A DNA stretch of 64,000 nucleotides from Microbacterium hatanonis (GTDB lineage: Bacteria; Actinomycetota; Actinomycetes; Actinomycetales; Microbacteriaceae): assembly GCF_008017415.1 (NCBI RefSeq), contig NZ_VRSV01000002.1, positions 496,001 to 560,000 of the forward strand, read 5' to 3'. Shown here piece by piece: positions 1 to 64,000 of this stretch (position 1 is the first letter of the stretch; each line of letters begins with the position of its first letter). The position numbers and the translations under genes were made by a program. The notes under the pieces were generated by a model. That model saw only the letters and a program-made list of their open reading frames with translations, did no database searches and was not told the DNA's origin.

Positions 1-1190
1 CGGTCGACATCGACGTACCCCCGCAGACCGAGGCCGCGCTCCCCGCTGAGACGGTGACGCAGCTCGAGGCCGCCGTCACCGCGGCGATGACGGCGACCGG
101 GTCGTCGGGCGCGATCGTCGGGGTCTGGGCGCCGTGGAGCGGCACGTGGGTGACCGCGCTGGGAACGCAGTCGATCGGCGGGTCCGAGCCGGTGACGGCG
201 GACATGGGCTTCCGCGCGGCCGACGTCACGCGGGCGATGACGTGCGACGTCCTGTACGCGGTGGCCGCGGAGGGCGCGCTCTCGGTCGACGACTCGGTGA
301 CGATGTACGTGTCCGCCGTGCCCGAACTCGCCGACGTGACACTGCGCCAGCTCTGCGACAGCACCTCCGGCATCGGCTCGTACGCGTCGCAGCTGCAGTC
401 GCTGGTGCTGTCCAATCCCGCTCGGGTCTGGAACCCGCGGGAATTGGCGGCGTACGGTCTCGCCGAGCTCGACGACTCGCAGCCCGGCACGGTGTTCCGC
501 GACTCCGACGCCGGGTACCTCATCCTCGGTCTCGCCCTCGAACGCGCGAAGAACGAGAGCCTCCCGTCGCTCATCGAGCGTTACATCACGGAGCCGCTGG
601 AGCTGCCGTCGACGCGTCTGCCCGCGACCGCGGCACAGGCCCCCGGCGACGGCGCCGTCCTCGACGGCCACTGGTCGACGCCCGATGCGGCCGGAGCCTG
701 GAACTGCACCGATCCCGCGGACTTCACCACGTTGTCGTCGAGCATCGGCGGCGCCGACTCGGGCGCCGTCACCACGATCGACGACCTCGGCCGGTACGCG
801 CAGGCTCTTGCGACGAACGCGCTCGGGTCCGAGGATGACGGGCGCTTCTCGACCCCGCTGCCGGTGTCCGCCGACCAGCCGACGTGGCTCACGACGACGG
901 GCGGCGCCTATCAGGCCGGCTCGCTCGTCGGGCAGTACGGATCGATCCCCGGCTACATCACCGCCGCCTTCGCCGACCCGACCACCGGCATGACCGTCGC
1001 GGTCGTCCTCAACAACTCGGGCGCGAACCAGGCGATCGGCGCATGGCTGGCGTGGGAGCTCGCGGCGATCGCTTCGAAGGCCCCGGCGGCAGCCGGCCAG
1101 ACCGTGCCCGAGGCCGGTCTGCCGTGGACGGCCCAGCAGTGGCACGACCAGATCGCGGGCAACGCGATCTGCGCGCCGCCCGCGGCGTGA
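1..1190 (+). CDS. Beta-lactamase-fold (serine hydrolase-like) protein, catalytic motifs degenerate; 5' end outside window
   Basis: The reading frame is open to the left edge, so the true start and any signal peptide lie outside; an internal GTG is at 54. Overall pattern matches class C beta-lactamase/DD-peptidase-like serine hydrolases: a helix after a Gly-Phe-Arg segment, a tail of the form GYLILGLALERA, and a C-terminal GxxPGYITAAF strand followed by TGMTVAVVLNN. However, the SxxK tetrad reads D-V-T-R (222-233), the YxN motif reads D-S-D (501-509), and the KTG/HxG box reads Y-G-S-I-P-G. All three active-site motifs are therefore changed, so I infer a non-catalytic homologue, perhaps a ligand-binding or regulatory protein. 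The frame is long and intact, so it does not look like a decaying pseudogene. The next gene starts 20 bases downstream. Confidence 0.75.
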   Translation, partial: VDIDVPPQTEAALPAETVTQLEAAVTAAMTATGSSGAIVGVWAPWSGTWVTALGTQSIGGSEPVTADMGFRAADVTRAMTCDVLYAVAAEGALSVDDSVTMYVSAVPELADVTLRQLCDSTSGIGSYASQLQSLVLSNPARVWNPRELAAYGLAELDDSQPGTVFRDSDAGYLILGLALERAKNESLPSLIERYITEPLELPSTRLPATAAQAPGDGAVLDGHWSTPDAAGAWNCTDPADFTTLSSSIGGADSGAVTTIDDLGRYAQALATNALGSEDDGRFSTPLPVSADQPTWLTTTGGAYQAGSLVGQYGSIPGYITAAFADPTTGMTVAVVLNNSGANQAIGAWLAWELAAIASKAPAAAGQTVPEAGLPWTAQQWHDQIAGNAICAPPAA

Positions 1191-1209
1191 CGATCGCCTC
1201 GGCCGTGTC

Positions 1210-2109
1210 GTGACGACGCGTCGGACGAACACCGCGCTCGCCTTCGTCCTCGTCGGACTCGTCTGTCAGGAGGTCGGAGCGTCGGTCGCCGTGCTCCTGT
1301 TCCCGCAGGTCGGGCCCCTGGGCATGGTCATGCTGCGGCTGGTGTTCTCTGCCGCGATCCTGCTCCTCATCGCGCGACCCCGCCTGCGCGGGCACACCGC
1401 GAGCGCCTGGCGCTCCGTGCTGGCCTTCGGTGCGGTGCTCGCCTTGATGAACGGATTGTTCTACCTCGCGCTGTCGAGGTTGCCCCTCGGCGTCACGGTG
1501 ACGATCGAGGTGCTGGGGCCGCTCGCCCTCTCGATCATCGCGAGCCGCCGCGCGTCGGCGTGGGTCTGGGCGGGCCTCGCCCTCGTCGGGGTCGCCGCGC
1601 TCGGGGGCGGCGGCTGGGATCGGCTCGATCTGCTCGGCGTGCTCTTCGCCCTCGGTGCGGCGGCCGCGTGGGCGCTGTACATCCTCGCGTCCGCACGCGT
1701 GGGCGCCGAGTTCCCGCGACTCGACGGGCTCGCTCTGGCGATGACGGTCGGCGCCCTGATCGCACTGCCGTTCGGCGTCGTCGACGGCGGATCGGCGCTC
1801 CTGCGGCCCGAGCTCCTCGCGCTCGGGCTCGCGGTGGCCATCCTGTCATCGACCATCCCCTACGCGCTCGAACTGCTCGCACTGCGCCGACTGCCCGCCT
1901 CGACGTTCGCGATCCTCATGAGCCTGGGCCCGGTGACCGCCTCGCTCGCCGGGTTCTTCCTGCTCCAGCAGCACCTCGCATGGCTGGAGATCGTCGGGAT
2001 CGCCCTCGTGATCGTCGCGTCGATCGGCGCCGTCCGCGCGAGCACCCGTGGGGGTGCAGCATCCTCCCCGCGCGACTCCGATCCGCCGCTCGCCGAACCC
2101 CTCCCCTGA
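1210..2109 (+). CDS. EamA/DMT-family transporter (RhtA-like exporter)
   Basis: A 299-aa integral membrane protein with about ten hydrophobic segments arranged as two EamA repeats. The first repeat is around residues 10-135 and the second around 140-275. The family exports small metabolites; the RhtA subgroup exports threonine/homoserine. The pattern LPLGVTVTIEVLGPL and the second-repeat motif LGPVTASLAGFF are typical of RhtA-like actinobacterial proteins. The tail is short, hydrophilic and Pro/Ser-rich. Start GTG follows the previous stop by 20 bases. Substrate cannot be read from the sequence. Confidence 0.85.
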   Translation: MTTRRTNTALAFVLVGLVCQEVGASVAVLLFPQVGPLGMVMLRLVFSAAILLLIARPRLRGHTASAWRSVLAFGAVLALMNGLFYLALSRLPLGVTVTIEVLGPLALSIIASRRASAWVWAGLALVGVAALGGGGWDRLDLLGVLFALGAAAAWALYILASARVGAEFPRLDGLALAMTVGALIALPFGVVDGGSALLRPELLALGLAVAILSSTIPYALELLALRRLPASTFAILMSLGPVTASLAGFFLLQQHLAWLEIVGIALVIVASIGAVRASTRGGAASSPRDSDPPLAEPLP

Positions 2110-2222
2110 CACCCCTTCCGCCGTCGCCAATCGCGGCGCGCATCGACCGTTCGCGACGGGGAGGCGGCGCAATCGCAGGTAACGGATGTGCGCGAGCGAC
2201 CGAGGAGTGCGACGCTCGTCAC

Positions 2223-3077
2223 ATGAGCAACCTGGTGAGCGTGTCGGAACTGAGCGAGCTCCTCGAAGCGGGCGCGCCCGTGCGTGTGCTCGACGTGCGG
2301 TGGCGTCTGGACAAGCCCGACGGTCGGGCCGAGTACCTCGACGGTCATCTGCCCGGCGCGGTCTACGTCGATCTCGGTGGCGAACTGGCCGACCACGCGG
2401 TGCCGGATCGGGGCCGCCATCCGTTGCCGACGACCGCCGATCTGGAGCGGTCCGCACGTCGCTGGGGGCTGCACGACGGCGACATCGTGGTCGCGTACGA
2501 CCATGCCCGCGGCCTCGCTGCAGCGCGCGCGTGGTGGCTGCTGCGCCGCGCGGGGGTCGACATCCGCGTCCTCGACGGCGGTCTCCCGGCGTGGGTGGCC
2601 GCCGGGGGTGCGCTCGAGACCGGCGAGGTCACCGCGCCGAGGGGCGACGTGCACCTCACCGATTCCATCGTCGGGGTCATCGACATCGACGAGGCGGCGG
2701 CCTTCCCCCGCGTGGGTGTGCTCCTCGACGTGCGCGCGCCCGAGCGGTACCGCGGCGACGTCGAGCCGCTCGACCCGATCGGCGGGCACATCCCGGGTGC
2801 CGTGAACCTTCCGACGCCGGTGCACCTGGCGGACGACGGGACGCTGCGTCGCCCCGACGAGCTCCGGGCGACCTTCGCCGAGGCCGGCGTGACCGAAGGG
2901 ACGCCGGTCGCCGTCTACTGCGGTTCGGGCATCACCGCCGCGCACACGGCCCTCGCGCTGGAGGAGGCGGGGATCGAAGCGCTCGTGTTCCCCGGTTCGT
3001 GGAGCGAATGGTCCACCGCCCCGGGCCGTCCGGTCGCCCGCGGCGACGCTCCATCCGGTGCCGGCCCCGCGGAGTGA
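2223..3077 (+). CDS. Thiosulfate/3-mercaptopyruvate sulfurtransferase (two rhodanese domains)
   Basis: A 284-aa protein with tandem rhodanese domains. The N-terminal domain (about 5-125) contains the DGHLPGAVYVDL motif but has Asp-His in the active-site loop (YDHARGLAA), as usual for the inactive domain. The C-terminal domain (about 150-275) carries the catalytic loop C-G-S-G-I-T with Cys233. The family transfers sulfane sulfur from thiosulfate or 3-mercaptopyruvate to acceptors such as cyanide or thiols. CGSGIT is the pattern usually seen in actinobacterial enzymes annotated as either type, so the donor is not resolved. Start ATG at 2223 was chosen because the family N-terminus begins here; the frame extends far upstream as a shadow of the EamA gene. 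Confidence 0.9.
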   Translation: MSNLVSVSELSELLEAGAPVRVLDVRWRLDKPDGRAEYLDGHLPGAVYVDLGGELADHAVPDRGRHPLPTTADLERSARRWGLHDGDIVVAYDHARGLAAARAWWLLRRAGVDIRVLDGGLPAWVAAGGALETGEVTAPRGDVHLTDSIVGVIDIDEAAAFPRVGVLLDVRAPERYRGDVEPLDPIGGHIPGAVNLPTPVHLADDGTLRRPDELRATFAEAGVTEGTPVAVYCGSGITAAHTALALEEAGIEALVFPGSWSEWSTAPGRPVARGDAPSGAGPAE

Positions 3078-3081
3078 CGCG

Positions 3082-3768
3082 GTGTCGATGACCGGCCGAC
3101 CGTCGGGCGCGGCCCTGGCAGGGCTGGCTTCGCGGATCGAGGCCGCGGCGACCCCCGGACGGAGGTTCGTCGTCGGCATCGCGGGCAGCCCGGGGAGCGG
3201 CAAGACGACTCTGGCGCTCTCGCTGGTGGGCCACCTCAACGCTCGGCGCACCGGCGTCGCCGCGCACCTGCCGATGGACGGATTCCACCTCGCCAACGAC
3301 GCCCTCGAGCGGCGGGGGCTCCGAGAACGCAAGGGCGCCATCGAGACCTTCGACGGATGGGGGTTCCTGGCGATACTCGGCCGTCTGCGCGAGGAGACCG
3401 ATCACACGATCTTCGCGCCGAGCTTCCGCCGCGAGGTCGACGAGGGGATCGCCGGCGAGATCGCGATCGAGCCCGACGTCGAGATCGTCGTCGTCGAAGG
3501 CAACTACCTGCTCGTCGACCGGCCGCCCTGGGCGGGAGTGCGCCCCCAGCTCGACGTGGCCTGGTTCTGCCGGACACCCCCGGCCGACCGCGAGGCCCGG
3601 CTCATCGACCGCCATATGCGGCACGGGCGCACGCGCGAGGCCGCGACGACGTTCGCGCGCGAGGTCGACGGTGCGAACGCGCTGCTGATCGAAGCATCCG
3701 CCGCCCGTGCCGATCTGGTCGTCTCGGGCGTCACGGGCGAGCCCGAGGCGGTCGCGTCGGAGCGATAA
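3082..3768 (+). CDS. P-loop nucleoside/nucleotide kinase family protein (uridine kinase/PanK-like)
   Basis: About 228 aa if it starts at GTG 3082; alternatives are GTG 3058, which overlaps the sulfurtransferase stop, and ATG 3088. Walker A is G-S-P-G-S-G-K-T-T (Lys41), followed by a D-G-F-H segment (PMDGFHLAND) and VVVEGNYLL as the Walker-B-like strand. This layout is typical of the nucleoside/nucleotide kinase family that includes uridine kinase, PanK type I and actinobacterial proteins annotated as fructose-related kinases. A late RHMRHGRTREAA segment resembles the lid/LID-Arg region. It phosphorylates a small molecule from ATP, but the acceptor is unknown. It sits directly after the sulfurtransferase and 50 bases before the GH3 gene. 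Confidence 0.8.
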   Translation: MSMTGRPSGAALAGLASRIEAAATPGRRFVVGIAGSPGSGKTTLALSLVGHLNARRTGVAAHLPMDGFHLANDALERRGLRERKGAIETFDGWGFLAILGRLREETDHTIFAPSFRREVDEGIAGEIAIEPDVEIVVVEGNYLLVDRPPWAGVRPQLDVAWFCRTPPADREARLIDRHMRHGRTREAATTFAREVDGANALLIEASAARADLVVSGVTGEPEAVASER

Positions 3769-3819
3769 ACTGCACACCGCTCGGACGCACGCCGCGCCCG
3801 CCCGGCGGGAGGGGGTTTC

Positions 3820-6267
3820 GTGGACGGTCCCGCCGATGTCCTGCGCCGACTCACGACCCTGCAGAAGGCGGCGCTGCTCAGCGGCGAGAACGTCTGGCAG
3901 ACCCGCGCGGTCCCCACGGCCGGAGTGCCGGCGATCCGGCTCGCCGACGGTCCTCACGGATTGCGCCGCCAGCTCGGTGCCGCCGATCACCTCGGCCTCG
4001 CCGCGTCGGAGCCCGCGACGTGCTTCCCGACCGCGGCGACGGTGGCCGGGAGCTGGGATCCCGAGCTCGCCGAGCGGATCGGGGCGGCGCTGGGGCGCGA
4101 GGCTGCCGCGCAGGGTGTCGATGTGCTGCTCGGCCCGGGGCTGAACATCACACGGAGCCCGCTGGGCGGTCGCAATTTCGAGTACTTCTCCGAGGATCCC
4201 GAGCTCTCCGGCCTGCTTGCGGCCGCTTACGTGCGGGGTATCCAGTCGGAGGGGGTCGCGGCCACTCCGAAGCACTTCGCGGTGAACAGCCAGGAGCTGC
4301 GCCGGATGGTCAGTGATTCGGTGGTCGACGAGCGGACGCTGCGGGAGATCTATCTGACGGCGTTCGAGATCGTGGTGCGCGAGGCGCGGCCGTGGGCGTT
4401 GATGAGTGCCTACAACCTCGTCAACGGCACGTACGCGCACGAGAACCGGCACCTGCTGACGGAGATCCTCCGCGGGGAATGGGGTTTCGACGGCGCCGTG
4501 ATCTCGGACTGGGGCGGGGGCGACGACCCGGTCGCCGCGGTCGCCGGGGGCGGCACGCTCGAGATGCCGTCGCCGGGGTTCGATTCCGCCCGCGCGATCG
4601 TCGCCGCGGTGGAGCGGGGTGATCTCGACGTCGCCGACCTCGATGCGCGGGTGATCGAGCTGTTGCGGCTCGTCGAGCGGGTGACGGCCCGCGGCGCTCC
4701 GGGCGAGGTGGATGCTGCCGCCCACGACGCGCTCGCCCGGCGCGCGGCGGCGGAGTCGGCCGTGCTGCTGCGCAACAGCGATGCGATCCTTCCTCTCGCG
4801 CCGGGTACCCGGGTGGCACTCATCGGCGACTTCGTCACGGAGCCGCGCTTCCAGGGCGCAGGCTCGTCGCTCGTGAATCCGACCCGCGTCGCCAATCTGC
4901 GCGACGCGATGGCGGCGACGGAGCTCGTGACGACCGCGGTGGCCCAGGGCTTCCGCCGTGACGAGGTGCCCGACGCGGCGTTGGTCGCCGAGGCGGTCGG
5001 TGCGGCACGCGACGCCGATCTCGCGGTGCTCATGCTCGGCCTCCCGGAGATCGCCGATGCGGAGGGGCTCGACCGATCCACACTCGCGATCCCCGCCGAC
5101 CAGATCGCGCTTCTGCGCGCGGTGGCGGCGGCGAATCCGAGAACCGTGGTCGTGCTCAGCGCGGGCGGCGTGATCGAGACGGGTCCGTGGATCGACGACG
5201 CCGCCGCACTGCTGCACGCCTATCTCGGAGGGCAGGCCGGGGCGGATGCGATCGCCGACCTGCTGACGGGCGCGGCGGCGCCCTCGGGGCGACTGGCCGA
5301 GACGTTCCCCCGGGCACTGGCCGACGGAGCGACGGCCAGGACCTTCCCCAGCGCCGCTCGAACGGCGGAGTATCGCGAGGGACTGTACGTCGGCTACCGG
5401 TTCTTCGACTCCGCCGGTGTCGATGTCGCCTTCCCGTTCGGCTTCGGGCTGACGTACACGACCTTCGCGTATGCGAATCTGCGCGCGACGCCCGATGAGG
5501 TGCGGATCGAGGTCACCAACACCGGCTCTCGCGCGGGCGCCGAGGTGGTGCAGGTCTATGTCGGACGGCGGAGTCCGAGCGTCGTCCACCGGCCACGCCG
5601 TGAGCTGAAGGCCTTCGCGAAGGTGCGGCTCGAACCCGGCGAGACCCGCGACGTGGTGCTGACGCTCGGCTCCCGAGGCTTCCGCCACTTCGATGTGTCG
5701 GCGGGTGCGTGGGCGGTCGAGGCGGGGGAGTACGACATCCACGTGGGTCCGAACGTCCGCGACATCGAGCACGTCGCGACCGTCACGGTCGACGGCGGCG
5801 AGACGACAGCATCCGGCGCCGACGAGGTCGCGGCCTACCGCACAGCCGACGTGCGCGACGTCTCCGACGCCGACTTCGCGGCTCTGCTCGGGCGCCCGAT
5901 CCCGTCATCGCACTGGCCGGTCGACCGGCTCGGTGTCAACGATCCGATCGACCGGCTGCACGTGGCGCGCAGCCGCGTGGTGCGCGCGATCTTCCGACTC
6001 GTCGAGCGTCGCCATCAGCGTGCGCTCCGGGCCGGGCGTCCCGACCTCAACGTGGTCTTCGTCTTCAACGCGCCGTTCCGCGCGATCTCGAAGATGAGCG
6101 GCAGCAGAACGACGCACGCCGTCACAGACGCCGTGCTGTTCCTCGTGAACGGCCACACCTTCCGCGGTGCCGCTCGCGTCGTCGCGGCCTACGTCCACGG
6201 GCGCCGTGATGAGAGGGCGACGCGTGAAGAGTTCCGTCGCGGACGCAGGTCGCCCGGCCCTTCGTGA
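3820..6267 (+). CDS. Glycoside hydrolase family 3 beta-glucosidase-like enzyme, with C-terminal extension
   Basis: An 815-aa protein, GTG start. Domain order: GH3 N-terminal TIM barrel (about 10-290) with the nucleophile motif V-I-S-D-W-G-G (Asp230) and the KHFAVN segment; GH3 C-terminal alpha/beta sandwich (about 310-530); fibronectin-III-like domain (about 555-625, ELKAFAKVRLEPGE). An extra region of about 130 residues (about 680-815) follows, rich in Arg and with two hydrophobic helices. No signal peptide is visible, so it probably acts on imported oligosaccharides in the cytoplasm. Family knowledge supports hydrolysis of beta-linked glucosides or related sugars; the exact substrate is not readable. 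A perfect inverted repeat follows the stop. Confidence 0.88.
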   Translation: MDGPADVLRRLTTLQKAALLSGENVWQTRAVPTAGVPAIRLADGPHGLRRQLGAADHLGLAASEPATCFPTAATVAGSWDPELAERIGAALGREAAAQGVDVLLGPGLNITRSPLGGRNFEYFSEDPELSGLLAAAYVRGIQSEGVAATPKHFAVNSQELRRMVSDSVVDERTLREIYLTAFEIVVREARPWALMSAYNLVNGTYAHENRHLLTEILRGEWGFDGAVISDWGGGDDPVAAVAGGGTLEMPSPGFDSARAIVAAVERGDLDVADLDARVIELLRLVERVTARGAPGEVDAAAHDALARRAAAESAVLLRNSDAILPLAPGTRVALIGDFVTEPRFQGAGSSLVNPTRVANLRDAMAATELVTTAVAQGFRRDEVPDAALVAEAVGAARDADLAVLMLGLPEIADAEGLDRSTLAIPADQIALLRAVAAANPRTVVVLSAGGVIETGPWIDDAAALLHAYLGGQAGADAIADLLTGAAAPSGRLAETFPRALADGATARTFPSAARTAEYREGLYVGYRFFDSAGVDVAFPFGFGLTYTTFAYANLRATPDEVRIEVTNTGSRAGAEVVQVYVGRRSPSVVHRPRRELKAFAKVRLEPGETRDVVLTLGSRGFRHFDVSAGAWAVEAGEYDIHVGPNVRDIEHVATVTVDGGETTASGADEVAAYRTADVRDVSDADFAALLGRPIPSSHWPVDRLGVNDPIDRLHVARSRVVRAIFRLVERRHQRALRAGRPDLNVVFVFNAPFRAISKMSGSRTTHAVTDAVLFLVNGHTFRGAARVVAAYVHGRRDERATREEFRRGRRSPGPS

Positions 6268-6273
6268 GCTGAA

Positions 6274-6323
6274 AGTCCAAGACACCCGGAGTCGCGGGCT
6301 CGTGCGCCCGGGTGTCTTGGACT
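6274..6323 (+). terminator. Stem-loop terminator after GH3 gene (16-bp perfect stem)
   Basis: Arms 6274-6289 and 6308-6323 are perfectly complementary over 16 bp (right arm ccgggtgtcttggact) with an 18-nt loop. They lie 7 bases after the GH3 stop. No T-run follows, which is usual for terminator-like hairpins in high-GC actinobacteria. Confidence 0.75.
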
Positions 6324-6424
6324 CTCGAGCAGCCGAAGCCGCGGGTGCATTCCTCTCGACAAAGCATTTCGGGTCGTTCGAAAATGCCGATCGACGACGG
6401 GCACGGCGAATGAGTCGGGTCGAT

Positions 6425-6452
6425 TTGCCTTTTCCGGAAAGCGAGCTACGGT
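6425..6452 (+). promoter_or_regulatory. Candidate SigA-type promoter, leaderless start
   Basis: TTGCCT (6425-6430), 16-nt spacer, TACGGT (6447-6452). The expected transcription start, about 7 nt after the -10, coincides with the ATG at 6459, so a leaderless transcript beginning with a short reading frame is predicted. Confidence 0.45.
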
Positions 6453-6458
6453 GATGGC

Positions 6459-6515
6459 ATGTCCATGATCGTCCGCCCGGGAGACCGCTCCGCGTTCCGC
6501 GCCCCACCGCCCTGA
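6459..6515 (+). CDS. Putative 18-aa leader peptide in an attenuator-like 5' region
   Basis: A short frame encoding MSMIVRPGDRSAFRAPPP, starting at the predicted transcript start. It ends 25 bases before a small stem-loop followed by seven T (6541-6563). The segment ccgctc inside it (6485-6490) is complementary to gagcgg (6549-6554) in the terminator stem, so an alternative antiterminator pairing is possible. This arrangement resembles ribosome-controlled transcription attenuation. The codons show no run of a single amino acid, but the Pro-Pro-Pro stop context could slow ribosomes. The next gene downstream encodes the TraR/DksA zinc-finger protein. The reading is an inference from layout only. 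Confidence 0.35.
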   Translation: MSMIVRPGDRSAFRAPPP

Positions 6516-6540
6516 TCCTCACGATCTCGGTTGTCACGCG

Positions 6541-6563
6541 CGTCGCATGAGCGGCGTTTTTTT
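6541..6563 (+). terminator. Intrinsic terminator/attenuator with T7 tract
   Basis: cgtcgc (6541-6546) pairs with gcggcg (6551-6556) around a 4-nt loop, with one G-T pair, followed by seven T (6557-6563). It lies between the short leader frame and the zinc-finger gene, so it could control read-through. Confidence 0.5.
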
Positions 6564-6610
6564 GTACCCGGCGGCGGTTATTCCCGCGCCCGCATTTCGC
6601 GCTTTGCGCA

Positions 6611-6635
6611 GCGTCGCGGAAAAGCTCCGCGACGC
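6611..6635 (+). other. Perfect 10-bp hairpin in the 5' region of the zinc-finger gene
   Basis: gcgtcgcgga (6611-6620) and tccgcgacgc (6626-6635) are exact complements with a 5-nt loop. It sits between the T-tract attenuator and the start at 6699 and may be a second regulatory or stabilising stem. Confidence 0.5.
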
Positions 6636-6698
6636 CCTGTTCCGTGAAGAGCGTCGCCGACGTCGCTTTCCATCCTCACTTTCTTTCTCAGGATTCCC

Positions 6699-7025
6699 AT
6701 GTCTGCCGATACCTCAACACCGTCCGCCCCGCCGCTGGACGTCATTCGTCTTCGTCGCCTTCTCGAGCACGATCTCGCCCAGCGGCAGGAGATCGTGCGT
6801 CAGGCGGCGCCGAGCGCCGCGCCGAACCTCGACCCCGTGTCGTGGGCCACCAGCACCGCGACACGGCGGGTCGTGGACCAGATCACCGCGGCACTCGCGC
6901 GCCTCGACGACGGAACCTACGGTCGCTGCATCCGCTGCGGCGAGCGGATCGCCGGAGCTCGGCTGGACGTCCTCCCCCATGCCGAGAACTGTCTCGATTG
7001 CCAGCGCCGTGTCGACGGAGCCTGA
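6699..7025 (+). CDS. TraR/DksA-type C4 zinc-finger protein
   Basis: A 108-aa protein. The C-terminal half holds the DksA/TraR zinc-finger pattern C-x2-C-x17-C-x2-C (Cys77, Cys80, Cys98, Cys101), preceded by an amphipathic helical region with the LDDGTYGRC lead-in typical of the family. DksA/TraR proteins bind RNA polymerase through the secondary channel and alter promoter choice, often with ppGpp. The coiled-coil tip residues (DxxDxA) known in E. coli DksA are not evident here, so the regulatory mode is uncertain. The upstream region contains a leaderless-type promoter, a short reading frame and two hairpins, suggesting control by attenuation. Confidence 0.85.
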   Translation: MSADTSTPSAPPLDVIRLRRLLEHDLAQRQEIVRQAAPSAAPNLDPVSWATSTATRRVVDQITAALARLDDGTYGRCIRCGERIAGARLDVLPHAENCLDCQRRVDGA

Positions 7026-7056
7026 TGGCGCCCCCGAGCACTCCCCCCTGATCGCG

Positions 7057-7554
7057 ATGATCGGAGCTCGGCTGGGGTTCCTGGCGGCGCTGCGCGCGGC
7101 GCCGGAAGTGCAGGAGTTCCCACGTGCCGGTGCGGTGTCGGGGCGTCACCGTGCCGTCGTCATCGGGGTGGACGTCGCCGCGTCGCGCACTCGCCACCAG
7201 CTTCGAGCGGTTCTGCGCGACGTCGAGGTTCAATGCTCGGTGCTCGTGAGCCGGCTGCACCGGCTGGAGCACATCCTCGTCGTCCTGAACGGCTCGATCC
7301 TTCCGGAGCGGATCGTGCTGCGGATCTGCGACGGCGCGGCGGGACGCATCCACGCCTACCTCGAGCAGGCTTGTGCGCGCTCGATCGTGCTCACCGTCCT
7401 CCTCGCCGGCGAGTGCGACGACCACGGGAGTCTCGCCGAGCGTCTCATGGCGCGGGCGCGACAACGCGCGTCCCTCGACGCGCGAATCGCGTTGCGCTGG
7501 CGCGACATCGTGAGCCAGCCGATCGGCGCGGTCGGAGCGAACACCTACGTGTGA
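7057..7554 (+). CDS. Hypothetical protein, 165 aa
   Basis: No family recognised. Codon choice is typical of real genes here, with strongly GC-ending third positions, and the frame is clean from ATG 7057 to TGA. The sequence is mixed alpha/beta, with hydrophobic strands (HRAVVIGVDVAA, IVLTVLLAGECDD) and an Arg/Ala-rich helix near the end. There is no signal peptide or clear membrane segment. It starts 31 bases after the TraR/DksA-type gene, so the two may be co-transcribed, and it converges on the molybdate operon. Upstream alternative starts exist in the same frame. Confidence 0.55.
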   Translation: MIGARLGFLAALRAAPEVQEFPRAGAVSGRHRAVVIGVDVAASRTRHQLRAVLRDVEVQCSVLVSRLHRLEHILVVLNGSILPERIVLRICDGAAGRIHAYLEQACARSIVLTVLLAGECDDHGSLAERLMARARQRASLDARIALRWRDIVSQPIGAVGANTYV

Positions 7555-7593
7555 GTCGACCCGCACGCCGACGGCCGCCCATGACTCCGCAGG

Positions 7594-8655
7594 TCAGAGC
7601 TCGTACGCCAGGGCGTCGCGCGCCTCGAAGGTGAACCATGCCGTCGCTCCCGGCGTGAGATCCAGCTCGGCGACGCGAGCGGGGAGCACATCGGCGGCGA
7701 TACCGGTCGAGCGCACGCGGATGAGATCGCCGCGCGGTTCCAGGTCGGTGATCTCACCCGCGATCGTGACGGCGTCGGAATCGCGTGGAGGACGCGTGCT
7801 GGTCGTGACCACGACCGACGAGGGACGGATCGACACCCCGACGCGTGCGCCCACCGGTATCGCGTCGACGCCGAGTGCAGGGAGCGGGTGCCCGTCGTCG
7901 GTGCGGATCCCGTCGGCGGTACGCGTGCCGGTGAGGAGGTTCAGGGCGACGAGCCCCGCGGCGAACGGGGTCGCCGGTCGGTCCAGCACGTCGCGGGTCG
8001 GCCCCGTGTCGACGATGCGCCCCGCTTCGAGGACGACGACGCGATCGGCGAGGGTGAAGGCATCGAGAACGTCGTGGGTCACGATGACGGCCGTCCGGTC
8101 GGCGAGGACGTCGCGCAGCATCCGCCGCAGAGCCGGCGCGACCGACACGTCGAGGGCGGACATCGGCTCGTCGAGCAGGAGCAGCGCCGGGTCGGAGGCC
8201 AACGCGCGGGCGACGGCGATGCGCTGCGCCTGCCCGCCGGAGAGCTGGGCCGGCTTCCTGTCGTGCAGCCCCGCGGCGTCGACGCGCTCCAGCCACTCCA
8301 TGGCCGTCCGGTTCGCCGCCTCGCGCGGGATCCGCTTGCTGCGGGGGCCGAAGGCGACGTTGTCGCGAGCCGTGAGATGGGGGAACAGCAGCGCATCCTG
8401 GGCGAGCATCGACACACCTCGTCGGTGCGGGGCGAGCCAGCGGCTCCGGGTGCCGTCGGGCGAGATGTCGAACAGCGTGCGGTCGTCCAGTCGCGCGCGG
8501 CCGGTGGTCGGGCGGAGGAGGCCGGCGGTGACGTTCAGGAACGTGGATTTGCCCGCCCCGTTGGGTCCGAGAACGGCGACGGTCTCGCCGGCGGCGACCT
8601 CGACGGCGACGTCGAAGCCGCGGTCGGCGACGGTGGCCGTGAAGGAGAAGCTCAC
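7594..8655 (-). CDS. modC: Molybdate ABC transporter ATP-binding protein
   Basis: A 353-aa ABC ATPase: Walker [10 protein letters not shown] (about 30-38), signature LSGGQ, Walker [13 protein letters not shown], switch His in VTHD. A C-terminal TOBE/Mop-like domain (about 285-350) that binds oxyanions follows; this combination is characteristic of ModC. It energises molybdate import with ModB. The GTG start overlaps the modB stop in a GTGA, indicating translational coupling. It is the last gene of the operon. Confidence 0.92.
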
Positions 8656-9476
8656 GAGTGCGCCTTCCCGAGCCGGGGGAGGCGTGCTTCGCCCGCCTGA
8701 TGAGCGATGGCCACCACGATGATGGCGACGACGACCAGCACGAGCGACAGCGCCACCGCCGCATCGGGGTCGGTCTCGCGCTGCAGGTAGATCTCCAGCG
8801 GCAGGGTGCGCGTGACCCCCTGCAGCGATCCGGCGAACGTCAGCGTCGCCCCGAACTCGCCCAGCGCTCGCGCGAACGACAGCACCGCGCCCGAGAGCAT
8901 CGCGGGAAGCACGAGGGGCAGCGTGATGCGGCGCAGCACCGTCGTGGGGCGGGCGCCGAGGGTGGCGCCGACCGCCTCGTACCTCGTGCCGGCGGTGCGC
9001 AGCGCGCCCTCGAGGCTGAGCACGAGGAACGGAAGCGCGACGAAGGTCTGAGCCAGGACGACGGCGGTGGTCGAGAAGGCGATCGAGATCCCGAAGACCT
9101 CGAGACTCTGCCCGAGGAGTCCGCGGCGTCCGAAGGTGTACAACAGGGCGATCCCGCCGACGACCGGCGGGAGGACGAGGGGGAGGAGCACCAGCGACCG
9201 GAGGATCTTCTGCCCCCAGAACCGCGTCCGCGCGAGAACCAGCGACATGGGAACGCCGACGATGATGCACAGCGCCGTCGCCGTGAGCGACGTGCGGAGG
9301 CTCAGCCACAGCGCCGCCACCGAAGACTCCGAGGTGACGAGCGGGAGGAACTCCGCCCAGTTCACACGGGAGATCATCGCCGCCAACGGGACCACGACGA
9401 ACGCGGCACCGATGACGGCGATGGCCACGACCCATCCGGGTACCCCCGCGTAGGGGGAGCTTCTCCGAGACGACAT
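8652..9476 (-). CDS. modB: Molybdate ABC transporter permease
   Basis: A 274-aa membrane protein with about six hydrophobic helices and the ABC permease EAA-type loop ([20 protein letters not shown]), followed by [17 protein letters not shown], a strong ModB/CysT-family signature. It forms the channel for molybdate supplied by ModA and powered by ModC. It lies 9 bases after modA and overlaps modC by 4 bases. Confidence 0.92.
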
Positions 9477-9485
9477 GAGGGTCGG

Positions 9486-10295
9486 CTACGGCTGCCCGAA
9501 GCCGGCGGCCGACAGCACGTGCTGGCCCACCGAACCGGTGACGAACGCCACGAATGCCGCGGCGACGTCGGGGGCGACGGAGTCCTTGACGACCGCGATG
9601 GGGTAGGTGTTGACCGCCTGGCTCGACTCCGCGAACTCGATGCCCTGCACGGCGTCGCCGGCCGAGATCACGTCGGTGACATACACGAGACCGGCATCGG
9701 CTTCGCCCGAGGTGACCTTGCCGAGCACGTCGGTGACGGAGGACTCCTCGCTCACCGGGATGATGTCGATCCCGGTGGCCGTCTCGACGGTCGCCGTCGC
9801 CGCGCCGCAGGGCACCTGTGCCGCGCAGATCACCGTCTTCACCGCAGGGTCGGCGAGATCGGCGAAGTCCTTCACCCCGGCGGGGTTTCCGGGCGGGACG
9901 GCGATCTCGAGCACGTTCGTCGCGAAATCGACGGGGGCGTCGGACTCGATGAGGCCCGCGTCGGTCAGCTTCGCCATGTTCTTCTCATCGGCCGAGGCGA
10001 AGACGTCGGCGGGCGCGCCCTCGGTGATCTGCGTCACGAGGTCGGAGGAGCCGGCGAAGGTCAGCTCGACGGTCGTGCCCGGATTCGCCGCCTCGAACTC
10101 CGCTGCGAGCTCCGTGAAGGTCGTCTTCAGGGATGCTGCGGCGAAGACGGTGATGGATCCCTCCAGGGTCGCGCCGCTGGTGGAGGAGGAGGGCGACGGG
10201 CCCGACGTCGCCGCGGTCCCCCCGGCGCAGGCGGTGAGAGCGAGCGCCACGGTGACGGCGAGGAGCGTCGATGCGAGCTTCGAGGTGCGGGTCAT
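9486..10295 (-). CDS. modA: Molybdate-binding lipoprotein
   Basis: A 269-aa exported lipoprotein. Signal peptide residues about 1-22 end in the lipobox L-T-A-C, followed by a Ser/Thr/Pro-rich linker. The mature part begins with ITVFAAASLKTTFTELA, the diagnostic ModA N-terminus with the oxyanion-binding Ser residues, and continues with FAGSSDLVTQITEGAPADVFASAD. It captures molybdate (or tungstate) outside the membrane and delivers it to ModB. Start ATG overlaps the stop of the upstream regulator by one base. Confidence 0.93.
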   Translation of the reverse strand: MTRTSKLASTLLAVTVALALTACAGGTAATSGPSPSSSTSGATLEGSITVFAAASLKTTFTELAAEFEAANPGTTVELTFAGSSDLVTQITEGAPADVFASADEKNMAKLTDAGLIESDAPVDFATNVLEIAVPPGNPAGVKDFADLADPAVKTVICAAQVPCGAATATVETATGIDIIPVSEESSVTDVLGKVTSGEADAGLVYVTDVISAGDAVQGIEFAESSQAVNTYPIAVVKDSVAPDVAAAFVAFVTGSVGQHVLSAAGFGQP

Positions 10296-10702
10296 CACGG
10301 GGCCTTCGCTTCGGGGGTCTCGATGATGACCGTGGTGGCCTTCACGACGGCGATCGCGACGGAGCCGGGCTCGAGCGCGAGCTCGCGCACCGCGTCGCTG
10401 CTCATGAGCGAGACGATCCGGTGGGGACCGCACTGCAGTTCCACCTGCGCCATGACGGTGTCCATGCGGATATCGGTCACCACTCCGACGAGTCGGTTGC
10501 GGGCGGATCGTCCGATCTCCGACGGATCGACTGGCAGCACGGCGTTCTTGCGCGCGAGGAGCGCGACCGCGAGGGCGTCGACGACGGTGCGTCCGGACGC
10601 ATCCCGGGTGCTCTCCAGAACACCGACGTCGATCCAGCGCCGGACCGTGTCGTCGCTGACGGCCAGAAACGCGGCGGCGTCCTTGATACGAATTTGCGAC
10701 AT
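10295..10702 (-). CDS. HTH-Mop molybdate-responsive regulator (TOBE domain protein)
   Basis: A 135-aa protein. The N-terminal 50 residues form an excisionase/MerR-like helix-turn-helix (IKDAAAFLAVSDDTVRRWID). The C-terminal 65 residues are a Mop/TOBE domain (RNRLVGVVTDIRMDTVMAQVEL and a second half ending VIIETPEA), which binds molybdate in ModE and molbindins. It is the first gene of the mod operon, coupled to modA by TGATG. I infer a molybdate-sensing repressor of its own operon. A perfect inverted repeat 14 bases before the start is the obvious candidate operator. Start ATG chosen because homology-like sequence begins here. Confidence 0.85.
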   Translation of the reverse strand: MSQIRIKDAAAFLAVSDDTVRRWIDVGVLESTRDASGRTVVDALAVALLARKNAVLPVDPSEIGRSARNRLVGVVTDIRMDTVMAQVELQCGPHRIVSLMSSDAVRELALEPGSVAIAVVKATTVIIETPEAKAP

Positions 10703-10715
10703 GAGAGAGATGTTA

Positions 10716-10733
10716 TTTCCGCAGCAGCGGAAA
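10716..10733 (-). promoter_or_regulatory. Inverted repeat, candidate operator of the mod operon
   Basis: tttccgc (10716-10722) and gcggaaa (10727-10733) are exact inverted arms with a 4-nt centre, 14 bases upstream of the regulator start. Position and symmetry fit a repressor site; a leader hairpin is the alternative. Confidence 0.5.
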
Positions 10734-11385
10734 GAACAGCCCCTGGGCACAGGCGTCGTCAATTCGACCGCCGCGCGGCGACGGGGGCGCGCGCGAAGAT
10801 GCGGGTGGTTGCCCGTGAGGGGGCGCCGAGGCCTCGCGCGGGTGGCCGCACCGCGCGGGGTGACGCATCGGATCGTGGATGTCATTTCTCGCGCAAGGTG
10901 GCACCGTCCGTCGTCGACTCTCACCAAGTGGCACGGATGATTCCGCGGCATTGCCACTCGTCTAACTCGGCCGCGTTCTCACTCGACATGACACTTCCAT
11001 CAAAAGAAAGCACTGGTTGTAGGCTATTTTGATCACAGCGCCTTGGGAGCCGGGTGGCGTGACCGGTGGGGACGGCGGCCCAAGGCCTATGAGCCGTTTA
11101 TGTCCGCGATCTAACCGACTCCCGACCGCTTGGCTCGTATGCGCGCGACCCGCGAACGCGGTCCGATCGACCCCCGTGGCTCCGTCATGCCACCGTTCAC
11201 TGTCTTCTCTATCGCGCTGTTCCGCCGCTGGAATGCTCGCCTGGAGGTGGTCGGCGCAGCGGGCGATTGGCGACCCAGCCCGAGGAAGGTTCTTGCCGAG
11301 CCCCGCGTGCAGCGCTCAACGATCGATCCTCCGAACGAACAACCAGCGGACCAGGCTTCCCGGAACGCTCCCGCAGAGCGCAGTC
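10734..11385. other. Gene-poor stretch between backbone and carbohydrate locus
   Basis: About 650 bases without a frame that resembles a protein. Composition is more mixed than in the flanking genes, with AT-rich patches around 10980-11035. I see no transposase remnant, no tRNA and no clear terminator. It marks the left border of the 32-kb sugar locus and is the place to look for an old integration scar. Confidence 0.5.
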
Positions 11386-12141
11386 TTATCGCGCGACGGG
11401 TCGGATACGCAGGTTCCTCACACCGCCGTCCACAGCGAGATCAGTGCCCGTGATGGAACCTGATGCGGGGTCCGCGAGGAACACGATGGCCGCGGCCACT
11501 TCATTGGGCTGCACCATGCGACCGGTTGCTTGACGGGCGTCCAGTGCGGCGCGTTCGGTGACCGGATCCGGGAAGCTGTTGAGCATCCGTTGGACAAATG
11601 GAGTGTCCACGGTGCCGGGGCTCACGCAATTGACTCGGATGCCTTCGCGCACGTGGTCGGTCGCCATCGCCATGGTCAGGGCGTAGACGGCGCCCTTCGA
11701 CGCGCTGTAGAGGGCGCGCTGGGGGAGTCCTGACAGCGCAGCGATCGAGCAGACGTTGATGACGCTTGCAGCGGGCGAGCGCCGCAGCAGGGGGAGGGCG
11801 GCAGCCGTCACGCGGGCGACGCCGACGATGTTGATGTCGAGGACTCGTGCCCACTCGGCGTCGTCGTTGTCGGCAACGGTGCCGACGGCACTGATCCCCG
11901 CGTTGTTCACCAAGATGTCGAGGCCACCGAAGAGCCGGTCGATCTCCGCGACCGCGGTGTCCACGGAAGACCGGTCGGAGACGTCGCAGACGAGCCCGGT
12001 GATGTCATCGGGAAGGTCGTCGATCGCCAGATCGAGAACGACGACCCGCGCGCCTCTGCTCCGGAAGTGTCGTGCGGTCGCCAATCCGATTCCGGATGCT
12101 CCGCCCGTGACGGCCACCACCAGCTCAGAGAAATCGTCCAT
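11386..12141 (-). CDS. SDR dehydrogenase, probable 2-keto-3-deoxy-L-fuconate dehydrogenase
   Basis: A 251-aa classical short-chain dehydrogenase: cofactor motif T-G-G-A-S-G-I-G near the N-terminus with an Asp after the second strand (VVLDLA, NAD preference), NNAG, catalytic Ser (NVCSIAALSG) and Y-S-A-S-K, and a C-terminal G-T-D-L-A-V-D-G-G. It is the last gene of an operon holding all other steps of the non-phosphorylative L-fucose route, where an SDR oxidises 2-keto-3-deoxy-L-fuconate to the 2,4-diketo acid. That role is assigned from context. It lies 31 bases after the FAH hydrolase gene whose substrate it would make. Confidence 0.82.
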   Translation of the reverse strand: MDDFSELVVAVTGGASGIGLATARHFRSRGARVVVLDLAIDDLPDDITGLVCDVSDRSSVDTAVAEIDRLFGGLDILVNNAGISAVGTVADNDDAEWARVLDINIVGVARVTAAALPLLRRSPAASVINVCSIAALSGLPQRALYSASKGAVYALTMAMATDHVREGIRVNCVSPGTVDTPFVQRMLNSFPDPVTERAALDARQATGRMVQPNEVAAAIVFLADPASGSITGTDLAVDGGVRNLRIRPVAR

Positions 12142-12172
12142 CGTGTTGCTCCGTGGGTTCAGGGGTGGAAAT

Positions 12173-13021
12173 TCAGGCATCGACGAAGCGCTGTCGGGCG
12201 GTGCCGAGACCATCGATCGACAGCTCGACGACGTCGTCCGCGCGCAAGTACGGCGTGCCGGGCAAACCAAGAGCGACGCCCGCCGGGGTCCCCGTATTGA
12301 TGAGGTCTCCTGGACGAAGCACCATGAACTGACTGAGGTACCACACGACGTGATCGACCGCGAAGAGCATGTCGGCTGTGGTGCCGCGCTGACGTCCGAC
12401 ACCGTTCACGGAGAGCGTCAGCGCAAGGTTCTGCACATCGGTGATCTCGTCGGGTGTGCTGAGCCAGGGACCGAGCGGATTGAACGTTTCGCAGCTCTTG
12501 CCCTTGTCCCATTGCCCCCCGCGCTCGAGCTGGAACTCGCGTTCGGAGACATCGTGGGAGAGCACGAAACCCGCGATGTATGCGCTCGCGGTGGCCGACG
12601 ACTCCAGGTACCGGGCGGTCTTCCCGATGACGACACCGAGCTCGACCTCCCAGTCGGTCTTGGTGGATCCTCGCGGCACCAGGACGTCGTCGTACGGTCC
12701 GACGATCGTCGACGGATCCTTCATAAACACCACGGGCTCAGTCGGAAGGGTGGCGCCCGTCTCCGCCGCGTGGTCCCTGTAGTTCAGACCGATGCACACG
12801 ATCTTGCCCGGCTGAGCGATCGGCGGTGCCACGCGGTGGCCGTCGACGTCGAGCGGCTTCAGCTCGCCCTGCTGCAGCGCCGTTCGCGTCGCCGCGACAC
12901 CTTCGCCGGAGAGGAACGCGCCGTCGATGTCTGCCGTCAGCGGGGAGAGATCGAAGTGGGTGCCGTCGTGCTGCAGCACCGGTGTTTCGCGCCCTGGCTG
13001 GCCGATTCGGAGAAACTTCAT
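12173..13021 (-). CDS. FAH-family hydrolase, probable 2,4-diketo-3-deoxy-L-fuconate hydrolase
   Basis: A 282-aa protein of the fumarylacetoacetate hydrolase family: GKIVCIGLNYRDHA lead-in, metal-binding acidic cluster E-V-E-L-G-V-V-I-G, and the GDLINTGTPAGV loop. In Xanthomonas-type L-fucose catabolism an enzyme of this family splits 2,4-diketo-3-deoxy-L-fuconate into pyruvate and L-lactate. The neighbouring dehydratase, lactonase and SDR supply that substrate here. ATG start overlaps the fuconolactonase stop (ATGA). Length is normal for the family. Confidence 0.85.
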   Translation of the reverse strand: MKFLRIGQPGRETPVLQHDGTHFDLSPLTADIDGAFLSGEGVAATRTALQQGELKPLDVDGHRVAPPIAQPGKIVCIGLNYRDHAAETGATLPTEPVVFMKDPSTIVGPYDDVLVPRGSTKTDWEVELGVVIGKTARYLESSATASAYIAGFVLSHDVSEREFQLERGGQWDKGKSCETFNPLGPWLSTPDEITDVQNLALTLSVNGVGRQRGTTADMLFAVDHVVWYLSQFMVLRPGDLINTGTPAGVALGLPGTPYLRADDVVELSIDGLGTARQRFVDA

Positions 13022-13995
13022 GCGGTTCGCTTTCTTGATGGTGGGGACATGGTGTCGTGGGATGCTGCGTCCGGGAGGTTCCTCGCAGCTTTGGAGTGAG
13101 CGGCGGCCGTCGCAAGCAGATGCTGGTCTAACCGATAAAACGATCGAGCGGTCTCTCCGCGCACGAGTGTGCGGTCATCTGCCGCGCGCTCGCCGAGTAG
13201 CGCCTCCCATGCCGCCCAGACCCGGTGATATCCCCCCGCGCGGATGCTGACGGGCCAGTCGCCGCCGACCATCAGACGCTCTGCCCCGAAGACCGTGAAC
13301 GCGTGGTCCACGAGGGGGCGGAGGTCGTCGATACTCCACTGTGAAGGGTCTCGCTCGAGAGGGTAGAGCCCGGACAGCTTTCCGTAGACGTTGGGAAATG
13401 CCGCGGCTCGGGCAAGGGACTCGCACCAGATTTGGCGGTCACCTCCGCCGATCGGCGGCTTGCCCAGGTGGTCGATGACGATGCGAAGCCCTGGGTAGCG
13501 CTCCGCCAGGACCGGAACGTGCTCGAGATGGCGGGGTAGTTCGGCGACATAGTCGAAGGTCAGGCCGCGCCGCTCGAGCTCGGCGAGTCCACGACCGACA
13601 TCTGGTCGGAGGATCCAGTCGGGGTCCGGGATGTTGTGAATCATGTTTCGCACGCCGACGACGCGGGAGTCGGTCGCCAGCACATCGAGTCGGCCGCGAG
13701 CTCTCTCTACTTCATGCAGAGGCGCATAGGCGACGATGGCGACGACTTCGGGATGCTCGTCGGCGGTCGCGCGCATCAGCTCGGTGTCTTCGTCGTTGTC
13801 CGCCGCTTGCACGAGCACGACAGCATCCACCCCTGCTGCATCGAGGTCGTCCGCTACCTCCTCAAGATCGATCCGGCGGTTGAGGGGGGCGAGTTCATCG
13901 GTGAGCCAGTCGTAGCGTGCACGGTGGGGGTCCCAGAGGTGCAGGTGCGCGTCGACGACGACAGAACCGGTCAATCCTTTTCTCCACCCGAACAT
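13018..13995 (-). CDS. Amidohydrolase family protein, probable L-fuconolactonase
   Basis: About 325 aa, COG3618-type amidohydrolase. The N-terminal [11 protein letters not shown] carries the metal-site His pair; IDHLGKPP and the late G-G-D-W-P-V complete the family signature. These enzymes hydrolyse sugar lactones such as L-fucono-1,5-lactone. The start is uncertain: ATG 13995 overlaps the dehydratase by 25 bases, while a TTG at 13974 overlaps its stop exactly but has a ribosome site too close. The last roughly 35 residues form a polar tail beyond the usual family end and overlap the FAH start. Confidence 0.82.
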
Positions 13996-15326
13996 GCGCG
14001 CTCGGAGGGCGTCGAGGCCTGGGAGCCGCCGGCGTCCCGCCAGTAGCCGCCGTCGGGGTACCGGTAGCGCGCGAGAGACTCCTCGTGCATCTGCGCGCTG
14101 TATCCGGGAGCGGTCGGAAGGACATACCCTCCGCGGCGGACGATACACGGATCGACGAAGTGCTCGTGGAGATGATCGACGTACTCGGTGACACGATTCT
14201 CCAGAGTTCCCGAGACCGCCACATAGTCGAAGATCGAGAGGTGCTGTACCAGTTCGCACAATCCGACGCCTCCCGCATGCGGGCAGACCGGGACGCCGAA
14301 CTTCTTGGCCATGAGGTAGACCGCGAGGATCTCGTTGATACTCGCTAGTCTCGCGGAGTCGAGCTGACAGAAATCGAGCGCCTCGGCTTGGAACATCTGC
14401 TTGAACAGCACGCGGTTCATTCCGTGCTCGCCTGTCGCCACCCCGATCGGGGCGACAGCGCGCCTGATTGTTGCGTGGCCGAGCACGTCGTCGGGGCTCG
14501 TGGGTTCTTCGATCCAAAGGGGGCGGAACTCTGCGAGCGCGGTGACCCACTCGATGGCTTCCGGCACATCCCACACCTGATTGGCGTCGATCATGAGCGC
14601 CACGTCGGGGCCGATGACCTCGCGCGCGATCCGAAGGCGGCGGATGTCGTCGTCGAGGTTGGCTCCGACCTTGAGCTTGATGTGACGGTAACCCGCGTCG
14701 AGAGCCTCCTGGCAGAGTCGGCGCAGCTTCTCATCGGAGTACCCGAGCCACCCCGCGCTGGTCGTGTAGCAGGGGTATCCCGAGCTCTCGAGCTCGGCGA
14801 TGCGCTGGGCGCGGCCAGGCATCATCTCGCGAAGGAGGCCGATCGCCTCGTCTCGGGTGAGCACATCCGACAGATACTGCAAGTCGGCGACGTCGGCGAG
14901 CTGCTCGGGCGACATCTCGGAGAGCAGACGCCACAGGGGGCGACCCGCCACGCGCGCCGCCAGATCCCAGACCGCGTTCATCACGGCGGCCATCGCGAGA
15001 TGCTCCACACCCTTCTCCGGACCGAGCCAGCGCATCTGTGAGTCCGACTTCAGCGTGCGATAGACAGCGCCCAGGTCACCGACGACGTCGGCGACATCGA
15101 GGCCGACCAGCGGCTGTGCCCGACGGTCGCAGGCGAGGGAGACGATGTCATTACCTCGGCCGATGGTGAAGGTGAAGCCGTACCCGGCGAGCTCGGGATC
15201 ATCGGTCCGGAGGATGACGTATGCCGCCGAGTAGTCGCCGTCCTTGTTCATGGCGTCGGAGCCGTCCATGCTGAGCGAAGTGGGGAAGCGGACGTCCAGG
15301 ACGTCGACGCCGGTGATGATGGTCAT
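13971..15326 (-). CDS. L-fuconate dehydratase (enolase superfamily)
   Basis: A 451-aa enolase-superfamily protein close to Xanthomonas FucD and human ENOSF1 in motif layout. The N-terminus has [20 protein letters not shown]. The catalytic K-L-K is at 217-219, metal ligands D247, E273 and E300, an Asn at 249, and CPHAGGVGL with His350. The Lys219/His350 pair corresponds to the acid-base pair described for FucD. It dehydrates L-fuconate to 2-keto-3-deoxy-L-fuconate. Start ATG overlaps the upstream aldo/keto reductase stop by one base (TAATG). This is the strongest single indicator that the operon degrades L-fucose (or a stereochemically similar 6-deoxy or pentose sugar). Confidence 0.92.
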
Positions 15327-16324
15327 TACTCTCCTGGTGCGGTGGTGAGGGATCCCTCGCGCAGTAGTCCCTCGTCGAGGAGAGTGCGCCAGAGATCGTC
15401 GGGAACAGTTGCGGCAGCGCGATCCGCGGTGGCCTGAGCCTGGGCGCCGTTTCGAGCACCGACCACCACAGACACGACGGCGGAGTGCAGGCGTGGAAAG
15501 GCGACTGCCGCTTCAGGCAGTGAGACGCCGAACGTCTCGCAGATGTCGGCGATGCGGTGAGCTCGGGCGAGGAGGTCGGCGGGTGCGTCGGCGTAGTCGA
15601 ACTTCGCATCGCGGGGCGGCCGGGGGGCAGACAGGACGCCGGAGTTGTAGACGCCTGCAGCCACAATGCCGACGTCTCTGTCGCGTGCGGCGGGGAGCAG
15701 GTCCTCCAGCGCACTCTGATCGAGCAGCGTGAAGCGTCCGGCGATCATCACGAGGTCGATATCGGTCTCGCGGACGAACCGCGAGGCGAGGGCGCTGTGG
15801 TTCACGCCTACGCCGATAGCACGCAGCACACCCTGTTCGCGCAGTTCTTCAAGAGCGGGTATCGCTTCGTGCAGAGCTTGGTCGGCGAAGTCGTCGGGGT
15901 CATGCACGTAGGCGATGTCGATTCGAGAGAGACCGAGGCGGGCGAGGCTCGCGTCGATTGAGCGTCGGATACCGTCACGGCTGAAGTCCCATTCGCGCCG
16001 AGTCGCGGCGGGCACGTCGAAGCCCTGGTCGTCGCGGCGCGTTGCGCCGTCGGGGTTGTCGATCAAGAGGCGGCCGACCTTCGTCGAGAGCGCGAACTGG
16101 TCTCGAGGGCGGCCGGCGAGGAAGCGGCCGGCCCGCTGTTCAGACAGTCCGAGACCGTAGTGAGGGGCGGTGTCGAAGTACCGGATGCCGGCGCCCCACG
16201 CTGTGTCGATCGCGCTGGACGCTTCCTCCTCCGTCGTTTCTCGGTAGAGGTTTCCCAGCTGAGCGAGCCCCAGTCCCAGCGGGGGGAGCCGATCGACGCA
16301 GTGTCGTGCACGCGGCTCGCTCAT
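15326..16324 (-). CDS. Aldo/keto reductase, probable L-fucose (D-threo-aldose) 1-dehydrogenase
   Basis: A 332-aa aldo/keto reductase: [16 protein letters not shown] start, catalytic Asp-Tyr in [13 protein letters not shown], Lys in LSTKVGR, His in YVHDPDD. These features match the D-threo-aldose 1-dehydrogenase/pyridoxal dehydrogenase branch, which oxidises L-fucose to its lactone. It stands directly before the fuconate dehydratase and lactonase genes. ATG overlaps the stop of the BNR_4 gene (ATGA), so translation of a secreted protein and a cytosolic dehydrogenase is coupled. Substrate is assigned from family branch plus context. Confidence 0.85.
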
Positions 16325-19122
16325 CCACGAGCCTTCCATGGCCCGTTCGGTTCGCCCGGCGCCTGCGCCCGGGTCCACCACTTCGCCTCGTAGGACACGC
16401 CATCGTGCACCACGACGTCGCCCGCCTGGAAGATCCTCGACGCCGTCCAGATGACCGTGCCGTCGGGGGAGGTGCGCAGCTCTTGCCACGCGCCCTGCGG
16501 ACCACCGGGTGTTTGGCTCCGCGTCCACCAGGTCGCCGTCCACTCGGATCCATCGTGCAGCACTACGTCTCCGGCGGTGTAGACGGATGCTGGGTCCCAG
16601 ACGACGAGCACGCGGAGGGGAAGTGAGGCCCGCACCGGTGCCGCACCCGTCGTGACAGCATCCGCGGAGGCCGTCATCGTGAGAGTTGTCGGTCCGGGAC
16701 TCGTGGTGTCGACTGGGCTTGCCGTGAGGTCACTCGTGGCGACGGGCGCGGACCTGCCGTCTGCGTACGTGCCCGTTGCGCGCACCCTCGAGAGGTCGAT
16801 CGAGCCACCGACGGCGACGGCGTCGCTGTCGATCGTGAGGGACAGGCGGGTGAGCGCAGAGACGAGCGCCGACTGGGCACTCGACAGGGCGGCCGTCGCG
16901 TCGTCGACGTCATCTTGGGTCGCATCCGGCTCTGCCAACGTTCTGGATGCGTGTGAGCGGGCGGCTTCGAAAGGGGCCCAGCTGCCGGCGGAGTAGGCCT
17001 CGGTAAGACGCCTCTCCGCCTCGGCCAGCGCTGCGGCGAGGTCGGTCGTGTCGGCAGGTGACGCCGCGACCCCCACGTGGACCAGCTCGAGCGCGCTGCC
17101 CTCGCGCGGCCACTCCGTCCGGGGGAGGTCTCTGTTGCTGGGCAGGGATTCCGCGCGCAGATACCAGGTGCCTTCTTCGGTGGGGCCGGCGAGGTCGGTT
17201 TGAAGATTGACCTGCAGTCCCGGGTAGGAGCCGCGGACCGTCGTGATCTGTGCAGGCAGTGCCGGTGTCGGGGCCTGGGCCACCGCCGTGAGGGTGTCGT
17301 CGATCACGATGCTCTGGGCGTTTGCGTCGCAGGCGAAGTCGACGCGCATGTTTCCATCGCTCATCACCTTCGATCCGCGCATGACCACCTGAAAGTCAAG
17401 GCTTCCGCCACCGCCGAAGCTCCAGCGTCCCGTCCAGTCGCTGATCTGACGGACGTCCCACTCTCCCGTCCCGTCGGCGCGAGCCGCATACACCTGCGAC
17501 TGTCCCGACTTGTCGTACTTGTGGTAGCTCACGACAGGGGCACCGGCGGCGTCGAAGCCGAGCTTCGCGTTGCCGTTGAGGAGTCCGCCGCCGTCGGGGA
17601 TCGGATCGACGATGTCCGCTTCGCCGTAGCGGAACGGTGACGTGAGCGGGTTACCTGCGCTGTCGAACCAGTCGACGAGGTTTTCGCTCTTCGCATACGT
17701 GAGCAGACTGTTCGTCGCTGCGTCCGGCGTATCCCGCCACACCCAGATCATGTGGAAACTCCCGTCGGGACCGAGGAGCGGATTCTCGAAGTAGGCGTTC
17801 CACGTTCCTGCGGGGTTGGCAGTCGAGCCCTCGCCGTTGAAGAGCGGCTGATCGACCAGGCGCGTCCACGTGCGCGATGACTCGTCGTAGACGTTGAAGT
17901 ACGTCACCCCGTCGCCGGACCCGCCGTTGCGGTGACTGAAGACGAGGCTGCCGTCCTTGCGATTGACGAACTCCGGGTAGGTGACGGAATTCTCGGTCTG
18001 GGGACTCACCATGTTCGCGACAGGGGAGAGTGTGGTGATGTCGCCGGGAGTGGACGTGCGGAAATAGATGAGCGCTACGTTGTGCATGTTGCCCGATACG
18101 TGCAGGTTGCGATCGCGGTCGAGGCCCAGCGAGACGTAGTTGTGGCTGTCCCAACCGATCGAGGTGGGAAGAATCTGCTGTGTCCATTCCGTCGTGGCAT
18201 CGATGTCGCGGTGAGCGATCGTCAGGCGGCGATCCTGGTCGTAGTAGGCGACGTACTGGTCGGCGCCGTCGGTGAGCACGCGCTGGGTGACCGGCATTCC
18301 TGCGAATGTCGTGCCGACCGGCACGGTCTCCAAGATCTGCTGGTCAGCCTCACTGAAGTCGTACTCGCCGGCGGGCTTGCAGTTCAGCGTCCCGGGCGGT
18401 GCGACCGCGGGGGTCGTCGTGGTCAGTCCGAAGTCGCGGGCGCGGAGGTTGCCCGAATTCAAGTAGAGGCCTGCCCACCCGCCGATGCGCGTGGGGTCGG
18501 TGACGGCGAGCTGGTGGGTCGCCTCGGCGAGGATCGAGCCTGTTGCAGCGTTCGTCACGGCGACCTGGAAGTCCCTGCCGTCTCGCGACAAGAGGAGCCG
18601 GAGGGGGGTGCCGTAGGGGGCAGCGACCGTCCCCTGTGCGAGGACCGTCGGCGTCGAGTTGTTCGCCATCTGCAGCAACTGCCACTGGGCGTCGCGTCCG
18701 CCCCCTGCGGTCGTGGCTCGCAGGACGTAGTAGCTGAGCGACGTCCTGCCCTGGACGTTGGCGACGACGCCGGACCATTCCCGCGCCGCGGGCGAGGGGG
18801 ACACGATGTCGACGTCGGCGGCCACCGTATAGGCAGTCCCGAGTTGCAGACCACGGTGCGTCGCAACGTTGTTGCCGGGCCCCGCGGCCTTTTGCGCTTT
18901 CCCGGAGGCGATGCTCCAGGTGCCACGGTCGGCGACCCAGGCTGATCCCAGCGGACCGGTGACGCGTTCGAAGTCGTCCGAGGACGACGCCGATGGCTGC
19001 TGCATCGAGGCGGTGGTCGAAGCGTTCGCGACGCCACCAGGGAGTGCGGCGAGGGTGAGGGCGATCGCCACGATGGCGGCGGTGGTGAGGCGATTCTGCC
19101 TGCGGGTGAGAGGGGATGGCAT
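16321..19122 (-). CDS. Secreted BNR_4 beta-propeller protein with CBM5/12-like tandem modules, candidate polysaccharide lyase
   Basis: A 933-aa exported protein. Signal peptide is about 1-35; a laminin-G/concanavalin-like domain spans about 45-205. A BNR_4 propeller spans about 220-600 with SIGWDSHNYVSLGLD and LHVSGNMHNVALIYF, rich in conserved His/Asn/Arg. A helical FIVAR-like segment lies at about 690-760 and an Ig-like domain at about 765-840. Two repeats at about 845-930 contain AGDVVLHDG and WWTRxQxPG, the chitin-binding CBM5/12 pattern. The BNR_4 superfamily includes uronic-acid-cleaving lyases and a rhamnosidase of CAZy (PL24, PL25, PL42, GH145). A role in cutting an acidic, deoxysugar-bearing glycan outside the cell is inferred. 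It is the only clearly secreted enzyme of the locus and heads the fucose operon after an ADH gene. Confidence 0.75.
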   Translation of the reverse strand: MPSPLTRRQNRLTTAAIVAIALTLAALPGGVANASTTASMQQPSASSSDDFERVTGPLGSAWVADRGTWSIASGKAQKAAGPGNNVATHRGLQLGTAYTVAADVDIVSPSPAAREWSGVVANVQGRTSLSYYVLRATTAGGGRDAQWQLLQMANNSTPTVLAQGTVAAPYGTPLRLLLSRDGRDFQVAVTNAATGSILAEATHQLAVTDPTRIGGWAGLYLNSGNLRARDFGLTTTTPAVAPPGTLNCKPAGEYDFSEADQQILETVPVGTTFAGMPVTQRVLTDGADQYVAYYDQDRRLTIAHRDIDATTEWTQQILPTSIGWDSHNYVSLGLDRDRNLHVSGNMHNVALIYFRTSTPGDITTLSPVANMVSPQTENSVTYPEFVNRKDGSLVFSHRNGGSGDGVTYFNVYDESSRTWTRLVDQPLFNGEGSTANPAGTWNAYFENPLLGPDGSFHMIWVWRDTPDAATNSLLTYAKSENLVDWFDSAGNPLTSPFRYGEADIVDPIPDGGGLLNGNAKLGFDAAGAPVVSYHKYDKSGQSQVYAARADGTGEWDVRQISDWTGRWSFGGGGSLDFQVVMRGSKVMSDGNMRVDFACDANAQSIVIDDTLTAVAQAPTPALPAQITTVRGSYPGLQVNLQTDLAGPTEEGTWYLRAESLPSNRDLPRTEWPREGSALELVHVGVAASPADTTDLAAALAEAERRLTEAYSAGSWAPFEAARSHASRTLAEPDATQDDVDDATAALSSAQSALVSALTRLSLTIDSDAVAVGGSIDLSRVRATGTYADGRSAPVATSDLTASPVDTTSPGPTTLTMTASADAVTTGAAPVRASLPLRVLVVWDPASVYTAGDVVLHDGSEWTATWWTRSQTPGGPQGAWQELRTSPDGTVIWTASRIFQAGDVVVHDGVSYEAKWWTRAQAPGEPNGPWKARG

Positions 19123-19181
19123 CTACTTCTCTCTTCCTTGAGATCTGTATTCCGGTGATGACGCTTCGGGCCGTGGGGTCG

Positions 19182-20222
19182 TCACTCCTGCCAGACGATG
19201 CCGATCTTTCCCGAGGCGCCAGAGTCGGCCAGTTGGTACGCCTCGGCGGCGGCAGCGAGGGGGAAGGTGTGCGTGACGATGTCGGCCGGATGCAGGCCCC
19301 ACCGGTCCAACCTCTCGAGCAGGTCGGCCATGTTCACCGTCGATGTCACCCACGAACCGTGAATGGTCAGCTGGCGGTGGATGATCGTCTCGCTCACGTC
19401 GACGCTGAGGCGTCCGCCCTCTCCCACGAGGACGACACGCCCCCATCGCCGGGTGTTCTGGAGAGCGCTCAATTGGCCTGCCCCGGCTCCCGAGCAATCG
19501 ATCGCCGCATCGACTTCGGACCCTTGGGCGGCGGACACGGTGATGGTGGCCGCGCCCAGGCGCTCCGCGAGCTCGCGTCGTTCGGGGCTCGGGTCGGCTC
19601 CGATGATCTCGGTCACGCCCATTGCCTTCGCGAGGAGCCCTGCGGCCAGGCCCACGGGGCCCAATCCGACGACGAGGAGGCGGTCTCGCCCCGAAAGATC
19701 GAGTCGCAGCAACGCCTCGTAGGCGGTGCCGAAGCCGCACGCCACGCACGCGCCGTCGAGGTAGGAGAGGCTGTCGGGCAATACGAGGAGGTCCCGTCGA
19801 TTGGCGATCATCAGATCCGAGTGCCCGCCGTCACGCTGCCAGCCGTACGCCCGACGTTCGGGAGAGCTGCAGCTGATCTGGTACCCCTGCCGGCAATCGG
19901 CGCACAGACCGCAACCACTGATGTGGTAAACGACGACGCGGTCACCGATCTGCAGATCTTCGACACCCGGGCCGAGCGCGACGACCTGCCCGGCCGGTTC
20001 GTGTCCGGCGATGACGCCCTGGTAGGCCTCGGGGCCCTCACCCAGGTGCTCCCGATAGATCGCTCGCAGGTCGCTCCCGCAGATCGTCGAGGCTTTGGTC
20101 GCGAGGAGCACTTCGCCGACCCCGGGCACAGGATCGGGAACCTCGCGCAGATCCACATTGCGGGCACCGGGTAGGTAGGCAGCGAGCACGTCGTCGTCCT
20201 TGAGCGTAGAGGGGCTAATCAC
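19182..20222 (-). CDS. Zinc-dependent alcohol dehydrogenase (MDR family)
   Basis: A 346-aa medium-chain dehydrogenase: catalytic-zinc motif C-G-S-D, GHEPAGQVVALG, structural-zinc cysteines in GCGLCADCRQGYQISC, and the nucleotide fold VVGLGPVGLAAG. It probably oxidises or reduces a sugar, polyol or lactaldehyde; the substrate is not readable. It is the first gene of the minus-strand fucose operon, 59 bases before the BNR_4 gene. The GTG start at 20222 follows a candidate promoter whose -10 overlaps a LacI-like site. Confidence 0.85.
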   Translation of the reverse strand: MISPSTLKDDDVLAAYLPGARNVDLREVPDPVPGVGEVLLATKASTICGSDLRAIYREHLGEGPEAYQGVIAGHEPAGQVVALGPGVEDLQIGDRVVVYHISGCGLCADCRQGYQISCSSPERRAYGWQRDGGHSDLMIANRRDLLVLPDSLSYLDGACVACGFGTAYEALLRLDLSGRDRLLVVGLGPVGLAAGLLAKAMGVTEIIGADPSPERRELAERLGAATITVSAAQGSEVDAAIDCSGAGAGQLSALQNTRRWGRVVLVGEGGRLSVDVSETIIHRQLTIHGSWVTSTVNMADLLERLDRWGLHPADIVTHTFPLAAAAEAYQLADSGASGKIGIVWQE

Positions 20223-20239
20223 GGAAACCCGCGTAGGGC

Positions 20240-20271
20240 AAAACGTTACGATACAGACCTCCTATCGTCAA
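20240..20271 (-). promoter_or_regulatory. Candidate promoter of the minus-strand fucose operon with weak LacI-like site
   Basis: On the minus strand TTGACG (20266-20271), 17-nt spacer, TAACGT (20243-20248). The -10 lies inside aaaacgttac (20240-20249), which matches the palindromic core found elsewhere in the locus with two mismatches. Confidence 0.4.
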
Positions 20272-20339
20272 CGGCCCGGTCGACGCGCGTTCGGCTTCAC
20301 GTGACGGCGAGGCGGCGGAGAGCCCTGTTTTTCCGCAGA

Positions 20340-20383
20340 TTGACGGCGCCGAGCCTCACCCGTACTCTGAGTGAATCGTTTCG
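20340..20383 (+). promoter_or_regulatory. Promoter plus LacI operator in front of AKR-fucU
   Basis: TTGACG (20340-20345), 17-nt spacer, TACTCT (20363-20368). The predicted start of transcription falls inside tgaatcgtttcg (20372-20383). This 12-mer recurs exactly, inverted, before the sugar-importer gene at 24463-24474, and in part at 23053-23062. Confidence 0.6.
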
Positions 20384-20410
20384 TGTACATCGATGTCCCG
20401 AGGGAGCACC

Positions 20411-21472
20411 ATGACCATTGCCCAACCGCCGACTGTTCCCACAGATGCGCGGGGCGTCCCTTCCCGGGTCCTCAGAACGGGTCGCCCGATTCCCGCGATC
20501 GGAATGGGCACCTTCGGCTCGGACCGCTACAGCGCGTCTGACGTCGCCGCGGCCGTGGAAGGGGCCATCGCGGTCGGCTATCGGCTGATCGACTGCGCCT
20601 CGGTGTACGGCAACGAGAGGGAAGTGGGTGTGGCGCTGGCCGCGGCCCGCGGCAAGGGCGTGCCTCGAGAAGACCTGTTCGTCATGTCAAAAGTGTGGAA
20701 CGACGCACACGAGCCCGACGCGGCGATCGCTTCGGTCCGCCAGTCGCTCGCCGACCTGCAGGTGGATTACCTCGACGCCGTGTTCGTGCACTGGCCGTTT
20801 CCCAATCACCACTCGCCCTTCGCCGACACCGATGCGCGGGATCCCGACGCCACTCCTTACGCTCACGACCGGTACATGCTCCTGTGGTCGGCGCTGGAGT
20901 CCCTCGTCGACGAGGGGGTCGTTCGCCACCTGGGTACCTCGAACGTCACCATTCCCAAGCTCGAGTTGATTCTTAGAGACGCGCGCATTGCACCCTCACT
21001 GAACGAGATGGAGTTGCACCCCTGCTTTCAGCAGCCGCAACTCTTCCAGTTCTGCGTCGACCACGACATCCAATCGGTGGGCTACTCCCCGCTGGGATCC
21101 CCGTCTCGCCCGGAACGTGACCGCACTGACGACGACGTCGTCGACACGGAGCATCCTGTCGTCAGGCGGATCGCCGCGGATCACGGCGTCCATCCCGCCG
21201 TGATCTGCCTCAAGTGGGCGGTCGAACGGGGGCAGATCCCGATCCCGTTCTCGGTGAAGGCCGCGCAGTACGAGGGGAACCTCGCGGCGGCGACGGGTGC
21301 GCCCCTCTCCCCGACCGAAATAGAGGACCTCAAGTCGGTCGAGCGGAACAGCCGGTTGATCAAGGGGCAGGTGTTCCTCTGGCCCGGCGCGCAATCCTGG
21401 CTCGATCTGTGGGACGTCGACGGGACGATTCCCGGGCCCTCGGGGTACGAGCGCGAAGCCCAGGGAGTCTGA
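20411..21472 (+). CDS. Aldo/keto reductase
   Basis: A 353-aa aldo/keto reductase of the classic xylose-reductase-like type. Catalytic tetrad residues are visible in IDCASVYGNE (Asp, Tyr), VMSKVW (Lys) and VHWP (His); a C-terminal NADP-binding loop lies near PFSVKAAQYEGN. It would interconvert an aldose/aldehyde and alcohol or lactone. With fucose genes on both sides, L-fucose or L-lactaldehyde is plausible but not shown. Start ATG 20411 has agggag 5 bases before it; an earlier in-frame ATG at 20393 is less well placed. It is followed by fucU after one base. Confidence 0.82.
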   Translation: MTIAQPPTVPTDARGVPSRVLRTGRPIPAIGMGTFGSDRYSASDVAAAVEGAIAVGYRLIDCASVYGNEREVGVALAAARGKGVPREDLFVMSKVWNDAHEPDAAIASVRQSLADLQVDYLDAVFVHWPFPNHHSPFADTDARDPDATPYAHDRYMLLWSALESLVDEGVVRHLGTSNVTIPKLELILRDARIAPSLNEMELHPCFQQPQLFQFCVDHDIQSVGYSPLGSPSRPERDRTDDDVVDTEHPVVRRIAADHGVHPAVICLKWAVERGQIPIPFSVKAAQYEGNLAAATGAPLSPTEIEDLKSVERNSRLIKGQVFLWPGAQSWLDLWDVDGTIPGPSGYEREAQGV

Positions 21473-21473
21473 C

Positions 21474-21881
21474 GTGCTGACCACGCCCCTCCTGCATCCT
21501 CAGCTCCTCGAAGCCATCGCCTCGCTGGGTCACGGCTCGCGCATCCTGATCGCCGATGGGAATTACCCTTTCCGAACCGCGGTCGGACCGAACGCGCGCA
21601 TCGTCTACCTCAATCTCGCGCCCGGCATGTTCTCGGTCGATCAGGTGCTCAGCGTTCTCACGCAGTCCGTCCCATTCGAGTCGGTGGTGATGATGGACGC
21701 GCCCATCGAGGCGCCTGTGCAAGATCAGGTGCTGGACATCTTGGACGACGGCATCATGGTCGAGCGCGTCGAGCGTTCGGATTTCTACGAGCTCGCTCGC
21801 GGCGCGGACACCGGTCTGCTCATCGCTACGGGGGAGCAGCGCGTCTACGCGAACGTTCTCCTGACCATCGGAGTCGTGTGA
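21474..21881 (+). CDS. fucU: RbsD/FucU family mutarotase, probable L-fucose mutarotase
   Basis: A 135-aa protein of the RbsD/FucU fold: LLEAIASLGHGSRILIADGNYP near the N-terminus with the catalytic-site His and Asp, and a C-terminal GEQRVYANVLLTIGVV containing the conserved Tyr-Ala-Asn. FucU interconverts alpha- and beta-L-fucose, feeding the anomer used by the dehydrogenase. The GTG start lies one base after the AKR stop. It converges on the LacI gene. Confidence 0.85.
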   Translation: MLTTPLLHPQLLEAIASLGHGSRILIADGNYPFRTAVGPNARIVYLNLAPGMFSVDQVLSVLTQSVPFESVVMMDAPIEAPVQDQVLDILDDGIMVERVERSDFYELARGADTGLLIATGEQRVYANVLLTIGVV

Positions 21882-21936
21882 GCGCGCGCCCATGACGGCG
21901 ACCGAAGCGACGGCACGGCCCGCCGCCGACGTTCGA

Positions 21937-22968
21937 TCATTCGTGCCTCGCCAAGACCGATCCGCCGATCTGGAGTCGGCCCGGAAGCTCCCTCACCAGG
22001 CGTTCACCGGCCCCGGTCGGGTCGTCGAGGCGCCCGCTCATGATGCGAGCGGCCTCCGCGGCGATTGTCTCGACGGGCTGCACGAAGACCGTGAGCTTGG
22101 GGCGGGTCACCTGCGCCAGCTCGAGGGCGTCGAAGCCGACGAGAGAGATGTCGTGGCCGAGGCGCAGGCCCGAATCGTTGATGGCGATCACCGCACCGAC
22201 GGTCAGCTCGCTGTTGGCCGTGAAGACGGCGGTCGGGCGCACGTCCGCCGACAGCAGTCGCATCATGGCCGCGTACCCGTCGTTTACGGACAGGGGAGCT
22301 CGTTGGATGTGGTCGGACTGGATCTCCAGCCCCGATCCGGTCGTGGCCGCCAAGAATCCCTGGAGCCTTCCTTCGAGGCTCCACATCGTCGGCTCCCCGA
22401 CGATCGCTCCCAGGGTTCGGTGGCCGTGGTCGATCAAATGCTGACCGGAGACCCTTCCGGCTTGGACGTTATCGAGGGAGACGGAGTCGGCGTCGAGTCC
22501 TGGAAGCCGCCAGTCGACGGTGACGACGGGAACCCCGGCCGCTACCGCCGAGGCCAGCGCCGACGAGTCGGACATTGCGGGAACGCTGATGATCCCGTCT
22601 ACCCGGCGGCTCCGCAACAGGTCGACAGCGTCCACATTGGAGGGGGTGCCGTCGAACTCGTTCGAGGTGACGAGGACGCCGATCCCCTGGCCGCGCAGGT
22701 ATTTCTCGATGCCGACCACGATGGACAAGTGGAAGTTGACCTGCAGGGACGGCAGCAGCACGCCGATCGAGCGCGTCGAACCGCGACGCAGACTGCTCGC
22801 GAAGACATTGGGGCGGTAGTCGAGTTCGGCGGCGGCGGTCTCGATCGCGCGACGGTTCTCCGCGAGAACGTTTTGCCCGTTGTAGAACTTCGAAATGGTC
22901 GCCAACGAGAGTCCCGTCACGCGCTGGATATCTTTGTACGTCGCGGCAGATCGCGGTTTCGTGCTCAT
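21937..22968 (-). CDS. LacI-family transcriptional regulator of the fucose genes
   Basis: A 343-aa LacI-type repressor: N-terminal HTH (YKDIQRVTGLSLATISKFYNG, hinge helix near PNVFASSLRRG), then a periplasmic-binding-protein-like sensor domain ending normally. The hinge and HTH fit a family that binds GAAWCGWTTC-like palindromes; exactly such sites occur before its own gene, GH29, AKR-fucU and the importer. I infer a repressor released by L-fucose or a pathway intermediate. Start ATG 22968 chosen by homology of the HTH. Confidence 0.9.
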   Translation of the reverse strand: MSTKPRSAATYKDIQRVTGLSLATISKFYNGQNVLAENRRAIETAAAELDYRPNVFASSLRRGSTRSIGVLLPSLQVNFHLSIVVGIEKYLRGQGIGVLVTSNEFDGTPSNVDAVDLLRSRRVDGIISVPAMSDSSALASAVAAGVPVVTVDWRLPGLDADSVSLDNVQAGRVSGQHLIDHGHRTLGAIVGEPTMWSLEGRLQGFLAATTGSGLEIQSDHIQRAPLSVNDGYAAMMRLLSADVRPTAVFTANSELTVGAVIAINDSGLRLGHDISLVGFDALELAQVTRPKLTVFVQPVETIAAEAARIMSGRLDDPTGAGERLVRELPGRLQIGGSVLARHE

Positions 22969-23051
22969 CCTCGCTCCTTCGCGTCCTACACCCGGTCGCT
23001 TCTCCTCGAGATCGGACCTTGCCGGGAAGCCTACTTGGCATCGCTGGCATG

Positions 23052-23062
23052 CAATCGTTTCG
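23052..23062. promoter_or_regulatory. LacI-type operator between lacI and GH29
   Basis: caatcgtttcg shares aatcgtttcg (10 bases) with the sites at 20372-20383 and 24463-24474. It lies in the divergent region between the regulator and the fucosidase, so it could control both. Confidence 0.55.
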
Positions 23063-23146
23063 TCGTGCGGAGCCGGGCTGCACGTTCCACCACCCGGTCG
23101 GCGCACCGTCGTCGCGCCTGCACACCAACACCGTAAAGGAGAGAAA

Positions 23147-24346
23147 ATGACTTCTCACTCCGATCTTCCCGCCTGGGTTCGGGCTTCCAGCCTCGGGATC
23201 TTCGTGCATTGGGGCCCGTACTCCGTGCCGGCGTGGGCCGAGCCCACCGGCGCGTGGGGTGCGGTGCCCGAGGAGAAATGGTTCGCGCATAACGCCTATG
23301 CGGAGTGGTACGCGAACACCATGCGAATCCCCGGCTCCCCCGCCGCAGCGCATCAGGCGGAGCAGTACGGTGACCAGCCGTACGAGAACTTCCTCGACAT
23401 GTGGGAGGTCGCCGAGTTCGAGCCCGCCGAGTGGGCGCGCCTGTTCCGCCACGCCGGTGCGGACTACGTGATCCCGGTCACCAAGCACCATGACGGCGTC
23501 ACGCTGTGGGACGCGCCCGGCGTCGGCGATCGGTCGACTGTCGCGCGCGGTCCGAAGCAGGATCTGCTCGCGCCGCTGGCCGACGCCGTTCGGGCCGAAG
23601 GCATGCGGTTCGGCGTCTACTACTCGGGTGGGCTCGACTGGGCCTTCAGCGATTTCCCGCCCATCGCGTCGATGGCGGACGTGGTGGAGTTCCGTCCGAA
23701 TGGCGAGGACTACGCCGCCTACGCGACGGCGCAGGTGCGCGACCTCATCGATCGTTACCGCCCCGCCGTTATCTGGAACGACATCGAGTGGCCGGATGCG
23801 GGTAAGGCCGATGGGTCGTTGGACGCTCTTCTCGCCTACTTCCGGCAGGTCGTTCCCGACGGGGTGGTCAATGACCGGTGGGGCGCGCCCGTCTGGGACT
23901 ACCGGACGAGCGAGTACTCGCACGACACGCAGAACGAGCGGGGAGTCGGGTGGGAGCACAACCGAGGGCTGGGTTTCTCGTTCGGGTACAACCGAATCGA
24001 AGACGAGTCTCTGACCCTGTCCAGCCGCGAGCTGGCTCGTCTCTATGCCGATGTGGTCTCGCGCGGCGGACGCCTCCTGCTGAACGTCGGACCGGAAGCC
24101 AGCGGCCGCATACCCGACGTGCAGCGACGGACACTCCAGGGGTTTGGCGAGTGGATTGCGCCACTCAAGCCCTTCACGCTCGATCGAACGCCCCTGGAGC
24201 GCGAGTCGCTCTCCGTGTCCGGTGCTGAATGGTGGGTGGCATGGCGTCACGACGACCACATCGTCGTTGTGGCGGACACCGAGTCTGCCCTCGCACGGAC
24301 TGCCGACGGGAGCCCGGTGCGCGTCTTCGCGCTTCCCACAGCGTGA
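23147..24346 (+). CDS. Alpha-L-fucosidase, GH29, cytoplasmic
   Basis: A 399-aa GH29 protein. Family marks: SSLGIFVHWGPYSVPAW at the N-terminus, DYVIPVTKHHDGVTLWD, and nucleophile Asp212 in V-I-W-N-D-I-E-W. The C-terminal beta-sandwich domain is short, ending in a domain that reads WWVAWRHDDHIVVVAD. No signal peptide, so it should release L-fucose from imported oligosaccharides inside the cell. ATG 23147 has the ribosome site aaggag 5 bases before it. The ABC importer gene follows after a predicted operator, fitting uptake of fucosylated oligosaccharides. Confidence 0.93.
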   Translation: MTSHSDLPAWVRASSLGIFVHWGPYSVPAWAEPTGAWGAVPEEKWFAHNAYAEWYANTMRIPGSPAAAHQAEQYGDQPYENFLDMWEVAEFEPAEWARLFRHAGADYVIPVTKHHDGVTLWDAPGVGDRSTVARGPKQDLLAPLADAVRAEGMRFGVYYSGGLDWAFSDFPPIASMADVVEFRPNGEDYAAYATAQVRDLIDRYRPAVIWNDIEWPDAGKADGSLDALLAYFRQVVPDGVVNDRWGAPVWDYRTSEYSHDTQNERGVGWEHNRGLGFSFGYNRIEDESLTLSSRELARLYADVVSRGGRLLLNVGPEASGRIPDVQRRTLQGFGEWIAPLKPFTLDRTPLERESLSVSGAEWWVAWRHDDHIVVVADTESALARTADGSPVRVFALPTA

Positions 24347-24433
24347 CCCCGAGATGACGGTGGCATAACGTTTCTCGCTCAAAGCAATCTCCGGCACCGA
24401 CCACAGAGCCAATCGGTGGAGAATCGCCGGATT

Positions 24434-24474
24434 TTGTGGTGTGATGTACCTCACCTACAGCGCGAAACGATTCA
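24434..24474 (+). promoter_or_regulatory. Promoter plus LacI operator before the first sugar importer
   Basis: TTGTGG (24434-24439), 16-nt spacer, TACAGC (24456-24461), with the transcription start expected inside cgaaacgattca (24463-24474). This is the exact inverse of the 12-mer at 20372-20383. A weaker match, ataacgtttc, is at 24365-24374. Confidence 0.6.
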
Positions 24475-24519
24475 CCCTGAAGAACCGTTCATGCGCTTTG
24501 GCACCACAAAGGAGTGAAA

Positions 24520-25857
24520 ATGCAGCAGTCCAACATCCAGCGGGGTGTGCGGCCCCGATTCGTCGCGGTCGGTGCGCTCATCGGCGCCTCTTCCCTGATT
24601 CTCGCCGGTTGCGCCGGCGGTGGTGGCGACGGAGAGGCGTCGGGGTCGACGCTCACCGTTCAGGTCCAGTCCGTCCAGCAACCCGCCTTCGAGTACGCTG
24701 CGGGAATCTTCGAGGAGGAGAACCCCGGGGTCACGGTCGAATTCCAGACCGTCACCGAGCAGCAGAAGGCCACGACCAACTCGCAGATCATGGCGTCGTC
24801 GAACGCACCCGACATCGGCCTCGTGCCGGTCAACGCGCAGCCCTACTTCGACCTCGTCAAGGCGGATGCTCTCGAGCCGCTCGACGATCTGTGGGCGGAC
24901 GCCGACCTGGAGGCCCGCTACGGCGACGTCATCGCCAACTCCCTGAAGTGGGACGGCACCCCGTACCTCGCGCTGTTTGACACGACCTTCTACAACGTCG
25001 TGTATTACAACAAGGATGCTTTCGCGGCAGCGGGCGTGACTGCACCCGAGAACCACCAGATCGCGTCGAACGAAGAGCTCTACGACATCGTCTCCAAGCT
25101 CGACGGGGCCGGTTATGACGGACTCGCCGCCGGTGGAGCCGCCGGATATCAGCTCGGCTGGCTGGTTGACGCGCAGTTGCAGGCCAACGCTCCGGAGGCG
25201 CTCGAGGATTACCTCGTTTCGTGGCAGCCGGGCGTAGAGCCGGAGGTCTCGTACGACGACCCCCAGTTCACCGACTCGCTCGCCCAGATCGGCGAGTGGA
25301 ACGAGCGGGGGGTGTTCCAGGAGGGTATGGCCGGAGCCGCCGGTGACCAGGCGCAGGCCGCGTTCACCGCCGGAGACGCGGCGATGTTCCTCGGGGGCTC
25401 CTGGATTCCCTCGATCCTTGGCGACGTCGATTTCGAGTACGACTGGCTGCTGCTGCCGGGTGCGGGCGACGAGCCCACGCTTCCCTCACTGTTCGCCGGC
25501 GACACGCTCGCCATACCGAAGACGTCGCAGAACATCGACCTCGCCAAGAAGTTCCTCGCGGTCTATTCCTCGGACGATGTCCAGACCTACGCCGCGGAGA
25601 ACGTCGGCTCCCTCCCGGCCGTGAACACGGTGGCCGCCTCCGACCTTCCCGGCTTGGGTCCGGTGGTTCAGAGCGTGGTCGAATTCACCAACACGGTCGG
25701 CTTCGGCCTCGGATGGACGAGCACGCTGCCCGGTTCGCTGGGCGGCTCCTTCATCGACCCCCAGGTTCAGCAGCTCGTGAGCGGCCAGACCACTGCGGAG
25801 CAGATCGGTCAGGCGGAGCAGAGCGCGTTTGAGACCTGGAAATCGCAGAACGACTGA
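24520..25857 (+). CDS. ABC sugar transporter substrate-binding lipoprotein
   Basis: A 445-aa family-1 extracellular solute-binding protein. Signal peptide ends in lipobox L-A-G-C near residue 30; the mature start is Gly/Ser-rich. SBP_bac_1 features follow: FEYAAGIFEEENPGVTVEFQ, YNKDAFAAAGV and a W-rich ligand pocket. Such proteins bind oligosaccharides for CUT1 importers. Start ATG 24520 has ggag 5 bases upstream (GTG 24514 is possible). It lies between GH29 and two permeases under the predicted LacI site, so fucose-containing oligosaccharides are the likely ligand. Confidence 0.88.
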   Translation: MQQSNIQRGVRPRFVAVGALIGASSLILAGCAGGGGDGEASGSTLTVQVQSVQQPAFEYAAGIFEEENPGVTVEFQTVTEQQKATTNSQIMASSNAPDIGLVPVNAQPYFDLVKADALEPLDDLWADADLEARYGDVIANSLKWDGTPYLALFDTTFYNVVYYNKDAFAAAGVTAPENHQIASNEELYDIVSKLDGAGYDGLAAGGAAGYQLGWLVDAQLQANAPEALEDYLVSWQPGVEPEVSYDDPQFTDSLAQIGEWNERGVFQEGMAGAAGDQAQAAFTAGDAAMFLGGSWIPSILGDVDFEYDWLLLPGAGDEPTLPSLFAGDTLAIPKTSQNIDLAKKFLAVYSSDDVQTYAAENVGSLPAVNTVAASDLPGLGPVVQSVVEFTNTVGFGLGWTSTLPGSLGGSFIDPQVQQLVSGQTTAEQIGQAEQSAFETWKSQND

Positions 25858-25862
25858 CATGT

Positions 25863-25900
25863 GAAGGGGTGCCGTTCGCTTCGGCGAGCGGCATCCCTTC
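25863..25900 (+). other. 17-bp hairpin with TTCG tetraloop between binding protein and permease genes
   Basis: Arms 25863-25879 and 25884-25900 pair over 17 bp (two G-T) around ttcg. No T-run follows and the permease gene begins 18 bases later. It probably stabilises the binding-protein mRNA or partly stops transcription, giving more binding protein than permease. Confidence 0.7.
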
Positions 25901-25918
25901 ATGTCTCCTGAAAGGCAC

Positions 25919-26875
25919 ATGGTGACCTCACTCGATACCGTGTCGGCAGTCCTCCCGAATAAGCCCGGGCGCCGTCGACGAAACGACCGCGCATCCACCA
26001 CACTTCGGCGCGGTACCCCCGCCGAAGTGTGGTGGATGCTCGTCCCGGCGCTGATTATCCTCGCGCTCTTCTTCGGCCTTCCGATCGTCGATCTCATCCG
26101 GACGTCCTTCACGCGGTGGCCGGGCATCGGCGAGCCCACCTTTATCGGCACTGACAACTACATCACCGCGTTCACGAGCCCCGAGGTGCGAGAGGCGCTC
26201 CTGCGCTCCGTTCTTCTGGGTGTCGGCGCGGCACTCATCCTTTCGACGATCGCGACTGTCCTGGCCGCGCTCATCTCGGGCGGTCTCCGGGGTAAGAGCA
26301 TCTATCGGGTGATCTGGTTCCTTCCCGCGATCGCGCCGCCGTCCGCCGTCGCCGTGTTCTGGGCCTTGTCCGTGCAGCCGAGATCGGGAGCGGTCAACGC
26401 GTTCCTCGGCGCCCTCGGACTCGGTGACACCCATGCGTGGCTCGCCGATCCTTCGACGGCTCTTTACGTCATCATCGCCGTCGCCGTCTGGGCCGGCGTC
26501 GGGTTCGCGTTCCTGGTCATCCTCGGCGCGATGGAGGAGGTGCCCGTCTCCGTCTATGAGGCGGCGTCGATCGACGGGGCCTCGAGAATCCGACAGTTCT
26601 TCTTCATCACGCTCCCTCTCGTGCGACCGGTGCTCTCGATGATCGTCCTCCTCGAAGTCATCTGGGCCTTCAACGGCTTCACGCTCGTATGGGGAATGAC
26701 GCAGGGCGGTCCGGGTAACGCGACCAGCATCCTGCCGGTGCAGGTCTATAAGGATGCCTTCTTGTTCTCGAACTTCGGTCTCGCCGCTGCCGTCAGCGTC
26801 GTGGGCGGAATTCTGCTTCTCGTCGTCGGCCTCGTCGGCCAATGGCTGGGCTCCCGGAAAGGGGCGGACGAATGA
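25919..26875 (+). CDS. ABC sugar transporter permease (MalF-type)
   Basis: About 318 aa, six membrane helices after an Arg-rich cytoplasmic N-terminus of about 40 residues. The EAA loop is E-A-A-S-I-D-G-A (about residue 215), contacting the ATPase. It is MalF/UgpA-like, pairs with the next gene, and has no ATPase gene beside it. ATG 25919 or GTG 25922 may be the start; the ribosome site aaagg suits the latter slightly better. Confidence 0.9.
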   Translation: MVTSLDTVSAVLPNKPGRRRRNDRASTTLRRGTPAEVWWMLVPALIILALFFGLPIVDLIRTSFTRWPGIGEPTFIGTDNYITAFTSPEVREALLRSVLLGVGAALILSTIATVLAALISGGLRGKSIYRVIWFLPAIAPPSAVAVFWALSVQPRSGAVNAFLGALGLGDTHAWLADPSTALYVIIAVAVWAGVGFAFLVILGAMEEVPVSVYEAASIDGASRIRQFFFITLPLVRPVLSMIVLLEVIWAFNGFTLVWGMTQGGPGNATSILPVQVYKDAFLFSNFGLAAAVSVVGGILLLVVGLVGQWLGSRKGADE

Positions 26876-27723
26876 CCCGCAAGAAACGCGTGCGCGCCGG
26901 AACAGTCGTCGGCCACACCGGCGCGATCCTCTGGAGTGCCCTGGCGCTCATTCCCTTCGCGCTCATCGTCCTCTTGGCTTTCAAGTCGAACACCGATATC
27001 TACACCGATCCGCTCGGCCTCATCGGTGTCGATTGGCGTCCTGAGAATTTCTCCGAAGCGTGGAACGGGGCGCCGGGCGGCCAGGGTTTCGCGGTGTATC
27101 TGCTCAACTCGGCCGTCGTGACCTCGATCGCCATCGCGGGATGTCTGCTCGTGGGGGCACTTACCGCCTATTTCGCGACACTGGCTTCCACCCGTGTGCG
27201 GCTGCTGATCGTGCGGCTCTTCCTCGTCGCGACGACGTTGCCGTTGATCATGCTGCTCATCCCGTACTACACGGCCTTCAATGCTCTGGACCTGCTGGGC
27301 TCGCCGTGGGCGCTCGGCGTGCTCTACATCGCGCTGTGCCTTCCGACATGCGTGCTCATCCTGCATAGCTTCTACCTCGGATTCCCGTCCGAGCTCGCGG
27401 AGGCGGCCTCCATCGACGGACTCGGCCGGTTCCAGACCTTCGTGAGAATCGTCTTGCCACTCTCGAAGGGTCCGATCGTCGCGGTCGGGATGATCAACGC
27501 GTTCTTCGTGTGGGGAGAGACGCAGCTCGCGATCGTTCTTCTACAGTCGCCGTCCAGCCGCACCATTCCCGTGGGTCTGCTCGACTTTAAGGGGCAGTTC
27601 GCCAGCAACACCGGCGCCATCTTCGCGGGGTTGACGCTGGCGACGATCCCGCTCATCATCGTCTACCTGATCTTCAACCGGACGATCACGAAGGGCGTCG
27701 CCCTCGGCGGAGTCTTCCGTTAG
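26872..27723 (+). CDS. ABC sugar transporter permease (MalG-type)
   Basis: A 283-aa MalG/UgpE-like permease with six helices and EAA loop E-A-A-S-I-D-G-L (about residue 180). ATG overlaps the stop of the partner permease (ATGA). Together they form the membrane pore of importer 1. The C-terminus ITKGVALGGVFR is typical of the family's ATPase-contacting end. Confidence 0.9.
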   Translation: MTRKKRVRAGTVVGHTGAILWSALALIPFALIVLLAFKSNTDIYTDPLGLIGVDWRPENFSEAWNGAPGGQGFAVYLLNSAVVTSIAIAGCLLVGALTAYFATLASTRVRLLIVRLFLVATTLPLIMLLIPYYTAFNALDLLGSPWALGVLYIALCLPTCVLILHSFYLGFPSELAEAASIDGLGRFQTFVRIVLPLSKGPIVAVGMINAFFVWGETQLAIVLLQSPSSRTIPVGLLDFKGQFASNTGAIFAGLTLATIPLIIVYLIFNRTITKGVALGGVFR

Positions 27724-27768
27724 CCACCGCCGGCGGATCTCATCCCCTTGACCAGAAAGGAAGCGTCC

Positions 27769-28140
27769 GTGGCGCAGACGAGTACCCCCAGCCGGATCTG
27801 TTTCACCCTGCAGGTGCGGCCGGAGATGCTGGCCGAGTACATCGAGAAACACTCGCCGGTGAGCAGCGAGATGCTCGCGGAGATCGCCGCCGCGGGGCGT
27901 CGCAACTACTCGCTGTTCGTCGATGACCAGGGTTGTCTCATCGGCTACTACGAGACGGACGACGATGCTGCGGCGCAGAGGTATCTCGCAGCGTCCCCCG
28001 TCGCCGCTCGGTGGGAGGCGGAAATGGCGCCCTACTTCATGGCGCTCACCGGCCGGCCCGACCAGGCTGCTCGCCAGCTTCGCGAGGTGTTCCACCTCGA
28101 GACGCAGTCGGCGTCCTCGGATCAGCCGCCTCGGAGATGA
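27769..28140 (+). CDS. L-rhamnose mutarotase family protein (RhaM-like)
   Basis: About 123 aa from GTG 27769, with aaagg 8 bases before it; a TTG at 27748 in frame is less likely. RhaM-family features: ICFTLQVRPEMLAEYIEKHSPV with the conserved Tyr and His, GRRNYSLFVDDQGCLIGYYE, and W in AARWEAEM. The family interconverts anomers of L-rhamnose and related sugars. Its place at the end of importer 1 suggests it handles an incoming sugar anomer. It coexists with FucU, a different mutarotase fold, in the same locus. Confidence 0.85.
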   Translation: MAQTSTPSRICFTLQVRPEMLAEYIEKHSPVSSEMLAEIAAAGRRNYSLFVDDQGCLIGYYETDDDAAAQRYLAASPVAARWEAEMAPYFMALTGRPDQAARQLREVFHLETQSASSDQPPRR

Positions 28141-28161
28141 CGCACAGAGGTACCGACGACC

Positions 28162-29274
28162 TCACGTGTTCCTTGGCGCGGCGGTGCTCTGGCGGACCAT
28201 CAGTGTAGGGCTGATCACAACACGATGTGTGGGGCGGTCGGGCGAACTGATCCGTTTGGCCAGGAGGTCGACGGCCGCATGGCCCACGGTCGCGCGCGGG
28301 GGGCTGACGGCCGTGAGTGCAGGGCTGAAGAGTTGGGCGACCTCATCGTCGTACGCGATGACCGACAGATCGCCCGGCACCGAGATTCCCCGATTCAGAG
28401 CGAGATCGACGATAGCCATCGCTTCCGGATCGGAATGCACGAGCAGGCCCGTCGTCCTCGCCTTCAGAACCGCGTCGAGGGTGTGATCGACGACGCTCGA
28501 GAAATCGGCGCTCCCACGATCGGGAAGCACTTCCTCGATCCCGTGGCCCGGCATGAGACCCAGCTCCTCGCAGGCGGCGTGCCAGCCCGTGGCGATCCTG
28601 CGCGATGTCGGTGAATTGCGTGAGAGAACCAGACCCACCTTGGTATGCCCGAGCTCTGCGAGATGACGGGCCGCCAGCACGGCACCGAAGGCGTGGTCGC
28701 TCACCACGGACTCCACGGGCCGCCCCTCGGGGTAGACCACTGCGTCACGCTCGACGAGCACGCTCGGGATTCCCGAGTCGTACAGCCACTGGATCACATC
28801 TTGCGCGTGAGGGGTGTCGGTGTTCGGGGCCGCGATGATGCCGCGCACATCCTCCGTCGCCACCAACCGCTCGAGCACGGGCCGCTCGTCCTGCAGCTCG
28901 TACGAGGCGCCTCGCAGGAGGAGCCGAACCCCCAAGCGACGCGCCTCCTCCTCCATGCCCCGCACGACTCCCGGCCAGTAGTAGTTCAAGGAAGGCACGA
29001 GCACCGCGATCGCCCCCGCATCGACATCCGGGAGGGATGCGGGGACCACGTCGGACAGGTGGGGCGTGCCGCCGGTCGCCACGGCGCCGCCGTGCACTCG
29101 CTGAAGCAGACCCTCACCCTCCATCTGTGCGAGATCGCGGCGCAAGGTAACCGGCGCGACACCCAGGTCGGCGAGCAACTGCGAGACCCGGACGGCACCG
29201 TCGCGAGCGAGCGCCGCGAGAACGTGCGCTCTGCGCTCGGCGGCGAGGGGCGGATGCTGCAGCTGATCGGTCAT
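28162..29274 (-). CDS. DeoR-type HTH / LacI-type sensor hybrid regulator
   Basis: A 370-aa regulator. The N-terminal 60 residues form a DeoR-like winged helix (RRAHVLAALARDGAVRVSQLL, VTLRRDLAQMEGEGLL), linked directly to a LacI/periplasmic-binding-protein-like domain (about 95-365: LGHTKVGLVLSRNSPTS, VPGDLSVIAYDDEVAQLFSPALTAV). Such hybrids act as sugar-responsive repressors. ATG overlaps the stop of the heparinase II/III-like gene (ATGA). I infer that it controls the divergent promoter at 31303-31358, where 8-bp direct repeats and an imperfect inverted repeat occur. Confidence 0.85.
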   Translation of the reverse strand: MTDQLQHPPLAAERRAHVLAALARDGAVRVSQLLADLGVAPVTLRRDLAQMEGEGLLQRVHGGAVATGGTPHLSDVVPASLPDVDAGAIAVLVPSLNYYWPGVVRGMEEEARRLGVRLLLRGASYELQDERPVLERLVATEDVRGIIAAPNTDTPHAQDVIQWLYDSGIPSVLVERDAVVYPEGRPVESVVSDHAFGAVLAARHLAELGHTKVGLVLSRNSPTSRRIATGWHAACEELGLMPGHGIEEVLPDRGSADFSSVVDHTLDAVLKARTTGLLVHSDPEAMAIVDLALNRGISVPGDLSVIAYDDEVAQLFSPALTAVSPPRATVGHAAVDLLAKRISSPDRPTHRVVISPTLMVRQSTAAPRNT

Positions 29275-31301
29275 CGCACTGCCCCCTTCTCTGTCGAGCC
29301 CGCCACGAGGCGGTCGTCCATTTCTACCGTGATTACGGCTCGAGCTCGATCGTCGACAGGGAGGATGACGCGAGTGAGCGTACGCCCCCACACATCGGAG
29401 AGGAACGGGTCGGTCAGCGAGCGGACCTCTGAGCGCGCGATGATCTCCCTCGGCCAGCGCACCACCACCGGCGGCGCCGAAGCCACGGGGACGACCCGCG
29501 CACCGCCCGGGTGCAGCGACACGGTTCCCGCGATGAGCAGGTGCAGAGACGTCGAAGCGGGCGAACCCACGGAGGGCTCGAGCTGCCACTCGTCGATGAT
29601 CTCCACCCGCTGCGCGCGTCGATCCAATCGTGCCCGTCGGCGCCACCCGTGGAGCGCATCCACGTCGTAGGCGCCCGCGAGCTCCAGGTCCTGCGCGGAC
29701 GCGTGGTCGCTGACGTCGACGACGACGTCACTCGCTGCCCAACGCCTCCCCGGCGGCTGGGCAGCGCCTCGAATCTCGGGCACGTTATGCCAGGTGCTCT
29801 GCATCGTCCAGATGTCGTAACGGTCGGGGCCGAAGGTCTGCTTGGTGTACGTCGGGCGCCCGGCATCCACGATGACGGGGACTCCGTCGGCGGCGACGAT
29901 GAACGAGCCGACGTCGTTGTGATTGTGGTTCTCGCCGTTGTGGCCGCCTTTCACAACGAGGGTCAGGCCCTCCGTCCGGCCCGCGTCTTGCCGCGCGAGC
30001 AGCATCTGCGTAGAGGGCAGGACGACGTCGCGGGGGAGCGGAGTCGTCCCCGCGGCGCCCACCCACGCCGGATCCGTCATCCCTCGCAGGACTCGACCGA
30101 GACCCTCTGCTTCGGAGGCCACAGCCGCGCCCTCGTTCCGATGCGAGGCGGCGTGCGCAGCTGCGGCGTCGTCGCCGACGCGGAGCGCCGCGCGATGAAG
30201 CGCGTGCCAGGGCTGATCGGTCGAGGGTCGGGCCTGACCGTCGGCGAAGTTGACGTACCACGGCCCCCCCAAATGGCTGCGGTGGGGGAAGGCGATCGTC
30301 TCGCGCAACGCGGCGATGTGACGCGTCGGGTCGAGCGCATCTCCGGTGGCGACGGCCAGCAGATCGAGAGCCTCGAGGGCCCGGCATGCGCCGTTCCACC
30401 AGTAGCCGAAACCCTCGTCGATCGCCCCGTCGTCCGGGAGCGCCGCGACATAGCGGTCGATGCCGTCGAGGGCGAGGGCGATCGTCTCGACGCGCAGTCG
30501 TGAGTCGCGGGGGTCGTCGAGCAGTCGTAGTGCAGCGGTGAGGACGTTTCCATGGATCCAGGGATTCCAGTTGTGCACGTCACCGTCGAGACCGATCCAG
30601 TGCCAATCGCGCCGCTCAAGGAAAGGGTCGATGACGCGCTCGCGTACCTCGTCGCGGATCCGGGCGCGGAGCCCCGGGTAGCGGGCATCGAGCGCGTCCG
30701 CGAGGAGATGGTCGATCCAGGCGAGTTGTGCGGCGACTTCGCCAGCGCCGAGGTCGAGGAACGGCGCGGAGATCGTCGCCAAGACGGCGCCGTGGCGCTC
30801 GCGGGTGTCGTCATGAGCCGGCCAGCACCACGACGACTGCTCGCAGAGCAGCTGGACGCCGTCGGCCACCGCGTCGATCCACGCGTCGTCGAGAGTGTGC
30901 GCCGCGGCCACCACGGCTCGCGTGAGCCGGCGCTGTCGTTCGAATGCCGGGCGCTCCCATACCTCGCGGTCGCCGTCGCGGTGCACACGGGCGGCGTCGC
31001 TCGCGAGGGGTTGGGGCCAGGAGGTGTCACGCTCCGCCTCCGCGCGCCCGATGATGGCTCGCACCGTCGGCGAATCGACGGACCCCGCCGGACCCCACAC
31101 GCCGCGATCGGTCGCCGAAGAGACAGGCAGCGACTGATCGGGCGGAGGGAGGAGCCGTGAAAGTGCGACCTCCCATTCGCCCGTGTCCGCGCCCGCCTGA
31201 CTCGCAAGAATGTCGATGAGCGGCCGAACTCTCGACCCGGTGAGCGTCGTGGCGATGATTGGCCCCTTCCGATGGCGGGCTTCTCTGCCCGAAGCGATCA
31301 T
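29271..31301 (-). CDS. Heparinase II/III-family protein, probable cytoplasmic oligosaccharide lyase
   Basis: A 676-aa protein. An N-terminal alpha/alpha toroid (about 95-390) has NWNPWIHGN and EGFGYWWNGACRALEA. A C-terminal beta-sandwich of the heparinase II/III type (about 420-665) has G-G-H-N-G-E-N-H-N-H-N-D-V-G-S and GVPVIVDAGRPTYT. Families PL12, PL15, PL17 and PL21 use this architecture to cleave uronic-acid glycosides by beta-elimination. No signal peptide, so it should act on imported oligosaccharides, making unsaturated ends for the GH88 enzyme. ATG 31301 coincides with the predicted transcription start of a strong promoter, so the message may be leaderless. Confidence 0.82.
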   Translation of the reverse strand: MIASGREARHRKGPIIATTLTGSRVRPLIDILASQAGADTGEWEVALSRLLPPPDQSLPVSSATDRGVWGPAGSVDSPTVRAIIGRAEAERDTSWPQPLASDAARVHRDGDREVWERPAFERQRRLTRAVVAAAHTLDDAWIDAVADGVQLLCEQSSWCWPAHDDTRERHGAVLATISAPFLDLGAGEVAAQLAWIDHLLADALDARYPGLRARIRDEVRERVIDPFLERRDWHWIGLDGDVHNWNPWIHGNVLTAALRLLDDPRDSRLRVETIALALDGIDRYVAALPDDGAIDEGFGYWWNGACRALEALDLLAVATGDALDPTRHIAALRETIAFPHRSHLGGPWYVNFADGQARPSTDQPWHALHRAALRVGDDAAAAHAASHRNEGAAVASEAEGLGRVLRGMTDPAWVGAAGTTPLPRDVVLPSTQMLLARQDAGRTEGLTLVVKGGHNGENHNHNDVGSFIVAADGVPVIVDAGRPTYTKQTFGPDRYDIWTMQSTWHNVPEIRGAAQPPGRRWAASDVVVDVSDHASAQDLELAGAYDVDALHGWRRRARLDRRAQRVEIIDEWQLEPSVGSPASTSLHLLIAGTVSLHPGGARVVPVASAPPVVVRWPREIIARSEVRSLTDPFLSDVWGRTLTRVILPVDDRARAVITVEMDDRLVAGSTEKGAVR

Positions 31302-31302
31302 A

Positions 31303-31358
31303 AACGATCATATAGATAAATATTCGTTCTTGCAATGAACGAGATGGGTCGGTAATCT
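31303..31358. promoter_or_regulatory. Divergent promoters sharing one palindromic -35 (TTGCAA), with candidate operator
   Basis: TTGCAA at 31330-31335 is its own reverse complement. Rightward it is followed by 17 nt and TAATCT (31353-31358); leftward by 17 nt and TATGAT (31307-31312). Direct repeats cgatcata occur at 31295-31302 and 31305-31312, and aacga/tcgtt arms at 31303-31328; these are candidate sites for the DeoR-LacI hybrid. Confidence 0.6.
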
Positions 31359-31408
31359 CCCAAACCGGACGAACTTTTCCTGTCGTCCCTACCATTCAAG
31401 GGAGAATC

Positions 31409-33418
31409 GTGGTCACCGTCGACTGGAGCAGGGAGCAGTGGGTGGCGCTCGCCGACCGAATGCTTGGTGCCGTCGAACCATGGGCCTCTCCCCGCTTCTC
31501 CCGCATCACCCTCCCCGGCGAGGCGGGCGGATACGGAACGGATGTCGACGGCCTCGAAGGATTCGCCCGGACCTTCCTTCTCGCGGGCTTCCGCATCGCA
31601 GGGGCGCGAGGGCAGGGCGTCGATCGGCTCATCGCGAACTACGCCAGCGGTATCCGCGCCGGTGTCGACCCCGCAGACCCCGACCGATGGGTGCGGTTGG
31701 ACGAGCATCCGCAGGCGAAGGTGGAAGCAGCATCCATCGCCCTCATCCTCGATATGACGCGCCCGTGGATCTGGGACCAGCTCGACGAGCTGACCCGATC
31801 GCGCGTCATCGAGTACCTCGCACCCGTCGTCGGGGACGAGACGTACCCGCAGACCAATTGGGTGTGGTTCCGCCTCGTGGTGCAGACCTTTCTCCGCTCG
31901 GTCGGCGGGCCCTGGTCGGCGACGGATATCGCCGCCGACCTCGCCCGCCACGACTCGTTCGCTCGCGGGGGCGGGTGGTCGTCCGACGGGGATGAGCGGG
32001 CGTTCGACCACTACGTCGGATGGGCGCTTCACGTGTACCCCGTGCTCTGGGCACGGATGCAGGGAGCATCTGACCTCGCAGACGGGCGCACGGCGTCGGA
32101 CGTCGCCGCGCTCGATCGTTATCTCCTCGATGCGGTCGCCCTCGTCGGCGCGGACGGTGCCCCGCTGTTCCAAGGTCGGAGCCTCGTCTACCGCTTCGCC
32201 GCCGCCGCCCCCTTCTGGGCAGGAGTGCTCGCCGGAGTCTCCTCCACCGATGCGGGCACCCTTCGCCGCGCGGCTTCCGCCGTCGTCGAGTATTTCGGCG
32301 CTCACGGGGTGCCGGATGCCGACGGACTGCTCACTCTCGGATGGCACGGCGCCTGGCCCGTCCTCGCACAGTCGTACTCCGGTCCGGCCTCCCCCTACTG
32401 GGCGGCGAAAGGGCTGCTGGGCATCGCCTTGCCGGCCGACCACCCCGTCTGGAAGGCGGCCGGTCAGCCTCTCCCCATCGAGAGGGGTGACGACATGCGC
32501 GTGATCGACGCGGCGGGGTGGGTCGTCTCGGGGACGCACGCTGACGGGGTGGTGCGCGTCGTCAACCACGGGACCGATCACGCGTTGGCCGACGCCGTCA
32601 CCGCCGACTCGCCGCTGTATGCGCGCATGGGGTACTCGACCGCCACCACTCCCCTCCTCGATCCGCGAGCGTGGCGAGAGCCCGTGGAACAGTCCGTCGT
32701 GCTCGTCGACGAACAGGGGCGCAGCACCCATCGCACCGCGATGCGAATACTGGATGCGCGGATCGACGTCGAATCTTCGGGCGATCGGATCGGTGTCGCG
32801 GGGTCTGTCACGCGCGCGCACTGGATGCATTTCGACGACGGTCAGGTCGGTCACGGATCGGGCCTGGTCGGGGAGCCGACCTTCGCGGCCGACATCATCA
32901 CCTGGTCCATCGTCCGCGGCGAGTGGGAGGTGCGCTGCGTCTACGTCAGCAACCCCTCGTCGGGCATCTGTACCGACTACTTGAAGGTTCGCCTCGGCGG
33001 ATGGGCTCTTGCCGCAGACGCTGCCGACATCATCACCGGCGGCGGAGCCGCAGCTGTTTCCGCCGGCCCGCTCCACAGCGTCATCCAGGCACTCGGACGC
33101 CCCGCTGACACCGCAGTCATCGAACACCCCGACGCGAGTCCCCTCGGCGCGCGCTCGTTCGTCCCCACCGTGGCGAGCGCGCTCGCCGTGGGGGAGTGGA
33201 CCCTCACCGCTCTGGCTCTGCGCGGGACGACCGGACCGGTGCCCGACGCGCAGCTCATCGACGAGCGTCCGTCGGTGAGTGTCACGTGGCCGGATGGAGC
33301 CCGCACCGTGACCGATCTTTCCCACCCCCATGACCGCGAGTGCGTCACCGAAGCATCGCCGGTCACCGGAAACCCACCGTCGGGTTCCGGCGCCATCGCA
33401 AAGGAGCAGCACACATGA
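31409..33418 (+). CDS. DUF2264 domain-containing protein
   Basis: A 669-aa cytoplasmic protein whose N-terminal two thirds match the DUF2264 pattern: DGLEGFARTFLLAGFRIAG, QTNWVWFRLVVQTFLR, DHYVGWALHVYPVLWAR, and FQGRSLVYRFAAAAPFWAG. It is rich in Trp/Tyr/His and looks like an alpha/alpha-toroid carbohydrate-active protein; the C-terminal third is mostly beta-strands. I know of no firmly assigned function. It is divergent from the heparinase-like lyase under a shared -35 and overlaps the next importer gene (ATGA), implying a catalytic role on imported uronic-acid oligosaccharides. GTG start has aaggga 5 bases upstream. Confidence 0.8.
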   Translation: MVTVDWSREQWVALADRMLGAVEPWASPRFSRITLPGEAGGYGTDVDGLEGFARTFLLAGFRIAGARGQGVDRLIANYASGIRAGVDPADPDRWVRLDEHPQAKVEAASIALILDMTRPWIWDQLDELTRSRVIEYLAPVVGDETYPQTNWVWFRLVVQTFLRSVGGPWSATDIAADLARHDSFARGGGWSSDGDERAFDHYVGWALHVYPVLWARMQGASDLADGRTASDVAALDRYLLDAVALVGADGAPLFQGRSLVYRFAAAAPFWAGVLAGVSSTDAGTLRRAASAVVEYFGAHGVPDADGLLTLGWHGAWPVLAQSYSGPASPYWAAKGLLGIALPADHPVWKAAGQPLPIERGDDMRVIDAAGWVVSGTHADGVVRVVNHGTDHALADAVTADSPLYARMGYSTATTPLLDPRAWREPVEQSVVLVDEQGRSTHRTAMRILDARIDVESSGDRIGVAGSVTRAHWMHFDDGQVGHGSGLVGEPTFAADIITWSIVRGEWEVRCVYVSNPSSGICTDYLKVRLGGWALAADAADIITGGGAAAVSAGPLHSVIQALGRPADTAVIEHPDASPLGARSFVPTVASALAVGEWTLTALALRGTTGPVPDAQLIDERPSVSVTWPDGARTVTDLSHPHDRECVTEASPVTGNPPSGSGAIAKEQHT

Positions 33419-34707
33419 AGTACAAGATCGCAGCCGCCGGAGCGCTCGCTGTCTCAGCAGCCCTCACCCTGACCGCGTGCGGGGGAGGGACGACGGAGGC
33501 TTCCGGCCCGGTGACGCTCACGCTGTCAGGCTGGAGTCTGACGACGACGCCGGAATTCCAGGTGCTCGCCGACGGCTTCCACGAGAAGTACCCCGACGTC
33601 ACCGTCGAACTCAAGGAGTACGACCCCGCCGAGTACAACACGCTGGTCACGGCCGACCTCGCCGCAGGGGCAGGCCCCGACATCATCACGCAGAAGGAGG
33701 TCAGGTACGTCACGACCTTCCAGGAGGGCGGACAGCTCCTCGACGTCTCCGATGTGACCTTGCCCGACGGCATCAGCGGCACGGGTTCTTACGAGATCGA
33801 CGGTGCGACCTATGCCGTGCCCTACCGCCAGGACTCGTGGGTGCTCTACTACAACAAAGACCTCTTCGACGCCGCGGGCATCACCTACCCCGACGGCTCG
33901 TGGACGTGGGACGACTACGCCGCGGCCGAGGAGGATCTCGCCGCCGCCCTGGCGGACACGGGCAGCCCGGCGTACGGCGCGTACCAGCACCGCTGGCAGT
34001 CGACGGTGCAGGGCTTCGCGAACGCGCAGTCGCCCGACGCCGACATTCTCAGCGGCGAGTTCGACTACCTCGAGCCCTACTACGACCGCTCGATCGCGCT
34101 GCAGGACGACAAGGCCCAGGTCGACTACAACACGAGTGCTGCGAATCAGCTCGGCTACGGGTCGGAATTCGGCACACAGAAGGCGGCCATGATGCTGATG
34201 GGCACGTGGTACGTAGGATCGCTCGCCGCACAGCAGGCCTCAGGAGACGCGCAGGACTTCGCGTGGGGTGTTGCGCCCGCCCCGCAGTACGACTCCTCCA
34301 CCGCAGGCATCGACAACACGCCGGTCACGTTCGGCGACCCGACCGGGTTCGGCATCAATGCGGGCATCGACGGCTCGAAGACGCAGGCGGCGAAGGACTT
34401 CCTCACCTACGCGGCGAGTGCCGATGCCGCGAAGCGCCTCGCCGAGATCGCCATCTCGCCGGCGCTCCTGGATGACGACATCGCCGAGAGCTACTTCGCC
34501 TCGCCCGGTGTGCCGACCGACGAGCTCTCGCGCTTCGCGATCTCCACGCACGAGACGAAGCCCGAGAACCCCACGTCGAATAAGACGGCCGCCGTCCAGA
34601 GCATCCTGGGCGACCTGCACACCGGCGTGATGTCCGGATCGCAGTCGGTCGGCGACGCGATCGCCACCGCGCAGGACCGCGTGGCCAGCGAGGTCGGTTC
34701 GAACTGA
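33415..34707 (+). CDS. ABC sugar transporter substrate-binding lipoprotein (importer 2)
   Basis: A 430-aa SBP_bac_1 protein with signal peptide and lipobox L-T-A-C near residue 22. Features: LADGFHEKYPDVTVELKEYD, ITQKEVRYVTTFQEGGQLLD, YYNKDLFDAAGITYPD. It serves the permeases at 34802-36654. Start ATG overlaps the DUF2264 stop, and aaggag lies 8 bases before it. Neighbouring uronate genes suggest acidic oligosaccharides as ligand. Confidence 0.88.
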   Translation: MKYKIAAAGALAVSAALTLTACGGGTTEASGPVTLTLSGWSLTTTPEFQVLADGFHEKYPDVTVELKEYDPAEYNTLVTADLAAGAGPDIITQKEVRYVTTFQEGGQLLDVSDVTLPDGISGTGSYEIDGATYAVPYRQDSWVLYYNKDLFDAAGITYPDGSWTWDDYAAAEEDLAAALADTGSPAYGAYQHRWQSTVQGFANAQSPDADILSGEFDYLEPYYDRSIALQDDKAQVDYNTSAANQLGYGSEFGTQKAAMMLMGTWYVGSLAAQQASGDAQDFAWGVAPAPQYDSSTAGIDNTPVTFGDPTGFGINAGIDGSKTQAAKDFLTYAASADAAKRLAEIAISPALLDDDIAESYFASPGVPTDELSRFAISTHETKPENPTSNKTAAVQSILGDLHTGVMSGSQSVGDAIATAQDRVASEVGSN

Positions 34708-34708
34708 C

Positions 34709-34766
34709 CGGTGAGGGCCCCCTCGGGCCCTCACCGCGGTGGCCGGCCGGGGGGACCGGCCACCGC
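34709..34766 (+). other. Two tandem GC-rich hairpins between binding protein and permease genes
   Basis: Hairpin 1: arms 34710-34720 and 34725-34735, 11 bp, loop cctc, extendable by one pair. Hairpin 2: arms 34736-34746 and 34756-34766, 11 bp, 9-nt loop. They start right after the binding-protein stop and precede the permease start by 35 bases. Confidence 0.7.
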
Positions 34767-34801
34767 ATCCCCCCCCTCTTTCCGCTCAACGAGGAGTCTC
34801 C

Positions 34802-35734
34802 ATGACCACCACCGTCCCGGAGGTCGGTACGACCGCGCCGCCTCCCGTGCGCAAGCGCCGTTCGGCGTTGCGGCGCCGCAACGCGCTCATCGGGTGGAGC
34901 TTCATCCTGCCCAACTTCGTCGGCTTCGGGTTCCTGACCCTCTTGCCGGTGCTCATCCTCTTCTACATGGCGTTCACGAACTGGAACGTCTTCGGCAAGG
35001 CCGACTGGATCGGCTTCGCCAACTTCAGTCGTCTGCTGAGCGACGGCAGCTTCCACATCGCCTTCTGGAACACGATCTACTACTCGGCTCTGCACATCCC
35101 GCTGACGATCGTGGCCTCACTCGGTCTGGCACTGCTGCTCAACAACAAGCTGCGCGGGGTGGCCTTCTTCCGCACCGCCGCCTTCTTCCCGTACATCACC
35201 TCGATCGTCGCGATCGCGGTGGTGTGGAACCTGCTCTTCAGCCCCGAGTACGGGCCGATCAACGAGGCATTGCGCGCCGTGGGATTCGCGAACCCGCCGG
35301 GGTGGCTCACGTCGTCCGAGTGGGCGATGCCCGCCGTGGTGATCGTCAGCACCTGGCGCGACATGGGGTACTACATGATCCTGTTCCTCGCGGGGTTGCA
35401 GACGGTCCCGCGGGAGCTGCACGAGGCAGCGAGGGTCGACGGGGCGAACGTCATCCAGCGCTTCTTCAGCGTCACGTTGCCGTGCCTTCGCCCGACGATG
35501 TTCTTCGTCACGGTGATCCTCACCATCAACTCGTTCAAGATCTTCGACCTGATCCTCGTGATGACCGACGGCGGGCCGGGACAGTCGACGTCGGTGCTGT
35601 CGCAGTTCATCTACCGCAAGGGCTTCGAAGAGTCGCAGTTCGGTTATGCGTCGGCCGCGGCCGTCGCCCTGTTCTTCCTCTGCATCATCGTCACGATCCT
35701 GCAGTTCCTCTGGAACAAGAAGCGGAGTGTGTGA
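34802..35734 (+). CDS. ABC sugar transporter permease (MalF-type, importer 2)
   Basis: A 310-aa membrane protein, six helices, EAA loop E-A-A-R-V-D-G-A (about residue 213) in LHEAARVDGANVIQRFF. Ribosome site gaggag precedes ATG 34802. It pairs with the following permease; their junction is TGATG. Confidence 0.9.
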   Translation: MTTTVPEVGTTAPPPVRKRRSALRRRNALIGWSFILPNFVGFGFLTLLPVLILFYMAFTNWNVFGKADWIGFANFSRLLSDGSFHIAFWNTIYYSALHIPLTIVASLGLALLLNNKLRGVAFFRTAAFFPYITSIVAIAVVWNLLFSPEYGPINEALRAVGFANPPGWLTSSEWAMPAVVIVSTWRDMGYYMILFLAGLQTVPRELHEAARVDGANVIQRFFSVTLPCLRPTMFFVTVILTINSFKIFDLILVMTDGGPGQSTSVLSQFIYRKGFEESQFGYASAAAVALFFLCIIVTILQFLWNKKRSV

Positions 35735-36654
35735 TGTCCAAACTCCTCGTCCCCGCCGATGACCGCCGGGCCATCCGCCGGCTAGCCGAGAACCCGGGTC
35801 CGCTGCCGGCCCGCCGACGCGGTACCCGGCGTCTGCGACCGCTCGGGCGCGTGCTCGGATACCTGGCCCTCGCGGTGTTCGCCGTCGGTCTGCTCACGCC
35901 GTTCGTCTGGATGGTGCTGAGTTCGCTCAAGTCGCCGAACGAGGTCTTCTCGGTGCCGATCGTCTGGCTGCCCGAGACCTTCGTCTGGAGCAACTACATC
36001 GACATCCTGAGCCGTGCCGACATGTTGACGTGGATCCGCAACACCTTGTTCCTGGCGACGGCGGTCACGTTCCTCCAGGTGTTGACGGGCTCCTTCGCTG
36101 CCTACGGGTTCGCCCGCATCCGGTTCCCCGGCCGCGACGCGCTCTTCCTCGTGTACATCGGCACGATCGCCGTGCCGTGGCAGTCGTACATGATCCCGCA
36201 GTTCATCCTGCTGTCGAACCTCAAGGTATCCAACACGCTGTGGGCGATCATCCTGCTCCAGGCGTTCGGCGCCTTCGGCGTCTTCCTCATGAAGCAGTAC
36301 TACGAGACGATCCCCGAGGAACTCAGCGAGGCTGCTCGACTCGACGGGCTCAGCGAGTACGGCATCTGGCGACGCATCATGCTGCCCCTGTCCGTCCCCG
36401 CGTTGGCGAGCCTGACATTGCTCACCTTCGTCAACACGTGGAACGACTACCTCGGACCGCTCATCTACCTGCGCAATCCCGACCTGTGGACCATCCAGCT
36501 GGGACTGAAGAGCTTCGCGTCGAACTTGTACGACACCAACTACGCGTTGCTGTTCGCGGGTCTGACCATCTCGGTCATCCCCATCGCGGTCATCTTCCTC
36601 CTCGGCCAGAAGTACTTCATCGAGGGCCTCGCGACGAGCGGGCTGAAGGGCTGA
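35734..36654 (+). CDS. ABC sugar transporter permease (MalG-type, importer 2)
   Basis: A 306-aa permease with six helices and EAA loop E-A-A-R-L-D-G-L in PEELSEAARLDGLSEYG. The Arg-rich N-terminus is cytoplasmic and the C-terminus IEGLATSGLKG is typical for CUT1 systems. It overlaps the partner gene by one base and is followed after 2 bases by the YesL-like gene. Confidence 0.9.
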   Translation: MSKLLVPADDRRAIRRLAENPGPLPARRRGTRRLRPLGRVLGYLALAVFAVGLLTPFVWMVLSSLKSPNEVFSVPIVWLPETFVWSNYIDILSRADMLTWIRNTLFLATAVTFLQVLTGSFAAYGFARIRFPGRDALFLVYIGTIAVPWQSYMIPQFILLSNLKVSNTLWAIILLQAFGAFGVFLMKQYYETIPEELSEAARLDGLSEYGIWRRIMLPLSVPALASLTLLTFVNTWNDYLGPLIYLRNPDLWTIQLGLKSFASNLYDTNYALLFAGLTISVIPIAVIFLLGQKYFIEGLATSGLKG

Positions 36655-36656
36655 TC

Positions 36657-37325
36657 GTGCGTCGCGTCTCGCATGACACCTGGGGTGCGATCCTCGGTGT
36701 GTTCTACCTCGGCCTCATGGGCAATCTGCTCACGTGCGCAGCATCCCTTCCGGTCGTCGTGTTGCTGATGACGACCGACCCGGCCGTGTCCTGGCCGTGG
36801 ATCGCGCTGACAGCGCCCCTGGCGGCGCCCGCTCTCACCGCGATGTTCCGCGTCTTCCGCGACAGCGGCGACGGTTCATCAGCGGTCGTGCGCCCCTACC
36901 TACGGGCGTGGCTGCTCGTCTGGCGGCGTTCGATGATCACGGGACTGCTGATCACCGCGGTGCTGGTCGTTCTCGCGGTCGACGTGCGGATGCTGTCGGA
37001 CACGCCGTTCTCTGTGATCACGGTGCCTGCGCTTCTCGTACTCGCTTTCGTCGCCCTGGCGGCGGGTCTGCTCGCTCTCGTGGCCGTCAGCGAGGAGCCG
37101 ACCGCACGATTGCGAGACGTGCTGCGCGCCAGCCTGGTGCTGTCGGTGCGGCGGTGGCCGTTCAGCATCGTGTCGATCGTGGTCCTGGGTGTTCAGGTCG
37201 CGCTGTTCGCGAACTATCCGGCGCTCGCGCTCGGCTTGACCGCCGCCCCCGCGCTGTATGTGGCGTGGGCCAACTCCCGGTACTGCCTGCGGCCTGTTCT
37301 CGCCGTTGCCGAAGCCACTTCTTGA
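36657..37325 (+). CDS. YesL/DUF624 family membrane protein
   Basis: A 222-aa protein with about five hydrophobic helices; the start SHDTWGAILGVFYLGLMGNLLTCAASLPV and RAWLLVWRRSM are characteristic of the YesL (DUF624) family. In Bacillus, yesL lies beside the rhamnogalacturonan oligosaccharide importer genes, and homologues commonly accompany CUT1 importers; the function is not established. Here it sits between importer 2 and the glucuronyl hydrolase, the same kind of context. GTG start 2 bases after the permease stop. Confidence 0.8.
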   Translation: MRRVSHDTWGAILGVFYLGLMGNLLTCAASLPVVVLLMTTDPAVSWPWIALTAPLAAPALTAMFRVFRDSGDGSSAVVRPYLRAWLLVWRRSMITGLLITAVLVVLAVDVRMLSDTPFSVITVPALLVLAFVALAAGLLALVAVSEEPTARLRDVLRASLVLSVRRWPFSIVSIVVLGVQVALFANYPALALGLTAAPALYVAWANSRYCLRPVLAVAEATS

Positions 37326-37351
37326 TCGCCCTCGACGAAGGACGCCATCCC

Positions 37352-38566
37352 ATGAGTCACCTGTCCCTCCCCTCCTCCACCTCGGCAGGTGCGACGGTCT
37401 CCGCAATCGACGCGCGGTCGGCGATCGAGGCCGCACTGCAGACGGTGCGCCGAAACATCGAGGCCTGGGGTCCGTCGTACCCGGACGACACCACTCGAAA
37501 TGGTCGCTACCGGCCGCGCCCCGCCGGCGCCGGTGTCGGGGAGGGCGGCAATCGCGGGTGGACAACCAGCTTCTGGCCCGGCATGCAATGGCTCTCCTGG
37601 GAGATGTCCGGCGACGAGACGTTCCGGTCGGCAGCCCAGTCCCACGCGGCGGACTTCTCCCGGCGGGTCCGAGAAGGCGTCGACCTCGACACCCATGATC
37701 TCGGCTTCCTGTACAGCCTCGCGTCGGTGACCACGTCGCGGATGGGTTCGGACCCGGAGATCAGGGATGACGCGAAGAACGCGGCGCTCCTCGCCGCCGA
37801 TCACCTGATGGCGCGCTTTCTCGAACCGGCCGGCATCATCCAGGCCTGGGGAGATCTTCGCGATCCGGCGCAGGCCGGCCGGACCATCATCGACAGCCTG
37901 ATGAACATGCCGCTGCTGAGCTGGGCAGCCAGGCAGACGGGCGACCCGCGGTACTCCGACGCTGTCCGCCGCCACGCCGCACAGTTGCAGGCCCATATCC
38001 TCCGACCTGACGACACGACCTTCCACACCTTCTACTGGGATGTCGAGTCGGGGCGACCCCTCCGCGGGGCGACCGAGCAGGGTGCCTTCGACGATTCCTG
38101 CTGGGCCAGGGGTCAGGCGTGGGGCATCTATGGATTCGCCATCAACTCCCGCGCCACCGGAGACCCGGTTCTGCGCGAGGCGGCCTGGCGGTGCGCGCGA
38201 TATTTCCTCGCCCATCTCCCCGGCGACGACGTTCCCTACTGGGACCTCGTGTACGAGGACGGCAATACCGCGCCCCGCGACAGCTCGGCCGCGGCGATCG
38301 CCGCCTGCGGTCTGTTCGAGCTCGCTCGGTGGGAGCCGGGCACGGAGCGCGCGCTCGCGGCGACAGAGGCGGGCCACCGTCTCGTTTCCGCCCTCATCGC
38401 TCGGTGCGCGCCCGAGAACCCGTCCGACTCCGACGCGCTCCTGCTGCACGGTGTGTACGACCTGCCGAAGAACGTCGGCGTGGACGAGGGGACGCTCTGG
38501 GGGGACTACTTCTACCTAGAAGCGCTCGTGCGCATCGCCGACCCGGAGTGGGTGACGTACTGGTGA
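37352..38566 (+). CDS. GH88-family unsaturated glucuronyl hydrolase
   Basis: A 404-aa alpha/alpha-barrel hydrolase. Family marks: TTSFWPGMQWLSWE, H-D-L-G-F (Asp116) and I-I-D-S-L-M-N (Asp181), matching in order and spacing the two catalytic Asp of Bacillus UGL; QGAFDDSCWARGQAWGIYGF and LWGDYFYLEAL. It hydrates and releases 4,5-unsaturated uronic acid from the non-reducing end of lyase products. No signal peptide, so it is cytoplasmic. It stands directly before the uronate pathway genes and overlaps the FAH hydrolase start (GTGA). Confidence 0.9.
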   Translation: MSHLSLPSSTSAGATVSAIDARSAIEAALQTVRRNIEAWGPSYPDDTTRNGRYRPRPAGAGVGEGGNRGWTTSFWPGMQWLSWEMSGDETFRSAAQSHAADFSRRVREGVDLDTHDLGFLYSLASVTTSRMGSDPEIRDDAKNAALLAADHLMARFLEPAGIIQAWGDLRDPAQAGRTIIDSLMNMPLLSWAARQTGDPRYSDAVRRHAAQLQAHILRPDDTTFHTFYWDVESGRPLRGATEQGAFDDSCWARGQAWGIYGFAINSRATGDPVLREAAWRCARYFLAHLPGDDVPYWDLVYEDGNTAPRDSSAAAIAACGLFELARWEPGTERALAATEAGHRLVSALIARCAPENPSDSDALLLHGVYDLPKNVGVDEGTLWGDYFYLEALVRIADPEWVTYW

Positions 38567-39435
38567 GGCTCGTCAGCATCCGCACGGCCGAGGGAGAACG
38601 ACCTGGCGTGGCGGTCGAGATCGACGGGATCGACCGCGTGGTCGTCGTGCCCGGCGACGACACCGTCGTCGACATACTCGGAGACCCTCGAGCCCGTGCC
38701 GCTGCCCGTCGCGCGGCCGAATCCGTCACCGCAGCGTCGCTCGCGCTGGCTGACCTCGACCTGGCGGCACCGGTGCGTCCGGGCAAGATCCTGTGCCTCG
38801 GGTACAACTACCGCGGCCACGTTCCCGACGGTCGCGACCTGCGAGCGGACGACCCCGACTTCCCCGACGTGTTCGTCAAGACGCCGAACACCCTGGGCGG
38901 CCCGAGCGACCCGGTCGTGCTGCCGACGGGGGCAGACGACGTCGACTACGAGGGTGAGATCGCCCTTGTCATCGGCAAGACGGCCCGGTCGGTGCCCCAG
39001 GAGCATGCGTTGTCGTACGTGGGAGGCTTCACCCTGCTCAACGACGTCTCCGACCGCGCCTGGCAGCGCCGGCAGAGCCAGTGGACGATGGGGAAATGCT
39101 CCGACGGGTTCGCCCCACTCGGGCCTTGGATCGTCACGAGCGACGACATCGCCGACCCGCAAGACCTGGTGGTCGAGGTGCTGCGCGATGGTCGTGTGAC
39201 GGTGTCGCAATCCACCGCTACGACGATCTTCTCGGCGGCCTTCATCGTGCACTACCTCAGCACCGTCATGACACTCGAGCCCGGCGACGTGATCTCGACG
39301 GGTACCCCGCAGAAGCTTCCCGAGGCCCAGGCAGCCCACCATCCGCTCGCTTCCGGCGACGCGGTCACGGTGCGCGTGGCCGGCATCGGCGAACTCACCA
39401 CCGTCTTCGTCGCTACCCCGGAGGTTCGCGCATGA
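38563..39435 (+). CDS. FAH-family hydrolase in the uronate operon
   Basis: A 290-aa fumarylacetoacetate hydrolase-like protein: GKILCLGYNYRGHV, acidic metal cluster Y-E-G-E-I-A-L-V-I-G, MGKCSDGFAPLGPWIV, GDVISTGTPQKL. Family members cleave 1,3-diketo acids or isomerise/decarboxylate related compounds. Its substrate here is not assigned by the standard KduI-KduD-KDG pathway, so it may process a side product or a second diketo intermediate. It overlaps GH88 (GTGA) and the KduD-like gene (ATGA), mirroring the FAH-SDR order of the fucose operon. Confidence 0.82.
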   Translation: MRLVSIRTAEGERPGVAVEIDGIDRVVVVPGDDTVVDILGDPRARAAARRAAESVTAASLALADLDLAAPVRPGKILCLGYNYRGHVPDGRDLRADDPDFPDVFVKTPNTLGGPSDPVVLPTGADDVDYEGEIALVIGKTARSVPQEHALSYVGGFTLLNDVSDRAWQRRQSQWTMGKCSDGFAPLGPWIVTSDDIADPQDLVVEVLRDGRVTVSQSTATTIFSAAFIVHYLSTVMTLEPGDVISTGTPQKLPEAQAAHHPLASGDAVTVRVAGIGELTTVFVATPEVRA

Positions 39436-40196
39436 TTCTCGATTCGTTCCGCCTCGACGGCCAGGTCGCGCTGGTCACTGGCACCAGCCGCGGCCTCGGA
39501 CATGGCGCGGCCATCGCACTCGCTGAGGCCGGCGCCGATGTCGCCCTGCTCGATCGAGGCGAAGCCACCGAGACCGCCGAACGCATCCGCGCCCTCGGAC
39601 GCCGCGTACTCCCTCTGCGTTGCGACTTCGCGACCGCATCTCCCGAGGAGCTCGCATCGGCCGTCACCGAGGTCGTCGACGAGCTCGGACGAGTCGACGT
39701 CCTAGTGAACAACGCCGGCACGATCCGGCGCGCTCCCGCCATCGACTACACGCCGGACGACTGGAGCGACGTTCTGCGCGTTAACCTCGATGCCGTCTTC
39801 CACCTCTCGCAGGCCGCAGGCCGAAAGATGCTCGCGCAGGGGTCGGGCCGCATCATCAACGTCGCCTCGATGCTCTCGTTCCAGGGCGGCATCCTGGTGC
39901 CCGCGTACGCCGCATCCAAGCACGCGGTCGCCGGACTCACGAAGGCTCTCGCGAACGAATGGGCCGCGGCCGGGGTGACGGTCAACGCCGTAGCGCCGGG
40001 CTACATGGCCACCGACAACACCTCCGCTCTCCGGGCGGACGAAGACCGCGAGAAGTCGATCGTCGCGCGCATCCCCGCCGGCCGGTGGGGCGAGCCCGCC
40101 GACCTGGCGGGAGTGTTCGTCTTCCTGGCGTCGGCGGCTTCGGCCTACGTCACCGGCGCCGTCATCCCCGTCGACGGCGGCTGGCTCGTCCGATAA
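39432..40196 (+). CDS. kduD: 2-dehydro-3-deoxy-D-gluconate 5-dehydrogenase (KduD-like SDR)
   Basis: A 254-aa SDR: T-G-T-S-R-G-L-G cofactor motif, NNAGTIRRAPA, catalytic Ser in INVASMLSFQGG, Y-A-A-S-K, and the highly KduD-specific stretch GYMATDNTSALRADEDR followed by RIPAGRWGEP. KduD reduces 3-deoxy-2,5-hexodiulosonate, made by KduI, to 2-keto-3-deoxygluconate. Position between GH88 and kduI supports this. Confidence 0.9.
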   Translation: MILDSFRLDGQVALVTGTSRGLGHGAAIALAEAGADVALLDRGEATETAERIRALGRRVLPLRCDFATASPEELASAVTEVVDELGRVDVLVNNAGTIRRAPAIDYTPDDWSDVLRVNLDAVFHLSQAAGRKMLAQGSGRIINVASMLSFQGGILVPAYAASKHAVAGLTKALANEWAAAGVTVNAVAPGYMATDNTSALRADEDREKSIVARIPAGRWGEPADLAGVFVFLASAASAYVTGAVIPVDGGWLVR

Positions 40197-40230
40197 CCCA
40201 TTTCCGTCCCCTCGCCTCTCAGGAGCAACC

Positions 40231-41061
40231 ATGCAGCAGCGCTATGCCACCAACCCCGCTCAGATACCCGCGATGAGCACCGACGACCTGCGCGGGCAGT
40301 ACCTCGTGCCCGACGTCTTCGTCGACGGCGAGATCCGCGTCACCTACACCCATCACGATCGGATCGTGCTGGGGGGAGCCGTGCCCGCGGGGTCGGATCT
40401 GACGCTCACCGGCTACCCCGAGATCCGAAGCGAGTACTTCCTCGAGCACCGCGAACTCGGCATCGTGAACGTCGGTGGACCCGGTACGGTCACCGCCGAC
40501 GGCGAGGTGTACACCCTGGTCACGGGGGCCTGCCTCTACCTCGGTCGCGGTGTCCGCGACGTCGTATTCGCCGATGCGCAGGCGGAGTCGGGGGCGCAGT
40601 TCTATCTCTTCTCGGCGCCCGCCCACACGTCGTACCCTACGGTGCTGGTCGGCCCCGGCGAAGGGACCGTCCGAGAACTTGGCGACCAGGTGACGTCGAA
40701 CCGTCGCACGCTCAACCAGTACATCCACGAGAACGGCGTGGCCTCGTGCCAGATCGTGATGGGTGTCACACAGCTGCACCCCGGATCGATGTGGAACACG
40801 ATGCCGGCGCACACGCACGACCGCCGCACCGAGTGCTACTTGTACTTCGACGTGCCGGAGGACGCACGCGTGATCCACCTGCTCGGTCAGCGTGAGGAGA
40901 CACGCCACCTCGTCGTCGCCGACCGCCAGGCCGTCATCTCCCCCAGTTGGTCGTTGCATTCCGGCGTGGGGACGGCCGCGTACTCGTTCGTCTGGGCAAT
41001 GGCCGGCGAGAACCAGGCGTTCGACGACATGGACGCGGCGCCCGTCACCGAGCTGCGTTGA
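40231..41061 (+). CDS. kduI: 5-dehydro-4-deoxy-D-glucuronate isomerase
   Basis: A 276-aa KduI: zinc ligands His194, His196, Glu201 and His243 in PAHTHDRRTE and WSLHSG line up in order and spacing with the E. coli enzyme; YPEIRSEYFLEHRELGIVNVGG is characteristic. It isomerises 5-keto-4-deoxyuronate, which forms spontaneously from the unsaturated uronate released by GH88. Ribosome site aggag precedes ATG 40231. Confidence 0.95.
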   Translation: MQQRYATNPAQIPAMSTDDLRGQYLVPDVFVDGEIRVTYTHHDRIVLGGAVPAGSDLTLTGYPEIRSEYFLEHRELGIVNVGGPGTVTADGEVYTLVTGACLYLGRGVRDVVFADAQAESGAQFYLFSAPAHTSYPTVLVGPGEGTVRELGDQVTSNRRTLNQYIHENGVASCQIVMGVTQLHPGSMWNTMPAHTHDRRTECYLYFDVPEDARVIHLLGQREETRHLVVADRQAVISPSWSLHSGVGTAAYSFVWAMAGENQAFDDMDAAPVTELR

Positions 41062-41063
41062 CC

Positions 41064-41975
41064 GTGGCTTCGCCCTCCCCCACCCCGAAGGGCGCGCTGC
41101 TGACGGTCGGGGAGACCATGGCGATGATCGCCCCCGCGCGAGCGGGGCGGGTGGAAGAGGCCGACGCATTCCTCATCGACGCCGGCGGCGCGGAATCGAA
41201 TGTCGCCGCGCACGTCGCAGCCCTCGGGCATGAAACGCGGTGGTTCAGTCGGCTCGGCGACGATGCGCTGGGCCGTCGTGTCGCTCGGCAGTTGGCTTCC
41301 CGCGGTATCGACGTATCGGACGTCGTCTTCGATCGACGGCACCCCACAGGCCTCTACGTCAAAGACCCGGGGCGCGGGGTGATCTACCACCGGAGCGGAT
41401 CGGCGGCGTCGCTTCTGAGCGCCGCCGACGCGGAGCGAGTGGACCTCGACGGTGTCGCCGTGATGCACGTGTCGGGCATCACGGCGGCGTTGTCGTCCTC
41501 TGCCGCGGATTTCCTCGACCGAATGATCCGCCGGGCTCGACGCGCGGACGTGACCGTGAGTATCGACGTCAACCATCGAGCCGTCCTGTGGGCGCCCGGG
41601 CGGGCAGCGGCGGCGCTCGACGCGCTCGCGCGACAAGCGGACATCCTGTTCGCCGGACGCGACGAAGCCGAGTTTCTCTGGGCCACGCCGACCGCACAAG
41701 ACGTGCGGCGACGGTTTCCCGAGGTGCCAGAGCTGGTCGTCAAGGACGGCGACATCGGGGCCACGGCGTTCGTCGGCGATCGAGAGGTCTTCGAGCCTTC
41801 CGAGCGCGTCGATGTCGTTGACGTCGTCGGCGCGGGAGACGCCTTCGCGGGCGGCTACCTCGCCGCCCGACTGTCGGGCGCTGCGGTGGCCGACAGACTG
41901 CGGAGCGGGCATGCCCGTGCAGCCTTCACACTGACGACGATGGGGGACTCCATCGGAGAGAGGATCACCCGATGA
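41064..41975 (+). CDS. kdgK: PfkB-family sugar kinase, probable 2-keto-3-deoxygluconate kinase
   Basis: About 303 aa from GTG 41064 (TTG 41058 overlapping the kduI stop is possible). PfkB signatures: GGAESNVAAHVAALGH near the N-terminus and V-G-A-G-D-A-F-A-G-G-Y with the catalytic Asp near the C-terminus. It phosphorylates KDG to KDPG, the substrate of the next gene product. Function is assigned by family plus its place between kduI and the aldolase. Confidence 0.88.
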   Translation: MASPSPTPKGALLTVGETMAMIAPARAGRVEEADAFLIDAGGAESNVAAHVAALGHETRWFSRLGDDALGRRVARQLASRGIDVSDVVFDRRHPTGLYVKDPGRGVIYHRSGSAASLLSAADAERVDLDGVAVMHVSGITAALSSSAADFLDRMIRRARRADVTVSIDVNHRAVLWAPGRAAAALDALARQADILFAGRDEAEFLWATPTAQDVRRRFPEVPELVVKDGDIGATAFVGDREVFEPSERVDVVDVVGAGDAFAGGYLAARLSGAAVADRLRSGHARAAFTLTTMGDSIGERITR

Positions 41976-42613
41976 CGGGCACCGATTCATGGTTCGATGT
42001 CGCGTTCGCCGATGCGCCGCTCATGGCGATCCTGCGCGGCACCGGTGAGGAGCGCGCGGTGCGCCTGGCCGAGACGGCGTGGGATCTTGGTATCGATTCG
42101 GTCGAGGTCACCCTGCAGAGCAGTGATGACGAGCGAGCCCTCCGAGAAGTCGCGCGACGCGCGTCCGCCCGCGGCAAGAGCGTGGGGGCCGGCACCATCC
42201 TGACCCGGGATCAGGTCGAGGTCGCCGTTGACGCCGGGGCGGCCTTCGTCGTATCGCCGGGCTTCGACCCCGTGATCATCGACGCGGCTCGTACCCGCGG
42301 CATCCCGATCCTTCCGGGTGTGGCGACCCCGAGCGAGGTGCAGCAGGCCTACGCCAACGGACTGAGGTGGATGAAGGCGTTTCCGGCGGAATGGCTCGGC
42401 ACCGGATGGTTCCGTCACCTGCGAGGCCCGTTCCCGGACGTGCGGTTCGTCGCCACCGGCGGACTGGACGCCGGCAACGTCTCGGCCTTCCTCGACGCGG
42501 GCGTGCGCGTGGCGGCCGTGGGCTCGGCGCTCGAAGACGCCACCCAACTCCACCTTCTTGCCGACATCTTGCGTCGACGCAGGGAATCCGCGCGAGACCC
42601 TGCAGGCAAGTAA
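41972..42613 (+). CDS. eda: 2-keto-3-deoxy-6-phosphogluconate aldolase
   Basis: A 213-aa class I aldolase of the KDPG/KHG type: E-V-T-L-Q with the catalytic Glu, G-A-G-T-I-L, SPGFDP, and Schiff-base Lys135 in W-M-K-A-F-P-A-E. It splits KDPG to pyruvate and glyceraldehyde 3-phosphate, completing the uronate branch. Overlaps the kinase gene (ATGA). Confidence 0.9.
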   Translation: MTGTDSWFDVAFADAPLMAILRGTGEERAVRLAETAWDLGIDSVEVTLQSSDDERALREVARRASARGKSVGAGTILTRDQVEVAVDAGAAFVVSPGFDPVIIDAARTRGIPILPGVATPSEVQQAYANGLRWMKAFPAEWLGTGWFRHLRGPFPDVRFVATGGLDAGNVSAFLDAGVRVAAVGSALEDATQLHLLADILRRRRESARDPAGK

Positions 42614-42710
42614 GTCTCGGATACCTCCCCGCTGACCTGGCGACGCCCAGATGGAACAGGTGCCGATAAGGCCTCTCGATAGAGTCGACGCGACGGGACG
42701 GGAGGTCGCG

Positions 42711-43637
42711 GTGGCGGTCAGCATCAAGGATGTCGCGGCGCGAGCCGGCGTCTCAGTAGGAACCGTGTCGAACGTTCTGAACCAGCTTGCCACCGTTTCT
42801 GCGGACGTATCGAGACGAGTTGCCGATGCAATCTCGGCCCTTGGCTACATTCGCAACGACGCCGCCCGTCAGCTTCGTGCGGGCCAGAGTCGCAGCATTG
42901 GCCTGATTCTTCCGGACATCGGTAACCCGTTCTTTGCGGACGTCGTGCGCGGAGCGGACCGCAGAGCGGGGGAATTCGGCATCACGGTTCTCATCGTTAC
43001 GAGCGACGGGCGCCCCGACCGCGAGAACGCGCTACTCGAACTGCTTTTGGAGCAGAGAGTTCGCGGGGTCATGATCCTTCCGGCGGCGGAGGACCTGACA
43101 GTGCTGCGCCGCGTTGCGGCGGCCGGCACACCTGTGGTGCTGGTTGACCGTGAGACTGATGACCCTGGCCTTCGGTCTGTCGCTGTCGATGACGTTGAAG
43201 GCGGGTACCTGGCCGCATCGCACCTACTCGGCCTGGGCAGGCGTCGGATTCTCGTCGTGGCAGGACCCGACGGGGTCCGCCAAGTCGTCGACCGCATTCA
43301 AGGCGCCCGTCGCGCCGTGTCTGAACACGATGGGGCTGAACTCGCCATCTCCCACCAGCCGGCGATGACCGTGGTCGAAGGGCACGCAGCGGGACTCAAC
43401 CTGCTCGAAGGCGACCGAAACGCATGGCCCGACGCCGTCTTCGCCGCGAACGATCTCCTCGCTATCGGTCTCATCCAGGCTCTCGGCCAGGACCTTGAAG
43501 TGCGCATCCCGGGCGATATTGCCGTCATCGGCTACGATGACATCGACTTCGCGGCGGCTGCTGTCGTGCCACTGAGTTCTATCCGCCAGCCCGGAAAGCA
43601 GCGTTTCGGCATGCGCATTCAGGCCAACGCCGCGTGA
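42711..43637 (+). CDS. LacI-family regulator, C-terminally truncated at a rearrangement junction
   Basis: About 308 aa from GTG 42711 (ggagg 5 bases upstream; GTG-less alternative ATG 42651). HTH: IKDVAARAGVSVGTVSNVLNQ; the sensor domain runs normally through IPGDIAVIGYDDIDFAAAAVVPLSSIRQP. After that point (about 43592) the frame reads an unrelated 14-residue tail and stops, whereas LacI proteins usually continue about 45 residues. Neither other frame restores the lost end, so this is not a simple frameshift. The regulator of the uronate operon may be inactive. Confidence 0.75.
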   Translation: MAVSIKDVAARAGVSVGTVSNVLNQLATVSADVSRRVADAISALGYIRNDAARQLRAGQSRSIGLILPDIGNPFFADVVRGADRRAGEFGITVLIVTSDGRPDRENALLELLLEQRVRGVMILPAAEDLTVLRRVAAAGTPVVLVDRETDDPGLRSVAVDDVEGGYLAASHLLGLGRRRILVVAGPDGVRQVVDRIQGARRAVSEHDGAELAISHQPAMTVVEGHAAGLNLLEGDRNAWPDAVFAANDLLAIGLIQALGQDLEVRIPGDIAVIGYDDIDFAAAAVVPLSSIRQPGKQRFGMRIQANAA

Positions 43638-43724
43638 GCCAAGCTGCACGATCAGTTCAGCTCGCGACAGATCACCAACCACCAGGCTCGTGGTCTCGCG
43701 TCGAACCCAATCTGGCAGTGACAT
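43596..43724 (-). pseudogene. Fragment of an unidentified gene, 5' end only
   Basis: On the minus strand a clean ATG at 43724 begins MSLPDWVRRETTSLVVGDL and continues through RGVGLNAHAETLL, which reads like the N-terminus of a real protein. It then runs into the antisense of the truncated LacI gene near 43596. I do not recognise the family. Together with the truncated LacI it marks a recombination junction. Confidence 0.4.
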
Positions 43725-43944
43725 GCTCCAAGGCTATCGACCTAGTCCTGCCCCTCCCAGAGCGCCGTCGGTAACGGTGCGATGAATGCGTCAATGATGA
43801 ACCCACCTTCACCTTGCACATCTCCGATAGGGATCGCTCATCGCGCGCCCACCCAACGTTTGGTAGGACGGCGCAAGGGGTCCGGCTTATCTGATCACCG
43901 GCCCATCTGAGTCTCGTGTCGGGGTGGCGTGCCATCATCGGGTC

Positions 43945-44208
43945 ATGTCTGACCCCAGTGGGTATTCGCCGCCTCCTTCGGCAAGCATGATTTCTCGCCA
44001 GCGAGACCCAACGGGGCTGCGCCTTCTCGTCGCTCAGCGGAAGTTGTACTCGAAGGCGAAGCGATGGCTGGGTATTCGGTGGATTGGGATGGCGGCCATG
44101 TCGAAACTCGGCACGGCGGTCGGCAGGGCAAAGAAGGCCCTCGACTATTCAAACGCTGGGTACGAGTCGCTCGCGATCGATCAACTGAAGCTGATGTTCA
44201 ACCGCTGA
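43945..44208 (+). pseudogene. Remnant resembling the N-terminus of an S-4TM pore-forming effector
   Basis: 87 codons. The stretch ISRQRDPTGLRLLVAQRKLY followed by SKAKRWLGIRWIG resembles the start of S-4TM family putative pore-forming effectors linked to nucleotide-signalling defence systems. These normally continue with four membrane helices. Here the frame jumps after about residue 50 to a hydrophilic tail (GRAKKALDYSNAGYE...) with no membrane segments. I infer an internal deletion or fusion, i.e. a decayed gene. Family resemblance is from pattern memory and should be tested. Confidence 0.4.
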
Positions 44209-44674
44209 TCATAGAAGTCGTGTTGGTTTGGTCAGAGCCTTTCGCGCCTGATCTCTCACAGCCGACCGTGGATTCGCGTATACCCCGCCCGGTGAAGATG
44301 CCCGCGAGGGGTACCCCATTGGCAACAGCCTGAGTGCCCGGTAGAGGATCGTTATGCCTAACGATCCTGGAGACTGCGGACTCACCTGAGAGTCACATGA
44401 AGACGTAGCTGCGCAGTGTGCCGGATAGGCGTCCGCAACGCGTTCCGCAGAGGGTCGGCTGTTCGTGACACAGGTATCTCGCCGGACGCGCAGCTCATGC
44501 GCACGGCGGGTGCCGGTCGCCGTTGCCGGTTTGCGCCGTGAAGCGGGCGCGATGGCTAGCGAAGCTGGCGGGCCATCTTGCTGACGAGAGTCTGCGATGA
44601 GGCCTGACAGCTGAATGCGGCGTCCGGGGTGCCATCTAGCTTGAGAAAGTGCCGTCTTGCGTGAGAAGTGAGAG
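44209..44674. other. Non-coding stretch next to tRNA-Gly
   Basis: About 465 bases with no frame that looks coding and a lower, more mixed composition than the flanks. The segments ttgagaaagtgc and gtgagaagtg near 44641-44670 are loosely repeated. It faces the 3' end of the tRNA gene and probably consists of leftover mobile-element DNA. Confidence 0.45.
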
Positions 44675-44748
44675 TGGAGGGGATGACGGGAATCGAACCC
44701 GCGCTATCAGCTTGGGAAGCTGAAGTTCTGCCATTGAACTACATCCCC
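44675..44748 (-). tRNA. tRNA-Gly(CCC)
   Basis: On the minus strand from 44748: 7-bp acceptor stem GGGGATG/CATCCCC, D-arm GTTC/GAAC, anticodon stem TCAGC/GCTGA with loop TTCCCAA (anticodon CCC), T-arm GCGGG/CCCGT with loop TTCGATT. Discriminator T at 44678, and CCA is encoded at 44677-44675. Its 3' end points toward the sugar locus. Confidence 0.95.
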
Positions 44749-44948
44749 GGGCAGCCTTTCGGCGTCGGGCCAGCATAACAGGGGCCTCCGCGCCGCAGCA
44801 TCCTCTCGATCCGACATGGTCTCGGCGAGTGGACACGCTGTCGACGTGAAGCGGATGTCGGGTCGGCGAGCCGACATCGTCTCGGCGGGAAGGGGGCGAG
44901 GCGACGTCGCGGGGGCGGGGAGCATCGCGCCGGCTCTAGGCTGATGCC

Positions 44949-45554
44949 GTGCTGCTCTCCGACCGCGACATCACCCGTGAGCTCGATGCGAAGCGCATCG
45001 TGCTCGAACCCTCCGACGCGGCGATGGTGCAGCCGTCGAGCGTGGACGTGCGACTCGACCGGTACTTCCGGCTGTTCGACAACCACAAGTACCCGTTCAT
45101 CGATCCGGCGGAGGATCAGCCCGAGCTGACGCGCCTGATCGAGGTGGCACCCGACGAGCCGTTCATCCTGCATCCGGGCGAGTTCGCCCTCGGCTCGACG
45201 TTCGAGCTCATCGGGCTGCCCGACGACATCGCCGCGCGGCTCGAGGGGAAGTCGTCGCTCGGCCGGCTCGGATTGCTGACCCACTCGACGGCGGGGTTCA
45301 TCGACCCGGGCTTCACCGGTCACGTCACGCTCGAACTCTCCAACGTCGCGACGCTCCCCATCAAGCTCTGGCCGGGGATGAAGATCGGCCAGCTCTGCTT
45401 CTTCCAGCTGACCTCGCCGTCGGAGAACCCGTACGGCTCGGGCCCCTATGGCAACCGCTACCAGGGCCAGCGCGGGCCGACGGCGTCGCGCTCGTTCCTG
45501 AACTTCCACCGCACCGACGTCGGCGTCACCGACGCGGGGTCGGCCGGACGTTAG
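44949..45554 (+). CDS. dcd: dCTP deaminase
   Basis: A 201-aa Dcd/dUTPase-fold protein: [21 protein letters not shown] start, [16 protein letters not shown], and the catalytic region [21 protein letters not shown]. It deaminates dCTP in pyrimidine deoxynucleotide synthesis; some actinobacterial enzymes also act to dUMP. GTG start. Upstream, near-identical 19-mers at 44811-44829 and 44871-44889 lie 60 bp apart. Confidence 0.92.
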
Positions 45555-45577
45555 GCCCGACCGACCCGACCGCCGGG

Positions 45578-46282
45578 CTACGCGACCGGTTCGGATGCTG
45601 CGGCACGGCCGCGCTCGAACCCGGCGGTGAAGCCGCGCTCGTAGGCCTGCTCGCCGTGCGCGCCGCGCCCACCGCGCTCACCGCGCTCACCGTGCGAGCG
45701 GTGCTCGCCGCACCCGTGCTCGTGGCGCGGGCCGAATCCCCTGCGGGGGTCGAGCCCCCGCTCGCCGCCGCGCCCGAAGCCGCGGAGGCCCGGTCCGAAC
45801 GCCGGGCGGAGGCCGGGACCGAAGCCCGGGCCGAACCCCCGACCGCGCCCGGCGTGGGCGTTCTCGTCCCAGCCGAGCTCGCGGGCGATCGCCTCGAGCG
45901 ATGCCACGGTCGTGGCGTAGTCCTCGGGTGACACGGCGCCCGAGACCCGCTCGCGCATGCCGTCGACCAGACCGGCGAGGCGCTCCTTCTCGGCGCGCCC
46001 TTCGTCGGTGAGGCGCCAGATGCCGTCGGTCTCGACGATCCAGCCGCGGTCGGCGAGCCGTCCCACGCGCCCGCTCTTGCGGGCGAGACGTTCGGCCAGC
46101 CACGGCGCGTCGACGCTGCCGTCGACGGCGTTGAGCAGCATCCAGTCGCGACGCGAGACGTCGGCGTCGTCGAGCGACGAGGCGAACTCACGGGCGAGCA
46201 GGCCGTCGACGACGCGCAGCCAGAAGCCGAGCGGTCGAGGGGAGGGGGAGGTGTTCTCTGTGTTGATGTCTGGGTTCTCCAT
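45578..46282 (-). CDS. Winged-helix (MarR-like) regulator with Gly/Arg/His-rich tail
   Basis: A 234-aa protein. The first about 130 residues look like a winged helix-turn-helix: FASSLDDADVSRRDWMLLNAV, RLADRGWIVETDGIWRLTDEG. The remaining about 100 residues are low-complexity repeats of Gly-Phe-Gly-Pro, Arg, His and Glu, possibly metal- or nucleic-acid-binding. It is divergent from another MarR-like gene, with palindromes between them (46337-46376). Probably autoregulatory; target genes unknown. Confidence 0.7.
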   Translation of the reverse strand: MENPDINTENTSPSPRPLGFWLRVVDGLLAREFASSLDDADVSRRDWMLLNAVDGSVDAPWLAERLARKSGRVGRLADRGWIVETDGIWRLTDEGRAEKERLAGLVDGMRERVSGAVSPEDYATTVASLEAIARELGWDENAHAGRGRGFGPGFGPGLRPAFGPGLRGFGRGGERGLDPRRGFGPRHEHGCGEHRSHGERGERGGRGAHGEQAYERGFTAGFERGRAAASEPVA

Positions 46283-46336
46283 GAGGGAGTCCTTTCGTTG
46301 AGGCGGTCGAGAGGACCGCCTGATCCATGTCTTATG

Positions 46337-46376
46337 ACAACTAGTTGTATCGTGACATGCATTCCCGATACATGTC
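46337..46376. promoter_or_regulatory. Two inverted repeats in the divergent regulator promoter
   Basis: acaactagttgt (46337-46348) is a perfect 12-bp palindrome. gacatg (46354-46359) and catgtc (46371-46376) are exact inverted arms 11 bases apart. Position between two MarR-like genes fits operators. Confidence 0.6.
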
Positions 46377-46399
46377 AAGTCGCATGTAACTTGGATGCT

Positions 46400-46915
46400 G
46401 TGACCACCGATCCCGCCGAACAGATCGCCGCCGCGCTCGCCCGCCTGAGGGGTGCGCGCCCGCGTCCGCCCTGGGATCCCGAGTCGGGGCGGGGTCCGTG
46501 GGGCCATGGCGGTCCGCGTCAACGCGGCGCGATGGGCGGTGGGCCGCCCTGGGCCGATCGCGACCACGGCAGGTTCGGCGGACCCGCGCGGCTTCGTCTG
46601 CTCGAGGCGCTGCTGGCCGCATCCGACCCCCTCACGGTGAGCGAGGCGGCCGCCGCGATCGGCGTCGACCAGCCGCGCGCCTCGCGGCTCGTGCAGCAGC
46701 TCGCCGACCACGGGCTCGTGCGGCGGGAGGCCGATCCCGCCGACGCACGGCGCACGCGCATCGCTCTGACCGAGCCGGGGGAGGCGCTCGTGCGCGGGTT
46801 CCGCGGCGAGCGACGAGACGCGGTGCGCACCGCACTGGCCGACTTCAGCGACGCCGACGCGGTCGAACTGGCCCGCCTGCTGGCGAAGTTCGCCGAGGCC
46901 TGGCCCCGTCCATAG
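46400..46915 (+). CDS. MarR-family transcriptional regulator with Gly/Arg-rich N-terminal segment
   Basis: About 171 aa from GTG 46400. After a Gly/Pro/Arg/His-rich N-terminal segment (about 15-55) comes a MarR winged helix: ARLRLLEALLAASDPLTVSE, QPRASRLVQQLADHGLVRRE, DARRTRIALTEPGEALV (wing with the conserved D-x-R). MarR proteins bind palindromes as dimers and release on binding small molecules. The earlier in-frame ATGs lie inside the palindromic region and are unlikely starts. Confidence 0.8.
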   Translation: MTTDPAEQIAAALARLRGARPRPPWDPESGRGPWGHGGPRQRGAMGGGPPWADRDHGRFGGPARLRLLEALLAASDPLTVSEAAAAIGVDQPRASRLVQQLADHGLVRREADPADARRTRIALTEPGEALVRGFRGERRDAVRTALADFSDADAVELARLLAKFAEAWPRP

Positions 46916-46966
46916 CACGGGAGGGCGTTCCTCGCGTGGGCGGAGAGGCTTGGGTACCGTGTTCCG

Positions 46967-48727
46967 GTGACTGACGGAACCCCTGCCGAAAAGCCATCGC
47001 CCGCATCGACCGCCACCGCCGACGCCCGGCGCTACCGGGCGGCCAAGTGGGTCGTCATACCCGCGGGTGCCGTCGCTCTGACGATCAGCCTGTTCGCGGT
47101 GATCTTCCCCGCGCAGGCCGAGGTGGCCTTCGCCGCCGTGCAGACCGGCATCGTGAACGGATTCAGCTGGTACTACGTGCTGATCGCGGCGTTCTTCGTG
47201 GCGTTCGCGCTCTTCGTCGGATTCAGCCGGTTCGGCGACATCAAGCTCGGCAAGGATGACGACGAGCCGGAGTTCTCGACCGGCTCGTGGTTCTCGCTGC
47301 TGTTCGCGGCGGGAATGGGCATCGGTCTCGTCTTCTACGGGGTGAGCGAACCCCTCAGTCACTACGTGAACCCCCGGCCCGGGGTCGTCGGCACCGACGC
47401 GCAGCTCGCGCAGTCGGCTCTGACTCAGACCTACCTGCACTGGGGCATCCAGGCGTGGGCGATCTACGTGGTGGTCGGGCTCGGTCTCGCCTATGCCATC
47501 CATCGCCGGGGCCGACCCCTGTCGATCCGCTGGGCGCTGGAGCCCCTCATCGGCAAGCGCGTGCGCGGCGGCTGGGGCAACGCGATCGACGCGATCGCCC
47601 TCGTCGGAACCCTCTTCGGCGTCGCCACCTCGCTCGGTCTCGGCGTGCTGCAGATCAGCGCCGGCCTCGATGCGGGCGGGATCGTCTCGGAGCCGGGTCT
47701 ACCGGTTCAGATCATCATCATCGGGGTCATCACGATCGCGGTCCTGTTCTCGGTGCTCTCCGGTGTGACGAAGGGCATGAAGTGGCTCTCGTCGTTCAAT
47801 CTCGTCCTCGCGGGCCTGTTGCTCCTGTTCGTCCTGTTCGCCGGTGACACCGCGTTCCTTCTGCGCGAGTGGGTGCAGTCGATCGGGGCGTATCTCCAGA
47901 ACTACGTCGGGCTGAGCTTCACGGTCAGCGCTTTCCAGGGCGAGGCCGGCCAGGAGTGGCAGGCTGCGTGGACGTCGTTCTACTGGGGCTGGTGGATGTC
48001 GTGGGCGCCGTTCGTCGGCATCTTCATCGCCCGCGTCAGCCGAGGACGCACCGTGCGCCAGTTCGTCGTCGGCGTGCTGCTCGTTCCGACCCTCGTGGGC
48101 GTGCTCTGGTTCGCCGTGCTCGGCGGCTCCGCGATCGCGCTCGAGATGCGCAGCCCCGGCGCGCTCACCGAGGCCGACGGCTCGGTCAACGTCGAGGGGG
48201 CGCTCTTCCAGCTGCTCGACTCGCTGCCGGGCGGGGCGATCCTCACGATCGGCGCGATCATCCTCATCGCGATCTTCTTCGTCACCTCGGCCGACTCCGG
48301 AGCACTGGTGATGGGCATGCTCGCGACCGGCGGCAACCCCGAACCGGCTCGCTGGGTGCGCGTCTTCTTCACGCTCGTCACTGCGTTCCTGGCGATCGCC
48401 CTCCTCGTCGCGGGCGGTCTCGGTGCCCTGCAGGCGGCGGCGATCGCGACCGCGCTGCCGTTCAGCGTCGTGATGCTCGCGATGTGCTGGGCGACCGTGC
48501 TCGCCTTCCAGCGCGAGCGGCGGGCGTATGAGAGGGCGCGTCGCGCGCAGTTCGTCGACCAGATCGGCGAGCACTACGGGCTCGAGGTCGAGGCGCGAGA
48601 CGAGACGGGACTGCGGGCGCCCGATTGGTGGCCGTGGAAGAAGCGCGCGGATGCTGCGCCCGCAGCATCCTCAGCATCCTCAGAATCCTCAGCATCCGAC
48701 GCTCCCGCCGGCCCGACGAACGCCTGA
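46967..48727 (+). CDS. BCCT-family transporter (glycine betaine/choline-type)
   Basis: A 586-aa membrane protein with about 12 helices: GMGIGLVFYGVSEPL (Gly-rich TM3 motif), SFYWGWWMSWAPFVG (substrate-binding Trp box of TM8), FVTSADSGALVMGML. These are signature elements of Na+- or H+-coupled betaine/choline/carnitine transporters used in osmoprotection. The charged C-terminal tail (about 530-586) has Ala/Ser repeats and could be an osmosensing domain as in BetP. GTG start. Confidence 0.9.
   Translation: MTDGTPAEKPSPASTATADARRYRAAKWVVIPAGAVALTISLFAVIFPAQAEVAFAAVQTGIVNGFSWYYVLIAAFFVAFALFVGFSRFGDIKLGKDDDEPEFSTGSWFSLLFAAGMGIGLVFYGVSEPLSHYVNPRPGVVGTDAQLAQSALTQTYLHWGIQAWAIYVVVGLGLAYAIHRRGRPLSIRWALEPLIGKRVRGGWGNAIDAIALVGTLFGVATSLGLGVLQISAGLDAGGIVSEPGLPVQIIIIGVITIAVLFSVLSGVTKGMKWLSSFNLVLAGLLLLFVLFAGDTAFLLREWVQSIGAYLQNYVGLSFTVSAFQGEAGQEWQAAWTSFYWGWWMSWAPFVGIFIARVSRGRTVRQFVVGVLLVPTLVGVLWFAVLGGSAIALEMRSPGALTEADGSVNVEGALFQLLDSLPGGAILTIGAIILIAIFFVTSADSGALVMGMLATGGNPEPARWVRVFFTLVTAFLAIALLVAGGLGALQAAAIATALPFSVVMLAMCWATVLAFQRERRAYERARRAQFVDQIGEHYGLEVEARDETGLRAPDWWPWKKRADAAPAASSASSESSASDAPAGPTNA
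48662..48697 (+). repeat. Four tandem 9-bp units (tcagcatcc-like)
   Basis: Units at 48662-48670, 48671-48679, 48680-48688 and 48689-48697 differ by one base each at most. They encode the Ala-Ser-Ser repeats in the C-terminal tail of the BCCT transporter, a likely slippage site. Confidence 0.75.
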
Positions 48728-48752
48728 CCGCGAGACCTGTTCGCCGCGTCGG

Positions 48753-50132
48753 TCAGTCGATCGCGGCCTGCTTGGCCTTGACCGGGAGCATGAGGAAGAG
48801 CCCCGCGAGCAGCACCAGCACGATGCCCAGGATGCCCAGGCGGGTGTCTCCGGTCACGCCGACGAACAGCGCGAACAGGCCGGGGGCGAGGAACGACACG
48901 GCGCGTCCCGTCGTGGCGTAGAGGCCGAAGATCTCGCCCTCCCGACCCGCGGGGGTGATGCGCGCGAGGAACGATCGACTGGCCGCCTGCACCGGTCCCA
49001 CGAACGCGCAGAGGATGAGCCCCGCGACCCAGAACCCGCCCTGGGCCGAGCCGATGAACAGCACGGCGGTGCCCGTGACGACCAGGCCGACGAGCGAGAA
49101 CAGGATGAGGTTCTTCGGGCCGAAACGATCGTCGAGTCGGCCGGACGCGATCGTGCTGATACCGGCGATGAGGTTCGCCGCGACGGCGAAGTACAGCACC
49201 TCGGTGGAGGAGAACCCGAAGACCTGCTGCGCGATGATGGCGCCGAAGGTGAAGACGCCGGCGAGACCGTCGCGGAAGACGGCGCTGGCGAGGAGGAACA
49301 GCAGCACCTGACGATTGCCGTGCCACAGCGACGTGAGCGTCTTCCAGAGCACGGCGTACGAGCGGAAGAACCCCACCCGCACGCGCCGCGACTGCGCCTC
49401 GATCTCGGGCACCCGCACGAGGACGGGGATGGCGAACAACCCGAACCAGATCGCCGAGGCGACCACGGCGACGCGGATGTTGAGCCCGTTGTCGGTGGTG
49501 ATGCCGAGCACGCCTCCGGTGCCCTCGGCTCCGAAGTTCTGGATGAACAGGACGAGCAGGAGGATGAGCAGCGCGATGCCGCCGACGTAGCCCATGCCCC
49601 AGCCGAAACCCGAGACGCGTCCCATGGTCTTTCGGGTGCTGACCTGCACCAGCATCGCGTTGTAGTTGACGCCGGCGAACTCGAAGAAGACGTTGCCGAC
49701 CGCGAGCAGGGTCGCTCCGAGCACGAGGTACCCCGGGGCGGCTTCGACGAAGAACATCGCGGCCATCGACAGGACGACGACGAACGTGTTGATCCCGAGC
49801 CAGAGCTTCCGCCGCCCGCTGCCGTCGCTGCGCTGACCGAGCACCGGGGCCAGCACGGCGATGACGATGCCGGCGATCATCAGGGCCACCCCGACGAGGC
49901 TCGCGTTCGCGGCGAGGGCGGCGACCAGGTCCGGGTTCCGGTCGTCATCGCCGGCGGCGGCGACGATCGCCGGGTCGACGAACAACCCGCTGGCGAGGTA
50001 CGTGCTGAACACGAACGTCGTGACGACGGCGTTGAAGGCCGCCGAGCCCCAGTCCCACAGCGCCCACGACCAGACTCTCGAGCGGGGGATGACGGCGGCG
50101 TCGGTCGGATCGGGGGAGCTCACGTCGGTCAC
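48753..50132 (-). CDS. MFS transporter, Atg22/UMF1-like
   Basis: A 459-aa protein with about 12 helices: WALWDWGSAAFNAVVTTFVFSTY near the N-terminus is the hallmark of the Atg22-like (vacuole effluxer) MFS subgroup; GQRSDGSGRRK is the loop 2-3 motif and GRVSGFGWGMGYVGG lies midway. Bacterial members are presumed effluxers of small molecules; substrate unknown. GTG start at 50132. It converges on the BCCT gene with 25 bases between. Confidence 0.88.
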   Translation of the reverse strand: MTDVSSPDPTDAAVIPRSRVWSWALWDWGSAAFNAVVTTFVFSTYLASGLFVDPAIVAAAGDDDRNPDLVAALAANASLVGVALMIAGIVIAVLAPVLGQRSDGSGRRKLWLGINTFVVVLSMAAMFFVEAAPGYLVLGATLLAVGNVFFEFAGVNYNAMLVQVSTRKTMGRVSGFGWGMGYVGGIALLILLLVLFIQNFGAEGTGGVLGITTDNGLNIRVAVVASAIWFGLFAIPVLVRVPEIEAQSRRVRVGFFRSYAVLWKTLTSLWHGNRQVLLFLLASAVFRDGLAGVFTFGAIIAQQVFGFSSTEVLYFAVAANLIAGISTIASGRLDDRFGPKNLILFSLVGLVVTGTAVLFIGSAQGGFWVAGLILCAFVGPVQAASRSFLARITPAGREGEIFGLYATTGRAVSFLAPGLFALFVGVTGDTRLGILGIVLVLLAGLFLMLPVKAKQAAID

Positions 50133-50241
50133 GCTAGGCCGTCGCGGTGAACACGCGGTGATGCCCCGCCGCGCGCGCCGCGGCCGCGCCGCGCGGGTGC
50201 GCGCACGGGCGTTAGGCTCGCGACGACGAGAGGGGTCGGGG

Positions 50242-50760
50242 ATGCCGGATGCTGCGCCGCAGGTCGATGTGGAGAAGGAGCGGGCAGCCGCGACCTACTT
50301 CAAGGAACGCGTCTACGCGACGTTCACCGGTCTCGCGATCGTGCTCGTGACCGCCACCGCTTTCCACCCCGAGGCCGACCACGCCTTCTTCGCGCTCGTG
50401 CTCGGCGTGCTGGGCATCACCGCGGCGGGGTTCGTGTCGGAGATCATTTCGCATCTTGCGGTGCACCGGGAGTTCCCCGGCCGACGCCGCGTCGAGGAGA
50501 TGCTGAAGGTGGCGGGCGGAGCGATGGGCACGGTCCTCATACCCGGCGGCATCATCGTGCTCGCCTGGGTCGACGTGCTCGACATCGACACGGCGCTGAC
50601 CGTGTGCGCGTTCGTCTTCATCGGCACGTTGGCCGTCATCGGCTGGCTCGGCGTGCGTCGCTCCCGTCTACCCCTCCGCCAGCAGCTGCTCGCCCTGCTC
50701 CTGCTGCTCGCCCTCGGTCTCCTCGTGATCGGCCTGCAGACGGTCGCCCATTCGGTCTGA
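50242..50760 (+). CDS. Hypothetical membrane protein, 172 aa
   Basis: No characterised family recognised. About four to five hydrophobic helices: ATFTGLAIVLVTATAF, FFALVLGVLGITAAGFVSE, GAMGTVLIPGGIIVLAWV, LTVCAFVFIGTLAVIGWLG, LLALLLLLALGLLVIG. A cytoplasmic loop with EFPGRRRVEEML lies in between. ATG 50242 was chosen because a purine-rich ribosome site (ggggtcgggg) precedes it. Stands alone before the dnaK promoter. Confidence 0.65.
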   Translation: MPDAAPQVDVEKERAAATYFKERVYATFTGLAIVLVTATAFHPEADHAFFALVLGVLGITAAGFVSEIISHLAVHREFPGRRRVEEMLKVAGGAMGTVLIPGGIIVLAWVDVLDIDTALTVCAFVFIGTLAVIGWLGVRRSRLPLRQQLLALLLLLALGLLVIGLQTVAHSV

Positions 50761-50794
50761 TCACCGAAGTTGAGCCGATTCATAGCAAGTTCGG

Positions 50795-50842
50795 TTGACC
50801 GCGACCGGCGGGTTCGATAGCGTTGAGTCATCACGGCTCAAC
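50795..50842 (+). promoter_or_regulatory. dnaK promoter with HspR-type inverted repeat (HAIR)
   Basis: TTGACC (50795-50800), 17-nt spacer, TAGCGT (50818-50823). Overlapping it is GTTGAGT-N7-GCTCAAC (50822-50842), close to the HspR consensus CTTGAGT-N7-ACTCAAG. Extra half-sites gttgagc occur at about 50769 and 50863. The regulator gene hspR closes the operon. Confidence 0.8.
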
Positions 50843-50934
50843 CCTTCGCGACATCAGCGACCCGTTGAGCCCCCAGAACTCGACTCGAACCCAGGGACGC
50901 AGCATCCGCTCGTCTCATCTAGAAGGAGATCAAC

Positions 50935-52791
50935 ATGGCACGTGCTGTTGGAATCGACCTCGGAACGACCAACTCGGTCGTCGCCGTCCTCGAGGGCGGC
51001 GAGCCCAAGGTCATCGCGAACGCGGAGGGTTTCCGCACCACCCCCTCCGTCGTCGCGTTCACGAAGGACGGCGAGGTGCTCGTCGGCGAGACCGCGAAGC
51101 GCCAGGCCGTCACGAACGTCGACCGCACCGTCTCGAGCGTGAAGCGTCACATGGGCACCACCTGGACCTTCGACGTCGACGGCAAGAAGTGGACGCCGCA
51201 GGAGATCTCCGCGCGCATCCTCCAGAAGCTGAAGCGCGACGCCGAGGAGTACCTCGGCGACACCGTGACCGACGCGGTCATCACGGTTCCCGCCTACTTC
51301 AACGACGCCGAGCGCCAGGCCACCAAGGAGGCCGGTGAGATCGCGGGCCTCAACGTGCTCCGCATCATCAACGAGCCCACGGCCGCCGCTCTCGCGTACG
51401 GCCTCGACCGCGGCAAGGAGGACGAGCTCATCCTCGTCTTCGACCTCGGTGGCGGAACCTTCGACGTCTCCCTGCTCGAGGTGGGCAAGGACGACGACTT
51501 CTCGACCATCCAGGTGCGCTCGACCTCCGGCGACAACCGCCTCGGCGGCGACGACTGGGACCAGCGTCTCGTCGAGTACTTCATCAAGCAGTTCAAGGAC
51601 ACCACCGGCGTCGACGTCTCCGGCGACAAGATCGCCCTCCAGCGTCTGAAGGAGGCGGCAGAGCAGGCGAAGAAGGAGCTCTCGAGCTCCACCTCGACCT
51701 CGGTCAACCTGCCCTACCTCTCGCTGACCGACTCGGGCCCCGTGTCGCTGTCCGAGACGATCACGCGCGCGAAGTTCGAGGACCTCACCAAGGACCTCCT
51801 CGACCGCACGAAGAAGCCGTTCGAGGACGTCATCCGCGAAGCCGGCATCAAGGTCGCCGACATCGACCACGTCGTGCTCGTGGGTGGTTCGACCCGTATG
51901 CCCGCCGTCGCCGAACTCGTCAAGCGCGAGGCCGGCAAGGAGGCCAACAAGGGCGTCAACCCCGATGAGGTCGTCGCCGTCGGCGCTGCTCTCCAGGCGG
52001 GCGTGCTGAAGGGCGAGCGCAAGGACGTCCTCCTCATCGACGTGACCCCCCTGAGCCTCGGCATCGAGACCAAGGGCGGCATCATGACGAAGCTCATCGA
52101 GCGCAATACCGCCATCCCGACCAAGCGCAGCGAGACCTTCACCACGGCGGACGACAACCAGCCGTCGGTCGCGATCCAGGTCTTCCAGGGCGAGCGCGAG
52201 TTCACCCGCGACAACAAGCCGCTCGGCACCTTCGAGCTCACCGGTATCGCTCCGGCTCCCCGTGGCATCCCGCAGGTCGAGGTCACCTTCGACATCGACG
52301 CGAACGGCATCGTCCACGTCTCGGCGAAGGACAAGGGCACCGGCAAGGAGCAGTCGATGACCATCACCGGTGGCTCCTCGCTGCCGAAGGAGGACGTCGA
52401 GCGCATGGTGCGCGAGGCCGAGGAGAACGCGGCCGAGGACAAGAAGCGTCGCGAGTCGGCCGAGGTGCGCAACCAGGCCGAGACCCTCTCGTACTCGATC
52501 GAGAAGCTGCTCTCCGAGAACGCCGACAAGCTGCCCGAGGACGTCAAGACCGAGGTGCAGGGCGACGTGGACGCGCTCAAGAGCGCGCTTGCCGGTGACG
52601 ACGATGACGCGGTCAAGACCGCCTTCGACAAGCTCAACCAGAGCCAGGGCAAGATCGGCGAGGCCATCTACAACGCCGGTCAGTCCCAGCAGACTCCGGA
52701 TGCAGCGCCCGACGCTCCGACCGACGCCCCCTCCTCCGACGAGGACGTGGTGGACGCCGAGGTCGTCGACGAGGAAGACGAGAAGAAGTAA
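50935..52791 (+). CDS. dnaK: Molecular chaperone DnaK (Hsp70)
   Basis: A 618-aa Hsp70: [20 protein letters not shown] (phosphate 1), [27 protein letters not shown], then substrate-binding domain and lid ending in an acidic DEEDEKK tail. ATP-driven folding of nascent and damaged proteins with GrpE and DnaJ. First gene of the heat-shock operon; aaggag lies 8 bases before ATG. HspR is predicted to repress it. Confidence 0.98.
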
Positions 52792-52793
52792 CC

Positions 52794-53408
52794 ATGGCGA
52801 AGAAGAACTTCGAAGAGCCCGGCGCCGACAACGGCCGGGGCGACGACGAGGTTCGGCCGAACGGGGAGGGGTCGGGCGCCGAGCCTGCCGGAGCATCCGA
52901 CCCCTCGTCGCAGGACGAGCTGACCGTGGACGACATCCTCGGCGCAGAGCAGACCGCTCAGGCGCAGGCCGAGGACACGACCCTGGCAGATCTCGAGTCG
53001 CAGTTGCTCAACGACCTCAAGCGTCTCCAGGCCGAGTACGCCAACTATCGTCGGCGTACCGAGGACCAGCGCGAGCGAGAGATCGAGCGGGCGAAGGGCG
53101 AGGCCGTGAAGGGCCTGCTCCCGGTGCTCGACGATCTGGACCGCGCGGTCAAGCACGGCGACCTCGAGGCCGGCACGCCCTTCTCGGCGATCGCCGAGAA
53201 GGTGCGCTCCGTGGCCGAGCGCCTGGGCGTCGTCTCGTACGGCGTCGCCGGCGAAGAGTTCGACCCGCAGCAGCACGAGGCGATCTTCCAGGCGCCGACC
53301 CCGGGCGTGACGGTTCCGACCGTGCTCGAGGTCGTCGAGGTCGGCTACCGCCTCGGCTCGGTCGAACTGCGACCCGCGAAGGTCGTCGTCGCCGTCCCGG
53401 CGGAATAG
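52794..53408 (+). CDS. grpE: Nucleotide exchange factor GrpE
   Basis: A 204-aa GrpE: acidic disordered N-terminus, long helix with LKRLQAEYANYRRRTEDQRER, and C-terminal beta domain with PQQHEAIFQAPTPGV and VGYRLGSVELRPAKV. Promotes ADP release from DnaK. Two bases after dnaK. Confidence 0.97.
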   Translation: MAKKNFEEPGADNGRGDDEVRPNGEGSGAEPAGASDPSSQDELTVDDILGAEQTAQAQAEDTTLADLESQLLNDLKRLQAEYANYRRRTEDQREREIERAKGEAVKGLLPVLDDLDRAVKHGDLEAGTPFSAIAEKVRSVAERLGVVSYGVAGEEFDPQQHEAIFQAPTPGVTVPTVLEVVEVGYRLGSVELRPAKVVVAVPAE

Positions 53409-53417
53409 GAGCACCGT

Positions 53418-54413
53418 ATGGCGAGTCAGGACTGGTTCGACAAGGACTTCTACAAGGTGCTCGGCGTGGCGAAAGACGTCTCGGAGGCCGACCTCAAGAA
53501 GACCTACCGCAAGCTCGCCCGCAAGTACCACCCCGACTCCAACCCCGGCGACGCGAAGGCGGAGGCGACCTTCAAGGAGGTCAGCGAGGCCTACGCGGTG
53601 CTGAGCGATCCCGAGCAGCGCGCGGAGTACGACCAGATCCGCGCCATGGGTTCGGGGGCTCCGCGCTTCACGGCCCCGGGCGGCGGGAACGCCGGCTTCG
53701 AAGACGTCTTCAGCATGTTCGGCCAGGGGCGCGGGGGTACGCGCCCCCCGTCGTCGTCGTCGAGCAACTTCGACGACTTCTTCGCGAACTTCGAGCCCGG
53801 GGGCTTCGGCTCCGGACGCTTCGGGCAGACATCGGGCGGGTACCGCGGCTTCGGCGGCCCGACCCGGGGTTCCGACGTCACGGCGCGCACGACGGTCGAC
53901 TTCGTCACCGCCACGAAGGGCGAGACGATCTCGCTCCAGGGCGACGACGGCAAGCCGTTCAAGGTGAAGATCCCCGCCGGAGTCTCGGATGGCCAGAAGA
54001 TCCGTCTGCGCGGTCGCGGGCGCCCGTCGCCCGACGGCGGCGAGAACGGAGACGTCGTGGTGCAGGTGACGGTGCGCCCGCACCCCGTGTTCGTGCGGGA
54101 CGGCCTGAACCTGAGGGTCACCGTTCCGGTCACCTTCACCGAGGCCACCCTCGGCGCGACGATCGAAGTGCCGACCCTCGGCGGCGACCCCGTGAAGCTC
54201 CGTGTCGCGCCCGGCACCCCGTCGGGTCGGGTGCTGCGTGTGAAGGGCCGGGGCGTCGAGACGTCGAAGGGCACCGGAGACCTCCTCGCCGAGGTGCAGG
54301 TCGCCGTTCCCGCGCACCTCGACGACGCGGCTCGCGAGGCGCTCGTGCGCTTCCAGGAGCTCGAACCGAAGGAGAACCCCCGCGCCGAGCTGATGTCGAA
54401 GGCGCGCGGCTGA
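53418..54413 (+). CDS. dnaJ: DnaJ-family co-chaperone without zinc finger (CbpA-like)
   Basis: A 331-aa J-protein. J domain (about 9-75) has the H-P-D motif in KLARKYHPDS. A Gly/Phe/Ser-rich linker (about 80-145) precedes two beta-barrel substrate domains (about 150-325: TVDFVTATKGETISL, FVRDGLNLRVTVPVTFTEA). The CxxCxGxG zinc-finger repeats of type I DnaJ are absent, so this is a type II/CbpA-like J-protein, as in other actinobacterial dnaK operons. Stimulates DnaK ATPase. Confidence 0.95.
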   Translation: MASQDWFDKDFYKVLGVAKDVSEADLKKTYRKLARKYHPDSNPGDAKAEATFKEVSEAYAVLSDPEQRAEYDQIRAMGSGAPRFTAPGGGNAGFEDVFSMFGQGRGGTRPPSSSSSNFDDFFANFEPGGFGSGRFGQTSGGYRGFGGPTRGSDVTARTTVDFVTATKGETISLQGDDGKPFKVKIPAGVSDGQKIRLRGRGRPSPDGGENGDVVVQVTVRPHPVFVRDGLNLRVTVPVTFTEATLGATIEVPTLGGDPVKLRVAPGTPSGRVLRVKGRGVETSKGTGDLLAEVQVAVPAHLDDAAREALVRFQELEPKENPRAELMSKARG

Positions 54414-54416
54414 CAT

Positions 54417-54489
54417 GAGCGAAGGAGATGTCACCGGGACAGGACGATTCGCGCCGAATCGTCCTGCATCCGTGACATCTCCTCCGCTC
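54417..54489 (+). other. 73-nt bipartite hairpin between dnaJ and hspR
   Basis: Outer arms 54417-54434 and 54472-54489 pair over 18 positions with one mismatch. Inner arms 54440-54451 and 54455-54466 pair perfectly over 12 bp around a 3-nt loop. Two 5-nt strands form an internal loop. It starts 4 bases after the dnaJ stop and lies before the hspR ribosome site. Confidence 0.8.
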
Positions 54490-54512
54490 GACACGCGACG
54501 TGAGGAAGGACG

Positions 54513-54962
54513 GTGACCGGCATGGATGACGAACTCGACGCGGACGCGCCGATCTTCGCGATCGCGGTGGCCGCCGAACTCGCGAACATGCACCCGCAGA
54601 CCCTGCGCCAGTACGACCGACTCGGGCTCGTGGTCCCCGGCCGCACGCAGGGGGGATCGCGCCGCTACTCCTCGCGGCACATCGGGCAGCTGCGCGAGGT
54701 CGCGCGCCTGTCGAGCGAGGGCATGAGTCTTCCGGCGATCGCGCGTCTGCTCGCGCTCGAGGAGCACGTGCACGCCCTCACCCGCCGCGTCACCGAACTC
54801 GAGCGTCAGCTCAGCGCCGAGCGGCAGTCCCGGCCGGGCGCGCGCGTCTTCGCCGCCGGTGCCACGGGCTCGGTGGTCACGCTCCGCCACGGTTCCCGCG
54901 TGCGCCGCGCGACCGACGTGGTGCTCTGGCGCCCGCGTCGCCCCGGCGACGACGCCGACTGA
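54513..54962 (+). CDS. hspR: Heat-shock repressor HspR (MerR family)
   Basis: A 149-aa MerR-type regulator from GTG 54513; ATG 54522 is an equally possible start relative to gaggaagga at 54502-54510. HTH: AVAAELANMHPQTLRQYDRLG, then wing GGSRRYSSRHIGQLREV and a dimerising helix. The MHPQTLRQYDRLGLV stretch is diagnostic for HspR. HspR binds HAIR repeats and represses the dnaK operon together with DnaK as corepressor; a HAIR-like site overlaps the dnaK promoter at 50822. Confidence 0.95.
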   Translation: MTGMDDELDADAPIFAIAVAAELANMHPQTLRQYDRLGLVVPGRTQGGSRRYSSRHIGQLREVARLSSEGMSLPAIARLLALEEHVHALTRRVTELERQLSAERQSRPGARVFAAGATGSVVTLRHGSRVRRATDVVLWRPRRPGDDAD

Positions 54963-54978
54963 TCCGCCTCCGCAGCAT

Positions 54979-55051
54979 CCGCGAGACTCCACGCCGGCGA
55001 CGAAACAGCAGCGCACGGTCGCTGTCTCGTTGCCGGTCTGAACTCTCGCGG
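54979..55051 (+). terminator. 73-nt bipartite hairpin after hspR
   Basis: Outer arms ccgcgaga (54979-54986) and tctcgcgg (55044-55051) are exact. Inner arms 54994-55008 and 55022-55036 pair over 15 positions with one G-T and one mismatch. It stands 17 bases after the hspR stop and probably terminates the heat-shock operon. Confidence 0.65.
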
Positions 55052-55082
55052 ACTCGGCTCGGCCCTGCTCTAGAGTGCGAGC

Positions 55083-55859
55083 ATGGTGACGAACGCCCCG
55101 CGCGACGCGGGAGAGACCGCGGCCACGCGACGCTGGGAGGCGGCGAGCTACTGGCCGCTGACGGTCGCCGCGCTCGCGTTCCTCATCGCCTACACGTTCC
55201 AGGTCATCGGCGATCTGCGGGGCGCCTGGTCGACCGTCACCACGGTCGTCGTGGTGACCACCTGGGTGATGTTCATCGTCGACTACCTCGCGCGACTCCT
55301 CCTCAGCCGCCCCCGAGGGCTCTGGGTGCGGCGGCATCTCTTCGACATCGTCATCGTTCTGGTGCCGACGCTGCGACCCGTGCGGCTGCTCGGAGCGCTC
55401 ACCCGCATCACCACGTTCACGCGCACGGCGGGCAGCTCGCTGCGCGCCCGTCTGCTGATCTACGGCACGGGCGCGGCGCTGCTCCTCATCTGGATGGCAT
55501 CGCTGACCGTCCTGAACGCCGAACGCCACGCCCCGGGGGCGACGATCACCACCTTCGGCAACGCGGTGTGGTGGGCGTTCTGCACCGTCACGACCGTCGG
55601 CTACGGCGACTACACGCCGGTGACGATCCCCGGGCGGGTCATCGCCGTCTTCCTGATGGTCGGGGGTGTGGTGCTCGTCGGTCTCATCGTCGCGTCGTTC
55701 TCGTCGTGGGTCGTCGAGCGCGCCGCCCGCGGGCACGAGGACCAGCTGCCGGCCACCCGCGCCGACGTGCACGAGGTGATGCGCGAGATCGAGGTCGAGC
55801 GTGCGTCCGGCGAGCGGGTCGGCCCGGGAGCGGCGGACGGTCCCGACGCCCGTCCGTGA
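55083..55859 (+). CDS. Voltage-gated-type potassium channel protein
   Basis: A 258-aa membrane protein: four voltage-sensor-like helices (about 25-120), with an Arg-containing segment TLRPVRLLGALTRITTFTR resembling S4. The pore region carries the K+ filter T-V-G-Y-G-D at 171-176, followed by S6 (IAVFLMVGGVVLVGLIVASF). The C-terminus is a short cytoplasmic tail. No ligand-binding domain. ATG start in its own unit after the heat-shock operon. Confidence 0.9.
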   Translation: MVTNAPRDAGETAATRRWEAASYWPLTVAALAFLIAYTFQVIGDLRGAWSTVTTVVVVTTWVMFIVDYLARLLLSRPRGLWVRRHLFDIVIVLVPTLRPVRLLGALTRITTFTRTAGSSLRARLLIYGTGAALLLIWMASLTVLNAERHAPGATITTFGNAVWWAFCTVTTVGYGDYTPVTIPGRVIAVFLMVGGVVLVGLIVASFSSWVVERAARGHEDQLPATRADVHEVMREIEVERASGERVGPGAADGPDARP

Positions 55860-55863
55860 AGGA

Positions 55864-55909
55864 TTGACCCGGATCGCCGAGCGTGGGTTAGCTTTGTCAC
55901 CAGTAGACA
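55864..55909 (+). promoter_or_regulatory. Promoter and GntR-type operator of the regulator gene
   Basis: TTGACC (55864-55869), 18-nt spacer, TTAGCT (55888-55893). The inverted repeat tgtcaccagtagaca (55895-55909) overlaps the expected start of transcription and matches the site at 56680-56694. Confidence 0.55.
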
Positions 55910-55927
55910 ATTCCCAGGGGGTAATCC

Positions 55928-56581
55928 GTGTCGGATCTTCGACCGTTGGCAATGGGTGATCAGATCGCGCATCGCCTGAGGGTGGAGATCATCCGCGGGA
56001 TCATCCCGCCCGACACTCATCTCGCCGAGGATCACCTGGCCGCCCGCTTCGACGTCAGCCGGGGGCCGGTGCGCGACGCGCTGCGTCAGCTGGAGACCGA
56101 GGGGCTGGCCGAGGATCGGCGCAAGAGGCTGTACGCCCGTGCGATGGATCTCCGCGACGTCGAGGAGCTGTACACCGTGCGCGAGGCCCTCGAGTCGTTG
56201 GCCATCCGGCTCGCCATCGAGAACGCGAGCGCGAAGGACTGGGACAACGTCCAGCGCATCGTGGACTCCATGGCCGCCGCGGCGGAGGACGACGACGGGG
56301 AGCGGTTCGCCGACGCCGACATGGCCTTCCACACGAGCTTCTACGCGAACTCCGGGAACAGGCGCCTCCTCGACGCGTGGCGGCCGTACCAGCGCATCTT
56401 CGCGATCCTGTTCGAGCTGAGCGACACCTCCGACATCGCCTCCGCCACCGAGGACCACCAGGGATTCCTCGACGTGGTGCGCACGGGCGACGTGGAGGCG
56501 TCGGTGCGGCGGCTCCGGCTGCACCTCACCCTGGCGAAGGGTCACGTGCGCGACGTGCTGCGAGGGCTCGCGCACACCTGA
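55928..56581 (+). CDS. GntR-family regulator, FCD subgroup
   Basis: A 217-aa regulator: N-terminal winged helix (LAEDHLAARFDVSRGPVRDA, LRQLETEGLAEDRR) and an all-helical FCD ligand domain (about 75-210) with metal-binding His/Asp positions in ADADMAFHTSFY and the late RRLRLHLTLAKGH. FCD members usually bind organic or sugar acids. Probably controls itself and the downstream catabolic operon through matching sites TGTY-N7-RACA. GTG start. Confidence 0.88.
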   Translation: MSDLRPLAMGDQIAHRLRVEIIRGIIPPDTHLAEDHLAARFDVSRGPVRDALRQLETEGLAEDRRKRLYARAMDLRDVEELYTVREALESLAIRLAIENASAKDWDNVQRIVDSMAAAAEDDDGERFADADMAFHTSFYANSGNRRLLDAWRPYQRIFAILFELSDTSDIASATEDHQGFLDVVRTGDVEASVRRLRLHLTLAKGHVRDVLRGLAHT

Positions 56582-56646
56582 GGTCGCGGTTTTCAGAGGG
56601 GGCATCCACGGCATCCGGGCCGTGGGTGCCCCCTCTTCGCATCGTC

Positions 56647-56694
56647 TTGACATCTTCGTGGGGCGCCATCTATGGTGACTGTTAACAGTAAACA
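56647..56694 (+). promoter_or_regulatory. Promoter and GntR-type operator of the second catabolic operon
   Basis: TTGACA (56647-56652), 18-nt spacer, TATGGT (56671-56676), followed by tgttaacagtaaaca (56680-56694). It agrees at 12 of 15 positions with the site before the gntR gene and has the same TGTY/RACA arms. Confidence 0.6.
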
Positions 56695-56754
56695 AATCGT
56701 TCAACGGTGATCGATTCCTCGGAATCCTGACCCGCCCAGAAAGGCCTCCGAGAG

Positions 56755-57747
56755 ATGACTGCAACCGCCCCCCTGTTACCTGTCGGCACGGGACGAACGG
56801 TCATCGTCGGGCCGGTCCGCTACCCCGAGCTCTGCTCGTCGGGGCGCCAGCTGCTGCTCGACCACGGCTTCACCCTCGTGGAGAACGACGCGACCGTGCC
56901 GTGGACCCAGGCCGAACTGCACGAGCTGATCGCCGACGCGGACGCCGCGGTCGGCGGCGTGGAGGTCTACGACGCGGAGGCGCTCTCGCACGCGGGCCGT
57001 CTGCAGATCATCGCCCGGCTCGGCGTCGGCCTCGACAACATCGACCTCGACGCCACCCGCGACCGCGACGTGAAGGTCGTGAACGTGCCCGGCGGGAACG
57101 CCGCGGCGGTCGCCGAGCTCGCCATCGGATTCATGCTCTCGGTGCTGCGCCGCATCCCCGAGATGGACTCCGCCACGAAGGCGGGCCGGTGGGACCGATT
57201 CGTCGGCCGCGAGCTGGCGGGCACGTCGATCGGCCTGATCGGTTTCGGCGCGATCGCGCAGCTGCTCACCCGTCGTCTCGCCGGCTTCGACGTGTCGGTC
57301 AAGGCGTACGACCCCTTCGCCGACGAGGCGGCCGCAGCGCGACTCGGGGTGTCGCTGGTCGACACGGCGGCTGCGGCGGTGGCCGACGTCGACATCGTCA
57401 GCGTGCATGCCCCGCACATCGCGGCGACGCACCACATCGTCGACGCCGAACTGATCTCGGGCATGCGTCAGGGCACCATCCTGATCAACACGTCGCGCGG
57501 CGGTCTCGTCGACCAGAACGCCCTCGTGGAAGGCCTCGCCACGGGCCGGATCGCCGGAGCCGGCCTCGACGTGTTCGAGGTCGAGCCCACCACCCAGGAC
57601 AACCCGCTCTTCTCCCACCCCATGGTCGTCGTGGCACCGCACGCCGCGGCCGACAGCCGCGAGGCGTACGAGCGGATCGGCCTCGCCACCGCTCAGGCCA
57701 TCGTCGACGTCTTCGCCGGTCGCGTGCCCACCGCGCTGGTGGCCTGA
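56755..57747 (+). CDS. D-isomer-specific 2-hydroxyacid dehydrogenase (phosphoglycerate dehydrogenase-like)
   Basis: A 330-aa protein: catalytic Arg in IIARLGVGLDNIDL, nucleotide fold GLIGFGAIAQLLTRRL with an acidic residue in AYDPFAD, INTSRGGLVD, catalytic Glu region LDVFEVEP, and His in VVAPHAAA. Oxidises or reduces a 2-hydroxy acid with NAD. First structural gene after the GntR-controlled promoter, so its substrate is probably an intermediate of the sugar or sugar acid imported by the following transporter. Confidence 0.88.
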   Translation: MTATAPLLPVGTGRTVIVGPVRYPELCSSGRQLLLDHGFTLVENDATVPWTQAELHELIADADAAVGGVEVYDAEALSHAGRLQIIARLGVGLDNIDLDATRDRDVKVVNVPGGNAAAVAELAIGFMLSVLRRIPEMDSATKAGRWDRFVGRELAGTSIGLIGFGAIAQLLTRRLAGFDVSVKAYDPFADEAAAARLGVSLVDTAAAAVADVDIVSVHAPHIAATHHIVDAELISGMRQGTILINTSRGGLVDQNALVEGLATGRIAGAGLDVFEVEPTTQDNPLFSHPMVVVAPHAAADSREAYERIGLATAQAIVDVFAGRVPTALVA

Positions 57748-57785
57748 CCTTCACATCTCCCGAACACCCCACGAAAGGAACACCG

Positions 57786-59090
57786 ATGTTCACCACACAG
57801 CGATCGCGGCGCCTTCTCGCCGTCCTGGCCTCCGGGGCGGTTCTCGCCCTCGGCCTCACCGCCTGCGGCGGCGGAAGCGGCGGCCAGGCGGAGGGCGAGG
57901 TCACCGAGCTGACCGTCGTCGCCGCCAACAGCCCGTGGACCGAGGGCCTGAAGACCCTCGCCACGCAGTACGAGGACGAGACCGGCATCGCGGTCACGAT
58001 CGAGGCCTACGGCAACGAGCAGCTGAACGACAACTACAAGGTCAAGCTGAACTCGTCGTCGTCCGACTTCGACGTCATGGCCTTCCAGGTGCAGGACGTC
58101 ATGCGCGAGTTCTCGCGCAACGGGTGGCTGGCCGACATGACGGAGTACGTCTCCTCCGACGCCGAGTGGGACTGGGAGGACTTCCAGCCCGCCGCTCGTG
58201 ACGCAGTGCAGCTCGACGGCGTCGTGTACGGCGTGCCCGTCATGACCGAGCGCCAGATCGTCTACTACCGCACCGATCTGCTCGAGGCGGCCGGTCTGGA
58301 GGTGCCGACGACGCTCGAGGAGCTCGAGACGGCGATCGCGACGCTCAACGACCCCGACAACGGCGTCTTCGGCATCGCGATGCGCGGCTCGCGCGTGCCG
58401 CTGGTGACGCAGCTCTCGTCGTTCCTCTACAGCTACGGCGCCGATTTCCAGGATGCTGACGGCAACGCATCGATCGACACCCCCGAGGCTGTCGAGGCCA
58501 TCGAGCTCTACGGCAAGCTGCTGAAGGAGTACGGCCCTCCCGGAGTGACGAACATGGGCTGGGTCGAAGCATCCGCCCTGTTCGCCCAGGGACGCGCGGC
58601 GTTCTACATCGACGCCGACAGCCAGGCCTACACCTTCCTCGACGAGAACAACAGCAGCGTCGTCGACACCGTCGGCTTCGCGCAGTTCCCCGAGGGCCCC
58701 GACGGCTCGAAGTTCTACAACATCGTTCCGCAGACCGTCGGCATCAACGAGTTCTCCCAGAAGAAGGATGCTGCGTGGGAGTTCATCAAGTGGGTGACCA
58801 ACGAGGAGAACACCAAGTGGCTGCTCGAGAACGAGACCGTCCCGGGTGCCCGTCAGTCGGCCTGGGACGATGACGCCGCTGTCGCTCAGTTCCCGGCCGG
58901 GCTCGTGGAGATCGTCCGCAACGTCGCCGACCACGGCGTCGGCCACGACCGCCCGCAGCTCGAGCAGGTCGCTGCGGCACGCGAGATCGTCGGCGGTCCG
59001 GTGATCGCCGCGATCGAGGGCGGAGACGTCTCCGAAGCGGCGACGTCCGCCAACACCCAGTTCCAGGACCTCCTGGACTCTGAGAACTGA
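57786..59090 (+). CDS. ABC sugar transporter substrate-binding lipoprotein (importer 3)
   Basis: A 434-aa SBP_bac_1 protein with signal peptide and lipobox L-T-A-C near residue 27, Gly/Ser linker, then TLATQYEDETGIAVTIEAYG, VYGVPVMTERQIVYYRTDLL and GWVEASALFAQGRAAFYIDA. Ribosome site aaagga precedes ATG. Ligand unknown. A GC-rich hairpin separates it from the permease genes. Confidence 0.88.
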   Translation: MFTTQRSRRLLAVLASGAVLALGLTACGGGSGGQAEGEVTELTVVAANSPWTEGLKTLATQYEDETGIAVTIEAYGNEQLNDNYKVKLNSSSSDFDVMAFQVQDVMREFSRNGWLADMTEYVSSDAEWDWEDFQPAARDAVQLDGVVYGVPVMTERQIVYYRTDLLEAAGLEVPTTLEELETAIATLNDPDNGVFGIAMRGSRVPLVTQLSSFLYSYGADFQDADGNASIDTPEAVEAIELYGKLLKEYGPPGVTNMGWVEASALFAQGRAAFYIDADSQAYTFLDENNSSVVDTVGFAQFPEGPDGSKFYNIVPQTVGINEFSQKKDAAWEFIKWVTNEENTKWLLENETVPGARQSAWDDDAAVAQFPAGLVEIVRNVADHGVGHDRPQLEQVAAAREIVGGPVIAAIEGGDVSEAATSANTQFQDLLDSEN

Positions 59091-59096
59091 TCGGGC

Positions 59097-59129
59097 CGGG
59101 GTCCCGGCGGCCGCACCGCCGGGACCCCG
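59097..59129 (+). other. 14-bp perfect hairpin between binding protein and permease genes
   Basis: Arms 59097-59110 and 59116-59129 pair perfectly around a 5-nt loop (ccgca). It lies 6 bases after the binding-protein stop and 20 before the permease start, with no T-run. Confidence 0.7.
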
Positions 59130-59148
59130 CTCACCAGAGGAGGAAGAA

Positions 59149-60078
59149 GTGGCAACGATCACCGCCCCGCGCCGCCCGAGGGCCGCGACGCGCGCCGTCG
59201 ACTGGGTCGACGCGCACCTGAAGTGGATCCTCATCGCGCCGTCGGTGGTGTTCATCGGTGCTCTCATCGCGTTCCCCATCGGGTACACGGTGTTCCTGTC
59301 GCTGACGGACTCGGCCGGATCGGTCAACCGGCCGTTCGAGTTCGTCGGCCTGGCGAACTACATCGGATGGCTCACCGACACCGAGCGGTTCTGGCCGGCA
59401 GTGGGCCGCACGGCCTACTTCACGGGCGTCGCGCTCGGGCTCGAGCTCCTCTTCGGACTCGCGATCGCGCTGCTACTGCGCAAGACCTTCCGCGGCCAGG
59501 GGATCGTGCGGGTGTTCATCCTGCTCCCGCTCGTGGCCACGCCGGTCGCGGTCGGCATGATGTGGCTGCTCATCTTCGAGCCCACCATCGGGTTCGCCAA
59601 CGTCGTGATGCAGTTCTTCGGCCTCCCCGCGCAGGGGTGGCTGTCCGATCCGTCGACGGCGCTGAACACGCTGATCTTCATCGACGTCTGGCAGTGGACC
59701 CCGATGGTGATCCTCATCCTGCTCGCCGGGCTCTCGACCCTGCCCGAAGAACCCGACGAAGCAGCCCGGGTCGACGGCGCCAACGCGTGGCAGCGGTTCC
59801 GTCACATCACGCTGCCCCTGCTCGCACCGGTCATCGGCGCGGCGGCCATCCTGCGGGCCATCGACGCCATGAAGACGTTCGACATCATCTACGCGACCAA
59901 GGGCATCGGCGGCGGATCGAGCCACGAGGCCGAGACGCTCAACATCCTGGCCTACGGGCAGGCGTTCCAGTTCTCGCAGTACGGGAAGGCGTCCGCCCTT
60001 CTGATGCTGTTCTTCATGCTCATCGTCATCGTGCTCGTCGCCCTGGCCATTCTTCGCAAACGAGGAGATCGCTCATGA
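59149..60078 (+). CDS. ABC sugar transporter permease (MalF-type, importer 3)
   Basis: A 309-aa membrane protein, six helices; EAA loop E-A-A-R-V-D-G-A in EPDEAARVDGANAWQRFRHI. GTG start preceded by gaggagga. Partner of the next permease, with ATGA overlap. Confidence 0.9.
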   Translation: MATITAPRRPRAATRAVDWVDAHLKWILIAPSVVFIGALIAFPIGYTVFLSLTDSAGSVNRPFEFVGLANYIGWLTDTERFWPAVGRTAYFTGVALGLELLFGLAIALLLRKTFRGQGIVRVFILLPLVATPVAVGMMWLLIFEPTIGFANVVMQFFGLPAQGWLSDPSTALNTLIFIDVWQWTPMVILILLAGLSTLPEEPDEAARVDGANAWQRFRHITLPLLAPVIGAAAILRAIDAMKTFDIIYATKGIGGGSSHEAETLNILAYGQAFQFSQYGKASALLMLFFMLIVIVLVALAILRKRGDRS

Positions 60079-60977
60079 GCGTCACCGCCCCCACCCGCTC
60101 CCGTCAGGGGGCCGCTCCCTCGGCCCCCCGTCCGCTGCCGACGCCGCGTCGGCGCAGGCGGACACGCGCACAGCTCATCGGCGGCACCGCCCGGGTCGTC
60201 GGCATCGTCGCCGTGGTGCTGGCCTTCCTCGTGCCGCTGGCCTGGATGTTCCTGGCGAGCATCAAGCGCAACCGCGACGTCGTCGACCCGTCCCGCACGT
60301 TCGACTTCGAGCCGACGCTGGGGAACTACGACACGGTCTTCGGGGCGCAGAACTTCCTGCCGATCATCGGCAACAGCGTCATCGTGGGCATCGGCGCCAC
60401 CCTCCTCGCCCTCCTCATCGGCGTTCCCGCCGCCTACGGCATCGCCCGCTACCGGGTGCGCAGCACGACGGCGTTCCTGCTGATGGCGCGCGTGATCCCG
60501 GGTGTGAGCCTGCTCATCCCCTGGTACTTCCTGTTCTCGCAGATCCAGCTCGTCGGCACCTACACCGTGCTGATCCTCACGCACCTCTTCGTGACCATGC
60601 CGCTCGTCGTCGCCATCATGTCGAGCTTCTTCGACGGCATCCCCCACGAGCTGGAGGAGGCGGCGCAGATCGACGGGACCAGCCGGATCGGTGCGTTCGT
60701 GCGGGTCGTGCTCCCCCTCTCGGTGCCGGGTATCGCGACCGCGTCGATCCTGTCGTTCATCTTCAGCTGGAACAACTTCCTGTTCGCCCTCGTGCTGTCC
60801 AGCCAAGGTACGAGGACGCTGCCCGTCGCGATCGTGAACTTCACCAGCTACGCGGCCGTCGACTGGGGAGGGCTCATGGCCGCCGCGGTCGTCATCACCG
60901 TCCCGGTCATGATCGTCGCCCTCATCGCCCAGCGGTACGTCGTCAGCGGTCTGACCGCCGGCGCGACGAAGGGCTGA
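60075..60977 (+). CDS. ABC sugar transporter permease (MalG-type, importer 3)
   Basis: A 300-aa permease: Arg/Pro-rich cytoplasmic N-terminus of about 35 residues, six helices, and EAA loop E-A-A-Q-I-D-G-T in PHELEEAAQIDGTSRIGAF. The family C-terminus YVVSGLTAGATKG is complete. No ATPase gene follows; the next gene is an SDR after one base. Confidence 0.9.
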   Translation: MSVTAPTRSRQGAAPSAPRPLPTPRRRRRTRAQLIGGTARVVGIVAVVLAFLVPLAWMFLASIKRNRDVVDPSRTFDFEPTLGNYDTVFGAQNFLPIIGNSVIVGIGATLLALLIGVPAAYGIARYRVRSTTAFLLMARVIPGVSLLIPWYFLFSQIQLVGTYTVLILTHLFVTMPLVVAIMSSFFDGIPHELEEAAQIDGTSRIGAFVRVVLPLSVPGIATASILSFIFSWNNFLFALVLSSQGTRTLPVAIVNFTSYAAVDWGGLMAAAVVITVPVMIVALIAQRYVVSGLTAGATKG

Positions 60978-60978
60978 T

Positions 60979-61713
60979 ATGACTGTCACCCCTGTGTCCT
61001 GGGTGATCGGCGGCGGCACCGGCATCGGCGAAGCATCGGCCCGGGCACTCGCTCGGCTCGGAGGCCACGTGGTGGTGTCGGGTCGCCGAGTGCAGGAGCT
61101 CGACCGCGTGGTCGCCGAGATCCGCTCCGAGGGCGGGGCGGCGACGCCCCTCTCCCTCGACGTGGCCGACGACGGCGCGGTGTCGCGGGCCGTCGCGACC
61201 ATCGAGGCCGAGCACGGGCCCGTCGCCACCCTCGTGTTCAGCGCCGGCACCAACGTGCAGGAGCGCTTCTGGAACGAGGTGACGCCGTCGGCGATCGGCC
61301 ACGTCATGGACGTGAACCTCCACGGCGCGGTGCGCGCCGTGCACGCCGTCCTGCCCGGCATGCGTGCCGCGCGCGGCGGTCGCATCGTGCTCGTCTCGTC
61401 GTGGGCGGCCTGGCGTCATTCCCCCGGCGCGGGGGCCGCCTACTCGATGAGCAAGACCGCCCTGGGGGTGCTGGCCGAATCGGTCAACGCGCAGGAGCAC
61501 GCGAACGGGGTGCGCGCCACCCACCTGTGCCCGGGAGAGGTGGCGACCGACATCCTCGACACCCGCCCGAACCCGCCCTCGGCCGAGGCGCGGGAGTCGA
61601 TGCTCCGCGCCGAGGACGTGGGGGAGGCGGTGGGGTGGATCGCCGCGCTGCCCGAACGGGTCTGCGTGAACGAGCTCGTCCTCACGCCCACGTCCAACAC
61701 CTCCTACGCCTGA
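60979..61713 (+). CDS. SDR family dehydrogenase
   Basis: A 244-aa short-chain dehydrogenase: cofactor motif G-G-G-T-G-I-G-E, an Arg-Arg after the second strand (SGRRVQELD, suggesting NADP), SAGTNVQ, catalytic Ser in VLVSSWAAW and Y-S-M-S-K. Substrate unknown; part of the GntR-controlled catabolic operon. Confidence 0.85.
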   Translation: MTVTPVSWVIGGGTGIGEASARALARLGGHVVVSGRRVQELDRVVAEIRSEGGAATPLSLDVADDGAVSRAVATIEAEHGPVATLVFSAGTNVQERFWNEVTPSAIGHVMDVNLHGAVRAVHAVLPGMRAARGGRIVLVSSWAAWRHSPGAGAAYSMSKTALGVLAESVNAQEHANGVRATHLCPGEVATDILDTRPNPPSAEARESMLRAEDVGEAVGWIAALPERVCVNELVLTPTSNTSYA

Positions 61714-61751
61714 TCCCCTCATCCGTTCCACCATCTGAAAGGCCGCATCAC

Positions 61752-62621
61752 ATGTCACGTCGCGACATCGTCACCGCTATCCCGACCAGCTTCCACGCCG
61801 ACGGGAGCCTGGACATCGAGGGGAGTCGAGCGATCTTCCGCTACGTCGCGCAGTCGGGCAACGAGGGCGCCTTCGTGCTGGGCACGACGGGGGAGTTCCC
61901 CGCCATCGACGAGGACGAGTTCCGCGCTCTGGTGGCAGCCGCGCTCGAGGACCTCGGTGGTCGGATGCGCGTGATCGTGCACGTCGGGCGCTCGAGCGCG
62001 TTCGAGGCGGTGCGCCGAGTGGAGATCGCGCGCGAGCTCGGAGCCCGCGAGTTCGCGGCGCTGACCCCGTACTACCTCGCCTCGGCGGAGGGTGCCGTGG
62101 AGAGCTACTTCGAGGCCGTGTCCGAGGCCGTCGGCGATGGATCGCTGTTCGTCTACGTGTACCCGAAGCGCAGCGGCATCGAGGTCAGCCCCGCGCTCCT
62201 GGCCCGTCTCGCGAAGCTCCCGAACGTCATCGGCGCGAAGATCAGCGAGATGAGCCTCGACGACATCGCCGCTTACCGATCGGTCGTCGACGACGACTTC
62301 GTGCTCTACACGGGCGCCGACCGCGACCTCGTCGCCGCGGGCGAGGTCGGGGCGCAGGGCGTCGTCTCCGGGGTGTCGTCCGTGCTCCCGAAGCCCTTCC
62401 GCGCGCTCGCCGCGGCCGCCGACAGCGGCGACTCCGAGACGATCGCGTCCGCGCAGGCGGCCGTCGACGACGTGGTCCGGATCATCGGCGGCGACATGCC
62501 CCGCATGAAGGCCGCTCTCCGCTCGATGGGAGTCGCGGACGGCCGCAGCCGTATGGCGCTGGTGGAGCCCGACGACGAGGCGCTGGCCGAGATCGATCGC
62601 GTCATCGCCGCCTACCGCTGA
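61752..62621 (+). CDS. Dihydrodipicolinate synthase-family aldolase/dehydratase
   Basis: A 289-aa DapA-fold protein: G-T-T-G-E (44-48), Tyr137 in Y-V-Y-P-K, and Schiff-base Lys163 in G-A-K-I-S. The family includes 2-keto-3-deoxy sugar-acid aldolases and dehydratases as well as DapA itself. In this operon a keto-deoxy acid aldolase or dehydratase is more likely than lysine biosynthesis. Ribosome site is weak (aaagg 8 bases before ATG). Confidence 0.87.
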   Translation: MSRRDIVTAIPTSFHADGSLDIEGSRAIFRYVAQSGNEGAFVLGTTGEFPAIDEDEFRALVAAALEDLGGRMRVIVHVGRSSAFEAVRRVEIARELGAREFAALTPYYLASAEGAVESYFEAVSEAVGDGSLFVYVYPKRSGIEVSPALLARLAKLPNVIGAKISEMSLDDIAAYRSVVDDDFVLYTGADRDLVAAGEVGAQGVVSGVSSVLPKPFRALAAAADSGDSETIASAQAAVDDVVRIIGGDMPRMKAALRSMGVADGRSRMALVEPDDEALAEIDRVIAAYR

Positions 62622-62649
62622 TCCGTACACGGGGAGAGGGGCGGATGCC

Positions 62650-64000
62650 ATGACCGTCCGCTGCACGATGGGTGTCGACATCGGCACGTCCAGCAGCAAG
62701 GGCGTACTCGTCGATGCGGAGGGCCGGATCGTCGCATCGGCCGTCGTCGAACACGAGGTCTCGCGTCCGCGTGCCGGGTGGGTCGAGATGGACGGCTCCG
62801 TCTGGTGGGACGAGTTCGTGACGCTCTCGCGCGAGCTCCTGGCACGTGTCCCGGGTCGGGACGTCGAGGTGGCCGCCGTGGGCGTCAGCGGCATGGGCCC
62901 GTGCGTGCTGCTCGCCGACGCCGACGCGGTCGCGGTGCGTCCGGCGATCCTCTACGGGGTCGACACGCGCGCGACCGAGCAGATGCGTCGCCTGACCGAC
63001 GAGCTCGGGGCGGACGAGATCGTGCGCATCGCGGGTTCGTCCCTGACGACGCAGGCAGGCGGGCCGAAGATCGCGTGGGTGCGCGACGAGGAGCCGGAGG
63101 CGTATGCGCGGGCACGGCGCCTGTTCATGCCGGCATCGTGGCTCGCGCATCGCCTGACCGGTGCGTACGTGCTCGACCATCAGTCGGCGAGCCAGATGAC
63201 ACCTCTCTACGACATCGAGCACGAGCAGTGGCACGAACCCTGGTGGCGGCTGATCGCGCCGGGGCTCGAGCCTCCGCTCCTGCGCTGGGCGGGAGATGTC
63301 GCCGGTCTCGTGACCCGCGAATCCGCCGACCTCACGGGGCTCGCGGAGGGGACGCCGGTGATCACCGGCACCATCGATGCGTGGACCGAGGCGGTGAGCG
63401 TCGGAGCCCACGGTGCCGGCGACCTCATGCTCATGTACGGCACGACGATGTTCCTCGTCGCCACCGGCGACGAGACGCTGCGCACGCCCTCGATGTGGAG
63501 CACCGTGGGGGTGTTCCCCGGGTCGCGGAACCTCGCGGGCGGTCTGGCGAGCTCCGGCGCGATCACGCGGTGGATCGCGGACCTCACCGGTGCCGACTAT
63601 CCCCGCCTCCTCGCCGAGGCAGCGGAGTCGGGGCCGGGTGCGCGGGGCCTCGTGATGCTGCCGTACTTCGCCGGTGAGCGCACGCCCATCCTCGACCCCG
63701 ATGCGCGCGGCGTCATCGCGGGTCTCACTCTCGAGCACGATCGCGGCGATCTCTACCGCGCCGCTCTGGAGGCGACCGCCTTCGGGGTACGGCACAACGT
63801 CGAGACGATGCGCGCCGCGGGCGCCGACATACGGCGCATCGTGGCGGTCGGCGGGGGCACCCAGGGCGCCCTCTGGCTGCAGATCGTCTCGGATGCGACC
63901 GGCCTCGTGCAGGAGGTCCCCGAGATCACGATCGGCGCGTCGTACGGCGCGGCGTTCCTCGCGGCGGCCTCCGACACCTCGCACGGCGCCGTCCCCCGCA
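62650..64000 (+). CDS. FGGY-family carbohydrate kinase, 3' end outside window
   Basis: 450 residues visible from ATG 62650, open to the right edge. FGGY features: MGVDIGTSSSKGVLVDAEGR (phosphate loop), GVSGMGPCVL, catalytic Asp in TGTIDAWTEAVSVG, MLPYFAGERTPILDPDARG, ATAFGVRHNVETMRAAG and VGGGTQGALWLQI. Phosphorylates a sugar or polyol (xylulo- or glucono-kinase-like). Probably activates the substrate brought in by importer 3. Only the last helices are missing. Confidence 0.9.
   Translation, partial: MTVRCTMGVDIGTSSSKGVLVDAEGRIVASAVVEHEVSRPRAGWVEMDGSVWWDEFVTLSRELLARVPGRDVEVAAVGVSGMGPCVLLADADAVAVRPAILYGVDTRATEQMRRLTDELGADEIVRIAGSSLTTQAGGPKIAWVRDEEPEAYARARRLFMPASWLAHRLTGAYVLDHQSASQMTPLYDIEHEQWHEPWWRLIAPGLEPPLLRWAGDVAGLVTRESADLTGLAEGTPVITGTIDAWTEAVSVGAHGAGDLMLMYGTTMFLVATGDETLRTPSMWSTVGVFPGSRNLAGGLASSGAITRWIADLTGADYPRLLAEAAESGPGARGLVMLPYFAGERTPILDPDARGVIAGLTLEHDRGDLYRAALEATAFGVRHNVETMRAAGADIRRIVAVGGGTQGALWLQIVSDATGLVQEVPEITIGASYGAAFLAAASDTSHGAVPR

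Follow-up and report, generated by a model that had tools for sequence, protein, structure and literature searches.

The uORF attenuator of whiB7/wblC is known from mycobacteria and Streptomyces (Lee, Lee and Roe 2022, summarized in PMC13236596 and PMC11550727). According to these two articles, translation of the uORF favours termination and translation failure favours read-through. Arrest peptides are a second group for comparison. RAPP is the arrest motif of ApdA and ApdP (PMC7897499, PMC10951233), its arrest is not released by EF-P, and the Arg of RAP is irreplaceable, as its substitution abolished arrest in the tested peptides (both PMC12992588). In literature searches that covered few subscription journals, no uORF attenuator was found before a dksA or traR gene, and none was found in Microbacterium.

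Here we describe a leader from a 64,000-nucleotide stretch of Microbacterium hatanonis DNA, the whole of which is called the window. The locus is likely to be a ribosome-controlled transcription attenuator, with read-through when the uORF is untranslated, and its logic is best read, by analogy, as that of the whiB7/wblC type. It consists of the following parts.

6425 to 6452, forward strand: promoter, with -35 TTGCCT at 6425-6430, a 16-nt spacer and -10 TACGGT at 6447-6452 (from the sequence and orthologous leaders)
6459 to 6515, forward strand: leaderless 18-codon uORF, MSMIVRPGDRSAFRAPPP and stop, with a C-terminal RAPP motif (from the frame and sister-species comparison)
6485 to 6502, forward strand: predicted 5' strand of the antiterminator, within uORF codons 9-15 (from the fold of 6459-6563 and a synonymous-shuffle control)
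6538 to 6554, forward strand: predicted 3' strand of the antiterminator, overlapping both terminator arms (from the fold of 6459-6563)
6540 to 6563, forward strand: intrinsic terminator, GCGTCGC-ATGA-GCGGCGT and the rest of T7, which itself occupies 6557-6563 (from a scan and the near-invariant stem in relatives)
6564 to 6698, forward strand: long 5' UTR from terminator to gene, containing a 10-bp hairpin at 6611-6635
6699 to 7025, forward strand: gene for a DksA/TraR-type C4 zinc-finger protein of 108 aa (from PF01258 and a structure model)
7057 to 7554, forward strand: downstream gene for a 165-residue protein with no assigned family (retained behind the dksA-like gene in some of the species)

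At the level of sequence comparison, the promoter, the leaderless start position, the conserved peptide, the terminator and the position of the gene behind it are established. The -10 element ends 6 nt upstream of the ATG at 6459, and thus the predicted transcription start is the ATG itself. A preliminary description of this DNA had proposed such a promoter, with its start on the ATG of an 18-codon frame; both elements are in place, and the same spacing was observed in 46 orthologous leaders. It had also named a T-tract terminator 25 bases after the frame. The seven-pair stem does begin at 6540, 25 nt past the uORF stop, and it is near-invariant in relatives. The T7 tract is unusual in this GC-rich sequence, as had been remarked, being the sole run of at least six T or A in the window (68 % GC; 0.17 expected by chance for T7). 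The perfect 10-bp hairpin at 6611-6635 exists, but its conservation does not extend even to the two sister species, and it was dropped. The original attenuator idea keeps its leaderless uORF, terminator and alternative pairing before the gene and loses this hairpin. Further upstream, just past the stop of a gene ending at 6267, a terminator- or repeat-like inverted repeat of 19 nt (95 % complementary, 18 nt apart) lies at 6271-6326.

The dksA-like subfamily (membership by scores above about 119 bits) was found in about 15 % of 367 Microbacterium genomes. When 56 dksA-like genes were examined, 46 had a promoter of the same spacing directly before a leaderless short frame. The hexamers in these 46 leaders were TTGCCT in 35, TATGGT in 42 and TACGGT in three, and the spacing was constant. 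The full order of TTGCCT-16-TATGGT, leaderless uORF, GCGTCGC-N4-GCGGCGC-T7 and gene was present in 44 of the 56 orthologues of the genus, and 10-12 of the 56 had no canonical uORF or hairpin. The arrangement occurs on 24 named contigs, nearly all of Microbacterium (M. flavescens, M. yannicii, M. trichothecenolyticum, M. gallinarum and M. aurantiacum among others). Searching 198 genomes of the genus for the hairpin and T pattern gave matches in 20, and in 19 of these the pattern adjoins a dksA-like gene; no such gene was found beside it in the remaining genome, and a reversed control pattern had no match in the 198 genomes. The promoter pattern matched only these leaders in 149 genomes, one of them without the gene behind. 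The retention of this arrangement across some 45 species suggests that ribosome activity on the uORF is sensed to decide whether the regulator is produced.

The leaders are not recent copies of one sequence, a view refuted by their well-diverged synonymous sites (pS about 0.45). One match in the leader DNA search was rejected as a chance match within a hemC-type gene. In Rfam, no family was found for the window leader up to an E-value of 1, and six related loci gave nothing except a tRNA at the gathering score. Two genomes retain the whole leader (promoter, uORF and hairpin) with no dksA-like gene found behind it. Two sister-species loci have a second hairpin (GGGCAG...CTGCCC and T5) about 50 nt upstream of the gene, which is absent from the window. 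At five loci a divergent second promoter and leaderless uORF lie upstream of the dksA-like gene; in two of them (L057 and L115) a hairpin and another dksA-like gene lie behind the divergent uORF. Outside the genus, three genomes of another genus in the same family share the promoter and carry a related hairpin immediately upstream of the gene. Their leaderless uORF has 42-43 codons and encodes a different peptide (...GYRRELRL... in two of the three) with no APP ending.

The uORF stop is less than 100 nt from the gene start in 30 of the 46 leaders, and in these close-spaced leaders the ribosome-binding site lies within about 10 bases past the T-run. Therefore, expression of the gene in these leaders would require read-through of the terminator, and most relatives have no space for a downstream promoter. 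This argues against the terminator closing a short independent RNA or small-protein gene, with the dksA-like gene being transcribed from its own promoter downstream of 6563. Such an organization would suit the 183-185 nt that separate uORF and gene in the window and sister species, as well as six other loci with more than 450 nt between leader and gene, where another gene has room. However, the window scan found no promoter-like site in 6564-6698, and 19 of 20 genomes keep leader and gene together, so we consider this explanation unlikely. A transcription start downstream of 6563, raised in the preliminary description, is disfavoured on present evidence by the T-run abutting the ribosome-binding site in the larger family. 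In the window, a weak second promoter may lie in the 135 nt that separate the terminator from the gene.

Most uORFs have a long form of about 54 residues with the consensus M...ERLxDASVVTxxxDIAGARHEVLPPR...RxAPP and stop. When 27 distinct uORFs were compared, dN/dS was 0.05 in the DIAGARHEVLPPR core and 0.41 over the final six codons, and the N-terminal part and the linker had values of about 1. From this pattern, the uORF is very probably translated and selection acts on part of its peptide. Elsewhere in the family, a search with the long peptide returned weak matches only (E-values of 0.0009 or worse), mostly within longer open frames. The short 18-codon form was found in only three related species, including that of the window. 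Their AFRAPPP end before the stop shows synonymous changes only, while the other codons vary; this end and the terminator are therefore conserved in the sister species, where the preliminary description had asked for conservation of peptide and stems. The 18-residue peptide of the window has no localization signal and, by inspection, no hydrophobic segment.

Conservation also bears on a chance assembly, in which a random short frame and a hairpin happened to meet in a GC-rich intergenic stretch. The terminator scan of the window was not significant by itself (one terminator against 1.2 expected from shuffles), the fold of 6459-6563 is no more stable than usual (z -1.0), and the promoter-plus-leaderless-ATG pattern occurs once per strand in the window. 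The first two results would fit chance. However, promoter, peptide and hairpin are conserved in about 45 species, the peptide core is under the constraint given above and the control pattern had no matches, and we find chance hardly credible. It is because of conservation, and not of single-sequence statistics, that the leader stands far above the chance level.

The leader up to the T-run was folded at equilibrium with a ribosome footprint placed on each codon in turn. In the window, a terminator probability of 0.00 was obtained both for the ribosome-free leader and for a P-site on codons 1-5; the probability was 0.40 once the P-site reached codon 6, and 0.56-0.99 at codons 7-18. In the ribosome-free fold, uORF codons 9-15 (6485-6502) pair with 6538-6554 and use up both terminator arms. 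The two sister species fold like the window. The pairing of ccgctc (6485-6490, uORF) with gagcgg (6549-6554, terminator stem), proposed earlier as an alternative fold, belongs to the predicted switch of all three short-form species and is rarely equalled by synonymous shuffles: switch amplitudes were 0.89, 0.98 and 0.66 (about 0.10 in shuffles), and 5.7 %, 0 % and 6.0 % of shuffles reached them, two of these values lying just above 0.05. The switch and its polarity, as supported by these calculations, are narrower than the control by ribosome speed first proposed: termination is predicted when codons 7-18 are occupied, and read-through when the uORF is empty or codons 1-5 are occupied.

Among the long-form leaders (41 sequences), displacement of the terminator by the uORF codons exceeds that seen with synonymous shuffles (mean rank 0.27, with 0.5 expected; the sequences are related). 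Their mean terminator probability is 0.85 without a ribosome versus 0.92 with a ribosome at the stop, a weak equilibrium switch, and kinetic folding and a variable hairpin after the stop may matter in this form. Most long-form leaders have this hairpin immediately past the uORF stop, its stem sequences differing greatly between them (combined z -5.9, the sequences not being independent). It is absent in the window class and so does not belong to the window device. Little signal came from RNAalifold on the whole MAFFT alignment (energy -20.4, covariation -0.5), because the terminator hairpin does not vary and the post-stop hairpin defies alignment by sequence. So invariant a stem leaves almost no covariation of the kind proposed as a check in the preliminary description.

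The ending of the peptide allows another explanation, namely control by a RAPP-type arrest peptide, where, as in ApdA/ApdP, R-A-P sits in the tunnel with P in the A site, and the stall, released by some signal, decides gene expression. This type of arrest is experimentally established elsewhere, EF-P insensitivity included. The FRAPPP end of the window, invariant in the sister species, holds the exact RAPP motif, 14 of the 46 uORFs have exact RAPP at their C terminus, and RRAPP stands at or near the end of each of the five distinct divergent twin uORFs. However, the other 32 uORFs are without exact RAPP, 27 of the 46 end in RAAPP, RVAPP, RAASP or similar, and the second genus has no APP ending. 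Given that the Arg is essential, RAPP arrest cannot be the general basis of the mechanism; it may add to it. Moreover, a peptide of 18 residues, lacking a localization signal, is too short to emerge from the tunnel or come under a pulling force. The window model also predicts termination when the ribosome stands at the RAPP codons, so that a stall alone would keep the gene off. We thus regard arrest-peptide control as a possible but doubtful account.

Translation attenuation was also considered, in which pairing with the uORF would occlude the gene's ribosome-binding site until a stalled ribosome released it. In some long-form loci the uORF sequence GTGCTCC (EVLPP) complements a GGAGCAC ribosome-binding site, and RNAalifold sets a few other pairs with the AGGAG region. 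However, flanks of the ribosome-binding site and uORF codons fail to covary across the alignment, and the candidate pairing was dropped as its partners do not vary together. In the window, the ribosome-binding site is about 180 nt downstream and lacks this sequence, and the conserved T-run would be left unexplained. This makes translation attenuation very improbable, and transcription attenuation is the reading followed below.

The gene behind the terminator had been called TraR/DksA-type, and its product indeed carries the PF01258 zinc finger (40.5 bits; cut-off 24.9), while it scores below every NCBIfam equivalog cut-off. The structure model (pLDDT 86) has two long helices forming a coiled coil (15-36 and 46-71) and a zinc finger, with E. 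coli DksA giving the best PDB matches. In the DksA/TraR family the coiled coil has an acidic tip and enters the secondary channel of RNA polymerase. Here, Asp45-Pro46 at the coiled-coil tip is near-invariant, and the second acidic position, D74 in E. coli DksA, is Ser in the window. No phage or viral-contig copies of the protein were found, and plasmids gave distant relatives only. The protein encoded at 7057-7554 has a VIGVD motif and no Pfam or NCBIfam family above cut-off. Its orthologues follow the dksA-like gene at four further loci, and a related family occurs near the divergent dksA-like gene at L057 and L163-type loci. The 7057-7554 gene is probably co-transcribed with the dksA-like gene.

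In the proposed mechanism, transcription would begin on the ATG of the leaderless uORF, and translating ribosomes would mask the uORF codons able to pair with the terminator hairpin. With these codons masked, the hairpin and T-run would form and transcription would usually end before the dksA-like gene. If the uORF is untranslated, or if a ribosome is kept within the opening codons, the 3' half of this frame would pair with the terminator arms; RNA polymerase would then read through, and the small DksA/TraR-type protein would be made and, we infer, act on RNA polymerase. The conserved slow peptides (PPR and RxAPP-stop in the long form, FRAPPP-stop in the window) probably set the dwell time of the ribosome on the uORF. 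On the very short frame, the slow PP/RAPPP end codons would hold the ribosome until the polymerase passes the terminator, making 'off' the default. The signal would presumably be translation trouble (antibiotic, starvation or low ribosome activity), with antibiotic or stress plausible.

A more specific and tentative proposal, for which we see some chance, is that genus-wide leaderless arrest peptides (DIAGARHEVLPPR...RxAPP-stop, with FRAPPP-stop as the minimal version) act as a timer until the polymerase meets the terminator, the dksA-like protein being made only upon translation failure. If so, ribosome failure would be coupled directly to a regulator docking in RNA polymerase, and the 18-codon form of the window would be a stripped-down version of the device. 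If the attenuator itself is real, it represents a class not found in our literature searches, with peptide and RNA conserved in about 45 Microbacterium species plus a second genus, and it would allow a GC-rich actinobacterium to make an RNA-polymerase-binding regulator according to ribosome state, with no transcription factor involved. Together, the 54-codon and 18-codon forms, the divergent RRAPP twins and the second-genus leaders, with another peptide in the same anatomy, form a natural series for comparing which parts a uORF attenuator needs, and the leader suggests a searchable signature for unannotated leaderless uORFs.

When compared with known systems, the protein resembles the DksA/TraR family (E. 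coli DksA, P. aeruginosa DksA2 and TraR) in its C4 zinc finger, two-helix coiled coil and near-invariant tip Asp-Pro, but its coiled coil is shorter and the second acidic tip position is Ser. The C-terminal RAPP of the window form and the divergent twins is shared with the RAPP/RGPP arrest peptides (ApdA, ApdP, the RQH family and CruR; PMC7897499, PMC10951233, PMC10987492, PMC12992588). Unlike these, the peptides here have no localization signal and no sec/yidC or metal-transport gene downstream, most members have RAAPP or RVAPP, and a conserved terminator stands behind the uORF. Attenuators of the ilvB/trp type (e.g. ilvB1 of M. tuberculosis, PMC13236596) likewise have a uORF and a mutually exclusive antiterminator (predicted here) and terminator; however, the present uORF lacks a stretch of regulatory codons for a single amino acid, and the gene behind it is not a biosynthetic one. 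With whiB7/wblC, compared by description, the locus shares an actinobacterial leader, a uORF (here very probably translated), an intrinsic terminator and a transcription-regulator gene behind them. Here too, uORF translation is predicted to favour the terminator and its disturbance an antiterminator, clearly in the window and two sister species and weakly in the long-form leaders. The locus differs in that the gene is of the DksA/TraR type (PF01258) with no WhiB factor downstream, and in that the uORF is leaderless with a promoter signature of its own.
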